Assembly: GCF_010748935.1 (NCBI RefSeq)
Contig: NZ_CP048796.1
Span: forward strand, 561,001-625,000
Source of the DNA: Providencia vermicola
GTDB lineage: Bacteria; Pseudomonadota; Gammaproteobacteria; Enterobacterales; Enterobacteriaceae
DNA: 64,000 nt
Reading direction: 5' to 3'
Shown here piece by piece: positions 1-64,000 of this stretch. A model generated the notes under the pieces. The model did not search any database and had not been told where the DNA came from. It saw only the letters and a program-made list of their open reading frames with translations. Every line of letters begins with the position of its first letter. Position 1 is the stretch's first letter. The translations under genes and the position numbers were made by a program.

Positions 1-172
1 TGGAAGCTCTAAAAAAGTAACTTGATAATTAATAGGAAAATAACGTTCAAAATTGTTATCTTAGTGAGGTTTTATTGCTGCGTTTTATCCACTCAGAGTT
101 TATCTAAAATAGCGTAGTAGACAAACAAGGTATCATTAAAAAAGAATATAAAGCGATGCGGAGCGGTGAAAT

Positions 173-1192
173 ATGATTGATACATTACTCGAAAAGTATG
201 CCATTGGCATTACCATCATTGCGGTATGTTTAGCCATCACGGTTGTTTTCGAGATAATAAGCAAAAAACGTAAGCATAAGCATAAAAATAAAAGTATTTT
301 TATTCATGTCATCCAGACAGCAGTGCTATGCAGTATGGTCATTGTCGCTGCCCAATATGTTGATATGGCGGCTACAGATTTTCATTTAAGCTTTATTTCA
401 ACCCCTCTGATTAATTTCATTACTATTGCGATTATTGCCATTATTTTAGTGCGCAAGCTGTTTCAATTGGTCAATAGGCTAGAAAAGACGCAAATTAAAA
501 AAGGGAGCGACCCAACCTCAGCACGTATTATTGCCCGAGTATTTAAAACCACCATTTTTGTCGTGATGATTTTGTTATTTGGCGAACATTTTGGGATGAG
601 TTTGTCGGGGTTGATGGCTTTTGGTGGTATTGGTGGCATTGCCATTGGTATGGCGGGTAAGGATATTCTAAGTAACTTTTTCTCTGGGATTATGCTTTAC
701 TTTGATCGGCCTTTTAATATTGGTGATTGGGTCAGCTCGCCAGACCGAAATATTGAAGGTACGGTTGTGGAGATTGGCTGGCGTATCACAAAAATTGTTA
801 CTTTCGATCATAGACCGCTCTATATCCCTAACTCATTATTCTCATCAATCAGTGTTGAGAATCCAGGGCGTATGACTAACCGACGCATCAAAACCTCATT
901 AGGTTTACGTTATGAGGATGCAGATAAAGTGAGCGTTATTGTCAGTGATATTCGTAGTATGTTGCAGCAAGATCCCAATATTGATACGGGGCAAACGTTA
1001 TTGGTTTATTTTGATGAATTCGCGGATTCATCGCTCAACATTATGGTGTATTGCTTCACGAAAACGACGGTGTGGGCGGAATGGTTAGCTGCTCAGCAAG
1101 ATGTGTATTTAAAGATCATTGAGATCGTTAAACGTCACGATGCAGACTTTGCTTATCCTACACAGACATTGTATATGGAAAAAAACAACTAA
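173..1192 (+). CDS. ynaI: MscS-family mechanosensitive channel, YnaI-like
   Basis: 339 aa inner-membrane channel of the small-conductance mechanosensitive (MscS) family, which opens under membrane tension to release solutes during hypoosmotic shock. The N-terminal ~160 residues hold several hydrophobic segments. The pore-lining helix region is rich in Gly/Ala ([15 protein letters not shown]) and is followed by the family hallmark [10 protein letters not shown] and a soluble beta domain ([26 protein letters not shown]). These stretches, the C-terminal ending ([12 protein letters not shown]) and the length match E. coli YnaI (about 343 aa) much better than MscS itself. The ATG at 173 gives full family length. 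It is monocistronic; an inverted repeat follows at 1215-1252. Orthology is inferred from recalled sequence. Confidence 0.88.
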
Positions 1193-1214
1193 CCTCCCAA
1201 CTTGGATAAATCGG

Positions 1215-1252
1215 CCGACTAATATGTGGTTAAAATTAAAAATATTAGTCGG
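1215..1252. repeat. 11-bp-arm inverted repeat between ynaI and speC
   Basis: CCGACTAATAT (1215-1225) and its exact complement ATATTAGTCGG (1242-1252) flank a 16-base AT-rich loop. It begins 22 bases after the ynaI stop. A T-run occurs only about 14 bases beyond the right arm, so it is a poor classical terminator; it could be a terminator-like hairpin or a protein site. Confidence 0.5.
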
Positions 1253-1463
1253 TTAGTTGATATTGTGGTTTTTTTATAGCGTTTAATGCCAGTGGCGCAA
1301 AAATAACCCTGAATAATTTTATGCTATTAACCAGTAGCTTATCAAAATTTATCTACTCCATAATATTTATGATTCTTCCCGCACGTTCTGACAATTCCAA
1401 TCTGATTTTCTATCAAGTATATTGTCGGCCTCTTTTCCTCAGCTAACTAAGGGCCAGACTGTT

Positions 1464-3623
1464 ATGAACAAAATCAATGTGGCATGTAGCCAGGGGGTCG
1501 CTATCTATTTTACTGGAGAATTCCAATGGGTAGATATTCGCGATGCACAGTTAAACAATATCGCTGCTGTTGTGCTATCTGAACAGGATGCCAATCAAGG
1601 GCTATGGAAAAGAGTTATTGATAGTAAGTTAAGTATTCCGCTGTTTATCATTAGTGATAAACAGCTTCCTGATAATATCGAGATGCCGTCATATGTAACG
1701 GCAATACTGCCTCCTGCACCTGCTGAGCGTAACGAAAATAGCCGTCAATTACTCGACGCCGCGAATCGCTATCTTGAGCAGTTATTACCGCCATTTTTTG
1801 CTCGAATGATGGATTATGCTGCGGGTCATAATGTCACCTTCGCTTGCCCTGGACATCAAGGCGGGCAATTTTTCCGTCGCCATCCGACAGGGGAACAATT
1901 TTATCAGTTCTACGGTGAAAATCTTTTTCGTACCGACTTGTGCAATGCTGATGTAGCGATGGGGGATCTGCTGATCCATGAAGGGGCTGCAAAGGAAGCG
2001 CAAAAATTTGCGGCCACGGTTTTTAATGCCGATAAAACGTATTTTGTACTCAATGGCACATCATCATCAAATAAAGTGGTATTGAACGCGTTATTAACAC
2101 CTGGAGACCTCGTGTTATTTGATCGCAATAACCATAAATCTAACCATCATGGTGCGTTAATTCAGGCAGGAGCAACGCCAATTTACCTTGAAACTGCACG
2201 TAATCCGTTTGGGTTTATTGGTGGGATTGATGCACATTGCTTTGAAGAAGATTATTTGCGTGAATTGATTACTGAAGTGATGCCCGAGAAACGCACGGCA
2301 GAACGACCATTTCGTTTGGCGGTTATTCAGTTAGGCACCTATGACGGCACGGTATATAACGCAAGGCAGGTTGTCGATAAGATTGGCCATTTATGTGAGT
2401 ATATTCTGTTTGACTCTGCATGGGTGGGTTATGAACAATTCATTCCAATGATGCGTCAATGTTCGCCATTATTACTGGAATTAAATGAAAATGACCCAGG
2501 TATTATGGTGACACAATCCGTGCATAAACAATTAGCAGGCTTCTCACAAGCGTCGCAGATTCATAAAAAAGATAATCATATTAAAGGGCAAAACCGTTTT
2601 GTTTCTCATAAAAAGCTCAATAATGCTTTTATGATGCATGCATCGACCAGCCCGTTCTACCCGTTATTTGCTTCCTTAGATGTGAATGCGCGTATGCATC
2701 AAGGCGATGCGGGCGAAATGATGTGGATGGAGTGCGTTAAGCTCGGTATTGAAATTAGAAAATCCATCATCAAACATTGCCAATATTTCAGGCCGTTTGT
2801 GCCTGAATGGGTCGATGGTAAACCATGGCAGGATTATCCAACAGAGCAAATAGCTTCTGAGCAGCGTTTCTTTAATTTTATTCCAAATGAACGTTGGCAT
2901 GCTTTTGAGGGTTATGCAAAAAACCAATATTTTGTTGATCCTTGCAAGTTAATGTTAACGACGCCGGGGATTGATGCTCAAAGTGGCGACTATGAATCCT
3001 TTGGGGTTCCAGCGACGATTTTGGCTCATTTTTTGCGCGAACATGGTGTGATCCCTGAAAAATGTGATCTGAATTCGATTCTCTTTTTGCTTACGCCAGC
3101 GGAGAGTAAAGAGAAGCTGGATTTGTTAGTCATGCATTTGGTGCGTTTTGAGCAGTTACTGGAAGAAGATGCATTATTAGAAGATGTGCTGCCATCCGTC
3201 TATCAGCGTTATCAAGAGCATTACCAAGGCTATACTTTGCGCCGTTTATGCCAAGAGATGCATCAATTAAGTGTGCAGTACAATATTAAGCAGTTACAGA
3301 AAGAGATGTTCCGTAGACAACATTTTCCTACGGTCAAAATGAACCCACAACAGGCTCACCTTGAATTTATTCGAGGCAATGTGGAATTACTTCCACTTAG
3401 TGAATTGGAAGGCCGAATTGCCGTTGAAGGCGCATTACCTTACCCACCGGGAGTGCTGTGTGTGGTGCCGGGTGAGGTTTGGGAAGGACCTGTATTACGT
3501 TATTTTCAAGCGCTCGAAGCTGGAATTAACTTACTGCCGGGGTTTGCGCCCGAGCTACAAGGTGTCTATATTCCGAAAACGGAAGATGGACAGAAACGTG
3601 TCTATGCGCATGTTTTAAAATAA
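1464..3623 (+). CDS. speC: Ornithine decarboxylase
   Basis: PLP-dependent decarboxylase converting ornithine to putrescine, the first step of polyamine synthesis. From the ATG at 1464 the protein is 719 aa, close to E. coli SpeC (711) and SpeF. An upstream TTG at 1422 is in frame, but the ATG gives the family N-terminus (MNKINVACSQG). Seen: an N-terminal wing domain (1-105), FACPGHQGG, the PLP-site segment LFDRNNHKSNHHGA, and the PLP lysine in QSVHKQ at residue 355. The C-terminus EGALPYPPGVLCVVPGEVW matches the ornithine rather than lysine or arginine enzymes. No PotE-type antiporter and no obvious ORN leader ORF is adjacent, which favours the biosynthetic SpeC type over acid-inducible SpeF. 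A strong terminator follows at 3680. Confidence 0.93.
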   Translation: MNKINVACSQGVAIYFTGEFQWVDIRDAQLNNIAAVVLSEQDANQGLWKRVIDSKLSIPLFIISDKQLPDNIEMPSYVTAILPPAPAERNENSRQLLDAANRYLEQLLPPFFARMMDYAAGHNVTFACPGHQGGQFFRRHPTGEQFYQFYGENLFRTDLCNADVAMGDLLIHEGAAKEAQKFAATVFNADKTYFVLNGTSSSNKVVLNALLTPGDLVLFDRNNHKSNHHGALIQAGATPIYLETARNPFGFIGGIDAHCFEEDYLRELITEVMPEKRTAERPFRLAVIQLGTYDGTVYNARQVVDKIGHLCEYILFDSAWVGYEQFIPMMRQCSPLLLELNENDPGIMVTQSVHKQLAGFSQASQIHKKDNHIKGQNRFVSHKKLNNAFMMHASTSPFYPLFASLDVNARMHQGDAGEMMWMECVKLGIEIRKSIIKHCQYFRPFVPEWVDGKPWQDYPTEQIASEQRFFNFIPNERWHAFEGYAKNQYFVDPCKLMLTTPGIDAQSGDYESFGVPATILAHFLREHGVIPEKCDLNSILFLLTPAESKEKLDLLVMHLVRFEQLLEEDALLEDVLPSVYQRYQEHYQGYTLRRLCQEMHQLSVQYNIKQLQKEMFRRQHFPTVKMNPQQAHLEFIRGNVELLPLSELEGRIAVEGALPYPPGVLCVVPGEVWEGPVLRYFQALEAGINLLPGFAPELQGVYIPKTEDGQKRVYAHVLK

Positions 3624-3679
3624 AATGACCTTTATTTTGTAGCGGCTCATAGATTTTACTTGATGAGCTGGTTAGATTG

Positions 3680-3707
3680 GGAGCTGTTTAGCAAACAGCT
3701 CCTTTTT
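3680..3707 (+). terminator. Rho-independent terminator of speC
   Basis: Perfect 10-bp stem GGAGCTGTTT / AAACAGCTCC with a 3-base loop followed by five T, 57 bases after the speC stop. Confidence 0.9.
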
Positions 3708-3727
3708 CATTCAATAAGGTAAGGTGT

Positions 3728-4662
3728 ATGGCAAAGAAAATTATCCTAGATTGCGATCCGGGACATGACGATGCGATTGCGTTGTTATTGGCTTATGGTA
3801 ATCCTGAAATAGATTTATTGGCTGTCACTACTGTCGCGGGTAATCAAACTCTTGAAAAAGTCACTCATAATGCGCTTGCTGTTGCGGAAATGGCAAAAAT
3901 TCGGGGAATTCCGTTTGCGGCAGGTTCACCTCGGCCATTAGTACGTGAAGTGGAAATTGCTCCTGATATTCATGGAGATTCAGGGCTTGATGGTCCTCAA
4001 TTACCAGAACCATCGCTAACATTAGAAAATAGTCATGCAGTAGAATTGATCATAAAATTGATCATGTCGCATCCTCCAAAACCATCACTTTAGTGCCTAC
4101 AGGGGCACTGACCAATATTGCATTAGCAGCAAGGCTTGAGCCGCGTATTGTGGAGCGGGTGAAGGAAGTTGTGTTAATGGGCGGCGGTTACCATGTTGGA
4201 AACTGGAGCCCTGTGGCTGAATTTAATATTAAGATTGATCCGGAAGCCGCACATATTGTTTTTAATGAAAAATGGCCACTCACCATGGTTGGCTTAGACC
4301 TCACTCACCAAGCACTTGCAACGCCGGATGTTATCGAAAACATCGCTAAAGTTGGCACACCTTGTTCGCAATTTGTTGTCGAATTACTCGATTTCTTTGG
4401 CAAAATGTATAAACAGGCGCAAGGTTTTGATGCCCCACCAGTGCATGACCCTTGTGCTGTTGCCTATGTTATCGACCCTTCCGTCATGACGACACAACGT
4501 GTTCCCGTGGATATTGAGCTAACAGGAACGTTAACTTTAGGGATGACCGTTGCTGATTTCCGCCATCCTGCCCCTGCTGATTGTCATACTCAAGTCGCGG
4601 TAAAATTAGATCATGCTAAATTCTGGCAACTGGTGGTGGATGCCTTAAAACATATTGGGTGA
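3728..4662 (+). pseudogene. Pyrimidine/purine nucleoside hydrolase broken by a 1-base frameshift
   Basis: Two adjacent frames together encode one inosine-uridine nucleoside hydrolase (RihA/RihB type), which cleaves ribonucleosides to base and ribose. Frame 1 (3728-4093) carries the Ca/ribose-binding motif DCDPGHDDA near residue 8 and HGDSGLDGP. Frame 2 (GTG at 4093 to 4662) carries MGGGYHVGNWSPVAEFNI, the calcium-site region and VHDPCAVAYV with the active-site His. The junction is an A4 run at 4078-4081; one extra A would restore a continuous 311-aa reading frame through the family sequence TLVPTGALTNIA. RihA and RihB are 311 and 313 aa. No other lesion is visible, so this is a very recent mutation, an assembly error in a homopolymer, or a site of slippage. 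The first stop and the GTG overlap (TAGTG), so weak coupled reinitiation is possible, but neither half should be active alone. Confidence 0.85.
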
Positions 4663-4768
4663 TAAATAGCTATTAGGTCATGTTGAATCCCCATAGTTTA
4701 GCTGGCCTAATCTATCACTATGTAATGATTTTCTTTCTGTTATTAAGTTGTAATTTAGGAATGCTTAT

Positions 4769-5248
4769 ATGAATCAAGATGCTGAAAACTTACCTTATGA
4801 CATATTGCTAGCCCGTAGCATGAACGCCTTGCAACATAAGAGTCAATTTCATTGTGATACTTGGAAACTTGATCAAGCGAGTTGGTCTGTTGATCAAGAA
4901 GAAGGCATTATCGTTTTTCAGGCGCCAGACGATATTGTGGCAGTTGCCCCCGTGCAAATTATCGGCACTTATGATCAAAACCAAGGAAATTGGCTGTGGG
5001 GATGGGCGAATAGCTCGATCGAAGAACCATTATTACAAGATGCTTTAGCCGTACAAGAATTTGCTGAACGCAAAGGCTATGATCAATTAACCGAAGCCAT
5101 GTGTCAGATCGATGAAAGCGAAGCTTGGGAATTTGCCGCACTAGCTTGTGAGTTAAATGAACGCCAAGGAGTATACCGCGGTGCCGCAGGGAATACGTTA
5201 ATTTTTATGTCGTTTGGTGAAGTTAAGCTCCATAAAAATAATGCATAA
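4769..5248 (+). CDS. DUF6882-type hypothetical protein
   Basis: 159 aa soluble protein with no signal peptide or membrane segment. The central segment IGTYDQNQGNWLWGWAN followed by a helix-rich C-terminus resembles the DUF6882 family, in which a beta-hairpin carrying a W-x-W-x-W-A-N signature is conserved; no biochemical role is known to me. It stands alone: 106 bases after the nucleoside hydrolase remnant and about 90 bases before the phosphatase gene, both with their own leaders. The family assignment rests on pattern recall and is moderately secure; function unknown. Confidence 0.7.
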   Translation: MNQDAENLPYDILLARSMNALQHKSQFHCDTWKLDQASWSVDQEEGIIVFQAPDDIVAVAPVQIIGTYDQNQGNWLWGWANSSIEEPLLQDALAVQEFAERKGYDQLTEAMCQIDESEAWEFAALACELNERQGVYRGAAGNTLIFMSFGEVKLHKNNA

Positions 5249-5340
5249 TCATTGAGTAACAAAAAGCATGATTATCTCTCCCTAATTATTCTTGGAAGTT
5301 ATAATGACGATCTGTCTTATGCTTTGGGAGGATAAACACG

Positions 5341-6141
5341 ATGTTAGCAATAGCACTTGAAGCGGCGAAATCGGTCACAGCGATGACTGTGGAAGCATTT
5401 CAAGGCGCTGGACGATTTGATTACAAGCCGGATCGTTCAGTTGTCACCCAAACGGATTTGCGAGTTGAATCTGAATTGCGTGAATTATTCGCTCGACGCA
5501 CCCCTAATATCCCCATTCTTGGCGAAGAATTTGGCCTTGAAGGCAGTAAATCATTCGATTCGGGCTGGGTTATTGACCCTATCGATGGTACTCGTGCTTT
5601 TATTTATGGTGTTCCGTTATTTAGCACCTTGATTGCTTATGTTGAGCATGGTGAGCCTATTGTCGGTGTCATTAGCTTTCCCGCTATTTCTACAATTATG
5701 TACGCTGCAAAAGGGGATGGCTGCTATTTAGACACAGGTAACAGCTCTAGACGGCTAGTCTTAGCAAAAGACGCACCAAAAGAGCTGGCGAATGCGGTGG
5801 TTTCAGCATCAGGTATTCATAGTAGCACTTACGATCCACGAGATGGAACAACGCTTTATCATCTCGATCGTATTGTCGGAGCGGCGCGTGATTTTATTTT
5901 TGCTAATGATGCTTATCAACATGCAATGGTTGCATCAGGCCGTATACATGCCGCTATTGATTCGATCATGAAACCTTGGGATAGTGCGGCGCTGATCCCC
6001 TGTATTCGCGAAGCTGGCGGAGAAGTCTGTACCTTAAGTGGTGAACGTGAAAAAGTGTTGTTTGGCGGCAGCTTACTCAGTGCTTCAACGCCGGAGCTTG
6101 CGGAGCACATTGTGAATTTGATGAATACACCGGTTTCTTAA
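5341..6141 (+). CDS. Inositol-monophosphatase superfamily phosphatase, HisN-like
   Basis: 266 aa magnesium-dependent phosphatase of the IMPase/FBPase/CysQ superfamily. Metal-site motifs are intact: GEEFG (around residue 62), WVIDPIDGTRAFIYG (around residue 78, the D-P-x-D-G-T signature) and the second motif KPWDSAALIP near residue 210. The DGTRAF variant is typical of histidinol-phosphatases of the HisN type rather than SuhB (DGTTNF) or CysQ (DGTKEF). Enterobacteria normally use bifunctional HisB for histidinol phosphate, so the true substrate here may be another phosphate ester or nucleotide. The start has a strong GGGAGG 11 bases upstream. No neighbour suggests a pathway. Confidence 0.82.
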   Translation: MLAIALEAAKSVTAMTVEAFQGAGRFDYKPDRSVVTQTDLRVESELRELFARRTPNIPILGEEFGLEGSKSFDSGWVIDPIDGTRAFIYGVPLFSTLIAYVEHGEPIVGVISFPAISTIMYAAKGDGCYLDTGNSSRRLVLAKDAPKELANAVVSASGIHSSTYDPRDGTTLYHLDRIVGAARDFIFANDAYQHAMVASGRIHAAIDSIMKPWDSAALIPCIREAGGEVCTLSGEREKVLFGGSLLSASTPELAEHIVNLMNTPVS

Positions 6142-6580
6142 GTGAATGCAGATGGTGATAAATGTTTATAGCCTATATTGCGGAATATCATATTGAACAA
6201 TTCCCTCGTATTCGCGTATTTGGCAATTAATAAGAGAGATAAAAATTTATTTATATGAGTTTACAACATGTCACTAATAAAGTGACATGTTGTAATATGA
6301 ACGTCTACTCTATTCTATTCTACACTAAATAATCGAAAATTAATTATAATGAGTTTAATCTAAATGTAATCTTCAGTTTTAATTGGCTGAAAATCAATGA
6401 TAAAGGAAGTTTATTTTAAAAAACACACATCATAATCGTCTCTTTTTTGCTTTTATATGCTTAGGTTTTAATAATAACAGGTTTTTATCTTTTTTATTTT
6501 ATAATCTATCCGACAAATAAATTACTACTATAATTAATTTGTGTTTTTTCATCGGTGTTATATAAATAAATGAGGCTATT
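6142..6580. other. AT-rich intergenic region with one long hairpin
   Basis: 439 bases without a convincing gene. Apart from the 35-bp hairpin at 6261-6295 it is very AT-rich. It presumably contains the promoter of the orphan gene at 6581, but no convincing -35/-10 pair was singled out. Confidence 0.6.
6261..6295. repeat. Perfect 15-bp-arm hairpin
   Basis: TTACAACATGTCACT (6261-6275) and its exact complement AGTGACATGTTGTAA (6281-6295) are separated by AATAA. No T-run follows on either strand, so it is not a canonical intrinsic terminator. It lies 120 bases after the phosphatase gene and 285 bases before the orphan gene. It could be an operator, a processing or termination hairpin, or part of a small RNA. 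Confidence 0.7.
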
Positions 6581-7225
6581 ATGATTAAGTCTGGGTATAT
6601 TGATGAAGTTTTAAAAGTTACTGAATCCACTAATTCAAATTCAGATAACTCAAGCGTGATTGTTAAATGTACTTTGGAAGAGAGTGATGAAATTATTGAC
6701 CTTGTTTTTAGTAATGATGATAAATATATAGCCGAATTGTATGTGTCATTATTAGAATATGTTTCGCCAGATAGTTTCTTTAGCCTATATGTTGAGTTTT
6801 TTAGTTCCCCAAATCGGATAGAACAAAACCATCTTGTTAAGGGGTTTAAACTAGAGCTGCCAGCCTTCCTAGAACACATGGCGTTGTCAGACAGTGAGTC
6901 TGTTTTAAATAATAATCAGGACTCAGAAGACGATAACATTATGAAAGGCGAGATATATGGAGTAAACGAAATTAGTAAAGAATTAGATTCCGTGTACTAT
7001 GAAGTGATTACAAGAGTAGAACGAGGAAACTATAAAATCGTATTATACTCTGAAAATATGAAGTCATTTTTCATTAACTATGCTGGGATGATCACTCGAT
7101 ATAATCTCTTACCTAGAAATACGATTAAGTTAGAGTATATCATGTATGTTGAGTTTTATGTTGCGAATAACAACAGCGAACTGCATTATTCGATACCACA
7201 TGTTATGGAGGTTAATAAAGTCTAA
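6581..7225 (+). CDS. Orphan protein with two related halves
   Basis: 214 aa, acidic, no signal peptide or membrane helix, not recognised. Its codons are more AT-rich than those of its neighbours, suggesting horizontal acquisition. The two halves look related: residues 41-48 (LVFSNDDK) parallel 154-161 (VLYSENMK), and residues 70-74 (YVEFF) parallel 189-193 (YVEFY). Each half starts with a short M-[IK]-K/G-x-x-I/Y pattern (residue 1 and residue 121), joined by an Asn/Asp/Ser-rich linker around residues 100-120. An internal ATG at 6941 begins the second half. It is monocistronic, flanked by a long AT-rich leader and a terminator at 7268. Role unknown; an immunity or small cytosolic accessory protein is only a guess. 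Confidence 0.7.
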   Translation: MIKSGYIDEVLKVTESTNSNSDNSSVIVKCTLEESDEIIDLVFSNDDKYIAELYVSLLEYVSPDSFFSLYVEFFSSPNRIEQNHLVKGFKLELPAFLEHMALSDSESVLNNNQDSEDDNIMKGEIYGVNEISKELDSVYYEVITRVERGNYKIVLYSENMKSFFINYAGMITRYNLLPRNTIKLEYIMYVEFYVANNNSELHYSIPHVMEVNKV

Positions 7226-7267
7226 ATGAAAAAATAATCGATTAATATAAAAAGGGTGTGTGAATCT

Positions 7268-7304
7268 AAAATCTCACTGGGTTTTTATTGGTGGGATTTT
7301 TTAT
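7268..7304 (+). terminator. Terminator of the orphan gene
   Basis: AAATCTCAC pairs with GTGGGATTT (one G-T pair) around a 13-base loop, then runs into a T-rich tail; 43 bases after the stop at 7225. Confidence 0.75.
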
Positions 7305-7593
7305 ATTGCATTGCGATAATTTATTTCACTCTGTCTATGGCCTATTGATGAATTAGAATATTAAAAATATGTTTTATCGGGCCTATGGCTGCCATCGATA
7401 GAAGAGTATTAAACCGGTTGAATTTAATATGCGCACAGATTTTTAATAGCAAATAGTGTGTTTATACCTCATGGCATATTGAGTATCGATGCATGTAGCA
7501 GGGCTACCTTGTGTTTAAATACTTTTGCCGTCTTCTTGATAGCAACCGAGCAGCGATATCGCACAGTACCATCTGCTCTCATTCTGAGGTCTA

Positions 7594-7602
7594 TGTTATA
7601 AT
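7594..7602 (+). promoter_or_regulatory. Candidate extended -10 promoter of dusA
   Basis: TGTTATAAT fits the extended -10 consensus TGnTATAAT exactly; the -35 region is weak, as expected for that class. It would give a 5' leader of about 130 bases before the dusA ATG. Inferred from sequence only. Confidence 0.4.
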
Positions 7603-7737
7603 CGTCTATCTTATAGTATTTTCCATGGCAGATTTAGGTGTGGAGTTTCCCAAACAGAGGGCTTCAACGGGTGTTCTGGTAAAGCAAAAACACATTAAAT
7701 AGGTCACAAAAGACATGGATACAAGACAGATACAACA

Positions 7738-8748
7738 ATGACCGAAAATAAGGTTTTTCAAGGTATGACAGGTTACAAGAACATAAATAGATTTTCCGTT
7801 GCGCCGATGTTGGATTGGACTGACCGCCATTGCCGATACTTCCACCGTTTGTTGAGCAAAAATACGTTGCTCTATACTGAAATGGTCACCACAGGCGCTA
7901 TTATTCACGGTAAAGGTGATTATTTAGCATTTAGTGAAGAAGAGCAACCTGTAGCACTACAGCTTGGCGGCAGTGACCCAGCGGCATTAGCACAATGTGC
8001 AAAGTTAGCACAAGCGCGTGGTTACGATGAAATTAATCTTAATGTCGGTTGTCCATCTGATCGTGTACAGAATGGCCGTTTTGGCGCTTGTTTAATGGCA
8101 GATGCTCAGCTTGTGGCTGATTGTGTCAAAGCGATGCAGGACGTGGTGTCGATCCCAGTGACGGTGAAAACGCGGATTGGTATCGATGAGCAGGACAGCT
8201 ACCAATTTTTGTGTGACTTTATTGAGACCGTTTCAGCCAAAGGCGGCTGTGAAATGTTTATCATCCACGCTCGTAAAGCATGGTTATCTGGCCTTAGTCC
8301 AAAAGAAAATCGTGAAATCCCACCCTTGGATTATCCGCGTGTTTATCAGCTAAAACGTGATTTTCCTCAGTTAACGATAGCAATTAATGGTGGAATAAAA
8401 ACCCTAGAAGAAGCGAAAGAGCATTTACGCCACCTTGATGGTGTGATGGTAGGACGTGAAGCCTATCAAAATCCCACTATTTTGACTGCGGTAGATAACC
8501 AATTATTCGATAGTCAATTGCCGGTGGTGAATGCTGTGGATGCTGTTCAGCAAATGTTTCCTTATATCGAAAAAGAGTTATCGCGAGGCACTTACTTGGG
8601 ACATATTACCCGCCATATGCTAGGGATATTCCAAGGTATTCCAGGCGCTCGCCAATGGCGACGTTATTTGAGTGAGAATGCACATAAGAAAGGTGCAGAT
8701 CTTGCTGTCGTCGAACAAGCCTTGGCATTAGTTACTCGAGATCAATAA
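7738..8748 (+). CDS. dusA: tRNA-dihydrouridine(20/20a) synthase
   Basis: 336 aa FMN enzyme that reduces uridines 20/20a of the tRNA D-loop. [21 protein letters not shown] near residue 19 (FMN-binding start of the TIM barrel), [10 protein letters not shown] with the catalytic cysteine at residue 105, [30 protein letters not shown] and INGGI are all diagnostic of DusA rather than DusB or DusC. Length is close to E. coli DusA (about 330-345). The ATG at 7738 lacks a strong ribosome site; an internal ATG at 7765 would also retain the catalytic barrel. It is followed by qor on the opposite strand; the E. coli neighbour pspG is absent. The 5' end of dusA is a known integration site for genomic islands, but none is present here. 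Confidence 0.95.
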
Positions 8749-8754
8749 TTAGCG

Positions 8755-8784
8755 TTGGGATGGCAACCGCAGTTGGCATCCCAA
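8755..8784. terminator. Hairpin between convergent dusA and qor
   Basis: TTGGGATG ... CATCCCAA with inner CAAC/GTTG pairing makes a near-perfect 30-base palindrome exactly between the two convergent stops. No T-run flanks it, so it is a terminator-like or mRNA-end-protecting hairpin rather than a classical terminator. Confidence 0.6.
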
Positions 8785-8793
8785 TCAAGCGAA

Positions 8794-9777
8794 TTAAGGG
8801 ATCAATAGGCTAGAACCTTGCGTTTTTCTCGACTCTAATGTGCGGTGTGCCGTTTGCACATCTTTTAAGGCAAAAATCTGTTGCTCTGGTACATCCACGT
8901 TCAGTTTGCCACTCAATATCATATCAAACAGCGCACGGCTGGCTTGATCTAGCTCGGCTCTATTAGTGACGTAGACCCCTAATGATGGGCGAGTGACATA
9001 CAAACCGCCTTTTTGATTTAATATTCCTAGGTTGACGCCTGTCACTGGGCCAGATGCATTACCAAAACTCACCATTAAACCACGGCGTTTCAGTGAATCG
9101 AGTGAGGCAATCCAAGTTGACTGGCCGACAGAGTCATAAACGACATTCACTTTTTCACCGTTGGTGATTTCTTTAACGCGTGCAGCAATATCTTCAGTTT
9201 GGTAATTAATCACTTCCCACGCACCAGCTGCTTTGGCGCGTTCTGCTTTTTCCGCACTACCAACCGTACCAATCATTTTGGCACCCAGCGCTTTTGCCCA
9301 TTGGCAAGCAATGAGTCCAACGCCGCCTGCTGCTGCATGGAATAAAAAGATTTCGTCGCGTTTGATTTGATAAGTTTGGTTCAGTAGGTAATAGACTGTC
9401 ATACCTTTTAGGCCACATGCCGCGGCTTGATTAAAGGAAATATCATCGGGTAGATGGGCAACAGCCTGTTCTGGTACATTGTGAACTTCACTGTATGCGC
9501 CGAGAGGGCCTTGAGCATACATGACTCGGTCACCAGGGCGAAAACCTGTTACTTGGGAACCGGTTTTCACCACAATACCCGCAGCTTCTGTACCCAGGCC
9601 TGAGGGCAAATTGGCGACAGGGTATAAACCGCTACGTACATAGGTATCAATATAGTTGATACCTATGGCATGGTTTTCTATCTGAATTTCGTTATCGGCA
9701 GGGTCTTTTAGCTCAAAATCGGTATAATTCAGAACTTCGGGGCCACCATTTTGTACAAATTCAATGCGTTTTACCAT
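8794..9777 (-). CDS. qor: NADPH:quinone oxidoreductase
   Basis: 327 aa from the ATG at 9777, exactly the length of E. coli QorA; a GGAG sits just upstream of this ATG, and the longer frame to 9897 adds 40 residues with no family match. It is a zeta-crystallin-type medium-chain reductase without structural zinc that uses NADPH to reduce quinones. Seen: MVKRIEFVQNGGPEVLNY at the N-terminus, IGINYIDTYVRSGLYP, the nucleotide-binding AAAGGVGLIACQWAKALGA, and VVYDSVGQSTW. It is convergent with dusA and divergent from dnaB, the same neighbourhood as in E. coli. Confidence 0.94.
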   Translation of the reverse strand: MVKRIEFVQNGGPEVLNYTDFELKDPADNEIQIENHAIGINYIDTYVRSGLYPVANLPSGLGTEAAGIVVKTGSQVTGFRPGDRVMYAQGPLGAYSEVHNVPEQAVAHLPDDISFNQAAACGLKGMTVYYLLNQTYQIKRDEIFLFHAAAGGVGLIACQWAKALGAKMIGTVGSAEKAERAKAAGAWEVINYQTEDIAARVKEITNGEKVNVVYDSVGQSTWIASLDSLKRRGLMVSFGNASGPVTGVNLGILNQKGGLYVTRPSLGVYVTNRAELDQASRALFDMILSGKLNVDVPEQQIFALKDVQTAHRTLESRKTQGSSLLIP

Positions 9778-10116
9778 GATCATCTCCGATAGTAACAGTA
9801 TTGGACTCGTCGTCTTGCAAGTTATCTGTTGGTTGAGGTGTGTAGCGGACAAATTTTGTTCCTTAATCCCATCGTGAGCTAGTTTCACGGGAATCATTGG
9901 ATTTGTTGGCTACAAATATTCGAATTATTTAGAAGCTGATTTGTCTACCATATCAATCACTCAATAATAACGCTATGGTTTCGTGGTATGAATTATAGGT
10001 TTATCACTCATCGGACAACGATAAAAATTCTGTTCAGGAAGTAAAGAAAGCGCCCTTCAATAACAAGTTTGGCGTATACTAATATGTTAGTAAATAATGG
10101 ATGTGGATAAGAAAGT

Positions 10117-11526
10117 ATGGCTAAGAAATACCCTTCAGAAAACAAAAACAGTGTGCCGCGCGACCAGCAGATGGAAGGCTTAAAACTTCCACCGCATTCT
10201 ATCGAAGCGGAGCAATCTGTATTGGGAGGGTTAATGCTAGATAACGAACGTTGGGATACTGTTTCTGAGCGCGTTACCCATGCAGACTTTTATAGTCGTC
10301 CACACCGTACTATTTTTGCTCAAATGCAAACCTTGCTAGAACAAGGCAAACCGATTGATCTGATCACGCTATCAGAGTCCCTAGAGCAACAAGGTGAGCT
10401 GGATGTTGTTGGGGGATTTGCTTACCTTGCCGAATTGTCAAAAAACACACCAAGTGCGGCGAACATTAATGCTTATGCGGACATTGTTCGTGAACGTGCT
10501 GTTGTGCGAGATATGATCTCGGTAGCGAATGAAATCGCCGATGCAGGTTATGACCCACAAGGGCGTAGTAGTGAAGATTTATTGGACTTTGCAGAAACGA
10601 AAGTCTTCCAAATTGCTGAATCGCGGGCCAATAAAGATGAAGGCCCAAAGGATATTGAAGCGATTTTAGCGGAAACCATCGAAAAAATTGAAAAACTATA
10701 TCAGCAGCCGCATGACGGTGTGACTGGGGTGTCAACAGGCTACCAAGATCTCGATAAAAAGACAGCCGGCCTACAGGGCTCCGATTTAATTATCGTCGCC
10801 GCCCGTCCATCAATGGGGAAAACGACCTTTGCGATGAACTTGTGTGAAAATGCGGCAATGACGGAAGAAAAACCGGTTTTGATTTTCAGCTTGGAGATGC
10901 CCGGCAACCAGATCATGATGCGTATGTTGGCCTCATTATCCCGTGTTGACCAAACGCGTATTCGTACTGGGCAGCTTGATGATGAGGATTGGGCACGAAT
11001 TTCGAGCACGATGGGGATCTTGTCTGAAAAGCGTAATATGTATATCGATGACTCCTCGGGGTTAACGCCGACAGAGGTTCGCTCACGCGCTCGCCGTATT
11101 TATCGTGAACATGGCGGCTTGAGCCTAATCATGATCGACTACCTACAGTTGATGCGAGTTCCTGCGTTATCAGACAACCGAACGTTAGAGATCGCGGAGA
11201 TCTCGCGTTCACTTAAAGCGTTAGCGAAAGAGCTTAATGTACCCGTTGTGGCGCTTTCACAGCTAAACCGAAGCCTTGAGCAACGTGCAGATAAACGCCC
11301 AGTCAACTCCGACTTACGTGAATCAGGCTCTATCGAGCAGGATGCTGACTTGATCATGTTTATTTATCGTGATGAAGTTTATCACGACAACAGCGACTTG
11401 AAAGGCGTTGCGGAAATTATTATAGGTAAACAGCGTAATGGGCCAATTGGTACGGTTAGATTGACGTTCAATGGCCAATGGTCTCGCTTCGATAACTATG
11501 CGGGGCCGGCTTACGATGATGAATAA
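10117..11526 (+). CDS. dnaB: Replicative DNA helicase DnaB
   Basis: 469 aa (E. coli 471). Hexameric 5'-3' helicase that unwinds the replication fork and recruits primase. The N-terminal helical domain (LPPHSIEAEQSVLGGLMLD, residues about 24-42) binds DnaG and DnaC. The RecA-like C-terminal domain has Walker A RPSMGKTTFAMN near residue 230, Walker B LIMIDYLQLM, and the DnaB signature around SLKALAKELNVPVVALSQLNR. No intein is present. It is followed by a strong terminator at 11572 and then alr, the E. coli order. Confidence 0.98.
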   Translation: MAKKYPSENKNSVPRDQQMEGLKLPPHSIEAEQSVLGGLMLDNERWDTVSERVTHADFYSRPHRTIFAQMQTLLEQGKPIDLITLSESLEQQGELDVVGGFAYLAELSKNTPSAANINAYADIVRERAVVRDMISVANEIADAGYDPQGRSSEDLLDFAETKVFQIAESRANKDEGPKDIEAILAETIEKIEKLYQQPHDGVTGVSTGYQDLDKKTAGLQGSDLIIVAARPSMGKTTFAMNLCENAAMTEEKPVLIFSLEMPGNQIMMRMLASLSRVDQTRIRTGQLDDEDWARISSTMGILSEKRNMYIDDSSGLTPTEVRSRARRIYREHGGLSLIMIDYLQLMRVPALSDNRTLEIAEISRSLKALAKELNVPVVALSQLNRSLEQRADKRPVNSDLRESGSIEQDADLIMFIYRDEVYHDNSDLKGVAEIIIGKQRNGPIGTVRLTFNGQWSRFDNYAGPAYDDE

Positions 11527-11571
11527 ACACTCACCCGATTTCGAGTTGTCATTGCGTTGACTCAGTTCACT

Positions 11572-11614
11572 CGTCTTAGCCGCATACTTTGGTATGCCCC
11601 TAAGGCGTTTTTTT
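11572..11614 (+). terminator. Terminator of dnaB
   Basis: Two-part stem CGTCTTAG-cc-GCATAC / GTATGC-cc-CTAAGGCG (one G-T pair) closed by a TTTG loop and followed by seven T. Confidence 0.88.
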
Positions 11615-11700
11615 GTGTCGTGTTATGACAACTGGAATGATTTCGTGTATTCACTAACGATAGTTTTAGTGATGAGAGCATAAAAATAAAAGAGGAAATA

Positions 11701-12783
11701 ATGAAAGCGGCAACCGCATTAATTAACCGCCGCGCTCTGCGACACAATCTGCAACGCGTCAGAGAATTAGCACCACACAGTCGTCTCATTGCAATTGTTA
11801 AAGCAAACGCTTATGGCCATGGATTAACTGAAGTCAGTACCGGTATTGAAGACCTCGTTGATGGGTTTGGGGTTGCCCGTCTTAAGGAAGCTCTGGCATT
11901 AAGAGAAAAGGGAATAACAGCTCCCATCGTGTTACTTGAAGGTTTCTTTGAACATTCTGATCTGCCATTGTTAGTCACACACCGTATCGATACGGTTATC
12001 CATTGTATTGAACAACTTGAAATGTTGGAAAATGTTCAGTTAGCGATGCCTATCAAAGTTTGGATGAAACTTGATACGGGTATGCATCGCTTAGGTGTAC
12101 TTCCTCAAGATGCGGAGGCGTTTTATCAGCGTTTACAAGCTTGTAAAAATGTCGAATTGCCTATCAATATTGTTAGCCATTTTTGTCAGGCTGATGAACA
12201 TGAATTACCTACAACCGCTAAACAAATCCATTGCTTCAAACAATTTATTGAGAATAAGGTCGGGGAAAAATCGATTGCGGCATCGGCAGGCATTCTATTA
12301 TGGCCAGAAGCTCACTATGATTGGGTAAGACCGGGCATTATAATGTATGGCGCGTCTCCGCAAGAAGGAGTCCCCGCTAAATCCTTTGGTTTAGAAAGTG
12401 TGATGACACTTAAATCAACATTAATTGCCGTCAGAGAGCATGCTGCTGGGCAATGTGTCGGATATGGTGCAACATGGTGTAGTGACCGTGATACTCGACT
12501 TGGCGTCGTGGCAATTGGTTATGGTGACGGCTATCCTCGAAGTGCGCCATCGGGCACACCCGTTTTGGTTAATGGGCGAAAAGTGCCAATTGTAGGGCGC
12601 GTTTCTATGGATATGATCACCGTCGATTTAGGCCCAAATGCCAATGATAAAGTAGGTGATGAGGTGGTTTTATGGGGGAAAGCTCTGCCTGTTGAGGAAA
12701 TTGCCAAACAAACAGGAATTATCAACTATGAACTACTGACAAAATTAACCTCAAGAGTTGTCATGGAATATGTAGACGAATAA
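11701..12783 (+). CDS. alr: Alanine racemase, biosynthetic
   Basis: 360 aa PLP enzyme that interconverts L- and D-alanine for peptidoglycan. The PLP lysine is K34 in [11 protein letters not shown] and the opposing catalytic tyrosine is Y255 in [22 protein letters not shown] and [14 protein letters not shown] are family signatures. The start at 11701 is preceded by GAGGAAA. Size and position after dnaB identify Alr rather than catabolic DadX. It is followed after 67 bases by tyrB, as in E. coli. Confidence 0.96.
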
Positions 12784-12850
12784 CTGACAAAGGGTTATTT
12801 TCAAAAGACGAGACGAAAAATAGAATATTATCTGATTATGGAGATGTCCT

Positions 12851-14047
12851 GTGTACCAACACGTTGATTCCTATCCTGGCGATCCCATCCTTTCGTTAAT
12901 GGATGAATTTAATAAAGATACTCGTGAAAACAAAATCAATTTGAGTATTGGCCTGTATTATGACGGTGAAGGCAAAACACCAGAGCTAAAAACAGTGGGC
13001 CATGCAAAAGCGGCTTTAAATAAGCTGCCACCAAGTGCATCACTGTATTTGCCGATGGAAGGTTTAAAAGATTATCGATTGGAGATCCAACACCTGCTAT
13101 TTGGTGCTGATTGCCCACTGATCGCTCAAGAGCGTATTGCAACAGTACAAACGATAGGGGGGTCTGGTGCGCTAAAACTGGGGGCTGATTTCCTTCACCA
13201 TTATTTCCCTCAATCTGAGGTTTGGTGTAGTGATCCAACATGGGAAAACCATGCCTCTATTTTTTCTGGTGCCGGTACCAAAGTTCACTACTACCCTTAT
13301 TTTGATGAAAAAACTAAAGGGGTTAAATTTGCTGAAATGCTCGCAACATTTAAGACGTTGCCAGCAAATAGCATCATTTTAATGCATCCGTGTTGCCATA
13401 ATCCAACGGGGTCTGATTTGACACCTGTGCAGTGGGATGAAGTGACTAAAGTCGCAAAAGCACAAAAACTGATCCCATTCTTAGATATTGCTTACCAAGG
13501 TTTCGCTGAAGGTATTGATGAAGATGCTTATGCTATCAGAGCGATGGTCAAAGCAGGTTTACCGGTATTCGTCAGTAATTCATTCTCCAAAATCTTTGGT
13601 ATCTATGGTGAACGTGCTGGTGGCCTATCTGTTATTTGTGAAAACCAAGAAGAACGCGACCGCGTTCTTGGTCAGCTAAAAGCAGGGGTTCGTCGCCTTT
13701 ATTCTAGCCCTCCATCAAACGGAGCTAAGATTGTGGCGCAAGTGCTGACTGATAGCGAACAAAAAGCACAATGGTTGAAAGAAGTTGAAGAGATGCGAGT
13801 GCGTATTGTCGAAATGCGTACAGTCCTCGTGGACGAACTGAAAAAAGCTTTACCTGAAAAGAACTTTGACCATCTGTTAAAACAACGCGGTATGTTCAGC
13901 TATACAGGATTTACAAAAGAACAGGTTGCTCGTTTGAAAGATGAGTTTGCGGTCTATTTAGTCGGAACTGGGCGAGTTTGTATGGCTGGAGTTAACCGCC
14001 ATAACGTGCATCGTATCGTTGAAGCTTTTGCTGCGGTTAGTCAGTAA
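12851..14047 (+). CDS. tyrB: Aromatic amino acid aminotransferase
   Basis: 398 aa class I aminotransferase catalysing the last step of tyrosine and phenylalanine synthesis, and also acting on leucine. GTG start at 12851 after GGAGA. Family segments are [38 protein letters not shown] and the PLP-binding lysine K247 in [21 protein letters not shown] and the ending [18 protein letters not shown] match TyrB better than AspC. No TyrR box was recognised in the short upstream gap. A terminator follows at 14064. Confidence 0.93.
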
Positions 14048-14063
14048 CCGTCGAGTGATATCG

Positions 14064-14096
14064 TAAAAAAACGCAGGTAAATCCTGCGTTTTTTAT
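14064..14096 (+). terminator. Terminator of tyrB
   Basis: ACGCAGG / CCTGCGT stem with a short AT loop, preceded by A-rich and followed by T-rich sequence; it may also serve uvrA reading from the other side, since uvrA ends at 14158. Confidence 0.85.
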
Positions 14097-14157
14097 TAAA
14101 GAGGCAGTGACACAACGCGGCGATCAAAAACCGCCATTGTTTGGGTCACCGTGATAT

Positions 14158-16992
14158 TTAGTAGCCACGAGCCAAGATTGGTTTTAAGAAACGAGCAGTA
14201 TGCGATTTTTCACATTCCGCCACCTCTTCTGGGGTACCTGAAATTAATATTTCACCACCACCGCTGCCCCCTTCAGGGCCTAAATCGACAATCCAGTCAG
14301 CCGTTTTGATAACATCTAAGTTATGCTCAATGACCACAATGGTGTTACCTTGATCGCGTAATTGATGCAATACCGTCAGCAGCTGTTGGATATCTGCAAA
14401 ATGTAAGCCAGTCGTTGGTTCATCAAGGATATAAATGGTTTGCCCAGTACCACGTTTCGATAATTCACGTGCAAGTTTCACGCGTTGCGCTTCACCACCA
14501 GACAAAGTGGTGGCTGACTGGCCTAAACGAATGTAGGAAAGACCAACATCCATCAATGTTTGCAGTTTACGCGCAAGAGCAGGGACGGCATCAAAGAAAT
14601 CACGAGCCTCCTCAATAGTCATATCAAGTACTTCGTGAATGCTTTTTCCTTTGTATTTAATCTCTAATGTCTCACGGTTATAACGCTTACCTTTACACTG
14701 GTCACAGGGTACATAAACATCAGGTAAGAAGTGCATCTCAACCTTGATCACACCGTCGCCTTGGCAGGCCTCGCAGCGACCACCTTTGACGTTGAAACTA
14801 AATCGACCTGGATTATAGCCACGAGTTCGTGATTCAGGTACACCTGCAAATAGTTCACGAATAGGTGTAAAGACCCCCGTATAGGTGGCTGGGTTTGAAC
14901 GAGGTGTACGGCCGATAGGGCTCTGGTCGATATCAATGACTTTATCGAAATGCTCGAGACCCTCAACATCTAAATAAGGGGCAGGTGTGATGGTCGTTGC
15001 ACCATTTAATTGACGCTGTGCGATAGGGAATAAAGTATCGTTGATCAGCGTGGACTTCCCTGAACCAGAAACGCCTGTAATACAAGTAAATAAGCCAACA
15101 GGGAGTCTAAGGGTGACATTTTTTAGGTTGTTCCCTTTAGCACCATGTAATTGGAGCATCTTGTCTTTATTCACGGGAACTCGTTTCTCGGGAATTTCGA
15201 TTCGTCGTTCACCGCTTAAGAACTTACCCGTTAATGACTCTGGGTTGGCAATGATATCTTCTAATGTGCCTTGGGCAACAATTTGGCCGCCGTGCACACC
15301 GGCTCCAGGGCCAATATCAATAACGTGGTCTGCCGCACAGATTGCATCTTCATCGTGCTCAACCACAATCACGGTGTTACCTAAGTTACGTAGATGGATT
15401 AGCGTTTCTAACAGGCGGTCATTATCGCGTTGATGGAGTCCGATTGAAGGCTCATCAAGGACATACATAACTCCAACAAGCCCTGCACCGATTTGGCTGG
15501 CAAGACGAATACGCTGTGCCTCACCGCCGGATAAGGTATCCGCGGAGCGAGAAAGGGTTAGGTAATTAAGGCCTACGTTAACTAAGAATTTTAATCGATC
15601 ACTGATTTCTTTTAGGACTTTTTCGGCAATTTTCGCCCTTTGTCCGCTGAGTTTTAGATTTTGGAAAAATGCCATAGCATGGCCAATGCTGTAATCGGCA
15701 ATTTCAGGTAACGTGGTGTTTTCGACGAAAACAAAGCGTGCTTCTTTACGCAAGCGAGTTCCGTGACATGTCACACAAGGCCGGTTGCTGATATATTTCG
15801 CCAGTTCTTCACGTACCGCAGTAGATTCCGTTTCTTTATAGCGGCGCTCCATATTATTGAGCACCCCTTCGAATGGATGGCGGCGAACAGTGATATCACC
15901 TCGATCATTACGGTATTTGAACTCAATGGTCTCTTTCCCTGAGCCATATAAAATAATTTTTTGAATCGATGGGCTTAGGGATTCATAAGGAGCTTCAACA
16001 TCAAATTTATAATGTTCCGCTAGGGATTGTAGCATTTGAAAATAGTAGAAGTTACGGCGATCCCAACCGCGGATAGCTCCTCCGGCTAAGGAAATCTCCG
16101 TACTTTGAATGACTCTTTCCGGATCAAAGAATTGTTGAACGCCAAGGCCATCACAACTTGGGCAAGCACCAGCCGGATTGTTAAAGGAAAAGAGACGTGG
16201 CTCTAATTCCATCATGCTGTAACCGCATACCGAGCAGGCAAAATTAGCGGAGAAAACGAGCTCTTCAGCTTGCGGGTCATCCATGTCGGCCACAATGGCT
16301 GTGCCACCCGACAATTCCAGTGCCGTTTCAAATGATTCAGCTAAACGTTGTGCAATATCATCACGGATCTTAAAACGATCAACGACCACCTCGATGGTGT
16401 GTTTCTTTTGTAATTCAAGGGGCGGTGGATCGGAGAGATCACAAACCTCACCATCAATACGCGCGCGGATGTAACCTTGAGAGGCTAAATTATCTAATAA
16501 TTTGACATGCTCACCTTTACGATCTTTCACGACGGGGGCTAACAACATCATGCGGCGTTCAGAGGGCTGAGCCAAAACATTATCAACCATTTGGCTTACT
16601 GTTTGCGCTGCGAGTGGAATGTTATGGTCAGGGCAACGAGGTTCCCCAACACGAGCAAACAGCAAACGCAAGTAATCATGGATCTCAGTGATGGTACCGA
16701 CTGTAGACCTCGGGTTATGAGAGGTGGATTTCTGTTCAATCGAAATAGCGGGTGATAGCCCTTCGATGTGGTCAACATCAGGTTTTTCCATCAGCGAGAG
16801 AAATTGCCTTGCATAAGCTGATAATGATTCAACATAGCGTCTTTGACCTTCCGCATAGAGCGTATCAAAGGCTAATGATGATTTCCCTGAACCGGACAAC
16901 CCTGTAATAACTATCAGTTTGTCTCGGGGGATGATGAGATTGATGTTCTTAAGATTATGAGTGCGGGCACCGCGTACTTCGATATTATCCAT
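14158..16992 (-). CDS. uvrA: Excinuclease ABC subunit A
   Basis: 944 aa (E. coli 940). DNA damage-recognition ATPase of nucleotide excision repair; the dimer loads UvrB at lesions. Two ABC modules are visible: Walker [10 protein letters not shown] at residues 31-39 and GVSGSGKST near residue 640, with signature sequences [16 protein letters not shown] and [16 protein letters not shown]. Zinc fingers CSVCGY...CPSC and CEAC...CDQC flank the ATP cassettes. The start at 16992 fits the family N-terminus [16 protein letters not shown]. It is divergent from ssb with a LexA box 65 bases upstream, so SOS induction is expected. Confidence 0.98.
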
Positions 16993-17389
16993 TTACCACT
17001 TCCCGGATGATTTGATAGTGAACAATCATAAGTGGATCATTATCGCACAATTTAGACTGAATGAATATACAGTATTCTATTAAAAAAAAGATTATACATG
17101 TTATACTTCAGGCTCTCGCATTGCTGACGATACTGATTCGAACACATCATTATACCGATAATGATGCGGCTGACTGGTCGTCGGTTTGTTTATCAGTTGA
17201 ATTCATTGAAGCCTATATTTTTTGTCTATCAACACTGATAATAATGATAGGGCTTAAATTTTCAAAGCGGTTCGCATTTTGATTGAACAGCGGGGATTTT
17301 CATCGGGAATGCGTATGCAATACTTGATTGGTCGTGTTAAACTTCATGACCAATACAGAGATTAAATCTAATGCATCAGGAGTGTTTAA
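16993..17389. other. Divergent uvrA-ssb regulatory region
   Basis: 397 bases containing the LexA box and presumably several ssb promoters. A 73-codon frame (17061-17282) starts inside the LexA box and is judged non-coding. Confidence 0.6.
17057..17072. promoter_or_regulatory. LexA (SOS) box for uvrA and ssb
   Basis: CTGAATGAATATACAG on the plus strand; on the uvrA strand it reads CTGTATATTCATTCAG, with CTGT-N8-NCAG arms, and equals the E. coli uvrA SOS box as I recall it. Confidence 0.9.
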
Positions 17390-17908
17390 ATGGCCAGCAG
17401 AGGCGTAAATAAAGTAATTCTTATCGGTAACTTAGGGCAAGATCCTGAAATCCGTTACATGCCTAATGGCGGTGCCGTGGCAAACCTGACTCTGGCAACT
17501 TCTGAAAGCTGGCGTGATAAGCAAACCGGCGAAATGCGTGAGAAAACAGAATGGCACCGCGTGGTTATTTTCGGCAAATTAGCTGAAGTTGCGGGTGAAT
17601 ATCTGAAAAAAGGTTCTCAGGTATACATCGAAGGTTCTTTGCAAACGCGTAAATGGCAAGACCAAAGTGGTCAAGATCGTTATACCACAGAAGTCGTGGT
17701 TAACATTGGCGGGTCAATGCAAATGCTAGGCGGACGCGGCGGTGAATCTTCAGGCCAAAGCCAAGGTGGCCAAGGTGGTTGGGGGCAACCACAGCAACCA
17801 GCAGCGCAACAATTTAGTGGTGGTGGCGCACCAGCGCGTGCACCGTCATCGCCAGCTCCACAAAGCAGTGAGCCACCAATTGATTTTGATGACGATATTC
17901 CGTTCTAA
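17390..17908 (+). CDS. ssb: Single-stranded DNA-binding protein
   Basis: 172 aa (E. coli 178). Tetrameric protein coating single-stranded DNA in replication, repair and recombination. The OB-fold occupies residues 1-112 ([49 protein letters not shown]). A Gly/Gln/Pro-rich disordered linker follows, then the conserved acidic tip [10 protein letters not shown] that docks partner proteins. ATG at 17390 after AGGAG. Divergent from uvrA behind a LexA box; terminator at 17942. Confidence 0.98.
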
Positions 17909-17941
17909 GGCTCGCCTAAAAATAGAATGTTGAAGAATGAT

Positions 17942-17970
17942 AAAATACCCTTATTTTAAGGGTATTTTTA
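17942..17970 (+). terminator. Terminator of ssb
   Basis: 11-bp perfect stem AAAATACCCTT / AAGGGTATTTT with a 5-base loop, T-rich tail, 33 bases after the ssb stop. Confidence 0.88.
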
Positions 17971-18427
17971 TTTGTTCAGGAGAGTCTTTGATACAATACT
18001 TATTATTCATATAGTTAACTAGGATGGCTAACTTTCTGTTAGCTTGATAAGCCTATTGTTTTATCGTTATGAGTATAAAAATTAATATCAAATCGTTCTT
18101 TAAAAAGAAAAACGATGATAGAAAAGAAGTGAATCACCCCCTGTTACTTATTTTATTATTTAAATTGAGTTATTGAACATTGATTTTAATGATGTGAATG
18201 AAATGGTGAGTTTGATTGAGCATCATTTTTAAACATAACAGAAAGGTATCGATAGATATTCCACGAAGGCGGCTTTTGTTTATTATTGATGTGTGTTTTG
18301 GGGATGCAATAACCTTATTATCATTCAATTATAGTTTTTTTATAAAGTTAAACCTTAAGGGTTGATTAAAATTTTATTAAGGTTTCTTTAAGTATTGTTT
18401 TAATGAGTTATTAATGACTTCATTGAT

Positions 18428-18463
18428 AAAAAAGCCCCAGAGAGTGATTACAAGGGGCTTTTT
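18428..18463 (-). terminator. Bidirectional terminator downstream of aarP
   Basis: AAAAAGCCCC / GGGGCTTTTT stem around a 15-base loop; T-runs on both strands. It lies 50 bases past the aarP stop. Confidence 0.85.
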
Positions 18464-18515
18464 AGATAGTGATATCAGAAAGTTTTAAATATTGATGTTT
18501 TTTCATATGAAATAA

Positions 18516-18923
18516 TTAAGCTACCTTTGGTTCCAGTAGTAGCGGATCATTATCATAATTATTTGCAAGTCGATATAAAGAAGGTGATGTACCTAAATAC
18601 GCTTTAAATCTTTTTGCGAATGATTGTTGCGAGTCAAATTGATATTTAAGCGCAATATCAATAACTTGAAGTTTTGTTGTTTGTAAGTCTTTTGCTGCTT
18701 CACTGATCCTTCTGCGGCGGATATATTCACCAAGAGGCATACCGACTATTTTACGAAATACTCGCTGTAAGTGCCATTTGGTATATCCAGAACGTTGAGC
18801 AATATCATCGAGTAATAATCTTCTGGTTAGGTTTTCTTCTATCCAAACAAGAATTTCATTGACGACAGCAGATTGGAATTCAGTATATTTTTTACTGTAT
18901 GAAATAGTTAATTTATTGTACAT
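18516..18923 (-). CDS. aarP: AraC-family activator, AarP-like (MarA/SoxS/Rob class)
   Basis: 135 aa, a bare double helix-turn-helix regulator without a ligand domain, like MarA and SoxS. First HTH: LLLDDIAQRSGYTKWHLQRVF; second: VIDIALKYQFDSQQSFAKRF, with YIRRRRISEAA between. P. stuartii AarP is a 135-residue MarA/SoxS homologue that activates the chromosomal 2'-N-acetyltransferase gene and raises multidrug resistance; length and class match. It lies between ssb and ghxP where E. coli carries soxS, but no soxR is next to it. An MFS gene lies upstream on the same strand (158-base gap). Naming rests on recalled family features and context, not on an alignment. Confidence 0.82.
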   Translation of the reverse strand: MYNKLTISYSKKYTEFQSAVVNEILVWIEENLTRRLLLDDIAQRSGYTKWHLQRVFRKIVGMPLGEYIRRRRISEAAKDLQTTKLQVIDIALKYQFDSQQSFAKRFKAYLGTSPSLYRLANNYDNDPLLLEPKVA

Positions 18924-19080
18924 AATACACTTCCTAGTTATTAGGTATTAAGCATAGTATTCATCTTATGAATTTAAAATAAATAAATCCTAAACAAACT
19001 AATAAGACAGAGAGTTTCATAATGATTAATAGTCATTGGGTTACTAAAGGTAAAATTAAATACTGTTGTTATGGTTTAGT

Positions 19081-20247
19081 TCATTGTGGAATATGTTTTT
19101 TTAATACGACATAGCTGCTCAAAATGAAAAGTGCAAAAATTATTGAGACTGTATTCATTAACTGCCAGCCTAATGAAAAGAACAGCACGCCTGCGCCAAG
19201 GCTACCTAATGCACCAAAGGAATAAATCAGGAAATCAGTCATACCTTGTACTTTCGCTCTCTCATGAGATTGATAACCGTACGGTAATAATTGGGTTGTA
19301 CTGATTAAAAGTAAATTCCATGCCACTCCAACGGAAATCCCAGATAATAAGTAGTGGTAAAACTCAGTACCTAAAAGGTTAATAGTTGCAGAGAGTATGA
19401 GTAATAGAATACCGACAAAAATAATTTTTTTAGCTCCTAAGCGCTGAATCAAATGCCCAGTGAAAAATGAAGGGGCAAACATGCCAAGTACATGACATTG
19501 AAAGACGATAGCGATCAAAGGAAACGGGAAATGATTTTGTTTCATAGAGAGTGGAATAGACGCAAAAGTAAAAACAACCAATGCATAGCCAACGGCGCTC
19601 ACTATCGCAATTAATTTTAATATGGGTTGTGAATATAACTGCTTGTAACTACGCTTCACCTCCATATGATTTTGTTTTTCTGGGGGAATTTTCTTTAATG
19701 GGATGTTTAATAGTAAGATAAAGGCGAGCACATAAATGCCCACTAAGGTACTAAAAGGGCCTGCAAATGGGTATTCAGTAAAAAATCGTTGTGTGACTAC
19801 CGCGAGTGTAGGGCCGATTAAGGCGGCAGCGATTCCTCCACTCATGACTAATCCAATCGCTTTAGCATGCAAGAACTTAGGTGCCTCTTCTAATGCAGCG
19901 AAACGAAATTGTTGAGCCGTACCAATTGCAATGCCTGTAAAAAATAAGCCAAGCGAAAAGTAGGCTAAGTGATGATAAATAATGCCAATAATAGACAAGG
20001 TTGCGCCGATGATGCCCGCGATATTGCCCAAGATAAAACCTAATTTTCTGGAGTGTTTCTGCATTAAATATGCAATAGGAATGGTTGCGATAATCAGACC
20101 AATATATTGACTGAGTAATGGCAATGTGGAATAGGTGGGATCTTGGGAAAGACTTTCACCAATCACTACCGCGACCGACAGAACAATAGCATTACCTGTC
20201 GTAAACAATGCTAACGCAATAGTTAGCCACCAGACATTTTTTGGCAT
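19081..20247 (-). CDS. MFS transporter behind a MerR-type promoter
   Basis: 388 aa inner-membrane transporter with about twelve hydrophobic segments and a central basic loop (KKIPPEKQNHMEVKRSYKQ, around residues 185-203). It lacks a recognisable substrate signature; overall it resembles drug or metabolite exporters. The ATG at 20247 is preceded by GGGGGA. Its promoter (20338-20369) has the architecture used by MerR-family activators, so expression is probably induced by a small molecule, metal or redox signal. Downstream on the same strand is aarP; the gap contains no clear terminator, so read-through into aarP is possible. Confidence 0.8.
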   Translation of the reverse strand: MPKNVWWLTIALALFTTGNAIVLSVAVVIGESLSQDPTYSTLPLLSQYIGLIIATIPIAYLMQKHSRKLGFILGNIAGIIGATLSIIGIIYHHLAYFSLGLFFTGIAIGTAQQFRFAALEEAPKFLHAKAIGLVMSGGIAAALIGPTLAVVTQRFFTEYPFAGPFSTLVGIYVLAFILLLNIPLKKIPPEKQNHMEVKRSYKQLYSQPILKLIAIVSAVGYALVVFTFASIPLSMKQNHFPFPLIAIVFQCHVLGMFAPSFFTGHLIQRLGAKKIIFVGILLLILSATINLLGTEFYHYLLSGISVGVAWNLLLISTTQLLPYGYQSHERAKVQGMTDFLIYSFGALGSLGAGVLFFSLGWQLMNTVSIIFALFILSSYVVLKKHIPQ

Positions 20248-20337
20248 AATTCCCCCTCGATGCCGAAAGTTATAAACCTCAATAAAAATAAAGAGATATA
20301 TTTAATTTTTATGGTTATTGCTATCTTGTAAGGAGGG

Positions 20338-20369
20338 GATTTTACGACTTAAAGTCAACTTTAAGTCAA
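20338..20369 (-). promoter_or_regulatory. MerR-type promoter with dyad operator in a 19-bp spacer
   Basis: Reading the minus strand: -35 TTGACT, a 19-base spacer, -10 TAAAAT. A 22-base dyad (GACTTAAAGT-TG-ACTTTAAGTC, plus strand 20346-20367) lies over the end of the -35 and the spacer, with its centre 7.5 bases into the spacer, much as in mer and soxS promoters. Over-long spacers of 19-20 bp are the hallmark of MerR-family control. The MFS start codon lies about 90 bases downstream. Confidence 0.72.
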
Positions 20370-20471
20370 GAGAAAATTGATAAGAAAATGAGACTTTTTT
20401 TCAATCTGTCTAGCTAGTGATAATGACTTTATTATCCTATTTTACTAGATAATTATCCTGTTGCTGTGTGT

Positions 20472-20487
20472 TGTGATATTGATCTCA
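20472..20487 (+). promoter_or_regulatory. CRP site upstream of ilvBN leader
   Basis: TGTGA-TATTGA-TCTCA matches the CRP consensus TGTGA-N6-TCACA at 9 of 10 core positions. E. coli ilvBN is cAMP-CRP activated, consistent with this position. Confidence 0.65.
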
Positions 20488-20618
20488 TTTTAAGTTTGCT
20501 GTGAATAAAAATCGAAAAAATGATTGTTATTATGAACAATATGTGTTTTCTTAAATGCACTTACACAAAATAATGATTAATAATCTAACCAATTAAAATC
20601 GACAGACAGGATTAACCC

Positions 20619-20714
20619 GTGAACATGACTCTTCATCATTCAAACCTACTACTTACCGCGCCATCAGCCGCGGTGGTCGTGCGTGTGGTGGTGGTCGTGG
20701 GCTTAGCGCCGTAA
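20619..20714 (+). CDS. ivbL: ilvBN operon leader peptide
   Basis: 31-codon leader peptide not found by size-limited gene callers. It contains LLLTAPSAA followed by [10 protein letters not shown] and ends GLAP, closely paralleling E. coli IvbL. The run of Val with Leu codons lets ribosome stalling sense charged valyl- and leucyl-tRNA and so control the terminator at 20740. The GTG at 20619 is preferred over the in-frame ATG at 20625 because the ACAGG motif lies 8 bases upstream of GTG but 14 from ATG; either is possible. Confidence 0.9.
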
Positions 20715-20739
20715 CGGGTACAAATCAACGCAGATTTAG

Positions 20740-20773
20740 AACCCCGCCGGCGCAAACCGGACGGGGTTTTTTT
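20740..20773 (+). terminator. ilvBN attenuator
   Basis: AACCCCG-CCGG ... CCGG-A-CGGGGTT stem followed by seven T, 25 bases after the leader stop and 45 bases before the ilvB ATG. Placement between a Val-rich leader and the structural genes marks it as a transcription attenuator. Confidence 0.9.
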
Positions 20774-20818
20774 ATGACGCTCCGCCCGAATCCGCCGGCT
20801 AGTGTGAAGGATAAAATT

Positions 20819-22516
20819 ATGAGCGAGTTGGGCACAACATCACCAGATAAAACCTGTTTTACAGGTGCAGAATTAATCGTCCACCTGTTAGAAAAACATG
20901 GGATTACCATTGTTGCAGGGATCCCAGGTGGCGCGGCACTCCCTTTTTATGATGCTTTAGGCAAAAGTAAGCAGATTCGCCATATTTTGGCGCGCCATGA
21001 GCAAGGCGCTGGCTTTATTGCACAAGGCATAGCACGTACCACTGGTAAAGCGGCAGTGTGTATTTCATCAAGTGGCCCAGGGGCAACGAATTTAGTGACG
21101 GCAATTGCCGATGCTAAGCTCGATTCTATTCCATTAGTTTGTATTACAGGGCAAGTTCCTTCATCAATGATTGGTACAGATGCATTCCAAGAAGTTGATA
21201 CTTATGGAATTTCTATTCCTGTCACCAAACATAATTACTTGGTTCGTAATATCAATGAATTACCTCAAGTTATTTGTGATGCTTTTCGGATTGCAGAATC
21301 AGGACGTCCGGGACCTGTGTGGATTGATATCCCGAAGGATGTACAAACCGCGACTATCGAATTAGATTCATTACCTGAGATTCAGCCAAAAGATAAAGCC
21401 CCAAATTTTGATATGGAAAAGGTCATTCAGGCAGCTGAGATGATTAATCAGGCTAAGCGCCCAGTTCTTTATTTTGGTGGCGGGGTTATTAGTTCTGAAT
21501 CGACGGAAACGGCGATTGCTTTTGCAGAGAAAGCAACACTGCCAACAACAATGACATTGATGGCGTTAGGCACTATTCCAATGCGTCATCCACTGTATTT
21601 AGGCATGTTGGGCATGCATGCAGCGCGTAGCACTAATATGGTTATGGAAGAAGCGGACCTGTTAATTGTTATTGGAGCACGCTTTGATGACCGTGCAATA
21701 GGTCGCGCAGAAAAATTTTGCCCGAATGCCAAAATTATTCATGTGGATATCGATAAAGCAGAGATCAGCAAAATTAAACGCCCTGATATTGCTATCAATG
21801 CTGATGCAGGGCAAATCCTAGAATTATTGCTGCCATTAGTTGAGCGAAATCAGCGTGAAGAATGGATGACAAGAGTTAATGAGTTAAAACAGAACTTTCC
21901 GCTGAATTTAAGTGAGGCTGATAATCCTTTAACACATTACGGGTTAGTGTTAGCGGCAGCAAGAGCAGCAGGAGAAGACGCGATCGTGACTACGGATGTG
22001 GGACAGCATCAAATGTGGGCGGCACAAGTTTATCCGTTATCACGTCCTCGCCAGTGGTTAACATCTGGCGGCTTGGGAACCATGGGATTTGGTTTGCCGG
22101 CCGCGATTGGTGCAGCTTTAGCGAATCCTGAGAAAACGATCGTTTGTTTTTCGGGGGATGGCAGCTTGATGATGAATATTCAAGAGTTGGCTACCGCAGT
22201 TGAACATCAACTTAATATCAAAATTGTTTTGATGAACAACCAAGCATTAGGGATGGTTTACCAGCAACAAGAACTGTTTTTTGATAATCGTATTTATGCA
22301 GCCGCTTATCCATACCAAACCGATTTTATAAAAATTGCGGCAGGATTCGGCTTGCAGACCTGTGATTTAAATACAGAAGCAGATCCTGAGATGGCATTAG
22401 AAACGATTATGAATACAAAGGGTCCCTGCTTAATTCATGCCTTGATCGATGTGAACCAAAAGGTTTATCCAATGGTTCCACCGGGTGCTGCAAATATTGA
22501 TATGATCGGAGCGTAA
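20819..22516 (+). CDS. ilvB: Acetolactate synthase I large subunit
   Basis: 565 aa (E. coli IlvB 562). ThDP/FAD enzyme condensing two pyruvates, or pyruvate with 2-oxobutyrate, in branched-chain amino acid synthesis. Seen: the [15 protein letters not shown] catalytic-glutamate region, [33 protein letters not shown], and the ThDP motif [21 protein letters not shown]. The start is the ATG at 20819 with GAAGGA 7 bases upstream; the ATG at 20774 lies against the attenuator T-run and would add 15 unmatched residues. Forms an operon with ilvN (2-base gap). This is isozyme I by sequence and leader type. Confidence 0.95.
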
Positions 22517-22518
22517 TT

Positions 22519-22803
22519 ATGGTTTTTGAACATCATCCTATCGCGTTAGAACTTATTGTCCGTAACCACCCTGGCGTCATGTCACATATTTGTGGTTTGT
22601 TTGCGCGCCGAGCATTTAATGTGGATGGCATCCTATGTATGCCAATAAAAGATAAAGATGAAAGCCGTATTTGGCTGTTAGTCCAAAAAGACGAACGCTT
22701 ATCTCAAATGGTCAATCAAGTTGAAAAATTAGAAGACGTTCGTGAAGTTCGTTTTAGCGACGATTTAAGGTTATTTGAGACCATGCAAAATTATCTGCAA
22801 TAA
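22519..22803 (+). CDS. ilvN: Acetolactate synthase I small (regulatory) subunit
   Basis: 94 aa (E. coli IlvN 96). An ACT domain ([30 protein letters not shown]) binds valine and gives feedback control and full activity to IlvB. ATG two bases after ilvB, so translation is coupled. A strong terminator follows at 22827. Confidence 0.95.
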
Positions 22804-22826
22804 CGCTTAATAACAACGGCATGTCT

Positions 22827-22861
22827 ATTCAACCTACATCACGGTGTAGGTTGAATTTTTT
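22827..22861 (+). terminator. Terminator of ilvBN
   Basis: Perfect 12-bp stem ATTCAACCTACA / TGTAGGTTGAAT, 6-base loop, then a T-run. Confidence 0.92.
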
Positions 22862-22992
22862 ATCTGGCTTATGGATACAATTTAAGTACATTTGTTTGTT
22901 TTAGTTTTCAGGTGTTTCTTAAAGTGAACAATGATGATATAACAATTTCAACATCACATCATAAAGCTGTTATCTATAAGTGGATTATTTTT

Positions 22993-23655
22993 ATGCAAAA
23001 CAATATTTATCTTACTGATACTTATCTCTATGAAATTAAAACCACTATTCTCGAGTCGGGTCATGATGACGACGGGCAATGGGTGGCATTGACGGAGAAT
23101 ATCTTTCATCCTCAAGGAGGAGGGCAGCCAGCAGATATTGGTTGGATTAATGATGAGCCTGTTCGTATTAAGAAACACTCGAATGGATTAATTATTGCTT
23201 ATTTAAACTCAAACCAAGATTTGCAGAGTGGTGATACCGTTATTGCCCGTGTTGATAAGGCGCAGCGTCAACACCATGCCGCTTTACATACTACAGGACA
23301 CTTGCTGAGTTGGGTTATGTCACGTTTTGGTTGGCAGGGACAAAAAGGGCATCACTTTCCTAATGAGTCACGGGTTGAATTCAGCGCCATCGGAGATAAC
23401 GCCACACCTATCGAGCAACTTGATGATAAGCAAATAGAAATGCTAGTGAATCAATCTATCAGTGATGATTCACCTGTATTAATCGGGCAACGCGATACGT
23501 TACGGCTTTGTGGTGTTTCTGAAGGTGATGAGGTGCCATGCGGTGGTACGCATGTCGCATCACTTGGTAAAATTGAACAGTTTTCAATTAAATCAATGAA
23601 GTATAAAAAAGGCATACTGCGGATCAGTTACGACGCGAAGCATATCGAGCATTAA
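22993..23655 (+). CDS. AlaX-type alanyl-tRNA editing protein
   Basis: 220 aa from the ATG at 22993 (the frame opens at 22912 but the extra 27 residues match nothing). Free-standing editing domain related to the second half of AlaRS; such proteins hydrolyse mischarged Ser- or Gly-tRNA(Ala). The zinc-site motifs are present: HHAALHTTGHLLS (HxxxH) near residue 92 and CGGTH near residue 180; NIFHPQGGGQPADIG is the N-terminal family signature. Long AlaX forms carry both this and a glycine-rich region, which fits. The ribosome site is weak. It ends head-to-head with the XRE regulator (4-base overlap of stop regions). Confidence 0.85.
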   Translation: MQNNIYLTDTYLYEIKTTILESGHDDDGQWVALTENIFHPQGGGQPADIGWINDEPVRIKKHSNGLIIAYLNSNQDLQSGDTVIARVDKAQRQHHAALHTTGHLLSWVMSRFGWQGQKGHHFPNESRVEFSAIGDNATPIEQLDDKQIEMLVNQSISDDSPVLIGQRDTLRLCGVSEGDEVPCGGTHVASLGKIEQFSIKSMKYKKGILRISYDAKHIEH

Positions 23656-24209
23656 ATACTGTCACTGAGGTGAGAGTAGGTCATGACGACGGTTGCATTT
23701 AATTCTCCTTCCATGCAGAGGTAGGAATGGGGAAAGTCACAGCTAAAAGCATAAAAATCGCCTTCTTCTAGTAGTACTGTCTGGTCGTTTTTTAAACGTA
23801 GCATCAATGACCCTGTATGCATCATGATGTGTTCATGGGTTCCACTCATGTGAGCTGGACTATTAATGATGGCGCCACGTTTCATTTTTAGCTGCCATAT
23901 CTCAGAAATATTGCCCATATTGATCCGAAATTTAAAGAGCTGTGAATAATCGCCTTGTAGGGTGGAGGATTTGACGAAATAGGGGTAAGTTTCATGCTGT
24001 AATGCAAATAAGTCGCTCAGAGGGAAACGTAATGCAATGGCAATAGCTTCTAGCGTATCAACGCGAGGGTTGGAATCACCCGATTCTAATTTAGAGAGCG
24101 CGGCTTTTGAAATGCCTGATAGGCGCGCAAGTTCATTCAGGGATAAATTTCGTGCTTGCCTCAGATGGCGTACTTTTTGACCAATTTTAATATTGATTTT
24201 TTTATCCAT
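23652..24209 (-). CDS. XRE-family regulator with C-terminal cupin
   Basis: 185 aa two-domain transcription factor. Residues about 10-65 form a lambda-repressor-like HTH (LRQARNLSLNELARLSGISKAALSKLESG) and residues about 105-180 a cupin sensor (GTHEHIMMHTGSLMLRL, LEEGDFYAFSCDFPHSY) that binds a small ligand. Regulators of this HTH-cupin type often control a divergent transporter or catabolic gene. The TauE/SafE permease starts 222 bases away on the other strand, making it the likely target. Ligand unknown. Confidence 0.85.
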   Translation of the reverse strand: MDKKINIKIGQKVRHLRQARNLSLNELARLSGISKAALSKLESGDSNPRVDTLEAIAIALRFPLSDLFALQHETYPYFVKSSTLQGDYSQLFKFRINMGNISEIWQLKMKRGAIINSPAHMSGTHEHIMMHTGSLMLRLKNDQTVLLEEGDFYAFSCDFPHSYLCMEGELNATVVMTYSHLSDSI

Positions 24210-24317
24210 ATGCTGTCTTCCCTGAAAATTAATTTATGCTATTAATTCTAGCATCATAGCAACATTATGTCAGAAATGTACTGACGAAGGCATAATATTT
24301 TGGCAATAATCTCGAAG

Positions 24318-24369
24318 TGTGAAAATTAACGTGTTTGATAAATAAATAAGGTTTCACATTCTATCAAAC
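24318..24369. promoter_or_regulatory. Interleaved inverted repeats in regulator-permease gap
   Basis: GTTTGATA (24333-24340) pairs with TATCAAAC (24362-24369), and TGTGAAA near 24318 pairs with TTTCACA near 24352. They sit between the XRE-cupin gene and the TauE gene and are candidate operators; inferred only from symmetry and position. Confidence 0.35.
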
Positions 24370-24431
24370 AGGACTTTTTTATTTTTTCAGAAGAAATTAT
24401 AGTGAACAAAATACCCTTGTAGAGATTCACT

Positions 24432-25184
24432 ATGCCGTTTGATATTTTATCTCCAGAGATGGCAATCTGCTTTTTTACTTTACTGTGCGCTTATTTGGTC
24501 TTTGGGATGGCTGGCTTTGGTTCTGCGTTAGTCGCCACTCCAGTATTAGCGATGTATCTTCCTTTAAATATGATTGTGCCGACTCTTGCCCTTATTGACT
24601 TAACCGCGGCATTAATCAACCTTGTTAAAGATGGTAAAAACGCGGACTATCATGAAATTAAATGGATTATTCCATTGATGATCGTGGGGAGTTTAATTGG
24701 GGCTGCCATTCTATTGAAAACGCGTCCTGATATCCTGATTTTACTGTTGGGTATATTTGTTATTTTTTATGTACTGAATACGTTCTTTTCAAAGAAAGCC
24801 CAGCCACATTTGTCAAAAGCATTTGTTGTGCCTTTCAGCTTAATCGGTGGGGTTTTTAGTGCCTTATTTGGTAGTGGTGGTTTTATTTATGCTATGTATT
24901 TATCAAGCCGCATCGCAGATAAACAGCGATTTCGCATCACCCAGATGACCTTAATCGGTTTTAGTACATTGACACGTGTTATTATATTTTTAGTGATGGG
25001 TGTTTATGTCAATATGGATATTATTTTGATGGCGCTAGCTTTTTCTCCCGCTATGCTAATAGGAATCTGGGTTGGGCGCCATATTACACTGAAAATATCC
25101 CGTGATACGTTCCTTAAAATTATTAATGTTATTATTTTAATTTCAGGTGTTGCTTTGTTATATCGTTATTTTTTCATTTTATAA
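24432..25184 (+). CDS. TauE/SafE-family anion permease
   Basis: 250 aa inner-membrane protein with about eight hydrophobic segments and the internal duplication typical of TauE/SafE (formerly DUF81): FGMAGFGSALVATPVLAMYLP in the first half and GGVFSALFGSGGFIYAMYLS in the second. The family exports or imports sulfite, sulfoacetate or related organic anions; the actual substrate is unknown here. It is divergent from an HTH-cupin regulator that probably controls it. Confidence 0.85.
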   Translation: MPFDILSPEMAICFFTLLCAYLVFGMAGFGSALVATPVLAMYLPLNMIVPTLALIDLTAALINLVKDGKNADYHEIKWIIPLMIVGSLIGAAILLKTRPDILILLLGIFVIFYVLNTFFSKKAQPHLSKAFVVPFSLIGGVFSALFGSGGFIYAMYLSSRIADKQRFRITQMTLIGFSTLTRVIIFLVMGVYVNMDIILMALAFSPAMLIGIWVGRHITLKISRDTFLKIINVIILISGVALLYRYFFIL

Positions 25185-25338
25185 TCGGTGCCCAAAAATA
25201 AAAAACTATCAGTACAAAATATAGTTTATGATACGAGCGCCTTTTGTCATCTTTTGCTAGTTATGATGATGATGGGTTTTTATGTCAAAACTAACCCTAA
25301 CTAATAGTGTTTAAAATGGATGCTTCATAACGGAAGCA

Positions 25339-26541
25339 ATGAATATCAAAATGAGCTCTGATCATCAGCGTTTTCAATATCTTCGTCGTACCCCTTCATT
25401 TGCTATTTTTACGATCACGACCAGTATCGCAGTGATTGGTATTGTCATTGGACTCAGTATTCCAATGGTCGCACTGCGATTAAATAGCTATGGTGTTGGT
25501 GAGTTATATATCGGTATTATTTCTGCTGCACCTGCCTTAGGTATGTTTTTAATCGCACCGGTTGTTCAGCGTATTGTGCACTGGTGTGGAAAGCGGCAGG
25601 CGATGTTATTTGCCACGGTTGTTTCGGCTATGAGTTTATTGCCGTTGCTCAGCACGTTGCCATTGTGGTTACTTTTCCCATTACGCCTGATTACAGGACT
25701 TGCGAGTGGTGTACTTATCTGTTTAGGAGAAACGTGGATTAATGAGCTTTCTCCTGAAAATAAGCGGGGTCGAATATTGGCTATTTATACAACGGTATTT
25801 ACTGTAAGCCAGCTACTTGGTCCTTCTTTTATTGCTTATTATGGGGTTGAAGATAAGTCACCTTTACTCATTTGTACTTTGCTCCATCTTATATCCATCG
25901 CACTATTTTTAGCGATGGAACAAAAGGTGGGAGACCATATTTCAGCCACGGCAAGTGAGTCTCGTTTTTCTATTATTCAATTTGTGAAATTTGCACCCGG
26001 TATTTGTGCGGGTATCCTGTTTTTTGCCTTTTTTGATGGCACTATTTTGTCAATATTTCCTATCTATGGGATGGGGATGGGGCATACCGAAGCGATTGCA
26101 GCAATGATGATTAGTGCAATATTGGCGGGGGATGCCATTATGCAAATGCCGTTTGGTTGGCTCGCTGATCATATGAATCGTGAAAAATTATACCGAATTT
26201 GCGGCATTGTCACGTTTGGTGCAAGTTGCTTGTTGCCATTACTGATTACTCATAACGTCTTAATTTGGTTACTGTTATTTGTCTTAGGCGCAACGGCAGG
26301 GGCGATTTACACAATTGCTCTTGTGCAAATTGGACAATATTTTCGTGGCAATGACCTCATTATCGCCAATGCGGCAGCAGCAATGCTATGGGGAATTGGT
26401 AACCTTTCTGGACCATTATTAGCTGGCGTAGCGACGTCGATTTCACCATCAGGGCTGCCCGTTCTCCTAATTCTTATTGCAGCGGCATTCCTCTGGTTTA
26501 CCCGTGAGAAATATAGCGCACAGGCGACTCAGCGAGTCTAA
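25339..26541 (+). CDS. MFS transporter, YcaD-like
   Basis: 400 aa, twelve predicted membrane segments. The N-half motif LRLITGLASGVLICLGETWINELSPENKRGRILAIYTT resembles YcaD-type major-facilitator proteins of unknown substrate, and GWLADHMNREKLYR is the MFS loop 8-9 motif. ATG at 25339 or 25351 could be the start; neither has a strong ribosome site, though GGAAG precedes the first by 4 bases. It faces the GT39 gene with a long hairpin between the stops. Confidence 0.78.
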   Translation: MNIKMSSDHQRFQYLRRTPSFAIFTITTSIAVIGIVIGLSIPMVALRLNSYGVGELYIGIISAAPALGMFLIAPVVQRIVHWCGKRQAMLFATVVSAMSLLPLLSTLPLWLLFPLRLITGLASGVLICLGETWINELSPENKRGRILAIYTTVFTVSQLLGPSFIAYYGVEDKSPLLICTLLHLISIALFLAMEQKVGDHISATASESRFSIIQFVKFAPGICAGILFFAFFDGTILSIFPIYGMGMGHTEAIAAMMISAILAGDAIMQMPFGWLADHMNREKLYRICGIVTFGASCLLPLLITHNVLIWLLLFVLGATAGAIYTIALVQIGQYFRGNDLIIANAAAAMLWGIGNLSGPLLAGVATSISPSGLPVLLILIAAAFLWFTREKYSAQATQRV

Positions 26542-26547
26542 ACTGGC

Positions 26548-26580
26548 TTTCTGTGCCAGTTGTCTGAACTGGCACAGAAA
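26548..26580. terminator. 14-bp-arm hairpin between convergent genes
   Basis: TTTCTGTGCCAGTT (26548-26561) and AACTGGCACAGAAA (26567-26580) are perfect complements around GTCTG. No T-run on either side, but its place between two convergent stop codons suggests a shared transcript end. Confidence 0.65.
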
Positions 26581-26590
26581 TGTGTCTTAT

Positions 26591-28261
26591 CTATTCAACA
26601 CTCTTATAAACGACTAAATTTTCGGTAAATTCATCGGGGCGATGATCTGTCCAAAATAATGTCATACCAGATGGTGCTGGTTTAACCTGTTTTGATAATA
26701 CAATCAGCCAGCGGCAATGCGCTGGTTTTTCAAAGCGATCTTGTCGCTGATGCAGAATGTTGGTGTAGTAGTACAGCATAGGGGCTTCAGATTCGCCTAT
26801 ATTATCCGAGGCCATACAGTCATTATCATGATAATGATCATCTAGCTGTTGCGCTAAATCGACAAATACTTTTTCAAATCCTTTGGCATAGTCAATCCAA
26901 CCTACAAATAAGGTGAACGTGACCCCCCAAACAATACACATGCCTAATGCCCAGTTCTGTATGGCTCTCAATGTTATTTGTTGGCTGAGGAAGGAACCAC
27001 GTAAAAACCAAATAGCAGTGAGAAGCGTTGCAGCCACCAAAGTCAACGCTGAAAATGGCATGTGATAGCTCATGGGAAGCCATTGACTAAAAAACTGAAG
27101 CCAAGTTTCAGCATGGCCAGAAAGCGCGATCACGTAGCAAACCCAAAGAAAAATAATCAGTGCAGACCAGAATGTTGCCGCAAAATATGAAAAATAGCGT
27201 AATGCTCTCTCTGGAATAGAAAACAGTGTATTTGTACCTAAAATAGCCAATGGAGCGATAAAAGGTAATAAATAAAGTGCTCTACCTGTTGCTGACATCT
27301 GTAAAAATACAATTCCCAATAATGGGAATATTGTGACTAAATACTCATTGTGATTGCGTAATCGTTTTAAAGGGTTCCTTAAAAAATAAAGGGTTGCCAG
27401 TATTCCAGAAGGAAAGGCAAATAAAAGGACAGATGCTGGCACGCGTGTTAAGTTAGCCTTAGCGCCTAATTTTTCAACGGAAAAACCTAAAAATCGTCCA
27501 ATGTTATTTTCCCAAAACCAAGTGATAAAAAGATCTGGGTGTTGCAAATATAATAAGATAGGCCAAGGTAAAATAAAGATCAGTGAGCAAAGGCCCGCGA
27601 TGATGGCGGGTAACCAGAATGTTTTTTGCCGGCAATGCGGTAGGAAAATAGGCGTAAGTAGTAAGCTGATCCATAAGACACCAGGTACAAATACGCCTTT
27701 TGATAACAGGGTAATAGCCGTACCAGCCATAAGCCAACATGCGGATGCGACAACTTTTTCTTGGCGTATCAGCCCTAAAATGCCATATAAACCAATGGTT
27801 GCTCCTGTCACCAATGCAATATCCGTGAACATGTCATGGCTATGTCTTAAAATACCGGGAGCACAAACATAGAGTGCGAAAGCCACCCAAATACGTTTAT
27901 CCCCAATGTCTGCTGCATGGAAAGCGCGACGTGCTAGCAAAATAAAAAATGAAAAATTAACCACTGAAAACAATAGAGTAGCACTACGGGCAGCATCGTG
28001 AAGCGGCATTAAGCCAGACAGCAAATGTGAAGTGAGCGTCGCGACCCAGTAGTACAGAGGGGGCTTTTCCATAAAAGGTTCGCCCGCATTGGTAGGCACT
28101 AACCAGTTATTGGTTTCGAACATGGTTTGGATGATACCAAAGCTATAGTTCTCATCTTGCTTCCATGGCGTATGCCCATAAATACCGGGCAAAAGATAAA
28201 TAACCAGGAAGCCAATAAATAAAGTTAGTGATAATTGTTTAGGGGATAATTTTTTATACAT
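26591..28261 (-). CDS. GT39/ArnT-family membrane glycosyltransferase
   Basis: 556 aa polytopic inner-membrane protein. N-terminal pattern: first membrane helix, then HTPWKQDENYSFGIIQTM with the catalytic-type acidic pair of GT-C enzymes, followed by NNWLVPTNAGEPFMEKPPLYYW, the signature of the ArnT/PMT family, which transfers a sugar from a polyprenyl carrier to lipid A or another envelope acceptor in the periplasm. About eleven further hydrophobic segments and a C-terminal periplasmic domain follow. It is not next to arn or LPS genes, so it is likely not the aminoarabinose transferase itself; donor and acceptor unknown. Confidence 0.82.
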   Translation of the reverse strand: MYKKLSPKQLSLTLFIGFLVIYLLPGIYGHTPWKQDENYSFGIIQTMFETNNWLVPTNAGEPFMEKPPLYYWVATLTSHLLSGLMPLHDAARSATLLFSVVNFSFFILLARRAFHAADIGDKRIWVAFALYVCAPGILRHSHDMFTDIALVTGATIGLYGILGLIRQEKVVASACWLMAGTAITLLSKGVFVPGVLWISLLLTPIFLPHCRQKTFWLPAIIAGLCSLIFILPWPILLYLQHPDLFITWFWENNIGRFLGFSVEKLGAKANLTRVPASVLLFAFPSGILATLYFLRNPLKRLRNHNEYLVTIFPLLGIVFLQMSATGRALYLLPFIAPLAILGTNTLFSIPERALRYFSYFAATFWSALIIFLWVCYVIALSGHAETWLQFFSQWLPMSYHMPFSALTLVAATLLTAIWFLRGSFLSQQITLRAIQNWALGMCIVWGVTFTLFVGWIDYAKGFEKVFVDLAQQLDDHYHDNDCMASDNIGESEAPMLYYYTNILHQRQDRFEKPAHCRWLIVLSKQVKPAPSGMTLFWTDHRPDEFTENLVVYKSVE

Positions 28262-28918
28262 TGTTTACAGTAAATATATTCCAATAATTAATAGCTCGGC
28301 GTAATGTTTAATTTTAACCTAATAAATAAAAATAAACTGTTATAAATGAATCTTGTTAACATTATGAAATAAAAGTTAATTTTTATTTACTTTTTGAAGG
28401 TGTGATTATATTTTTTGCAGCGTTACATTTTTGGTAATAAATGCGGTTAATGAAAATTAAAACCTCATTAATTGAAATTAATTTATCTTGTTATTATTAA
28501 CAAAATAGAATTTAACTCTAACAAAGCATTTATTAACTACAGCTAAACGAGAGTAAAATCTATTAGTAGTTTATTGAATGGGGTCTATTTCTTAACGTTA
28601 TTAAAGTCGGAAGAGGTCACGTAGCCATTGCATTTAGCTATCAATAATATCGAGGAAGAAAGAAAGACTAAAAATTTACGTTAAGTTTGCTTTGCTGCAC
28701 GCTATCTGCTGCTTAAATTCGAAAACACTTGATCAGTACACCTGTTTAGATTGATAATTGCCCGCTTCAGAATCTGCCATTTCGACCATAAAGCCAAACG
28801 ATTGCGTAAAATCACTCTTCATTAAGTGAATGACTTGGCTTATGAGTTTTTTTAAAAAAGTAATCGTTTTCGTGAGCGGAATTTGGCGCTTTTAGTTATG
28901 TTTAGCAGGAGTATCTCC
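28262..28918. other. Intergenic region upstream of ghxP
   Basis: About 650 bases between divergent genes. The left half is AT-rich and featureless; the right end has one good and one weak PurR-like site. No purine riboswitch fold was recognised and no gene remnant is evident. Confidence 0.55.
28792..28807 (+). promoter_or_regulatory. PurR box of ghxP
   Basis: AGCCAAACGATTGCGT matches the PurR consensus ACGCAAACGTTTGCGT at 13 of 16 positions including the central CG. A second, weaker match (12 of 16) lies at 28858-28873. Purine-dependent repression of ghxP is expected from the E. coli regulon. Confidence 0.6.
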
Positions 28919-30265
28919 ATGTCTGGCCAACAGGCTTCAACCAATTGCAAATTGGATAAATTTTTTAAAATTTCCGCGCGTGGCTCTTCGGTTCGCCGTG
29001 AAATCATTGCTGGGTTAACGACGTTTTTAGCAATGGTTTACTCCGTTATTGTTGTGCCTGGCATGTTAGGGCAGGCAGGTTTCCCTCCTACCGCAGTGTT
29101 TATTGCGACCTGTTTAGTTGCTGGTTTTGGCTCATTATTAATGGGGCTATGGGCTAATCTCCCAATGGCAATCGGGTGTGCTATTTCACTAACCGCATTT
29201 ACGGCATTTAGTTTGGTGTTGGGGCAAAATATTAGCATCCCTGTTGCGCTTGGTGCCGTATTCTTAATGGGGTGTTTATTCACCATTATTTCAGTGACAG
29301 GCATTCGCAGTTGGATCCTTCGTAATATGCCAATGGGCATTGCGCATGGGACAGGGATCGGTATCGGGCTATTTTTACTGCTGATTGCTGCCAATGGGGT
29401 AGGGCTGGTGATTAAAAATCCAAACGCAGGCCTACCTGTAGCACTGGGGGATTTCACCTCTTTTCCTGTTTTAATCTCATTAGCGGGCTTAGCCGTTATC
29501 TTTGGTCTGGAAAAGCGTCGTGTGCCCGGTGGTGTTTTACTGGTCATTATCGCTATCTCTATTATTGGGTTGATCTTTGATCCCGCCGTTAAATATCAAG
29601 GTTTCTTTAAACTGCCTTCTTTCGGGGAGGATGGTTTATCACTGATATTTAATATGGATATTATGGGCGCATTACAGCCAATTGTGTTACCGAGTTTATT
29701 AGCTTTAGTGATGACTGCCGTCTTTGATGCAACGGGAACAATTCGCGCTGTTGCAGGTCAAGCGAATTTGCTTGATAAAGAGGGGCAAATTATTAATGGT
29801 GGTAAGGCATTAACAGCCGATTCGGTGAGCAGTATCTTTGCTGGTGCAATTGGTGCTTCTCCTGCTGCCGTTTATATTGAGTCAGCGGCAGGAACGGCAG
29901 CTGGTGGACGCACAGGTTTGACCGCTGTTGTCGTTGGTGTGTTATTCCTGTTCATTCTGTTTTTATCGCCACTGTCTTATTTAGTTCCCGCTTATGCGAC
30001 GGCTCCCGCTTTAATGTACGTTGGCTTACTGATGCTCAGTAATGTGTCTAAACTCGACTTTGATGACTTTGTCGATTCGATGTCAGGCCTATTGTGTGCG
30101 GTGTTTATTGTTCTGACATGTAATATTGTCACCGGTATTATGTTGGGCTTTGCAGCGCTGGTGATCGGCCGTATTTTTGCTGGCGAATGGCGTAAGCTAA
30201 ATATCGGTACCGTCGTGATTGCCGTTCTTTTGGTAGCTTTTTATGCTGCTGATCTAGCTATTTAA
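28919..30265 (+). CDS. ghxP: Guanine/hypoxanthine permease
   Basis: 448 aa (E. coli GhxP/YjcD 449), an NCS2/AzgA-type proton symporter for guanine and hypoxanthine. The sequence is near-identical in long stretches: [35 protein letters not shown], the substrate-site regions [18 protein letters not shown] and [22 protein letters not shown]. The start is the ATG at 28919 with AGGAG seven bases upstream; the frame opens earlier at 28883 without a ribosome site. Followed by a GC-rich hairpin and yjcE, as in E. coli. Confidence 0.95.
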
Positions 30266-30280
30266 GATTTGTTATTCTGT

Positions 30281-30305
30281 GGGGGAGGGCTCGTTAGCCG
30301 CCCCC
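30281..30305 (+). terminator. Probable terminator of ghxP
   Basis: GGGGG-a-GGGCT / AGCC-g-CCCCC hairpin 15 bases after the ghxP stop; no clean T-run, so it may be an incomplete terminator. Confidence 0.55.
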
Positions 30306-30526
30306 TAATGTATTATCGCGATTAATCTTAAAGTTTGAATTATTTTCCCGCCGAGTAGTGAGTTAAGGATAGAATAGATAAAAGGCGGTAAATCATGTGA
30401 AACCCGCAGGTTTTCACGAGTTGCTGGCTTTACTGAAAAATTTTATGGCCTGACGAGCTACCTAATATTCTGCTACGACGGGTCATATTTGGGTCTTGGT
30501 TCGTTTAGTTAATCAGTAAGGGCAAC

Positions 30527-32176
30527 ATGGAAATTTTCTTTACTATCCTCATCTTAATTTTGGCTGTGTCTGTTTCAGGCGTGGTGACAAAAGTCATTCC
30601 TGTTCGTGTTCCATTACCCTTGATTCAAATTGCGATTGGTGCGTTATTGGCTTGGCCTCAGTTTGGCTTGCATGTCACGTTTGATCCTGAATTATTTATG
30701 GTGTTATTGATTCCACCATTGTTATTCGTTGATGGCTGGAAAACACCAACCCGTGAATTTTTCCAAAATGGACGCGAAATCTTCATTTTGGTATTAGTGC
30801 TGGTATTGGTGACCGTTGTTGGGATTGGTTATCTTATTTACTGGCTGATGCCTGGTATTCCATTAATTGCTGCATTTGCACTTGCCGCTGTTCTTTCACC
30901 AACGGATGCTGTCGCCCTCTCTTCCATTGTGGGTAAAGGCCGAATTCCAAAACGCATGATGAGTGTGTTGGAAGGTGAAGCTCTCATGAATGATGCTTCT
31001 GGCCTTGTCGCTTTAAAGTTTGCTGTGGCGATTGCCATGGGAACGATGGCATTCTCTGTTTCCGGTGTGACCATTGAGTTCTTTAAAGTTGCGATAGGTG
31101 GATTATTGTCCGGTATCGTCGTGACTTGGGTTTACAGTAAATCGCTTAGACTGATGAGCCGCTGGAGTGGGGATGATCCCGCAACGCAAATCGTGTTTAT
31201 GCTCTTGCTGCCTTTTGCCTCCTACATGATTGCTGAGCATATTGGTTTTTCGGGCATTTTGGCAGCGGTTGCTGCGGGTATGACGATCACTAAATCTGGT
31301 GTGATCCGTAATGCTCCTCTGGCAATGCGACTACGTGCTGACAGCGTATGGTCGATGCTTGAGTTTGTATTTAACGGACTGGTGTTTATCATGCTCGGAT
31401 TGCAATTGCCGGGAATATGGGAAACCTCTGTACTGCAAGCTGAATTAGACCCGAGTGTAGAAACTTGGATGTTATTCGCGGCTGTTGCGGTTATCTATTT
31501 TGCTTTGTTGATATTACGTTTTTGTTGGCTATGGCTAATGAAAAGATTTAGCCGACTGTTTTTGAAGAAAAGGCCATTACAGTTCGCCAACTATACAGTG
31601 CGTGAATTATGGTTAGCTTCATTTGCGGGCGTTCGTGGGGCAATTACCTTGGCGGGTGTGTTGTCAGTGCCGTTATTTTTAAGTGATGGCTCACCATTCC
31701 CTGCTCGTTATCAGCTGGTATTTATTGCTGCTGGGGTTATTTTATTCTCGATTTTTGCTGGTGTGATCGCGTTACCACTGTTATTGCGTAATTTTAAGGT
31801 GAGTGACAAGGAAGCGGATATCAACGAAATACGCATGGCAAAAGCGGCAATGGCTGAAGTGGCTATTGTCAGTTTGAACAAAATGGAAGAGCGTTTATCC
31901 GCGGATGTCGATGAAAAATTAGATCCGGAAGATATTAGTGAGGTCGCATCAAGGGTAACGGGGCATTTACGTCGCCGAACCGCGGGTCAGGATGAAATTG
32001 AGCATAATCTACAAATTGAGGATCTGGAACGCAGGTTTAGATTAACAGCACTACGTGCCGAACGAGGTGAGTTATATCACTTACGTGCAACACGTAAAAT
32101 CAGTAATGAAACGTTGCAATCTTTACTGACTGACCTCGATTTATTAGAAGCCGTACTCATTGAAAAAGAGCATTAA
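30527..32176 (+). CDS. yjcE: CPA1-family Na+/H+ antiporter YjcE
   Basis: 549 aa, the same length as E. coli YjcE. Twelve or so membrane segments; FALAAVLSPTDAVALSSIVGKGRIPKRM and GEALMNDASGLVALKFAVA carry the conserved Asp residues of the CPA1 ion site, and FAGVRGAITLAGVLS is the family helix 10 signature. A charged cytoplasmic tail (residues about 425-549) follows. It probably exchanges Na+ or K+ for protons. The next gene, yigM, starts only 17 bases after its stop. Confidence 0.93.
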   Translation: MEIFFTILILILAVSVSGVVTKVIPVRVPLPLIQIAIGALLAWPQFGLHVTFDPELFMVLLIPPLLFVDGWKTPTREFFQNGREIFILVLVLVLVTVVGIGYLIYWLMPGIPLIAAFALAAVLSPTDAVALSSIVGKGRIPKRMMSVLEGEALMNDASGLVALKFAVAIAMGTMAFSVSGVTIEFFKVAIGGLLSGIVVTWVYSKSLRLMSRWSGDDPATQIVFMLLLPFASYMIAEHIGFSGILAAVAAGMTITKSGVIRNAPLAMRLRADSVWSMLEFVFNGLVFIMLGLQLPGIWETSVLQAELDPSVETWMLFAAVAVIYFALLILRFCWLWLMKRFSRLFLKKRPLQFANYTVRELWLASFAGVRGAITLAGVLSVPLFLSDGSPFPARYQLVFIAAGVILFSIFAGVIALPLLLRNFKVSDKEADINEIRMAKAAMAEVAIVSLNKMEERLSADVDEKLDPEDISEVASRVTGHLRRRTAGQDEIEHNLQIEDLERRFRLTALRAERGELYHLRATRKISNETLQSLLTDLDLLEAVLIEKEH

Positions 32177-32193
32177 TTGAGAACAATACAATA

Positions 32194-33048
32194 ATGTGGT
32201 TACTTGTTATAACGACGCTGCTTTGGGCAGCGTCTTTTAGTCTTATCGGTGAATATCTTGCTGGTCAAGTCGATAGCTGGTTATCTGTTTTAATTCGCGT
32301 ATCTTTAGCGGCGTTGGTTTTTTTGCCTTTTTTACGTTGGCGTGGCTTAGGAAAAAAAGTGATTGCCCTCTATATGACGGTTGGCGCATGTCAGCTGGGG
32401 ATCATGTACTTTTTTGTTTTCCAAGCATATCGGCACCTTACCGTCGCTGAATTTTTGCTATTTACGGTCATGACGCCACTGTATGTGACGCTAGTTTATG
32501 ACCTATTGGAACGTCAAAAGTTACGCATAGGCTATCTCTTCAGTTCATTGCTGGCCGTGATCGGAGCTGCAATCATTCGTTATGATCACCTGAGTGAGTC
32601 ATTTTGGGTTGGCTTGATCTATGTTCAACTTGCCAATATTTTCTTCGCGATAGGTCAGGTAGGTTATAAACGCTTGATGGAGGTCTATCCCATTCCTCAG
32701 CATCAGGCTTTTTCTTGGTTCTATCTCGGTGCAACGTTGGTGGCGCTAGTTGGTTGGCTCTTATTCGGTAATAAATCCATGGTTCCAACAACCCATGTGC
32801 AATGGGGCGTTCTGCTGTGGTTAGGTGTAGCAGCTTCTGGTATTGGCTATTTTATGTGGAACTATGGCGCGACCAAGGTAGACGCTGGAACCCTTGCTAT
32901 CATGAATAACATGATGGTTCCAGCGGGGCTATTAGTGAATTTTGCTATCTGGCAACAACATCCGGATTGGCTGAGTTTTACCATTGGAGCGAGCCTAATT
33001 GTTGCTTCTCTGTGGGTACATAGGCGCTGGATACTTTCACCGGCTTAA
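32194..33048 (+). CDS. yigM: EamA/DMT-superfamily transporter, YigM-type (biotin uptake)
   Basis: 284 aa with ten hydrophobic segments and the duplicated EamA fold. The location beside metR, as in E. coli, and the general length (E. coli YigM about 299) support YigM, which has been reported to take up biotin. The product ends inside the 3' end of metR (71-base tail-to-tail overlap). It lies only 17 bases behind yjcE, so it is probably co-transcribed with that antiporter. No BirA operator is visible. Substrate is inferred from orthology. Confidence 0.75.
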
Positions 33049-33934
33049 CATAAGACAAATTATCAACAGCGTGACTAGTCGCGGTTTTGGTAAAAGCTTC
33101 AATAGCAGGTTGGCGTTGCTCTCCTTCACGGCATGCAGCGTACAGCCTGCTCCATAATCCATTCCCTAGCGTTTTAATGCTAATCAAACCTTGTTTTTCA
33201 AAGGAATCGACAGCCCAATGTGGCAATGCTGCTATTCCCATTTTTGCCGCAACCATTTGAATCAATATCAGTGTGTTATCGACAGTTTTAACACTTGGTG
33301 AAACGCCCGCTGGTTGCAAGAAATGACGCCATACGTCAAAACGGTGACGTTGTACGGGGTAAATTAATAAAGTCTCATCGGCCAGATCATGCGGAGCAAT
33401 TATTGGCTTTCTTGCCAGAGGATGATCATTAGCCACAATCAATTTCACTTCATAATCAAATAGTGGCGTGTAGTGAATTTCTTTATCCGCCAAGATATCA
33501 GACGTTAAGACGATATCCAGTTCCCGTGACAGTAATTCAGGTTGCGGGTCGAAAGTCACACCTGATTTAAAATCGACGGAAACTTGTGGCCATGTTTGCC
33601 TAAATTGTTGTAATGCAGGAGTGAGCCACTGAATACAACTATGGCATTCAATGGCGATACGTAGTGTTGAGACACCTGGCTCATTACAGACACGAATCGC
33701 ATCCTTCACCATAGGCAATATTTGCTGGGCTAACTGTAATAGGACTTCCCCTTGTGGAGTAAAACGTAATGGTTGGCTTTTACGAACAAATAGCTTAAAG
33801 CCCAAACGGTGCTCTAAGTCACTAAACTGATGTGACAAAGCAGACTGAGTCTGATGCAAATAGGTTGCAGCTGCCGCCAATGAACCGTGCTGGCTGAGCG
33901 CATGCAATGTTTTTAGATGTTTTAGTTCAATCAT
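32978..33934 (-). CDS. metR: LysR-family regulator of methionine genes
   Basis: 318 aa (E. coli 317). Homocysteine-responsive activator of metE, metH and glyA. The N-terminal winged HTH is [23 protein letters not shown]...[19 protein letters not shown]; the effector domain includes [19 protein letters not shown] and GVTFDPQPE, nearly identical to E. coli MetR. Divergent from metE; the intergenic region carries a MetR-like site over its own start codon and three MetJ boxes. Its 3' end overlaps yigM. Confidence 0.96.
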
Positions 33935-33946
33935 GAGAAACCTTCA
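33934..33946. promoter_or_regulatory. MetR-like site at the metR start
   Basis: TGAG-N5-TTCA differs by one base from the MetR consensus TGAA-N5-TTCA and covers the metR start codon, compatible with autoregulation and metE activation. Confidence 0.45.
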
Positions 33947-33998
33947 AGATGACAATGAATAATTTGCGCTTGTGCTTTATACAGTACCTGTTGATTAT

Positions 33999-34022
33999 AG
34001 ATGTGTAAACATCTAGACGGCT
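33999..34022. promoter_or_regulatory. Three tandem MetJ boxes
   Basis: AGATGTGT, AAACATCT and AGACGGCT match the 8-base met box AGACGTCT at 6, 6 and 7 positions and are contiguous, the arrangement bound cooperatively by MetJ. They lie 21-44 bases before the metE ATG. Confidence 0.8.
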
Positions 34023-34042
34023 AAAAATTTTAAGGGGTCAAT

Positions 34043-36322
34043 ATGTCTGTTATAAATCATACACTTGGATTTCCTCGTGTCGGTCTGAAAAGAGAACTAA
34101 AACGTGCACAAGAAGATTATTGGGCAGGCAAGATTGATCAAGCCGCACTTTTAGAGACAGGACGTGAGTTACGGGCTCGTCACTGGCAACAACAAAAAGA
34201 GGCAGGAGTGAATTTATTACCTGTTGGTGATTTTGCTTGGTATGACCAAGTGCTGACAACCAGCCTATTGTTGGGCAACGTGCCACCACGTCATCAAAAT
34301 GAAGATGGCTCAATTGATTTAGATACCCTGTTTAGAGTCGCACGAGGCCGTGCTCCAACAGGAAAACCAGCCGCAGCGGGAGAGATGACTAAGTGGTTTA
34401 ATACCAACTATCACTACATTGTTCCCGAGTTCCAAAAAGGGCAAAAATTTAGCCTTTCATGGACGCAGCTATTTGATGAAGTTGATGAAGCATTGGCATT
34501 AGGTCATAACATTAAACCGGTTGTTATTGGCCCAATTACCTATCTATGGTTAGGTAAAGTGAAGGGTGAATCATTCGATCGTTTATCTTTGCTGAATGAT
34601 TTATTGCCTGTCTATGAAGAAATTCTGACTCGTCTGGCGCAAAAAGGGATCGAGTGGGTTCAAATCGATGAGCCGGCCTTGGTTTTAGATTTACCGATAG
34701 AGTGGCAGCACGCGTATCAAACCGCCTATCAAGCCCTTACAGGTAAAACTAATTTACTGCTAACCACTTATTTTGATGGCATTAGTCATCATTTAGACCT
34801 GATTAAACAACTGCCGATTCAAGGTTTGCATGTTGATGTGGTGGCTGGACGTGATGATATTGAAAAACTGCATCAACAATTACCACAAAATTGGCTGCTA
34901 TCTCTTGGGATTATCAATGGGCGCAACGTATGGAAGGCTGATTTAGGTGAAAAATTTGCACGGGTGAAACCGTTATTAGGTCAACGACCAATATGGATTG
35001 GTACATCCTGTTCATTGTTACATAGCCCAATCGATCTTAACGACGAGACTCGTTTGGACGATGAGGTGAAAAGCTGGTTTGCATTTGCCTTACAAAAATG
35101 CGGTGAATTAGCTTTATTAAGTAAAGCGTTAAATGAGCCAACAGAGGCCAATATTGCTGAGTTGGAGCAATACAGCGCCCCCATTCGTGCGCGTAAAACC
35201 TCAACACGCGTAAATAATGCAACGGTTGCACAGCGTTTGAAAGCGGTTAGAGAAGGGGATGTTGAGCGTAATAGCGCATATCCAATACGGGCACAGCGTC
35301 AGCGCACGCGTTTTAATCTACCATTGTGGCCAACAACAACGATTGGCTCGTTCCCACAAACCAGTGAAATTAGAACGCTACGCCTTGATTTCAAGAAAGG
35401 GAATGTTGACAAAACGCACTACCGTACCAATATCAGCGAGCACATTAAGCAAGCGATTAAAGAGCAAGAGCTGCTAGATATCGATGTGCTGGTGCACGGT
35501 GAAGCAGAACGTAATGACATGGTGGAATATTTCGGCGAGCATTTTGATGGTTATGTATTTACTCAAAATGGCTGGGTGCAAAGCTATGGTTCACGTTGCG
35601 TCAAACCACCAGTGATCATTGGTGATATTAGTCGTCCTGAAGCCATTACAGTTGAATGGGCGAAATATGCGCAATCTTTGACTGAAAAACCGGTCAAAGG
35701 GATGTTAACAGGGCCTGTCACGATACTGTGCTGGTCATTCCCACGTGAAGATGTGAGCCGTGAAACGATCGCGAAACAGATTGCGTTAGCGTTACGGGAT
35801 GAAGTGGATGATTTACAAAAAGCAGGTATTGGCATTATTCAAATTGATGAACCTGCACTGCGTGAAGGATTACCACTGCGTAAGGATGAGTGGGCAGAGT
35901 ACTTAAATTGGGCTGTTGATGCTTTCAAACTGAGTGCTGCAATAGCCGATGATGAGACACAGATCCACACTCATATGTGTTATTGCGAGTTCAATGACAT
36001 CATGGAGTCGATAGCTGCACTGGATGCCGATGTTATTACGATAGAGACTTCACGTTCTGATATGGAGTTGTTAGACGCCTTTGAAGACTTTGACTACCCC
36101 AATGAAATTGGACCGGGTGTCTATGATATTCACTCACCCAACGTACCAAATGTCGATTGGATTGTGGCTCTGCTGAGAAAAGCAGCAAAACGTGTTCCGG
36201 TTGAACGTCTGTGGGTTAACCCTGACTGTGGCTTGAAAACAAGAGGCTGGCCAGAGACCCGTCAATCATTAGCTAACATGGTTGAAGCGGCGAAAAAACT
36301 GAGGAATGAATACCAAAGCTAA
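34043..36322 (+). CDS. metE: Cobalamin-independent methionine synthase
   Basis: 759 aa (E. coli 753). Zinc enzyme transferring the methyl group of 5-methyltetrahydropteroyl-triglutamate to homocysteine. The two homologous halves are visible; zinc ligands in the C-terminal half are H644 and C646 (HTHMCYCEF) with C729 ([11 protein letters not shown]), and the N-terminus [20 protein letters not shown] is typical. Start after AAGGGG. Regulated by MetJ boxes just upstream and by divergently encoded MetR. Terminator at 36338. Confidence 0.98.
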
Positions 36323-36337
36323 GGCTTTAACAATGAC

Positions 36338-36375
36338 AAACGGTAGGTGAGACAGCGTATTCCCTACCGTTTTTC
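36338..36375 (+). terminator. Terminator of metE
   Basis: ACGGTAGG / CCTACCGT stem, 15-base loop, five T; it lies between the convergent metE and yidB stops. Confidence 0.85.
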
Positions 36376-36390
36376 TATTTTTTGACAGTA

Positions 36391-36780
36391 TTAACCAAAC
36401 AGCTTTTCTTTTAGCATATTCATGCCGATTGCTGATAAATCAATATGTTCTGGTAAAACGCCTTCAGGAGTCGCTTGATTGACGAGTTTGGGGAGGTATT
36501 TTGCGATTAACTCGGTTGTTTCTTGTGAGTCGAAGCCTACTTGTTGAGCGAGCTGCTGGATATCTAAATTACCGAATACTTGGATTAACTGGTTGACACT
36601 AACAGGTAGGTTCTCACCATTACCGATCCATGATTGGACAATCTCACCTAAGCCTTGTTGGTTAAATTTATCGGCAACACCCGCTAACCCACCTTGTTTA
36701 TCAATCCATTCAATAACAGATTGAAACTGGCTCATTTTATCACCGGCAACCATGGTGATCAGTTGATCGAACAAACCCAT
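36391..36780 (-). CDS. yidB: YidB-family protein
   Basis: 129 aa, DUF937/YidB family (E. coli YidB 132 aa). MGLFDQLITMVAGDKMSQFQ at the start and GGLAGVADKFNQQGLGEIVQSWIGNGEN in the centre are diagnostic; the C-terminus LPEHIDLSAIGMNMLKEKLFG is also conserved. Soluble and helical; function unproven. Monocistronic and convergent with metE. ATG at 36780 after GGAGC. Confidence 0.88.
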   Translation of the reverse strand: MGLFDQLITMVAGDKMSQFQSVIEWIDKQGGLAGVADKFNQQGLGEIVQSWIGNGENLPVSVNQLIQVFGNLDIQQLAQQVGFDSQETTELIAKYLPKLVNQATPEGVLPEHIDLSAIGMNMLKEKLFG

Positions 36781-37096
36781 CTAATGCTCCTCATCGTTTA
36801 TCAAGTTGTAGACTCCAACTGCCTATGGTTAGCTTTGGAATACCACTAAAAAATTAAGTCGTCGGCTATTTTGGTCAATTTCAGCAAAGCGTCAATCAAA
36901 AATGATGCGATATCTACTTAACTGAATGGAAAAGATGACAAATTTTCTTTTTTTATTCTTGAACTGTGTAAAACATACTCATATCACATTTTTTATCACA
37001 TTATGCTGTGAATGGTTTTGTGAATTACCAAAAAATATAAAGCATTAAAAATCAATTGAATAGAATTTATTTGTTGGTTTTTTATCTTGTTCGTAA

Positions 37097-37112
37097 TGTG
37101 ATGTTCATCATG
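37097..37112 (+). promoter_or_regulatory. CRP-like site of the tetronate operon
   Basis: TGTGA-TGTTCA-TCATG fits the CRP core at 8 of 10 positions and lies about 80 bases before the ltnD ATG. Catabolite control of an acid-sugar operon is expected, but the match is imperfect. Confidence 0.4.
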
Positions 37113-37129
37113 TGTTTGTGAATTTTGTT

Positions 37130-37145
37130 ATGTGAGAATTCACAT
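37130..37145. promoter_or_regulatory. Candidate DeoR-type operator
   Basis: ATGTGA-GAAT-TCACAT, 6-bp inverted arms with a 4-base spacer, 34 bases before ltnD. The spacer is two short for CRP, so binding by the operon's own DeoR-family regulator (40798) is a better guess. Confidence 0.4.
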
Positions 37146-37178
37146 CAATAACAAAGATTAACAACATCAGGGGTTGTT

Positions 37179-38087
37179 ATGGGAAATATCGTTAAGAATG
37201 TCGGTGTTATTGGTCTCGGTTCTATGGGTATGGGGATCGCACAATCCCTTATAAAAAATAATATTCCTACCTATGGCTTTGACCTTAGCCCAAATGCATG
37301 CCAAACCTTAAAACAGGCTGGTGCTGTTGCGGTGGGGCAAAACGCTGCTGAATATGCTCAAGACTTACAGGCTTTACTTTTAGTGGTCGTTAATGGTCGC
37401 CAAGTTGAAGCTATTCTATTTGAAGGGGATAAACCTCTCGTAGAACAGTTACATCCAGGCACAATTATTGTGTTGCATAGTACGTTAGCGGCTGAGCAAA
37501 CCAAGCGCATCGCTAAGCGTTTAGAACAATATCAATTACCACTAATGGATGCCCCTATTTCTGGGGGGGCGCTGAAAGCGGCGGAAGGTAAGTTAACGGT
37601 GATGGCGTCAGGCGCACCAGCATTATTTGAGCAACTTAACGCTATTTTTGCGGCGATATCTGAGCGCTTATACCGCGTTGGTGATGAAGTCGGTCTAGGG
37701 TCAACGGTGAAAACAATCCACCAACTGCTGGCTGGCGTACACATTGCTGTTGCTGCGGAAAGTATGGCGTTAGCCGCTAAAGCAGGTATCGACTTGAATA
37801 TGATGTACGACATCGTCACCCATGCTGCGGGTAATTCTTGGATGTTTGAAAACCGTATGCAGCATGTTCTTGATGGTGATTATACGCCAAAATCGTCTGT
37901 GGATATTTTTGTTAAAGACTTAGGTTTAGTCATGGAAACGGGAAAAGCACTTAATTTCCCATTGCCTATTGCCGCAACTGCTCATCAGATGTTTATTTCT
38001 GCAAGTCATGAAGGCTTTGGCCATCAAGATGACAGTGCGGTGATCAAAACTTTCAAAGGAATTGCTTTACCGGAGAAAAAAGTATGA
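37179..38087 (+). CDS. ltnD: L-threonate dehydrogenase
   Basis: 302 aa beta-hydroxyacid dehydrogenase. NAD-binding GLGSMG at residues 12-17, substrate motif DAPISGGALKAAEGKLTVMASG near residue 122, and catalytic-lysine region GLGSTVKTIHQLLAG near residue 170. In acid-sugar operons with a DUF1537 kinase this enzyme oxidises L-threonate at C2 to 2-oxo-tetronate. It is the first gene of a seven-gene operon and its stop overlaps the otnK start by four bases. Confidence 0.9.
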   Translation: MGNIVKNVGVIGLGSMGMGIAQSLIKNNIPTYGFDLSPNACQTLKQAGAVAVGQNAAEYAQDLQALLLVVVNGRQVEAILFEGDKPLVEQLHPGTIIVLHSTLAAEQTKRIAKRLEQYQLPLMDAPISGGALKAAEGKLTVMASGAPALFEQLNAIFAAISERLYRVGDEVGLGSTVKTIHQLLAGVHIAVAAESMALAAKAGIDLNMMYDIVTHAAGNSWMFENRMQHVLDGDYTPKSSVDIFVKDLGLVMETGKALNFPLPIAATAHQMFISASHEGFGHQDDSAVIKTFKGIALPEKKV

Positions 38088-39361
38088 CAGTGAAATTAGG
38101 TGTGATCGCCGATGATTTTACCGGTGCAACCGACATTGCAGGATTTATGGTACAGAACGGCTGGCGTGTCGTTCAACTATTGAATGAACCGGATGAAAAT
38201 ACGGCTGTGCCACAAGATGTTGATGCGATTGTTATCAGCCTAAAAAGCCGTTCTTGTCCTGTCGACACCGCAATCAATGCATCCTTAAATGCCTGCCGTT
38301 GGTTAAAGCAGCAAGCTCACTGCCAACAGATTTTCTTTAAATATTGCTCCACTTTTGATTCTACAGAAAAAGGCAATATTGGACCGGTTACTGACGCATT
38401 GATGCAACAGCTTGATACGCAAGTCGCATTGATTTGTCCTGCCTTGCCAATAAACGGCAGAACCGTTGTTCATGGTCATTTATTTGTAAATGGCCAATTA
38501 CTCAATGAAAGTGGCATGCAGCATCACCCAGTGACACCAATGACAGATGCTAACTTGCTCAGAGTCATGGAAAAACAGTCTGAAGGTAAAGCCGGGTTAA
38601 TTCCATTGTCTGATATTCAGCAAGGTGACGCGCTGATTAAGCAACGTCTAGCGACTTTAGCAGAGCAAGGGGCAAGCTATATCGTTGTTGATTCATTAAC
38701 AATGAATGATTTATTGCCTATCGCAAAAGCCGTGAAAGAGATGCCTTTGCTGACGGGGGGCTCAGGTCTTGGCGCTGCGTTAGCAAATGTGGATACGGGT
38801 TGTGAATGGGGCGCGGGTGGCAGCCGTGGTGAAATACCTGCAAGCCAAGGCCGTAAAACCATTATTTTATCCGGTAGCTGCTCAGTGATGACGAATAAAC
38901 AAGTTCAAAGCTACCAGCAAATCGCGCCTGCAAAAGTTGTGGATGTGGGCGAGTGTATTGCTAACCCAGAATATGCACAGCAATTAGCGAATTGGGTTCA
39001 AGAACAAAAAATCACTGGTTTAGCCCCTTTACTCTATGCGACTCAACCACCTGAAATTCTGAAAAAAATTCAGGAAAATTATGGGGCAGAAGTGGCGAGT
39101 AGTGCAGTCGAAAACGTGTTTGGTGAAGTGGTAAAACTTCTTCAAGCGCAAGGTTATAACACTTTTATTATTGCGGGTGGCGAAACATCCGGCAAGGTCG
39201 TTCAAAGCCTAGGAACAGAGCAGCTTAGCATTGGTGCGCCAATCGCACCTGGGGTTCCATGGGTTCAGGATTTAACAAGCGGACACTGGTTGGCACTCAA
39301 ATCGGGTAATTTCGGCCAAGAGAATTTCTTCCAGTACGCACAGGAGATGTTTAATGAGTGA
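38084..39361 (+). CDS. otnK: 3-oxo-tetronate kinase (DUF1537)
   Basis: 425 aa four-carbon acid-sugar kinase. GVIADDFTGATDIAGFMVQ at the N-terminus and, in the C-terminal nucleotide-binding domain, the SGSCSVMTNKQV and IIAGGETSGKVVQSLG segments are signatures of the DUF1537 kinases. It phosphorylates 3-oxo-tetronate to its 4-phosphate. Overlaps ltnD by 4 bases and otnC by 8, so translation is coupled. Confidence 0.92.
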   Translation: MTVKLGVIADDFTGATDIAGFMVQNGWRVVQLLNEPDENTAVPQDVDAIVISLKSRSCPVDTAINASLNACRWLKQQAHCQQIFFKYCSTFDSTEKGNIGPVTDALMQQLDTQVALICPALPINGRTVVHGHLFVNGQLLNESGMQHHPVTPMTDANLLRVMEKQSEGKAGLIPLSDIQQGDALIKQRLATLAEQGASYIVVDSLTMNDLLPIAKAVKEMPLLTGGSGLGAALANVDTGCEWGAGGSRGEIPASQGRKTIILSGSCSVMTNKQVQSYQQIAPAKVVDVGECIANPEYAQQLANWVQEQKITGLAPLLYATQPPEILKKIQENYGAEVASSAVENVFGEVVKLLQAQGYNTFIIAGGETSGKVVQSLGTEQLSIGAPIAPGVPWVQDLTSGHWLALKSGNFGQENFFQYAQEMFNE

Positions 39362-39995
39362 AGAACAGGCACTACGCCAAGAACTGGCTGATTGGGCTAA
39401 ATCGATGTTTAACCGCGGCTATAGCAGTGGTGGAGCCGGAAACATCAGTGCCAAACTTCCCGATGGGAACATTATTGTTACCCCAACCAATTCAAGCTTT
39501 GGTGATTTAGATCCAGAAAGATTGAGTAAGTTGGATGCAGAAGGTAACTGGATCGATGGAGATAAGCCAACGAAAGAAGTTTCTATGCACATGGCGATGT
39601 ATCGACAGCGTCCAGACTGCCAAGCCGTGGTGCACTTACATTCGCCTTGGCTAACAGCGTTATCGTGTTTAGCGGGACTTGATAGCAGCAACTGCTTACC
39701 CCCGATCACGCCTTATTATGTGATGCGAGTTGGCAAACTACCCTTGATTCAATATTTACCACCGGGGGATGACCGTATTGGTGAAGAGATTGAAAAGTTA
39801 GCACCAAACCACAATGCGGTATTGCTATCGAATCATGGGCCTGTTGTTGGCGGTAAAACATTAAGACAAGCCTTCTTCAATGCGGAAGAACTGGAAGATA
39901 CGGCTCGTTTGTATATCACGCTACGTCAGCAAGGCTTTACAACACTCACTGAAGAGCAGGTTAACGAGCTAGAAAGCCGTTATCCAAAGAAATGA
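39354..39995 (+). CDS. otnC: 3-oxo-tetronate 4-phosphate decarboxylase
   Basis: 213 aa class II aldolase/adducin family metalloenzyme that yields dihydroxyacetone phosphate and CO2. Zinc-site residues are in VVHLHSPW near residue 93 and LLSNHGPVVGG near residue 162; GGAGNISAKLPDG near residue 25 is the substrate phosphate loop. In this context it is OtnC rather than fuculose- or ribulose-phosphate aldolase. Confidence 0.9.
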   Translation: MSEEQALRQELADWAKSMFNRGYSSGGAGNISAKLPDGNIIVTPTNSSFGDLDPERLSKLDAEGNWIDGDKPTKEVSMHMAMYRQRPDCQAVVHLHSPWLTALSCLAGLDSSNCLPPITPYYVMRVGKLPLIQYLPPGDDRIGEEIEKLAPNHNAVLLSNHGPVVGGKTLRQAFFNAEELEDTARLYITLRQQGFTTLTEEQVNELESRYPKK

Positions 39996-40005
39996 GGCAC
40001 TAAAC

Positions 40006-40785
40006 ATGGCTAAATTTGCAGCAAATCTCAGTATGATGTTTAACGAGGTTCCTTTTATCCAACGTTTTGAGCGTGCCGCACAGGCAGGTTTTACTGGCGT
40101 TGAATATCTGTTTCCTTACGAAGAGCAGCCAGAAGCTATCGCGGAAGAGCTGAAAAAACATGGATTAACACAAGCACTGTTCAATATGCCTGCGGGGGAT
40201 TGGGCTGCTGGTGAGCGCGGAATGGCATCGATACCAGGTCGTGAAGATGAATTTGCAAAAGGCGTTCATACGGCATTGCACTATGCTAAGGCATTAGGAT
40301 GTCAACAAGTGCATGCGATGGCCGGCAAAGTCGATGCCCGCTTTACGCCTGAGCAACAGCGAGCCTGCTTTATCAAGAATATCCAATATGCAGCGGATGT
40401 GATGGCAGAACATGGTATTCGCGTCTTAATTGAACCGATTAATACGCGTGATATGCCTGGCTACTTCTTAACGACACAGAAGCAAGCTGAAGCCTTACTC
40501 CCTGAAATTGCTCGTGAAAACGTCTTTATTCAATTGGATCTTTATCACTGCCAAATCATGGAAGGTGATTTATTGAAAACAATTGAGCGTTTATGGGGTA
40601 AATTTAGTCATATTCAGATAGCTTCAGTGCCTTATCGTCACGAACCTGATAGCGGTGAAGTCAACTACCCATGGATTTTCGAGCAACTCGACAAAATGGG
40701 TTATCAAGGTTGGCTGGGATGTGAATATCATCCTGCGGGCCGCACAGAAGACGGTTTAGGGTGGCTGAAACAAGCACAGTCATAA
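40006..40785 (+). CDS. otnI: 2-oxo-tetronate isomerase
   Basis: 259 aa TIM-barrel enzyme related to hydroxypyruvate isomerase (Hyi). AANLSMMFNEVPFIQRFERAA, the metal-binding LIEPINTRDMPGYFL around residue 142 and LGCEYHPAGRTEDGLGWL at the C-terminus are typical. With LtnD upstream its likely role is conversion of 2-oxo-tetronate to 3-oxo-tetronate for OtnK. Starts 10 bases after otnC. Confidence 0.88.
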   Translation: MAKFAANLSMMFNEVPFIQRFERAAQAGFTGVEYLFPYEEQPEAIAEELKKHGLTQALFNMPAGDWAAGERGMASIPGREDEFAKGVHTALHYAKALGCQQVHAMAGKVDARFTPEQQRACFIKNIQYAADVMAEHGIRVLIEPINTRDMPGYFLTTQKQAEALLPEIARENVFIQLDLYHCQIMEGDLLKTIERLWGKFSHIQIASVPYRHEPDSGEVNYPWIFEQLDKMGYQGWLGCEYHPAGRTEDGLGWLKQAQS

Positions 40786-40797
40786 ACAGGAGAACCT

Positions 40798-41565
40798 ATG
40801 ATCCCTTCAGAGCGTCGTGATTTTATTTACCGTTACGTTCATGAATACCAAACCGTTTCGATCAACGATTTGGTTGAACTGATGAATGTGTCACATATGA
40901 CGGTAAGACGTGATATTCGCATGCTCGAAGAAGAAGGGAAGGTGGTCGCAATCAGCGGTGGTGTTCGTTTAAACGATGCGTTACGCCAAGAGTTACCTTG
41001 GAGTGAGAAAGCGCGTCTACACCATCGCAGTAAACGTGAGATAGGTAAATTTGCCTCATCGCTCGTTGAAGACGGGCAAGTGGTGTATCTCGATGCGGGA
41101 ACGACCACATTTGAAATCGCTCGTGTGTTAGGTGAACGGTTTAATTTAACGATTGTGACTAACGATTTTTCGATCATGCAGTATTTGATGAATAAATCGC
41201 AACTCAATCTCTATCACACGGGAGGGCAAGTCGATAAACGCAATCATTCGTGTGTTGGTAATACCGCAGCGATGATGCTGAAAACGTTAAATGTTGATGT
41301 GGCATTTATTAGTACAAGCTCTTGGGATTTACTGCATGGTGTCTCTACGCCCCATGAAGAAAAAGTGCAGATAAAACAAACACTACTAGATGTTGCTCGG
41401 CGCTGTGTGCTGGTTTCTGACAGTAGTAAATTTGGCAAATACGGTATGTTTCGTGTTTGTCCACTCAATCAATTGCATGACATCATTTGCGACGATCAAC
41501 TACCAAACGATGCTGTGCAGCGGATAACAGAACAAAATATAAAACTTCATTTAATAAAGACATAA
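40798..41565 (+). CDS. DeoR/GlpR-family regulator of the tetronate operon
   Basis: 255 aa. N-terminal winged HTH (VSINDLVELMNVSHMTVRRDIRMLEEEGKV, residues about 19-48) and a C-terminal sugar-phosphate sensor with VYLDAGTTTFEIARVL and VSDSSKFGKYG, the ligand-site motifs of the family. It lies inside the operon, 12 bases after otnI, so it is co-transcribed with its presumed targets; repression relieved by a phosphorylated tetronate is the likely mode (inference). Confidence 0.9.
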   Translation: MIPSERRDFIYRYVHEYQTVSINDLVELMNVSHMTVRRDIRMLEEEGKVVAISGGVRLNDALRQELPWSEKARLHHRSKREIGKFASSLVEDGQVVYLDAGTTTFEIARVLGERFNLTIVTNDFSIMQYLMNKSQLNLYHTGGQVDKRNHSCVGNTAAMMLKTLNVDVAFISTSSWDLLHGVSTPHEEKVQIKQTLLDVARRCVLVSDSSKFGKYGMFRVCPLNQLHDIICDDQLPNDAVQRITEQNIKLHLIKT

Positions 41566-41621
41566 ATAAATCTTACCTAATGATAAATAGCCAGAAATAG
41601 GCTATTTCAAGGAGAATAACA

Positions 41622-42581
41622 ATGAAAGTTATCATCACTGGCGGCGCTGGCTTTTTAGGTCAGCAGCTAGCCGCTGCTTTACTTAAAAATAGCCAGGGTT
41701 TTCAATTTGACCAACTCGTTCTAGCGGACATTCAGTGCCCTACATCCCCAATTGAAGATGCTAGAGTGAGCTGTGTGGCAACGGATTTAACTCAAGCAGG
41801 TGCTGCTGATCAACTGATTGATGCACAAACCGATGTGGTTTACCACCTAGCTGCAATTGTGAGTAGCCATGCTGAAAGTGATTTCGATTTAGGCATGAAA
41901 GTGAATTTCGAAGCAACACGTCAGTTGTTAGAAGTGGCTCGTGCTAAAAATCCGGCCATGAAGTTTATCTTTACCAGTTCTTTAGCCGTATTTGGTGGTG
42001 AGCTGCCAGATGTGATCACCGACCTATGTGTTGTGAATCCGCAATCTTCATATGGCGCTCAAAAAGCCATGTGTGAGTTGATGGTTAACGACTACTCACG
42101 TAAAGGTTATGTTGACGGACGTGTGTTACGTCTACCGACCATCAGTGTTCGCCCAGGAGTGCCTAACAAGGCTGCTTCATCATTTGCCAGTGGGATCATT
42201 CGTGAGCCATTAAATGGTATTGAAAGTGTTTGCCCAGTTTCACCTGAACTTGCTTTGTGGCTGTCTAGCCCAGAAACCGTGGTGAGCAATTTCATCCATG
42301 CTGCAACTATTTCAGCAGAGAAATTTGGCCTTTCTCGTACCGTTAACTTACCGGGAATTACCGTAACGGTTCAAGGAATGATTGATGCGCTACGCGATGT
42401 CGCTGGTCAAGACGCTGTTGACCTTATTCGTTTCGAACCTGATGAAGCTATTAACCGTATCGTCGCGAGTTGGCCGGGCAAATTTGATATTAGCCGTGCG
42501 TTAGGCCTTGGCTTTCGTGCAGATGGTTCATTTGCTGATGCGATCCGTTCGTTCATCACTCACCACGGCTCACAGCAATAG
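41622..42581 (+). CDS. denD: D-erythronate dehydrogenase
   Basis: 319 aa extended short-chain dehydrogenase. NAD-binding TGGAGFLGQQLA at residues 6-17, catalytic Tyr/Lys in YGAQK at residues 144-148 and the Ser in FTSSLAVFGG. DenD oxidises D-erythronate to 3-oxo-tetronate, feeding the same OtnK/OtnC steps. It follows the regulator by 56 bases with its own ribosome site (AAGGAG). Confidence 0.9.
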   Translation: MKVIITGGAGFLGQQLAAALLKNSQGFQFDQLVLADIQCPTSPIEDARVSCVATDLTQAGAADQLIDAQTDVVYHLAAIVSSHAESDFDLGMKVNFEATRQLLEVARAKNPAMKFIFTSSLAVFGGELPDVITDLCVVNPQSSYGAQKAMCELMVNDYSRKGYVDGRVLRLPTISVRPGVPNKAASSFASGIIREPLNGIESVCPVSPELALWLSSPETVVSNFIHAATISAEKFGLSRTVNLPGITVTVQGMIDALRDVAGQDAVDLIRFEPDEAINRIVASWPGKFDISRALGLGFRADGSFADAIRSFITHHGSQQ

Positions 42582-42591
42582 GGGATAAGCG

Positions 42592-43968
42592 ATGTCCTAT
42601 ATTCCTATTATTGGCCTCGCAGTGGCCATATTTGTCCTGATCTTCTTGGTATTACGAACGCGTATTCATGCGTTACTTGCCATGTTGATTGCGGCTGCAA
42701 TCGCCGGTATTTCTGGTGGATTAACAGCGGCCGAAACAGTGACTGTCATTACAAAAGGTTTTGGTAGTACACTCGGTGGCATCGGTATTGTTATCGGTCT
42801 CGGGGTAATGATGGGAAGGGTGCTAGAAGTTTCTGGTGCCGCTGAACAGATAGCTTATAGTTTTATTCGTTGGTTAGGAAAAAAGCGTGAAGAATGGGCG
42901 CTGGCTATTACAGGTTATATCGTCAGTATCCCTATTTTTGTTGATTCGGCATTCGTTATTCTTTATCCGTTGGCGAAAGCGTTAGCAAAGAACGGTAAGC
43001 GCAGTTTGTTAACCCTAGGTGTTGCATTAGCGGGTGGTCTGGTGGTCACACACCATACTGTACCGCCAACGCCAGGTCCTTTGGGGGTTGCAGGCATTTT
43101 TGGTGTTGATATTGGTGCCATGATATTAACGGGGATGACCCTTGCGGTGCCTTGCGTGATTGGTATTGTTTTTTACGCAAAATGGCTAGCGGTTAAATAC
43201 CCTGAGTTCATGCCTGATGACAGCAACAATGCCGATTTAAAAGAAATCCACGATCGTTATATGGAAGAAAAGGCAAATAAACCGTTACCAAGCCTGTTCT
43301 TATCTGTATTGCCTATCGTCACGCCGATCTTGCTGATTTTTATTAACGCAGTTAATGGGTTATTGCTGAAAACTGACACTTTCCAAGGTATGGATGATAA
43401 TTGGTACTTCCAAACCTTCCAATTCCTTGGGGCACCTATAATCGCTTTATCGATCAGTGTGTTAATCTCGGTTTATACATTGATGCCAAAAGCGACAAAG
43501 GAAGAAGTCATCGACCGTATGGAAGAAGGCTTACAGTCAGCGGGTATCATTTTATTGGTAACAGGTGCTGGCGGTGCATTAGGCGCAGTGCTACGTGATA
43601 GTGGGACGGGGAATATTTTAGCCGAGCATGTGGCGAGCTTACCGATCACGCCTGTGCTCATCCCATTTATTATCGCAACCTTAGTACGTTTAATTCAGGG
43701 CTCAGGCACCGTCGCGATGATCACGGCAGCTTCAATATCTGCGCCAATCATTAGCCAAATTCCGGATATTAATCTACTTGTCGCTGCTCAAGCAGCAACT
43801 ATGGGGTCATTATTCTTCGGATATTTTAACGACAGCCTTTACTGGGTTGTGAATAGAATGATGGGTATTAAGGACGTTAAACAGCAGATGATGGTCTGGT
43901 CTATTCCAACAACGATAGCTTGGGCAATCGGTCTGGTGGGCGTTCTAATCCTTGATGTAGTTCTCTGA
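42592..43968 (+). CDS. GntP-family acid-sugar permease
   Basis: 458 aa inner-membrane proton symporter of the gluconate permease family with about twelve hydrophobic segments; GGIGIVIGLGVMMGRVLEVSGAA, THHTVPPTPGPLGVAGIFGVD and RLIQGSGTVAMITAASI are family hallmarks. Last gene of the operon, 10 bases after denD, so its substrate is most likely L-threonate and/or D-erythronate. A terminator lies 32 bases downstream. Confidence 0.9.
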   Translation: MSYIPIIGLAVAIFVLIFLVLRTRIHALLAMLIAAAIAGISGGLTAAETVTVITKGFGSTLGGIGIVIGLGVMMGRVLEVSGAAEQIAYSFIRWLGKKREEWALAITGYIVSIPIFVDSAFVILYPLAKALAKNGKRSLLTLGVALAGGLVVTHHTVPPTPGPLGVAGIFGVDIGAMILTGMTLAVPCVIGIVFYAKWLAVKYPEFMPDDSNNADLKEIHDRYMEEKANKPLPSLFLSVLPIVTPILLIFINAVNGLLLKTDTFQGMDDNWYFQTFQFLGAPIIALSISVLISVYTLMPKATKEEVIDRMEEGLQSAGIILLVTGAGGALGAVLRDSGTGNILAEHVASLPITPVLIPFIIATLVRLIQGSGTVAMITAASISAPIISQIPDINLLVAAQAATMGSLFFGYFNDSLYWVVNRMMGIKDVKQQMMVWSIPTTIAWAIGLVGVLILDVVL

Positions 43969-44000
43969 TAGCCAACGCTCTTTTATTCTGCCAATAATTC

Positions 44001-44034
44001 AAAGCGCCATTCAAATCATGAGTGGCGCTTTTTT
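44001..44034 (+). terminator. Terminator of the tetronate operon
   Basis: AAAGCGCCA / TGGCGCTTT perfect 9-bp stem with a 13-base loop and T-run; A/T flanks make it usable from the minus strand too, where the 47-codon ORF ends at 44033. Confidence 0.9.
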
Positions 44035-44176
44035 ATTCTCGAGCGGGGGCAATGAAGATATCTTGTGCTAAGGCATGTCCACCTTCAATATCAACCAAGG
44101 CGTCACGCAAAATATGCGATGAATCAGCCTTGAATTGGCATTTATAGGTATAAATAGAGGCTTTGCTGTATATCAT
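44033..44176 (-). CDS. Candidate small protein, 47 aa, upstream of udp
   Basis: Minus-strand frame from ATG at 44176 to TAA ending on the tetronate terminator. The product begins MIYSKASIYTYKCQFKADSS and continues with HILRDALVDIEGGHALAQDI. It has coding-like composition (balanced polar and hydrophobic residues, few rare codons) and is served by a bidirectional terminator, but no strong ribosome site precedes the ATG. It is either a real small gene or the C-terminal remnant of a lost gene; E. coli has ysgA in this interval, but I see no match to it. Unrecognised. Confidence 0.4.
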   Translation of the reverse strand: MIYSKASIYTYKCQFKADSSHILRDALVDIEGGHALAQDIFIAPARE

Positions 44177-44290
44177 TAACAACAATCAATACTTCTCATC
44201 ATGGCTAATCAAATTTTATAAGTGTTGTTTCAGTGCTCCTCTCGGTATCGTCTATACTGATCGGATACTTAGGTCTACACGCTTGTTTTA

Positions 44291-44306
44291 TGTGACTTGA
44301 ATCACT
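44291..44306 (+). promoter_or_regulatory. CRP site 2 of udp
   Basis: TGTGA-CTTGAA-TCACT, 9 of 10 core matches. Its centre is 52 bases upstream of the second CRP site. Confidence 0.75.
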
Positions 44307-44342
44307 TTATTTTGCAACATAAACATATCGATTTTCATTAAA

Positions 44343-44358
44343 GGTGATTAATGTCACT
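44343..44358 (+). promoter_or_regulatory. CRP site 1 of udp
   Basis: GGTGA-TTAATG-TCACT, 8 of 10 core matches, centred about 41 bases before the start predicted from the TATATT -10 at 44380. The two-site spacing is that of E. coli CytR/CRP promoters such as udp, with room for CytR between. Confidence 0.7.
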
Positions 44359-44379
44359 AAACTGTTTGGGGTTTACCGC

Positions 44380-44385
44380 TATATT
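44380..44385 (+). promoter_or_regulatory. -10 element of udp
   Basis: TATATT, placing the start near 44392 and CRP site 1 at about -41.5, a class II CRP position. Confidence 0.5.
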
Positions 44386-44433
44386 ACTCTTAACGTATAA
44401 ATTCAATGATGCCATTGTGTAAAGGAGTTTGAT

Positions 44434-45189
44434 ATGTCTGACGTATTCCACTTAGGCTTAAAAAAGAGTGACTTGCAGGGTGCTACTGTTGCTATTGTTC
44501 CCGGTGACCCGAATCGCGTTGAGAAAATCGCACGTTTGATGGATAACCCAGTACATCTCGCTTCTCTGCGTGAGTTCACCTCTTGGCGTGGTGAGCTTGA
44601 TGGTAAAGCCGTGATTGTGTGTTCTACAGGTATCGGTGGTCCTTCTACCTCGATTGCTGTAGAAGAATTAGCACAGTTAGGGATCCGTACTTTCTTACGT
44701 ATTGGTACAACAGGTGCTATCCAAGAAAACATCAATGTAGGTGATGTTTTGGTGACGACAGGCGCAGTAAGACTGGATGGCGCGAGCCAGCACTTTGCAC
44801 CTCTTGAATACCCTGCGGTTGCTGACTTTACATGTACAAATGCTCTCTATGATGCAGCAAAAGAAGCGGGGGCGACCGTCCATGTGGGGGTGACGGCTTC
44901 CTCTGATACCTTCTATCCAGGACAAGAACGCTACGATACCTATACAGGCCGTGTGATGCGCCATTTCAGAGGTTCAATGAAAGAATGGCAAGATATGGGT
45001 GTCATGAATTATGAAATGGAATCTGCAACATTATTGACTATGTGTTCAAGCCAAGGTTTACGGGCTGGTATGGTCGCTGGTGTGATTGTTAACCGTACCC
45101 AACAAGAAATCCCTAATGAAGCCTTGCTGAAGAAAACAGAAGGTAATGTGTTGAGTATTGTGGTTGAGGCTGCTCGCCGCCTACTTTAA
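44434..45189 (+). CDS. udp: Uridine phosphorylase
   Basis: 251 aa (E. coli 253). Hexameric enzyme cleaving uridine with phosphate to uracil and ribose-1-phosphate. Family motifs: [23 protein letters not shown] at the N-terminus, [10 protein letters not shown]-type phosphate site ([20 protein letters not shown]) and [21 protein letters not shown] at the ribose-binding site. ATG after AAAGGAG. Control by CRP and probably CytR is indicated by the upstream sites. A terminator at 45304 follows. Confidence 0.97.
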
Positions 45190-45303
45190 TTGCGTCATTA
45201 CTGGCTCGTTTACTTACGCTTTCACTCGGTTGTGAATAAACAGTAGACGAGCCCAGTTCACTTTCTCTCTTGGTTTATTTTCATCTTTATCGCTCATTTT
45301 ATT

Positions 45304-45332
45304 AATGCCTGCTTAATTGCAGGTATTTTTTC
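45304..45332 (+). terminator. Terminator downstream of udp
   Basis: AATGCCTGC / GCAGGTATT stem (one G-T pair), 6-base loop and T-run. A weaker imperfect repeat lies at about 45201-45256. Confidence 0.75.
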
Positions 45333-45394
45333 TGATTTTTTTCGAGGCATAATCTGTTATGGTTTTGAGAACAATCAACATTATAGGTAAGAAG

Positions 45395-46180
45395 ATGATG
45401 ACCAAAACACCTTATTTGCACCCTTCAGTATTGCCTCTTAAAGGCGGCGTTAATTTCCGTGACCTTGGTGGGAAAAAATTAGCGAATGGTAATAAAATTA
45501 AGTCAGGTTTATTGTTTCGCTCAGGGGCTCTCAACCATTTAACTGAAGAGGATTTGATCATTTTACAAGATCAAAATCTCTATCAGATATTAGATTATCG
45601 CGATGTTGCTGAAATTAAATCAAAACCAGATATTGTTTGGGATGGCGCTCATTATGTTAATGCACCCGCAAACCCTATGGCTAAAGAGGTGAGTGCTGAT
45701 CTTGATAAATTAACCCCTGAACTCCTTGAAAAATTTGATCCTAAAATTTTCATGAACCGTCTTTACGAACTGCTGCCGCTAAATAATCCAGCTTATCATC
45801 AACTGGTGAATATGCTAAAGCAGCCAGAAAAAGGCGGTATCGTTCAGCACTGTGCCGTTGGTAAAGATCGTACCGGCGTTGGTTCAGCTTTAGTACTATT
45901 TGCACTTGGCGCTGATTTAGACACCGTCATGGAAGATTACTTGCTAACAAACGAAACGTTGGCCCCATATCGCAAGCATTTACTGGAAGAACACGCCCAG
46001 AGAATGAGCGAAAGCGCAGTGAAGAAGTTTGAATATGTCTATTCAGTACGCGAAGAGTTTTTACTGACAGCGATAAATAGTATAAATAATCATTATGGCA
46101 GCATTGATAAGTGGTTAGAGACGGATTTTGGTTTGGATAAGTCTGGTCGCAGCGTGCTGCAAAGCTATTTTATCGAATAG
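45395..46180 (+). CDS. Tyrosine/serine phosphatase (Y_phosphatase3 type)
   Basis: 261 aa from ATG at 45395 (frame opens at 45359; the later ATG has GTAAGAAG upstream and fits the family start). The P-loop HCAVGKDRTG has the nucleophile C153 and R159; GGVNFRDLGG near residue 16 and LFRSGAL near residue 40 are typical of the Y_phosphatase3 family, which acts on phosphotyrosine and in some members phosphoinositides or phospholipids. No exported signal is visible. It is absent from this spot in E. coli. Physiological substrate unknown. Confidence 0.85.
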   Translation: MMTKTPYLHPSVLPLKGGVNFRDLGGKKLANGNKIKSGLLFRSGALNHLTEEDLIILQDQNLYQILDYRDVAEIKSKPDIVWDGAHYVNAPANPMAKEVSADLDKLTPELLEKFDPKIFMNRLYELLPLNNPAYHQLVNMLKQPEKGGIVQHCAVGKDRTGVGSALVLFALGADLDTVMEDYLLTNETLAPYRKHLLEEHAQRMSESAVKKFEYVYSVREEFLLTAINSINNHYGSIDKWLETDFGLDKSGRSVLQSYFIE

Positions 46181-46244
46181 TTAGTTTAATATTGGTTTAT
46201 TACATATTCGTTAATGTACTCACCAAGTTATCATTAAGGGAGAA

Positions 46245-46781
46245 ATGACGGTGACACTAAATGAAATAGTCCATGCGGTGACTGAGTTTACCCGTGAACA
46301 TGAAATATGGGCACTACCAATCATTTTCTTTCTCGCTTTTGGTGAATCTTTAGCATTTTTATCCTTACTGTTACCTGCGACCGTCATTTTACTTGGCTTA
46401 GGGGCTTTAATCGGAGAAAGCGGTATCACATTTTGGCCTGTATGGCTTGCCGCGACATTAGGCGCGTTTTTTGGTGATTGGCTTTCTTACTGGTTTGGTT
46501 TTCACTACAAAGACAATGTTCGTAAAATGTGGCCTATTTCTCGTAAACCACAGATGATAGATCGCGGGCAGCACTTCTTTAATCGTTGGGGGATCTGGAG
46601 CGTATTTTTAGGACGTTTCTTTGGACCATTTAGAGCCGTAGTGCCTTTAGTTGCAGGCATTTGTAAAATGCCGAAACGTTACTTTCAGGTCGCGAATATT
46701 GTTTCTGCGATGATATGGGCATTCGGTATATTAGCGCCAGGCGCTTTTGGCCTACGTTGGTTGGCTCATTGGATGGGATAA
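46245..46781 (+). CDS. DedA-family membrane protein
   Basis: 178 aa. SLAFLSLLLPATVILLGLGALIGESG and the signature GRFFGPFRAVVPLVAGICKMP near residue 125 place it in the DedA/VTT family, closest to the YabI subgroup; such proteins are linked to undecaprenyl-phosphate or phospholipid recycling and membrane potential. It is shorter than YabI (about 254 aa), ending after a single C-terminal helix. GGGAG precedes the ATG by 8 bases. Confidence 0.83.
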   Translation: MTVTLNEIVHAVTEFTREHEIWALPIIFFLAFGESLAFLSLLLPATVILLGLGALIGESGITFWPVWLAATLGAFFGDWLSYWFGFHYKDNVRKMWPISRKPQMIDRGQHFFNRWGIWSVFLGRFFGPFRAVVPLVAGICKMPKRYFQVANIVSAMIWAFGILAPGAFGLRWLAHWMG

Positions 46782-46885
46782 GCTGCGAAGCTGTTCGCAA
46801 TTTATGGCTTACTTCAAATTACTTCTGGACAGATATACAGTATCCGATTACTTTACATTGGATCACGTAATGTAAGGATTTAACA

Positions 46886-48241
46886 GTGGATACCTCTCTA
46901 CTATATGGGGTTATTGGTGCCCTCGGTGGTATTTTAATTGGCGGTTTGGCTGTCTGGTTTTCTATTGCACAAAAATTGAGCCAAAAAGAACAAGAACTCC
47001 AACAAGTTAACCGTCAGCTTGCGGCAAGCGATGAAAAAAACATCCATCTTTCTGAATGGAAAATGGAGTATGAGCGTCTTGATCAAGAGCTGCGTACATT
47101 GCGAGATATTAACCGTGAGCAGGAAGCTGAACTACGGGAAATCACCACACGTTTTGAACAAAATCAATTAGCTAACGAAGAAAAACAAAGGCTATTGCAA
47201 AATAGTGAGCAGCGACTGACCACACAATTTGAAAATTTGGCAAACCGTATTTTCGAACAAAGTGAACGACGAGTGTCAGAGCAGCAACAGAAAAGCTTAA
47301 TCGCCATGCTGTCACCATTTCGTGAGCAACTTGAAGGTTTTCGCCAGCAAGTTCAACAAAGTTTTGGGGAAGAGGCTAAAGAACGGCACACCTTGGCTTA
47401 TGAAATTCGTCAATTACAACAGTTAAACAATCAAATGACGAAAGAAGCCGTTAATTTAACGCGTGCTCTCAAAGGTGATAATAAAATTCAAGGGAATTGG
47501 GGAGAAACGATTTTGACTCGTATCCTTGAAGCTTCTGGCTTACGTCAAGGTAGTGAGTTTGAGACACAGGTGAGTATAAACACAAGCTACAATAGTCGTT
47601 ATCAACCCGATGTGATTATTCGCCTACCTGAAGGCAAGGACGTCATTGTTGATGCTAAAATGTCATTAGTCGCCTATGAAAACTATTTCAATAGTGAAGA
47701 TCCCGAAGAACAAGCTTATGCACTCAAAAATCATGTCGCTTCAATTCGTAATCATATGCGTGGTTTAAGCCGTAAAGATTATCACCAATTACCAGGAATA
47801 CGCTCCCTTGATTATGTCTTGATGTTCATTCCGATTGAACCTGCGTATTTGTTAGCTTTAAAAGAATCGCCTGAGTTACTTGATGAAGGGATAAAACAGA
47901 ATATCATGTTAGTGTGTCCTTCTACCTTATTGGTTGCAGTGAGAACAATCAATAACTTATGGCGGTACGAACGACAAGGACAAAATGCGCAAGAAATTGC
48001 GACAAAAGCAGCGAAAATGTATGATAAGTTGCGCCTTTTTGTCGAGGATATGCAGCTTTTAGGCGCCAGCTTAGATAAAGCAGATCAGGCTTACCAATCA
48101 GCAATGAAAAGGCTAGCAGAAGGCCGAGGAAATTTGATTAGCCAAGCAGAAAGCTTTAAAGAAATGGGAGTAGAGGTAAAGCAGCCAATCTCCGCTCAAT
48201 TAGTTGAAAAGTCAGATAAGCCATATTGTGCGGAATCTTAG
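46886..48241 (+). CDS. rmuC: DNA recombination protein RmuC
   Basis: 451 aa (E. coli 475). N-terminal membrane anchor (LLYGVIGALGGILIGGLAVWF), a long coiled coil (residues about 30-190) and a nuclease-like PD-(D/E)XK core with QGNWGETILTRILEASGLRQG and VIVDAKMSLVAYE. RmuC limits inversions between short repeats. GTG start at 46886 after TAAGGA. It precedes ubiE as in E. coli. Confidence 0.94.
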   Translation: MDTSLLYGVIGALGGILIGGLAVWFSIAQKLSQKEQELQQVNRQLAASDEKNIHLSEWKMEYERLDQELRTLRDINREQEAELREITTRFEQNQLANEEKQRLLQNSEQRLTTQFENLANRIFEQSERRVSEQQQKSLIAMLSPFREQLEGFRQQVQQSFGEEAKERHTLAYEIRQLQQLNNQMTKEAVNLTRALKGDNKIQGNWGETILTRILEASGLRQGSEFETQVSINTSYNSRYQPDVIIRLPEGKDVIVDAKMSLVAYENYFNSEDPEEQAYALKNHVASIRNHMRGLSRKDYHQLPGIRSLDYVLMFIPIEPAYLLALKESPELLDEGIKQNIMLVCPSTLLVAVRTINNLWRYERQGQNAQEIATKAAKMYDKLRLFVEDMQLLGASLDKADQAYQSAMKRLAEGRGNLISQAESFKEMGVEVKQPISAQLVEKSDKPYCAES

Positions 48242-48317
48242 ACTTCTTGATAGGGTTTTACCTCAAAGGCTGTTACACTTCCTACAAAAGTTTGAATTAT
48301 AAACAGGCATAATAGAA

Positions 48318-49073
48318 ATGACAGAACCAACAAAAGAAACTATTGATTTTGGTTTCCGTACAGTAGGCAAAGAAGATAAAGTTGGCCTAGTAGCAAATGT
48401 TTTTCATTCTGTAGCATCAAAATATGATTTGATGAATGATTTAATGTCGTTTGGCATTCATCGTGTCTGGAAACGTTTTACGATAGAAGCCAGTGGTGTG
48501 CGTCGTAATCAACGCGTTCTAGATCTGGCGGGTGGAACCGGCGATTTAACCGCTAAATTTTCTCGCCTTGTCGGTGAAAAAGGCGAAGTGATTCTCGCTG
48601 ATATCAATGATTCCATGTTAAAAATGGGGCGTGAAAAGTTACGTGACCTTGGTATCGTTGGTAATGTTAGCTATGTTCAAGCTAATGCTGAGGAGTTGCC
48701 GTTCCCAGATAATTATTTTGATTGTATCACTATCTCTTTTGGTCTGCGTAATGTTACAGACAAAGATAAAGCGTTGCGCTCAATGTTTCGAGTGTTAAAG
48801 CCAGGTGGACGTTTGCTTGTTCTTGAATTCTCTAAACCTGTTATTGAGCCACTGAATAAAGCTTATGATGCGTATTCATTCCATGTTTTGCCACGTATTG
48901 GGCAAGCAGTCGTTGGTGATCCTGAGAGCTACCGTTATCTCGCTGAATCTATTCGTATGCATCCTGACCAAGAAACACTGAAATCCATGATGGAAAATGC
49001 AGGTTTTGAACAGGTTACTTATACCAATATGACAGGTGGTATCGTCGCATTGCATAAAGGGTTTAAATTCTAA
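48318..49073 (+). CDS. ubiE: Ubiquinone/menaquinone C-methyltransferase
   Basis: 251 aa (E. coli 251). SAM-dependent enzyme methylating demethylmenaquinone and a benzoquinol intermediate. Signatures: [37 protein letters not shown] (SAM motif I) and [17 protein letters not shown]. First gene of the ubiE-ubiJ-ubiB cluster; ubiJ starts one base after its stop. Confidence 0.97.
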
Positions 49074-49074
49074 G

Positions 49075-49728
49075 ATGGAAGCCACGTCAGCACAGTCAGA
49101 AAGCCAAAATACCGTATTATATTCTTTAATGACGGCATTCATGGAAACATGTATGAATCATATGTTATTTAAAGAATCGGTCTTAAAACCCGCTAGAGCA
49201 CGCTTAGCGGGTAAAGTCATGTCGGTCGACTTAAAAGAGCTCAATCAAACGTTGACGCTGATTTTTACTGATAACCATGTTGATGTGTTAAGCCAATGGT
49301 GTGAACCTGCTGATTGTACAATCAAAACATCCCTGTTTACGTTGATTAAACTAAAGGATAAACAGCAATTATCACAGCTAATTAATAGTGGTGAAATTGT
49401 TATTGAAGGTGATATGCAGGTTGTTCAGCATTGGTCGTCGCTGTTAGATATGGCCATTTGGGACCCCGCCCATTATCTGTCACCTTATCTCGGCGATGTT
49501 GCCGCGCAAGGGATTAGCCAAATCGTTCAAAAGGGAAGTAAACTTGTTTCACATCTAGCATGTCGACAAAAAACGTACCTAAAAGATACATTGCTTGAAG
49601 AATGGAAAATGGCGCCAAATCCGCTAGAACTGGCTTATTTTAGTGATGAAGTTGAGCAGGTTGCTGAGTCCTTAAATCAGCTAGAAATGCGGTTACGCCA
49701 GCTGGAGGAGCATAATGACGCCCGGTGA
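49075..49728 (+). CDS. ubiJ: Ubiquinone assembly factor UbiJ
   Basis: 217 aa (E. coli 201). SCP2-like lipid-binding protein of the Ubi complex needed for aerobic ubiquinone synthesis. [43 protein letters not shown] and [16 protein letters not shown] align with YigP/UbiJ; the C-terminus is a short coiled coil. ATG at 49075 chosen because it follows the ubiE stop; the frame opens at 49036. It overlaps ubiB by 14 bases. The E. coli gene also carries the sRNA EsrE in its 3' half; not assessed here. Confidence 0.92.
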
Positions 49729-51349
49729 AATAAAACGCCTTTACTTTATTATTCGGGTATTCCTCTCATATGGTTTAGATGAATTAATCCCAAAAGTTAA
49801 ACTCACGTTACCCCTTCGGATCGGTCGCTTTGGTTTCTTTTGGATCAAGAATCAACATCCAGAAAAAGAAGTGGGTGAGCGATTACGTTTAGCGTTACAA
49901 GAGTTGGGGCCGGTATGGATTAAATTTGGTCAGATGTTATCGACTCGCCGAGACCTTTTCCCTCCAACAATTGCTGATCAACTCTCTTTACTACAAGATA
50001 AAGTCGCTAGCTTTGACGGTAAATTGGCGCGTCGCTACATTGAAGAATCATTAGGTGGGCCATTAGAACAATGGTTTGATGATTTTGATGAAAAAGCCCT
50101 CGCCTCAGCGTCAATCGCTCAAGTCCACACTGCCAAGCTGAAAGAAAATGGCAAAGAGGTTGTTTTAAAAGTCATTCGTCCTGATATCTTGCCAGTGATT
50201 AAAGCTGATGTGAAACTCATGTACCGCATCGCTAATTGGGTGCCTTTGTTACCAGACGGCCGTCGTTTACGCCCTAAAGAAGTCGTGCGTGAATACGAAA
50301 AAACGTTAATCGATGAGCTGAATCTTTTACGTGAATCAGCCAATGCTATCCAGCTGCGTCGTAACTTTGAAAATAGCTCTATGTTGTATGTGCCTGAAGT
50401 TTATGCGGATTATTGCCGTGAAAATGTGATGGTCATGGAGCGCATCTACGGAATCCCTGTGTCGGATATCTCGGCTTTAAAAGCTCAGGGAACAAATATG
50501 AAAATCTTGGCTGAAAGAGGCGTCAAAGTCTTCTTTACCCAAGTTTTTCGTGACAGTTTCTTCCATGCGGATATGCATCCAGGCAATATTTTTGTGAGTT
50601 ATGAACACCCTGAAGATCCACTTTATATTGGCATTGATTGTGGTATTGTAGGGTCATTAAATAAAGAAGATAAGCGTTATTTAGCGGAAAACTTTATTGC
50701 GTTCTTTAACCGCGACTATCGTAAGGTGGCGGAGTTACATGTCGATTCAGGTTGGGTACCTGCTGATACCAACGTTGAGGATTTTGAGTTTGCTATCAGA
50801 ACGGTGTGCGAACCAATCTTTGAAAAGCCACTGGCTGAAATTTCGTTTGGGCATGTCCTGCTGAATCTATTTAATACTGCTCGTCGCTTCAATATGGAAG
50901 TGCAACCACAGCTAGTATTGCTACAAAAAACCTTACTTTATGTTGAAGGTTTAGGTCGTCAGCTTTATCCCCAACTTGATTTGTGGAAGACGGCGAAGCC
51001 ATTTTTAGAAGATTGGATACATAGCCAAGTTGGTATTCCAGCTATTACTCAAGCTTTAAAAGAAAAGGCACCTTATTGGGCAGAAAAAATGCCTGAAATT
51101 CCTGATTTAATTTATGGCGCTTTACGTCAACATAAATTCCTACAATCGAATATTGAACAACTTACTGATCAATTAAAGGAACAACGTAGCAAACAGCGTA
51201 AGTCTCAGTACCTATTAGGAATGGGGGCAACACTGATTCTTTGCGGTAGTTTATTCTTTATTTTTGAGTCAACCTCAATGGCGACAGCATTTATGACTAT
51301 TGGTGCGTTGTCATGGGTTATAGGTTGGTATAAATCAGGAAAAAATTAA
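49715..51349 (+). CDS. ubiB: UbiB/AarF atypical kinase for ubiquinone synthesis
   Basis: 544 aa (E. coli 546). ABC1/ADCK-family ATPase required for ubiquinone synthesis, known in P. stuartii as AarF. Seen: [14 protein letters not shown] (the KxGQ motif near residue 69), VLKVIRPDI with the ATP-site lysine, [12 protein letters not shown] and [11 protein letters not shown]; two hydrophobic C-terminal segments anchor it in the membrane. Translationally coupled to ubiJ. Confidence 0.97.
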
Positions 51350-51462
51350 GTAAACCTTGTTTTGCGACAAGTTTATAAGCCTGTGAATATTTCCGTATTG
51401 AGAGCAGGTTGTATATAATGGGATAAATAACTATTGATCCCACTTTTACAGAGGTATAAACA

Positions 51463-51753
51463 ATGGAATCAACTATTTCAATGGCCGCTTTTGGTAGCCC
51501 TTGGCAACTTATTATTATTGCTCTACTTATTATTTTAATTTTCGGAACCAAAAAGCTGCGCTCTCTGGGATCTGACTTAGGTGAATCATTGAAAGGCTTT
51601 AAAAAAGCAATGAACGATGATGAAGCTGCAAAGGCTGCAAAAGAAGAGCAAGAAAAACAAGATGCTGATTTTGCACCTAAAAATATTACAGAGCAACAGG
51701 CTGCTGAGAAGAAAGACAGCCCAGTTGAGAGCAAAAATAAAGAGCAGGGTTAA
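51463..51753 (+). CDS. tatA: Tat translocase subunit TatA with rhomboid-cleavable extension
   Basis: 96 aa (E. coli TatA 89). Pore-forming subunit of the twin-arginine pathway. The N-terminus [15 protein letters not shown] precedes the membrane helix ([13 protein letters not shown]), so TatA begins about 8 residues earlier than in E. coli, whose protein starts directly with the helix region. The amphipathic helix [25 protein letters not shown] and an acidic tail follow. P. stuartii TatA has the same kind of extension and is inactive until rhomboid AarA cuts it between two alanines; here the cut would be A8/A9 (inference). First gene of tatABC. Confidence 0.95.
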
Positions 51754-51756
51754 ACC

Positions 51757-52299
51757 GTGTTTGACATAGGTTTCAGTGAACTGCTGCTTGTTGCAGTTAT
51801 TGGTCTTGTCGTATTAGGCCCTGAGCGTCTACCAGTGGCAGTGAGAACTGTTGCTGGTTGGATCCGTGCTATGCGCTCTTTAGCCGCTAATGTGCAAAAT
51901 GAATTGTCACAAGAACTCAAATTGCAAGAATTGCAAGAGACCTTGAAAAAAGTTGAGGAGAAAGCTGGTATGGAAACGCTTTCTCCTGAGCTAAAACAAT
52001 CTATGGATGAGCTTCGCCAAGCAGCACAATCATTAAAATCAGGTTATCAAGCGACGACAGAGGGTGTTGAAAGCGAATTGCAAAAAGCGAAAGAATTAAC
52101 TGACAACTATGATAGTGCAGTTAAAGATGCTCAAAACAATGCTTCAAAAACTCAAGAGTCAGACCCTGATCCTGAACATGCAGCAAAAATGGCAGAAGTG
52201 GTTGAAGAGCCAGTAACGTTATCAGCGCAAAGCGACGACGCTCAACAAACTGCATCGACAACGAAAAAAAATCCTAATCAGACTGAAAGCGAAAAATAG
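51757..52299 (+). CDS. tatB: Tat translocase subunit TatB
   Basis: 180 aa (E. coli 171). N-terminal membrane helix [26 protein letters not shown] (GTG start) and an amphipathic helix with coiled-coil-like charge pattern, then a disordered acidic tail. Works with TatC as receptor for twin-arginine signal peptides. Starts 3 bases after tatA. Confidence 0.95.
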
Positions 52300-52302
52300 A
52301 AC

Positions 52303-53079
52303 ATGGCTGTAAATGATACACAACCACTTATTAGCCACCTCATTGAACTCAGGAAGCGGCTGCTAAACTGTTTGATTACGGTTTTGATTGTTTTCGCTGC
52401 TTTGGCTTACTTCTCAAATGACATTTATCGGTTAGTTGCCGCCCCTTTGATTGATAAGCTCCCTGTTGGTTCTCAAATGAGTGCAACAGATGTGGCATCT
52501 ACATTCTTTACCCCAATTAAACTGACAATGATGGTATCGATATTTGTATCAATACCGGTCATTCTGTATCAAATTTGGGCGTTTATAGCACCTGCGTTAT
52601 ATAAGCACGAACGTAGATTAATGCTGCCTTTGTTGGTTTCGAGCAGCTTCCTTTTCTATTTAGGAATGGCATTTGCTTATTTTGTGGTTTTCCCATTAGC
52701 ATTCGGCTTCTTTGTGAAAACGACACCCGATAGCGTTAATTTTATTCCGGATATTAGCAAATATCTCAGTTTTGTTATGACGCTATTTATGGCATTTGGT
52801 GCCGCATTTGAGGTGCCTATAGCCATTATTCTCTTATGCTGGACGGGAGTGACAACGCCGGAATCATTAAAACGTAAACGCCCATATATTTTAGTTGGTG
52901 CATTTATTGTTGGGATGTTCCTAACGCCACCAGACGTTCTCTCTCAGACTTTACTTGCCGTTCCGATGTACTTACTTTTTGAGTTGGGGGTACTTTTATC
53001 TAACTTTTATGTAGGTAAAGGTCGACGGAAGGCGGATGAAGAAGAAAACGAAGAAAACGAAGAAAAAGAAGATTCTTAG
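52303..53079 (+). CDS. tatC: Tat translocase subunit TatC
   Basis: 258 aa (E. coli 258). Six membrane helices; [16 protein letters not shown] at the N-terminus, [37 protein letters not shown] and [20 protein letters not shown] are family hallmarks. Binds the twin-arginine signal peptide. E. coli tatD is absent downstream; a terminator follows at 53100. Acidic tail of repeated Glu/Asn codons ([11 protein letters not shown]). Confidence 0.97.
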
Positions 53080-53099
53080 TTCATGACTATTGAATTAAC

Positions 53100-53129
53100 A
53101 AAAAAGCCCACTCGATGTGGGCCTTTTTA
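53100..53129. terminator. Bidirectional terminator between tatC and rfaH
   Basis: GCCCAC / GTGGGC stem with A-run before and T-run after, placed between convergent stops (tatC 53079, rfaH 53133). Confidence 0.87.
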
Positions 53130-53132
53130 TTT

Positions 53133-53627
53133 CTATTGAGGTAATTTTTTAAATTGAGAGTTATCAAGCACTTTAGATACATTTTTATTTAAAATATTCA
53201 GCAATAAGATGGATCGCGACTCACCATTTGGCTCATCATAGATAGCTTGTATACCGGAAAAAATACCTTCTGTAATTAAAACATTATCACCATGCACTGG
53301 TGTTTCAGGGGCGACAAGATGAGACAGTGGAGCCTGTTGCAAGAGCTCTATAATTTCATCGGGTACAACGGCAGGTAGTTGCCCAAAACGCACAAAATGA
53401 CTTACACCTCGTGTTGATTGGATTGTTGTCGTATGGATGTCATTATGATCAAATTTCACAAATAGGTAGTTAGGGAATAGAGCTTCTTGTACTGTCACCC
53501 GTTTTCCTCTAACCACTTTTTCTATCTCTGTCATCGGGGTCATGCAAATGACACTTTGCCTATTCAAGTGCTCTATGGCCCTATCAATTTGCCCTCGTTT
53601 ACAATATAGCAAATACCACTTTTCCAT
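53133..53627 (-). CDS. rfaH: Transcription antiterminator RfaH
   Basis: 164 aa (E. coli 162) from the ATG at 53627; the frame extends to 53675 but the extra 16 residues are not family sequence. NusG-paralogue that binds RNA polymerase paused at ops sites and promotes read-through of LPS, capsule and hemolysin operons. MEKWYLLYCKRGQIDRAIEHL and ALFPNYLFVKFD in the NGN domain, and TEGIFSGIQAIYDEPNGESRSILLLNIL in the KOW domain, are diagnostic. The E. coli gene is likewise minus-strand beside tat genes. Confidence 0.95.
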   Translation of the reverse strand: MEKWYLLYCKRGQIDRAIEHLNRQSVICMTPMTEIEKVVRGKRVTVQEALFPNYLFVKFDHNDIHTTTIQSTRGVSHFVRFGQLPAVVPDEIIELLQQAPLSHLVAPETPVHGDNVLITEGIFSGIQAIYDEPNGESRSILLLNILNKNVSKVLDNSQFKKLPQ

Positions 53628-53793
53628 TTTTCTAACCCACGCGACAAAATTATGCTCATCATAACAAATTAACACATAAAAATGTGACTAATCCATTAAG
53701 TAAGAATATCATTCAGAATCAGAAACATATATTAACTTAAACTTACTCAAGAGAGTTAACCATAGTATAACAACTCGTTATCTAGGAGACAGC

Positions 53794-54519
53794 ATGGAAA
53801 TATTTTTATTAAGTAATGGTAAGCTTCCTAATAATCCAGTATGGCTAAGCTACGCATTACCTCGTATTCACGAAATGATTGCCCGTAAAAATATTAAGTC
53901 AGCAGTATTAGTGCCTTATGCAATATTACGCGGTTCGCATGATGAACGTGCGGAACAGCTAAGTGAATCTTTAGGGATCAAAGTCACCTCGATAGAGCAT
54001 TTCTCTAGTCCTGTAGAAGCAATTGAACAAGCTGAATGTATTCTTGTTAGCGGGGGTAATACTTGGTGGTTAAATAAATGTCTGCATGAAAATGGGCTTA
54101 TTGTGGCTATTCAGCGTGCGGTGAGAGAACGTGATGTGCCATATATTGGTTGGAGTGCAGGTTGTAATGTCGCGACACCAAGTATTCGTACAACCAATGA
54201 TATGCCAGTGAGTAATGCGGCAATTATGCCATCTTTGGGGCTATTTCCATTGCAAATAAATCCTCATTATATTGATGCGCATATCTCTGGTCATATGGGG
54301 GAAACTCGCGATGAAAGATTGCAAGAATTTTGTGTGATCAATCCACATGAAGTCGTTGTTGCGCTAAGGGAAGGTAGTGGGTTACAAATTAAGGGGAATA
54401 CACTGGAGTATTTCAGTGGAAAAGGTGATGGTTTTAAATTATTTAAGCACAATCAGGTATTTCCTGAACAGTTTGATACTTTATCATTAAAATCACTGGT
54501 TCCATTTGTTTGTCAGTAA
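53794..54519 (+). CDS. pepE: Alpha-aspartyl dipeptidase E
   Basis: 241 aa (E. coli 229). Serine peptidase of family S51 that hydrolyses Asp-X dipeptides. The nucleophile is S121 in IGWSAGCN and the catalytic His H158 in INPHYIDAH; LVSGGNTWWLNK near residue 88 is the family loop. Its presence between rfaH and ubiD, where E. coli has nothing, is a local insertion. ATG preceded by GGAGA. Confidence 0.9.
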   Translation: MEIFLLSNGKLPNNPVWLSYALPRIHEMIARKNIKSAVLVPYAILRGSHDERAEQLSESLGIKVTSIEHFSSPVEAIEQAECILVSGGNTWWLNKCLHENGLIVAIQRAVRERDVPYIGWSAGCNVATPSIRTTNDMPVSNAAIMPSLGLFPLQINPHYIDAHISGHMGETRDERLQEFCVINPHEVVVALREGSGLQIKGNTLEYFSGKGDGFKLFKHNQVFPEQFDTLSLKSLVPFVCQ

Positions 54520-54627
54520 AGTAATCAGTTTTTAGAGATAAACATATTGATTACAAATAGTTTTTATGGGTAACTTGTAACCTTTGCCGGACGTCTTATA
54601 ATGAGACTCCCTCTGTAATAGTAAAAG

Positions 54628-56106
54628 ATGACAATGAAATACCGTGACCTAAGAGACTTCATTGCCCAGCTTGAAAAGCAAGGCGAATTAAAACGTATTA
54701 CGATGGAAGTCGATCCTTACCTCGAAATGACGGAAATAGCCGATCGCACGCTTAGAGCAGGGGGCCCGGCATTATTATTTGAAAACCCCAAAGGGTATAA
54801 TATGCCTGTCTTATGCAATCTGTTTGGTACGACTAAACGCGTTGCCATGGGGATGGGGCAAGAAGATATCAAAGCCTTACATGATGTGGGTAAGTTGCTT
54901 GCTTTCCTGAAAGAGCCAGATCCCCCGAAGGGATTCCGTGATTTATTCGATAAATTACCTAAATTTAAACAAGTATTGAATATGCCGGCGAAACGGCTAA
55001 GCTCAGCACCTTGCCAAGAGCAAATTTGGACTGGTGATGATGTCGATCTGACTAAAATTCCTGTGATGCATTGTTGGCCTGAGGATGCAGCGCCACTCAT
55101 TACGTGGGGATTAACCGTCACGAGAGGTCCGAATAAAGAACGCCAAAACTTAGGTATCTATCGCCAGCAAGTGTTAGGTAAAAATAAAGTCATTATGCGC
55201 TGGCTTTCACACCGTGGTGGCGCTCTTGATTACCAAGAGTGGTGCCAACAGCATCCGGGGGAAAAGTTCCCCGTGGCGGTTGCACTAGGAGCAGATCCTG
55301 CAACTATCTTGGGGGCAGTGACACCCGTTCCGGATACATTATCTGAATATGCCTTTGCAGGATTATTGCGCGGTAATAAAACAGAGGTTGTTAAATGTAT
55401 TTCTAATGACCTTGAGGTGCCCGCTGGGGCTGAGATTATCTTAGAAGGGTATATTGAGCCGGGAGAGCTTGCCCCCGAAGGACCTTATGGGGATCACACC
55501 GGTTATTATAATGAAATCGATAGTTTCCCTGTATTTACAGTGACTCATATTACACAGCGTCGCAATGCCATTTATCATTCCACCTATACAGGCAGACCAC
55601 CTGATGAGCCAGCCGTACTTGGTGAAGCACTAAATGAAGTTTTAGTGCCTATTTTGCAAAAGCAATTCCCAGAAATTGTTGATTTTTATTTGCCTCCTGA
55701 AGGTTGCTCGTATCGCCTCGCGGTTGTCACCATGAAGAAACAATACGCAGGTCATGCAAAACGCGTCATGATGGGGGTTTGGTCTTATCTTCGCCAATTT
55801 ATGTACACAAAATTTGTCATTGTTTGTGATGATGATATCAATGCGCGTGACTGGAAAGATGTGATCTGGGCGATAACCACGCGTATGGATCCTGCCCGTG
55901 ATACTGTTATGATGGAAAATACACCGATTGACTATCTTGATTTTGCTTCACCAGTGTCAGGTTTGGGCTCGAAAATGGGGCTAGATGCCACCAATAAATG
56001 GCCTGGGGAAACAAACAGGGAGTGGGGCAGACCAATAGTAATGGATGAAAAAGTGAAGTCGCGTATAGATGATATTTGGGAACAATTGAATATTTTTGAA
56101 AAATAA
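54628..56106 (+). CDS. ubiD: UbiD prFMN-dependent decarboxylase
   Basis: 492 aa (E. coli 497). Decarboxylates 3-octaprenyl-4-hydroxybenzoate in ubiquinone synthesis using prenylated FMN made by UbiX (not in window). [21 protein letters not shown] at the start, catalytic E-x-x-x-Y/prFMN region [14 protein letters not shown], and [21 protein letters not shown] at the end are nearly the E. coli sequence. ATG at 54634 (MKY) could be the start instead of 54628. Confidence 0.97.
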
Positions 56107-56116
56107 GAGGGGATCC

Positions 56117-56818
56117 ATGGCAACTTTGAGCTGCAAAGTCACATCTGTTGAGTCCATAACTGATACTGTATATCGGGTTATTTTGTTGCCGGATGGTCCT
56201 TTTCATTTTAAAGCGGGCCAGTATCTTATGGTGGTAATGGACGAACGTGATAAGCGCCCATTTTCCATGGCTTCTACACCCGCGAATAACGAAACAATTG
56301 AACTTCATATTGGGGCTTCGGAGATTAATCTTTATGCCATGGCGGTGATGGATAGAATTTTAGACCAACGCCGCATTGATATTGATATCCCACACGGTAA
56401 AGCTTGGTTTAGAGAAAATAGCCAAAACCCCATGATTTTAGTCGCGGGGGGAACCGGTTTCTCATACACGCATTCAATATTACTGGCTGCGTTGATGGAG
56501 AACCCTTCTCGAGACATTACTTTCTATTGGGGAGGGCGCCAATTAGAACATCTTTATGATTTAGGTGAGCTTCAGGCGCTGAGTGAACGTTACTCGAATT
56601 TAAAAATTGTGCCCATCGTAGAACAGCCTGATGAGTTATGGCGAGGACGATCAGGAACGGTATTAAGCGCGGTCTTAGAAGACTTTGGCGATTTGTCTTC
56701 TTATGACATCTATATCGCAGGGCGTTTTGAAATGGCAAAAATCGCTAGAGAACGCTTTTGTGCCGAGCGTAATGCAAAACCTGAGCAACTGTTCGGTGAT
56801 GCTTACGAGTTTATTTAA
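56117..56818 (+). CDS. fre: NAD(P)H-flavin reductase
   Basis: 233 aa, the same as E. coli Fre, from the ATG at 56117 (after GAGGGG); the in-frame ATG at 56096 lies inside ubiD. FNR-like enzyme that supplies reduced flavins: RPFSMASTP (flavin motif), [12 protein letters not shown] (NAD motif), and [19 protein letters not shown]. Follows ubiD directly by 10 bases. Confidence 0.95.
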
Positions 56819-57203
56819 AACACGCAATGGCTTCGTTTCGAATATATTGAGACTGAATGTGGCGTCTATTGAAATTTATTATGCCACTGAGGCTTTTTCA
56901 TTGTGTTTATTAATGATTTTTATTCTACGATGCTCTTTTCGCAATGGTTGTAGTGACAGCGGAACAATATCATTGATTGGCTAATTGTCTTTAGCGTATT
57001 GCTTCACAAAATAAAAAGCCCGCCCCTGACTAGGCGGGAATGTTGACAACATACAACAACACGACGGCAACTAGCGGTATACCCTTGATACTTCAATTGG
57101 TATATGCCTTGGCAATGTGGCTCAGAATACGTAATAAAATAAATTTTCTGAGCGCACTTTTATTATTGGCAAACTACCATTCAAACTATTTTGGGTATAA
57201 ACG
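56819..57203. other. Region between fre and fadA
   Basis: About 385 bases between convergent genes, containing the fadBA terminator. A 65-codon frame at 57040-57237 overlaps the fadA end and is not called; nothing else is supportable. Confidence 0.6.
57010..57038 (-). terminator. Terminator of fadBA
   Basis: On the minus strand CCCGCC / GGCGGG with an 8-base loop followed by a T-rich tail (CTTTTTAT), about 165 bases beyond the fadA stop. Confidence 0.8.
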
Positions 57204-60567
<3,364 letters not shown>

Positions 60568-60593
60568 GCCGCTCTCCTTATGATGATTTTATC

Positions 60594-60610
60594 ATCTGGT
60601 ACGACCAGAT
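60594..60610. promoter_or_regulatory. FadR operator of fadBA
   Basis: ATCTGGTACGACCAGAT is a 17-base palindrome identical, as I recall, to the E. coli fadB operator site. Confidence 0.92.
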
Positions 60611-60825
60611 AGAATTGAGTGTGACTAGAATGTTAATAAAATGCAAATAATCAATAACAAAAGTGGAATGTTGATCACAGCAAACAGTAGGAATACAAGT
60701 TGATGAAAATAGTATTTTATTTACCAATCAATTAATTAAAGGGTTTTCTGTTTAGACTGCATACCAGTAAATTAAAGAACGTGCTAAGCTTTCATTTTCT
60801 AAATAAAGCTGAAAGGTTGAATGAA

Positions 60826-62160
60826 ATGGAAAAACTGACTGCACTCTACGCTGAACATATTAAAACTTTGCAAACAACAACTCAGCAAGTCTTACAGCGC
60901 AGCAAGCTAGACGCCATACTGATTCATTCTGGTGAACCTCTACGTATCTTCCTTGATGACAGTGATTACCCCTTTAAAGTCAATCCTCACTTTAAAGCAT
61001 GGGTACCTGTAACGGATGTCCCACATTCGTGGTTATTAGTTGATGGCGTAAATAAACCTAAATTATGGTTTTATTCACCTGTTGATTATTGGCACAGTGT
61101 TGAACCGCTACCGAATAGTTTCTGGACAAAAGAAGTTGAACTTATTCATTTAAAAAATGCTGACGATATTAGCCAATTTTTAGCGAATCTTTCTAAGGAT
61201 AATATGGCATATATTGGTTCTGCTAAAGAAAGAGCAGAATCATTAGGTATTCGCTTACAAAACATTAACCCAAAACCTGTTATTGATTTTTACCATTTTC
61301 ACCGCTCATATAAAACGGATTATGAGATGTACTGCATGCGTGAAGCTCAGAAAATGGCGGTAAACGGTCATTTATCGGCATTTGAAGCTTTTCAAGCGGG
61401 TATGAGTGAGTTTGATATCAATATTAGCTACTTACAGGCGACAGGCCATCGTGATACCGATGTTCCTTACGGTAATATTGTTGCGCTGAATGAAAATGCG
61501 GCTGTATTGCATTACACCAAATTACAGCAACAAGCGCCGAGTGAGATTAGAAGCTTTTTGATCGACGCGGGTGCAGAATATAATGGCTATGCCGCAGATA
61601 TCACACGCACTTATGCAGCAAAAGGCAAAAGTGACTTCGCTGCACTCGTTGCTGATTTAAATAAAGAGCAGTTATCACTCATCGACACGATTAAAGCGGG
61701 TGTTCGTTATACGGATTATCATGTCGATATGCATCATAGAATTGCCAAGTTATTGAAAAAACACTCAATAATTAAAGGGGTAAGTGAAGAAGTTATGGTG
61801 GAAAAAGGGCTCACTACGCCATTTTTACCTCATGGCTTAGGTCATCCTTTAGGGCTACAAGTCCATGATGCTGCTGGCTTTATGCAAGATGAAGAGGGAA
61901 CATTACTTGCCGCACCGAAAATGTACCCATTCTTGCGTTGCACTCGTGTACTTGAACCGAGAATGGTCGTAACCATTGAGCCAGGCTTATATTTTATTGA
62001 ATCCTTGTTATCATCTTGGCGTTCTAGCGAGTTTAATCAATATTTTAATTGGGAAAAGATTGAACAATTCAAGCCATATGGTGGTATTCGTATTGAAGAC
62101 AACATTATCATTCACCATAATCGAGTTGAAAATATGACGCGAGATTTGCAATTACCGTAA
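60826..62160 (+). CDS. pepQ: Xaa-Pro dipeptidase PepQ
   Basis: 444 aa (E. coli 443) from the ATG at 60826; the frame opens at 60781 with GTG. Prolidase of the M24 pita-bread fold hydrolysing X-Pro dipeptides. Metal-site residues are in [48 protein letters not shown] and GGIRIEDN. Divergent from fadB; its stop overlaps the yigZ start by one base (TAATG). Confidence 0.95.
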
Positions 62161-62786
62161 TGAAAGCTTATTTAATACCGGCTGAATCTATTTCTTATAC
62201 AGAAGAAATTAAGAAAAGCCGTTTTATTACCTATCTTGCACATACCGATGGTATTGATGCTGCGAAAGATTATATTCAATCGATTAAAGCACAATACCCA
62301 GATGCTCGGCACCATTGCTGGGCATTTGTTGCTGGGCGTCCCGATGACTCCCAGCAGCTTGGTTTTTCTGACGATGGCGAGCCGACTGGTACGGCAGGAA
62401 AGCCAATAATGGCACAATTACTTGGAAGTCATTTAGGTGAGGTTACTTGCGTCGTTGTGCGTTATTTTGGTGGGATTAAGTTAGGCACAGGGGGGTTAGT
62501 TAAAGCTTACGGTAACGGAGCTCAACAGGCACTTAAGTTATTACCAACACAGACGAAAGTACCCCAAAAATTTTTTCATCTCGTTTGTGATTATTCATTT
62601 ATTAATACGGTCGAGCAGTTGGTTGCGCAAGTGAATGGTATGATTGTGCATAGCGAATACAATGAAACAGTTTTCTTGCGAATTGCAATTCCTGCTACCT
62701 TAGAACACGAAGTCAATGATAAATTACGCGATATGAGTCGCGGAGCTTTAGAGCTTATACCGGAATCTGAATCGTTAATTGGTTAG
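62160..62786 (+). CDS. yigZ: YigZ/IMPACT-family protein
   Basis: 208 aa (E. coli 204). UPF0029 N-terminal domain (KSRFITYLAHTDGIDAAKDYI; RHHCWAFVAG; SDDGEPTGTAGKPIMAQLLG; VVRYFGGIKLGTGGLVKAYG) and a C-terminal ferredoxin-like domain. Related to eukaryotic IMPACT, which modulates GCN2; bacterial role unproven. Translationally coupled to pepQ, 15 bases before trkH. Confidence 0.93.
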   Translation: MKAYLIPAESISYTEEIKKSRFITYLAHTDGIDAAKDYIQSIKAQYPDARHHCWAFVAGRPDDSQQLGFSDDGEPTGTAGKPIMAQLLGSHLGEVTCVVVRYFGGIKLGTGGLVKAYGNGAQQALKLLPTQTKVPQKFFHLVCDYSFINTVEQLVAQVNGMIVHSEYNETVFLRIAIPATLEHEVNDKLRDMSRGALELIPESESLIG

Positions 62787-62801
62787 CAAGGAACCTGCCG
62801 A

Positions 62802-64000
62802 ATGCATTTTCGTGCAATAACCCGTATTGTCGGGCTACTCGTCATTATTTTCTCTTTTACCATGGTTGTTCCTGGTATTGTTGCGTTAATTTATCGTGAT
62901 GGCGCTGGACGAGCATTTAGTCAAACTTTTGTTGCGGCTTTAGTGATCGGTCTGCTTTTGTGGATCCCTACCCGTAATAGCAAACATGAACTTAAAGCAA
63001 AAGAAGGTTTCTTAATCGTAGTATTATTTTGGACAGTTCTTGGTAGCGTAGGGGCATTACCCTTTATTTTCTCTGAGAAGCCAAATCTCTCAATAACGGA
63101 TGCTTTCTTTGAGTCTTTTTCTGGATTAACGACAACGGGTGCAACAACGTTAACAGGCTTAGATACGCTGCCTAAAGCGATTTTATTTTATCGACAAATG
63201 TTACAATGGCTTGGCGGCATGGGGATCATTGTACTCGCTGTGGCTATTCTCCCATTATTGGGGGTTGGGGGAATGCAGCTTTATCGAGCTGAAATGCCGG
63301 GGCCACTGAAAGATAATAAGATGCGTCCTCGTATTGCGGAAACCGCGAAAACACTTTGGCTGATTTATGTCTTACTGACCATTATTTGTGCTATCGCACT
63401 GTGGATCGCTGGAATGGATGTTTTTGATGCGATTTCCCATAGTTTTTCAACAATAGCGATTGGCGGCTTCTCAACTCATGATGCAAGTGTCGGCTATTTT
63501 AATAGTCCTGCTATCAATACCATTATTGCAATTTTCTTGCTGATATCGGGTTGTAATTTCGGTTTACATTTTGCGGTATTAACTGGACGTAGCTTAGGGA
63601 TCTATTGGCGTGATCCTGAATTTAAAACATTTATTAGCTTTCAGTTAGTGCTCGTTATTATTTGTACATTGGTTTTACTCTATCATTCAGTCTATGGTTC
63701 TTTCGGACAGACACTTGATCAAGCTTTTTTCCAAGTCGTCTCAATGGCTACAACGGCAGGCTTTACAACTGATAGCTTTGCAGGATGGCCTTTATTTTTA
63801 CCCATGCTTCTATTATGTGCGGCATTTGTGGGTGGCTGTGCTGGATCGACGGGGGGGGGGTTAAAAGTTATCCGTATTTTATTACTGTTTTTGCAAGGTT
63901 CCCGAGAGTTAAAAAGGTTGGTCCATCCTAATGCGGTTTATACCATAAAATTAGGCCAAAGAGCATTACCTGAGAGGATCATTGAAGCTGTTTGGGGATT
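62802..64000 (+). CDS. trkH: Trk potassium uptake channel TrkH (5' part, cut by window end)
   Basis: At least 399 aa of a protein expected to be about 483 aa (E. coli). Membrane pore subunit of the Trk K+ uptake system, gated by TrkA. From ATG at 62802 the frame is open to the window edge. Seen: MHFRAITRIVGLLVI, ESFSGLTTTGATTL (first pore loop), IGGFSTHDAS (second) and CAGSTGGGLKV (last), where a G10 run at 63851-63860 encodes T-G-G-G in frame. The gene overruns the window at its 3' end. Confidence 0.96.
   Translation, partial: MHFRAITRIVGLLVIIFSFTMVVPGIVALIYRDGAGRAFSQTFVAALVIGLLLWIPTRNSKHELKAKEGFLIVVLFWTVLGSVGALPFIFSEKPNLSITDAFFESFSGLTTTGATTLTGLDTLPKAILFYRQMLQWLGGMGIIVLAVAILPLLGVGGMQLYRAEMPGPLKDNKMRPRIAETAKTLWLIYVLLTIICAIALWIAGMDVFDAISHSFSTIAIGGFSTHDASVGYFNSPAINTIIAIFLLISGCNFGLHFAVLTGRSLGIYWRDPEFKTFISFQLVLVIICTLVLLYHSVYGSFGQTLDQAFFQVVSMATTAGFTTDSFAGWPLFLPMLLLCAAFVGGCAGSTGGGLKVIRILLLFLQGSRELKRLVHPNAVYTIKLGQRALPERIIEAVWG
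63851..63860 (+). repeat. G10 mononucleotide tract inside trkH
   Basis: Ten consecutive G bases, in frame, encoding the last base of a Thr codon plus three Gly of a TrkH pore loop (residues 350-353). One-base slippage would truncate the protein. Confidence 0.95.

Follow-up and report, generated by a model that had tools for sequence, protein, structure and literature searches.

A predicted rhomboid-processed pro-TatA in Providencia vermicola, and two relatives that carry its N-terminal extension without a detectable aarA

E. coli TatA starts at its membrane helix. The tatA gene of Providencia vermicola encodes eight residues, MESTISMA, before the segment AFGSPWQ that leads into the helix, and the questions raised by this locus are whether TatA is made here as an inactive precursor that a rhomboid protease must cut and, if so, which rhomboid does the cutting. 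A pro-TatA/AarA system was reportedly described in Providencia stuartii by Stevenson in 2007. An earlier note on the same DNA had proposed that the P. stuartii switch operates here as well, with Tat export dependent on an aarA located elsewhere in the genome. The genome studied (G000) comprises 4.43 Mb in two contigs, and the window, meaning the whole stretch of 64,000 nucleotides that was analyzed, corresponds to G000:C1:561001-625000. The features of the locus, in window coordinates, are as follows.

51450..51455, + strand: Shine-Dalgarno sequence AGAGGT of tatA, −7.2 kcal/mol with the anti-Shine-Dalgarno sequence.
51463..51753, + strand: tatA, encoding pro-TatA; open reading frame of 96 aa with an ATG start; Pfam TatA_B_E (PF02416), 50.5 bits against a cut-off of 21.
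51463..51486, + strand: pro-segment MESTISMA, 8 codons, read from the sequence; without a counterpart in 31 of the 32 loci read outside the genus.
51475..51492, + strand: predicted rhomboid site ISMA/AF, codons 5 to 10, with Ile at P4, Ala at P1, the cut between codons 8 and 9, and Phe at P2', following the motif rules reported in PMC2941825.
51481..51483, + strand: in-frame ATG at tatA codon 7, a weak possible internal start that would give MAAFGSPWQ; ATG in 21 of 25 orthologues; Shine-Dalgarno pairing of only −3.3 kcal/mol.
51757..52299, + strand: tatB, GTG start, without an extension; PF02416 at 19.3 bits, just below the cut-off of 21, so that position was also used in naming it.
52303..53079, + strand: tatC; PF00902, 238.8 bits.
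53106..53122, + strand: terminator-like stem-loop downstream of tatC, from a consensus scan alone.

The list of open reading frames and the Pfam matches place a TatA-domain protein inside a tatABC operon, and the eight residues before AFGSPWQ were confirmed by the reading frame, by the Shine-Dalgarno sequence, and by conservation in all 24 Providencia genomes. A wrong start codon or an annotation artefact was ruled out, since all 25 orthologues share the Shine-Dalgarno sequence, the ATG, and the extension; Shine-Dalgarno pairing at the start has the same energy (−7.2 kcal/mol) in every tatA examined. Downstream, tatD does not directly follow tatC; window positions 53079-53675 hold instead the terminator-like stem-loop and a convergent gene with the assigned name RfaH-like. 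With identities taken by locus from the best 80 of 335 relatives, the window TatA shares 97% identity with P. burhodogranariea TatA, 96% with P. stuartii NCTC11800 TatA, and 89 to 94% with those of nine other named Providencia records.

The window genome yielded a single TatA match at a threshold of E 0.001. No second TatA or TatE, including an unextended copy, was found at that threshold, which a very divergent copy could escape; most genomes of the family that have any TatA/TatE match have two. Because the window genome lacks a second match, export should depend on cutting of the pro-form. Pro-TatA scored below the cut-off of every listed NCBIfam TatA equivalog (best, 93.9 bits; cut-off, 121) and passed only the tatAE subfamily model, and AarA of the window genome passed no NCBIfam equivalog. 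A rhomboid/pro-TatA system of this kind may go unflagged by automatic annotation.

The distribution of the extension was determined by aligning TatA across relatives, a check suggested in the earlier note. The extension was present in all 24 Providencia genomes and in Moellerella wisconsensis (MESTIAMA, L045), with a constant length across the 25 orthologues. Within Providencia, MESTIAMA occurred in 10 genomes, MESTFAMA in 9, and MESTIATA in 2 (P. stuartii NCTC11800 and G001), while MESTIVTA, MESIIVTA, and MESTISMA (the window genome) occurred once each. Its presence throughout the genus points to homology rather than chance, and by this conservation the extension is taken to be real and old. 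In a family sweep of 246 genomes, 172 genomes representing 106 of 154 genera gave a TatA match; among the listed matches, to which the weakest do not belong, alignments from residue 1 were confined to Providencia (G000, G002, and G017) and to G175, which by its coordinates is the same Moellerella assembly. N-termini were read at 32 of the matched loci outside the genus. Moellerella alone was extended, and the other 31 begin at the helix (MGGIS, MAGIS, MGAFS), with TatA starting MGGISIWQ or a near variant, which places the shared Gln seven residues closer to the N-terminus. Among the best 80 of 335 relatives, the extension was found at 12 loci (11 Providencia and 1 Moellerella); among the remaining 68, L103 could not be assessed because its upstream letters are masked, and the rest may still hide upstream in-frame starts. 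Candidate pro-segments in other bacteria (L050-L052, L061, L101, and L107, aligned from query residue 1 or 2) were rejected, as the letters before M-(L)GGISIWQ look like untranslated upstream sequence. In assembly G011, rated 96/4, the tatA frame breaks at about codon 32 (L027) and glpG is also broken, probably through error; G011 was kept in the extension and motif counts and left out of the glpG tree.

Next, the predicted cleavage site was compared with the published recognition rules. P. stuartii TatA is reported to be cut between A8 and A9, with a requirement for a large hydrophobic residue at P4, a small residue at P1, and a hydrophobic residue at P2'; in scanning mutagenesis, the other positions from P5 to P2' accepted varied residues, and cleavage required two or more of G11, S12, P13, and Q15, which break the helix (PMC2941825). 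The window TatA carries this motif (Ile5 at P4, Ala8 at P1, and Phe10 at P2'), the A8-A9 pair that the earlier note described as a preserved cut site is in place, and the protein has all four helix-destabilizing residues, which are invariant in 25 of 25 orthologues. P4, P1, and P2' conform to the rules in all 25, with P1 and P2' invariant and P4 either Ile or Phe. Mapped onto a tree of the tatA DNA neighborhood (the tat tree), amino acid changes numbered one at P5, two at P4 (Ile/Phe), two at P3, two at P2, none at P1, two at P1', and none at P2', giving seven changes in total at the positions outside the motif (P5, P3, P2, and P1'). The P1 codon changed three times and the P2' codon twice on this tree, the amino acid never. 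Codons 2 and 3 showed no variation of any kind, and codons 11 to 22 showed no amino acid change. The earlier note gave the P. stuartii extension correctly as MESTIATA (NCTC11800, L035), and the window differs from it only at residues 6 and 7 (A6S at P3 and T7M at P2); since both positions varied on the tat tree and were tolerant in mutagenesis, these are considered tolerant sites.

The P. stuartii pro-TatA/AarA pair has been characterized in work by Strisovsky in 2009 (PMC2941825) and Fritsch in 2012 (PMC3712462), and P. stuartii TatA is a standard substrate in studies of bacterial rhomboids. In an E. coli host without tatA and tatE, TatA of P. stuartii was reported to be functional only with GlpG present, which cut all of the TatA; E. 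coli GlpG alone activated it to the wild-type level in that host, and a TatA without codons 2 to 8 worked in E. coli without GlpG, although less well (PMC3712462). According to the same source, uncut TatA neither copurified with TatC nor formed large assemblies, and removal of the extension was required for TatC binding and activity. In vitro, cleavage of P. stuartii TatA falls at one bond whether the enzyme is AarA, GlpG, or YqgP (PMC2941825). Tat-type defects have been reported for aarA mutants of P. stuartii XD37. In a catheter-infection screen of P. stuartii BE2467, tatA and tatC were reported to be fitness genes and aarA was not; the authors cite two additional rhomboids (PMC7253602).

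The window system shares with that of P. stuartii the 8-residue extension, the A8-A9 pair, I, A, and F at P4, P1, and P2', the helix-breaking GSPWQ, and an intact AarA orthologue; it is unlike it in residues 6 and 7 (S-M versus A-T), in the in-frame ATG at codon 7, and in the species. Judged by these sequence features, it is the known P. stuartii pro-TatA/AarA type in a sister species. E. coli TatA/TatE with GlpG is alike in TatA family and operon and in that E. coli GlpG is reported to process the P. stuartii extension; however, E. coli TatA is reported to need no GlpG processing (PMC3712462), and E. coli has TatE, whereas the window genome has no second match. GlpG and Rhom7 of Shigella sonnei, the latter reported to be 30% identical to AarA, are active rhomboids, each able to cleave a fusion carrying the TatA segment of P. 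stuartii, but their reported role is quality control of orphan subunits rather than TatA activation (PMC7232013).

Three rhomboids were matched in the window genome: AarA, GlpG, and a third rhomboid of 192 aa. The aarA that had been predicted to lie elsewhere in the genome was found on the same contig about 2.6 Mb from tatA, downstream of a malic-enzyme-like gene (assigned name). It encodes an intact protein of 277 aa (G000:C1:3239177-3240007) with the motifs HSNGMHLAFN, GASGA, and AHIGG, that is, an AarA-type rhomboid with catalytic Ser and His. AarA matches were obtained in 23 of the 24 genus genomes, 22 with all three motifs and one frame-broken, and 36 other genomes searched gave only 6 weak matches (best E, 1.1e-8). 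The frame-broken gene belongs to P. stuartii NCTC11800 (G009; 94% complete, 3% contaminated), whose aarA (L136/L201) has several breaks. Assembly error is likely; AarA of a different P. stuartii strain has been studied as an active enzyme. Loss of aarA in NCTC11800 was set aside, sequencing error being as likely given the assembly rating, and this genome was counted neither as intact nor as lacking aarA.

The third rhomboid scored above the Pfam rhomboid cut-off and below every NCBIfam equivalog cut-off. It was matched in 24 of 24 genomes, with the catalytic His present in 23 (as TESHITG in G018). In G019, the third rhomboid (L291, G019:C1:448728) is truncated before the catalytic His and continues into unrelated sequence; the GlpG of G019 has glutamines at both TM2 histidine positions (see below), so AarA alone among its three rhomboids has a complete motif set. 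The name Rhom7 was dropped for the third rhomboid, as it denotes the AarA-like S. sonnei protein. In 7 of the 24 Providencia genomes (the alcalifaciens/rustigianii clade; L213:8270-10318 in G016, and L129-L135), the AarA frame is 675 to 683 aa long, with the rhomboid fused to a C-terminal beta-propeller. The best PDB match of the propeller (382 aa searched) was the surface layer protein 1l0q (E, 1.5e-21). Given the seventh membrane helix of AarA, the propeller is expected on the periplasmic side, where TatA is cut. Literature searches found no publication on a rhomboid-propeller fusion for AarA or Providencia.

Two of the 25 extension-bearing genomes, both draft assemblies, had no detectable aarA: the Providencia metagenome-assembled genome G018 (UBA10704) and M. 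wisconsensis. G018 is rated 99% complete with 1% contamination and has the extension MESTIAMA, no AarA match, and no more than two rhomboid matches. The aarA slot is empty; the malic-enzyme gene (maeA) ends at 2358 and a TauE-like gene (assigned name) starts at 2431 on one contig (L210), 72 bp apart, and permissive tblastn detected no aarA remnant in the slot (best E, 0.06, elsewhere in the stretch). Because G018 groups inside the genus with P. heimbachae, an AarA carrier (95/97 in the tat tree), AarA has most simply been lost in G018. In Moellerella, no aarA gene lies in the 828 bp that separate these flanking genes (L211), tblastn gave no remnant in the slot (best E, 0.075, outside it), and GlpG was the only rhomboid matched. 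Two short tblastn matches within the Moellerella slot (E, 0.84) lie on the opposite strand and were taken as chance. Beside the empty slot, the malic-enzyme-like gene (L211:6642-8340) is split into two overlapping frames. No publication on Moellerella TatA was found. If the extension is removed in G018 and Moellerella, a protease other than AarA does so, and GlpG is the simplest candidate.

The GlpG proteins were then compared. GlpG of the window genome is an NCBIfam equivalog (379.4 bits; cut-off, 335), with GLSG and NASHISG present and a TM2 that reads QxxxxQxxFN; the full set of HxxxxHxxxN, GxSG, and the TM6 His is not complete. The TM2 histidines of E. coli GlpG (HxxxxHxxxN), H145 and H150, were matched by alignment. 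Crystal structures show H150 hydrogen-bonding in the oxyanion region (PMC3690538); a search for H150A of GlpG and the oxyanion found no publication. Both TM2 histidines are glutamines (QQ) in 4 of 24 Providencia genomes (the window genome, G001, P. stuartii NCTC11800, and G019), and both are kept (HH) in the other 20 and in Moellerella, including the two genomes without AarA. In other genera, HxxxxH is kept at 28 of the 29 loci read, from 35 other genomes with a match; the one exception (L265, in G083, another genus of the family) has lost both TM2 histidines by a different change (MNFSFIALLIN) and keeps GLSG.

The history of the QQ change differs between trees. The glpG tree groups the four QQ species (87/81), equivalent to one change, and the tat tree rejects them as a clade (p-AU, 0.02), equivalent to two. 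QQ GlpG has a dN/dS of 0.076, compared with 0.077 for the nearest HH pair and 0.055 and 0.059 for wider HH sets, with dS near saturation; purifying selection on QQ GlpG is strong and at least matches that on the nearest HH pair. Glutamine can in principle stabilize the oxyanion, and QQ GlpG may be fully active. When Rv1337 was used to replace AarA, two histidines that correspond by spacing were reported to be needed for pigment and cell shape and not for MacConkey growth or signal (PMC3448690). We hypothesize that a weakened QQ GlpG could account for the need for AarA in P. stuartii, and for the Tat-type defects of XD37 aarA mutants, even though GlpG of E. coli is sufficient in its own host; the literature examined offered no explanation for this need in a species that also has GlpG. 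A link between QQ GlpG and AarA presence was rejected as statistical evidence, the events being too few.

These comparisons bear on the proposal that the P. stuartii switch operates here and makes Tat export depend on aarA. The first part stood, in that a P. stuartii-type pro-TatA, its motif, and aarA are all kept. Dependence on aarA was not established, because three rhomboids are encoded, P. stuartii TatA can be activated by E. coli GlpG, aarA was no fitness gene in BE2467, and two relatives have no detectable aarA; the glutamines in place of both conserved TM2 histidines of its GlpG would speak in favor of dependence in the window genome.

The explanation that we prefer, and hold with good confidence, is that TatA would be synthesized in an inactive form whose eight N-terminal residues lie in the periplasm, that an inner-membrane rhomboid would cut it between Ala8 and Ala9 to leave AFGSPWQ at the new N-terminus, and that only cut TatA would bind TatC and build export assemblies. 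We infer the cut, its site, and the inactivity of the uncut form from the P. stuartii experiments. The main enzyme in this species is most likely AarA; GlpG or the third rhomboid may act as backups. Against this stand the BE2467 screen, by which AarA may be dispensable even in P. stuartii, and the presence of three rhomboids in a genome whose TatA resembles a substrate that AarA, GlpG, and YqgP reportedly cut at one bond in vitro. A different assignment of the enzyme, which we take seriously while leaning against it, is that GlpG, or GlpG with the third rhomboid, is the general pro-TatA processor of Providencia and Moellerella, that AarA is lineage-specific and needed only where GlpG has changed, and that the extension alone does not imply AarA dependence. 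It would account for G018, with an extension and a clean slot from which AarA was most simply lost, and for Moellerella, where GlpG is the single rhomboid match, and it agrees with the full processing of P. stuartii TatA by E. coli GlpG, with the retention of the TM2 histidines in both AarA-less genomes and in nearly all GlpG loci read from other genera set against QxxxxQ in the window genome and P. stuartii NCTC11800, and with the reported partial loss of AarA replacement by Rv1337 upon mutation of its two histidines. However, one or two independent QQ changes, on which the two trees disagree, and two draft genomes are too few for the association to count statistically; purifying selection acts on QQ GlpG, which may be fully active; and BE2467 seems not to need aarA for fitness, even though GlpG of P. 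stuartii NCTC11800 is QQ.

Two readings would remove the need for a rhomboid altogether. Were the ATG at codon 7 (51481) used as a second start, the product MAAFGSPWQ would be a TatA that needs no processing; 20 of 24 Providencia genomes, as well as Moellerella, have ATG at this codon, and the reported activity of TatA without codons 2 to 8 would fit. Its poor Shine-Dalgarno pairing (−3.3 versus −7.2 kcal/mol) and the position of the first start only 18 nt upstream make such use very unlikely. Codon 7 is ACG in P. stuartii NCTC11800 and three relatives, one transition from ATG, and the difference may be neutral at the tolerant P2. Less credible still, and in our judgment almost certainly wrong, is that the extension is a relic in this species, either uncut or no longer inhibitory, as the differences from P. 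stuartii at residues 6 and 7 might suggest; P1 and P2' are invariant and P4 is large and hydrophobic in 25 of 25 orthologues while their neighbors vary, the length is constant, and AarA has all three motifs in 22 of 24 genus genomes. Cleavage of a pro-TatA by a rhomboid, mainly AarA, before TatC binding is the reading that we retain.

The rhomboid/TatA mechanism itself is already known, and the decoupling of the extension from AarA is a modest new observation. No earlier report of this decoupling or of QQ GlpG was found in the literature examined; we do not claim that QQ is absent from print. Together, they make the question of which enzyme cuts TatA testable; QQ GlpG offers a concrete, testable reason for the AarA need of P. 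stuartii, and G018 and Moellerella are two natural cases of a pro-segment without detectable AarA. A further scenario, speculative and in our view improbable, is that the pro-segment is older than or independent of AarA, with GlpG as the original activator in the Providencia-Moellerella lineage, AarA joining in Providencia, and dependence arising only in the P. stuartii group with QQ GlpG. If true, the AarA-TatA switch would amount to a local transfer of a single task from one intramembrane protease to another.
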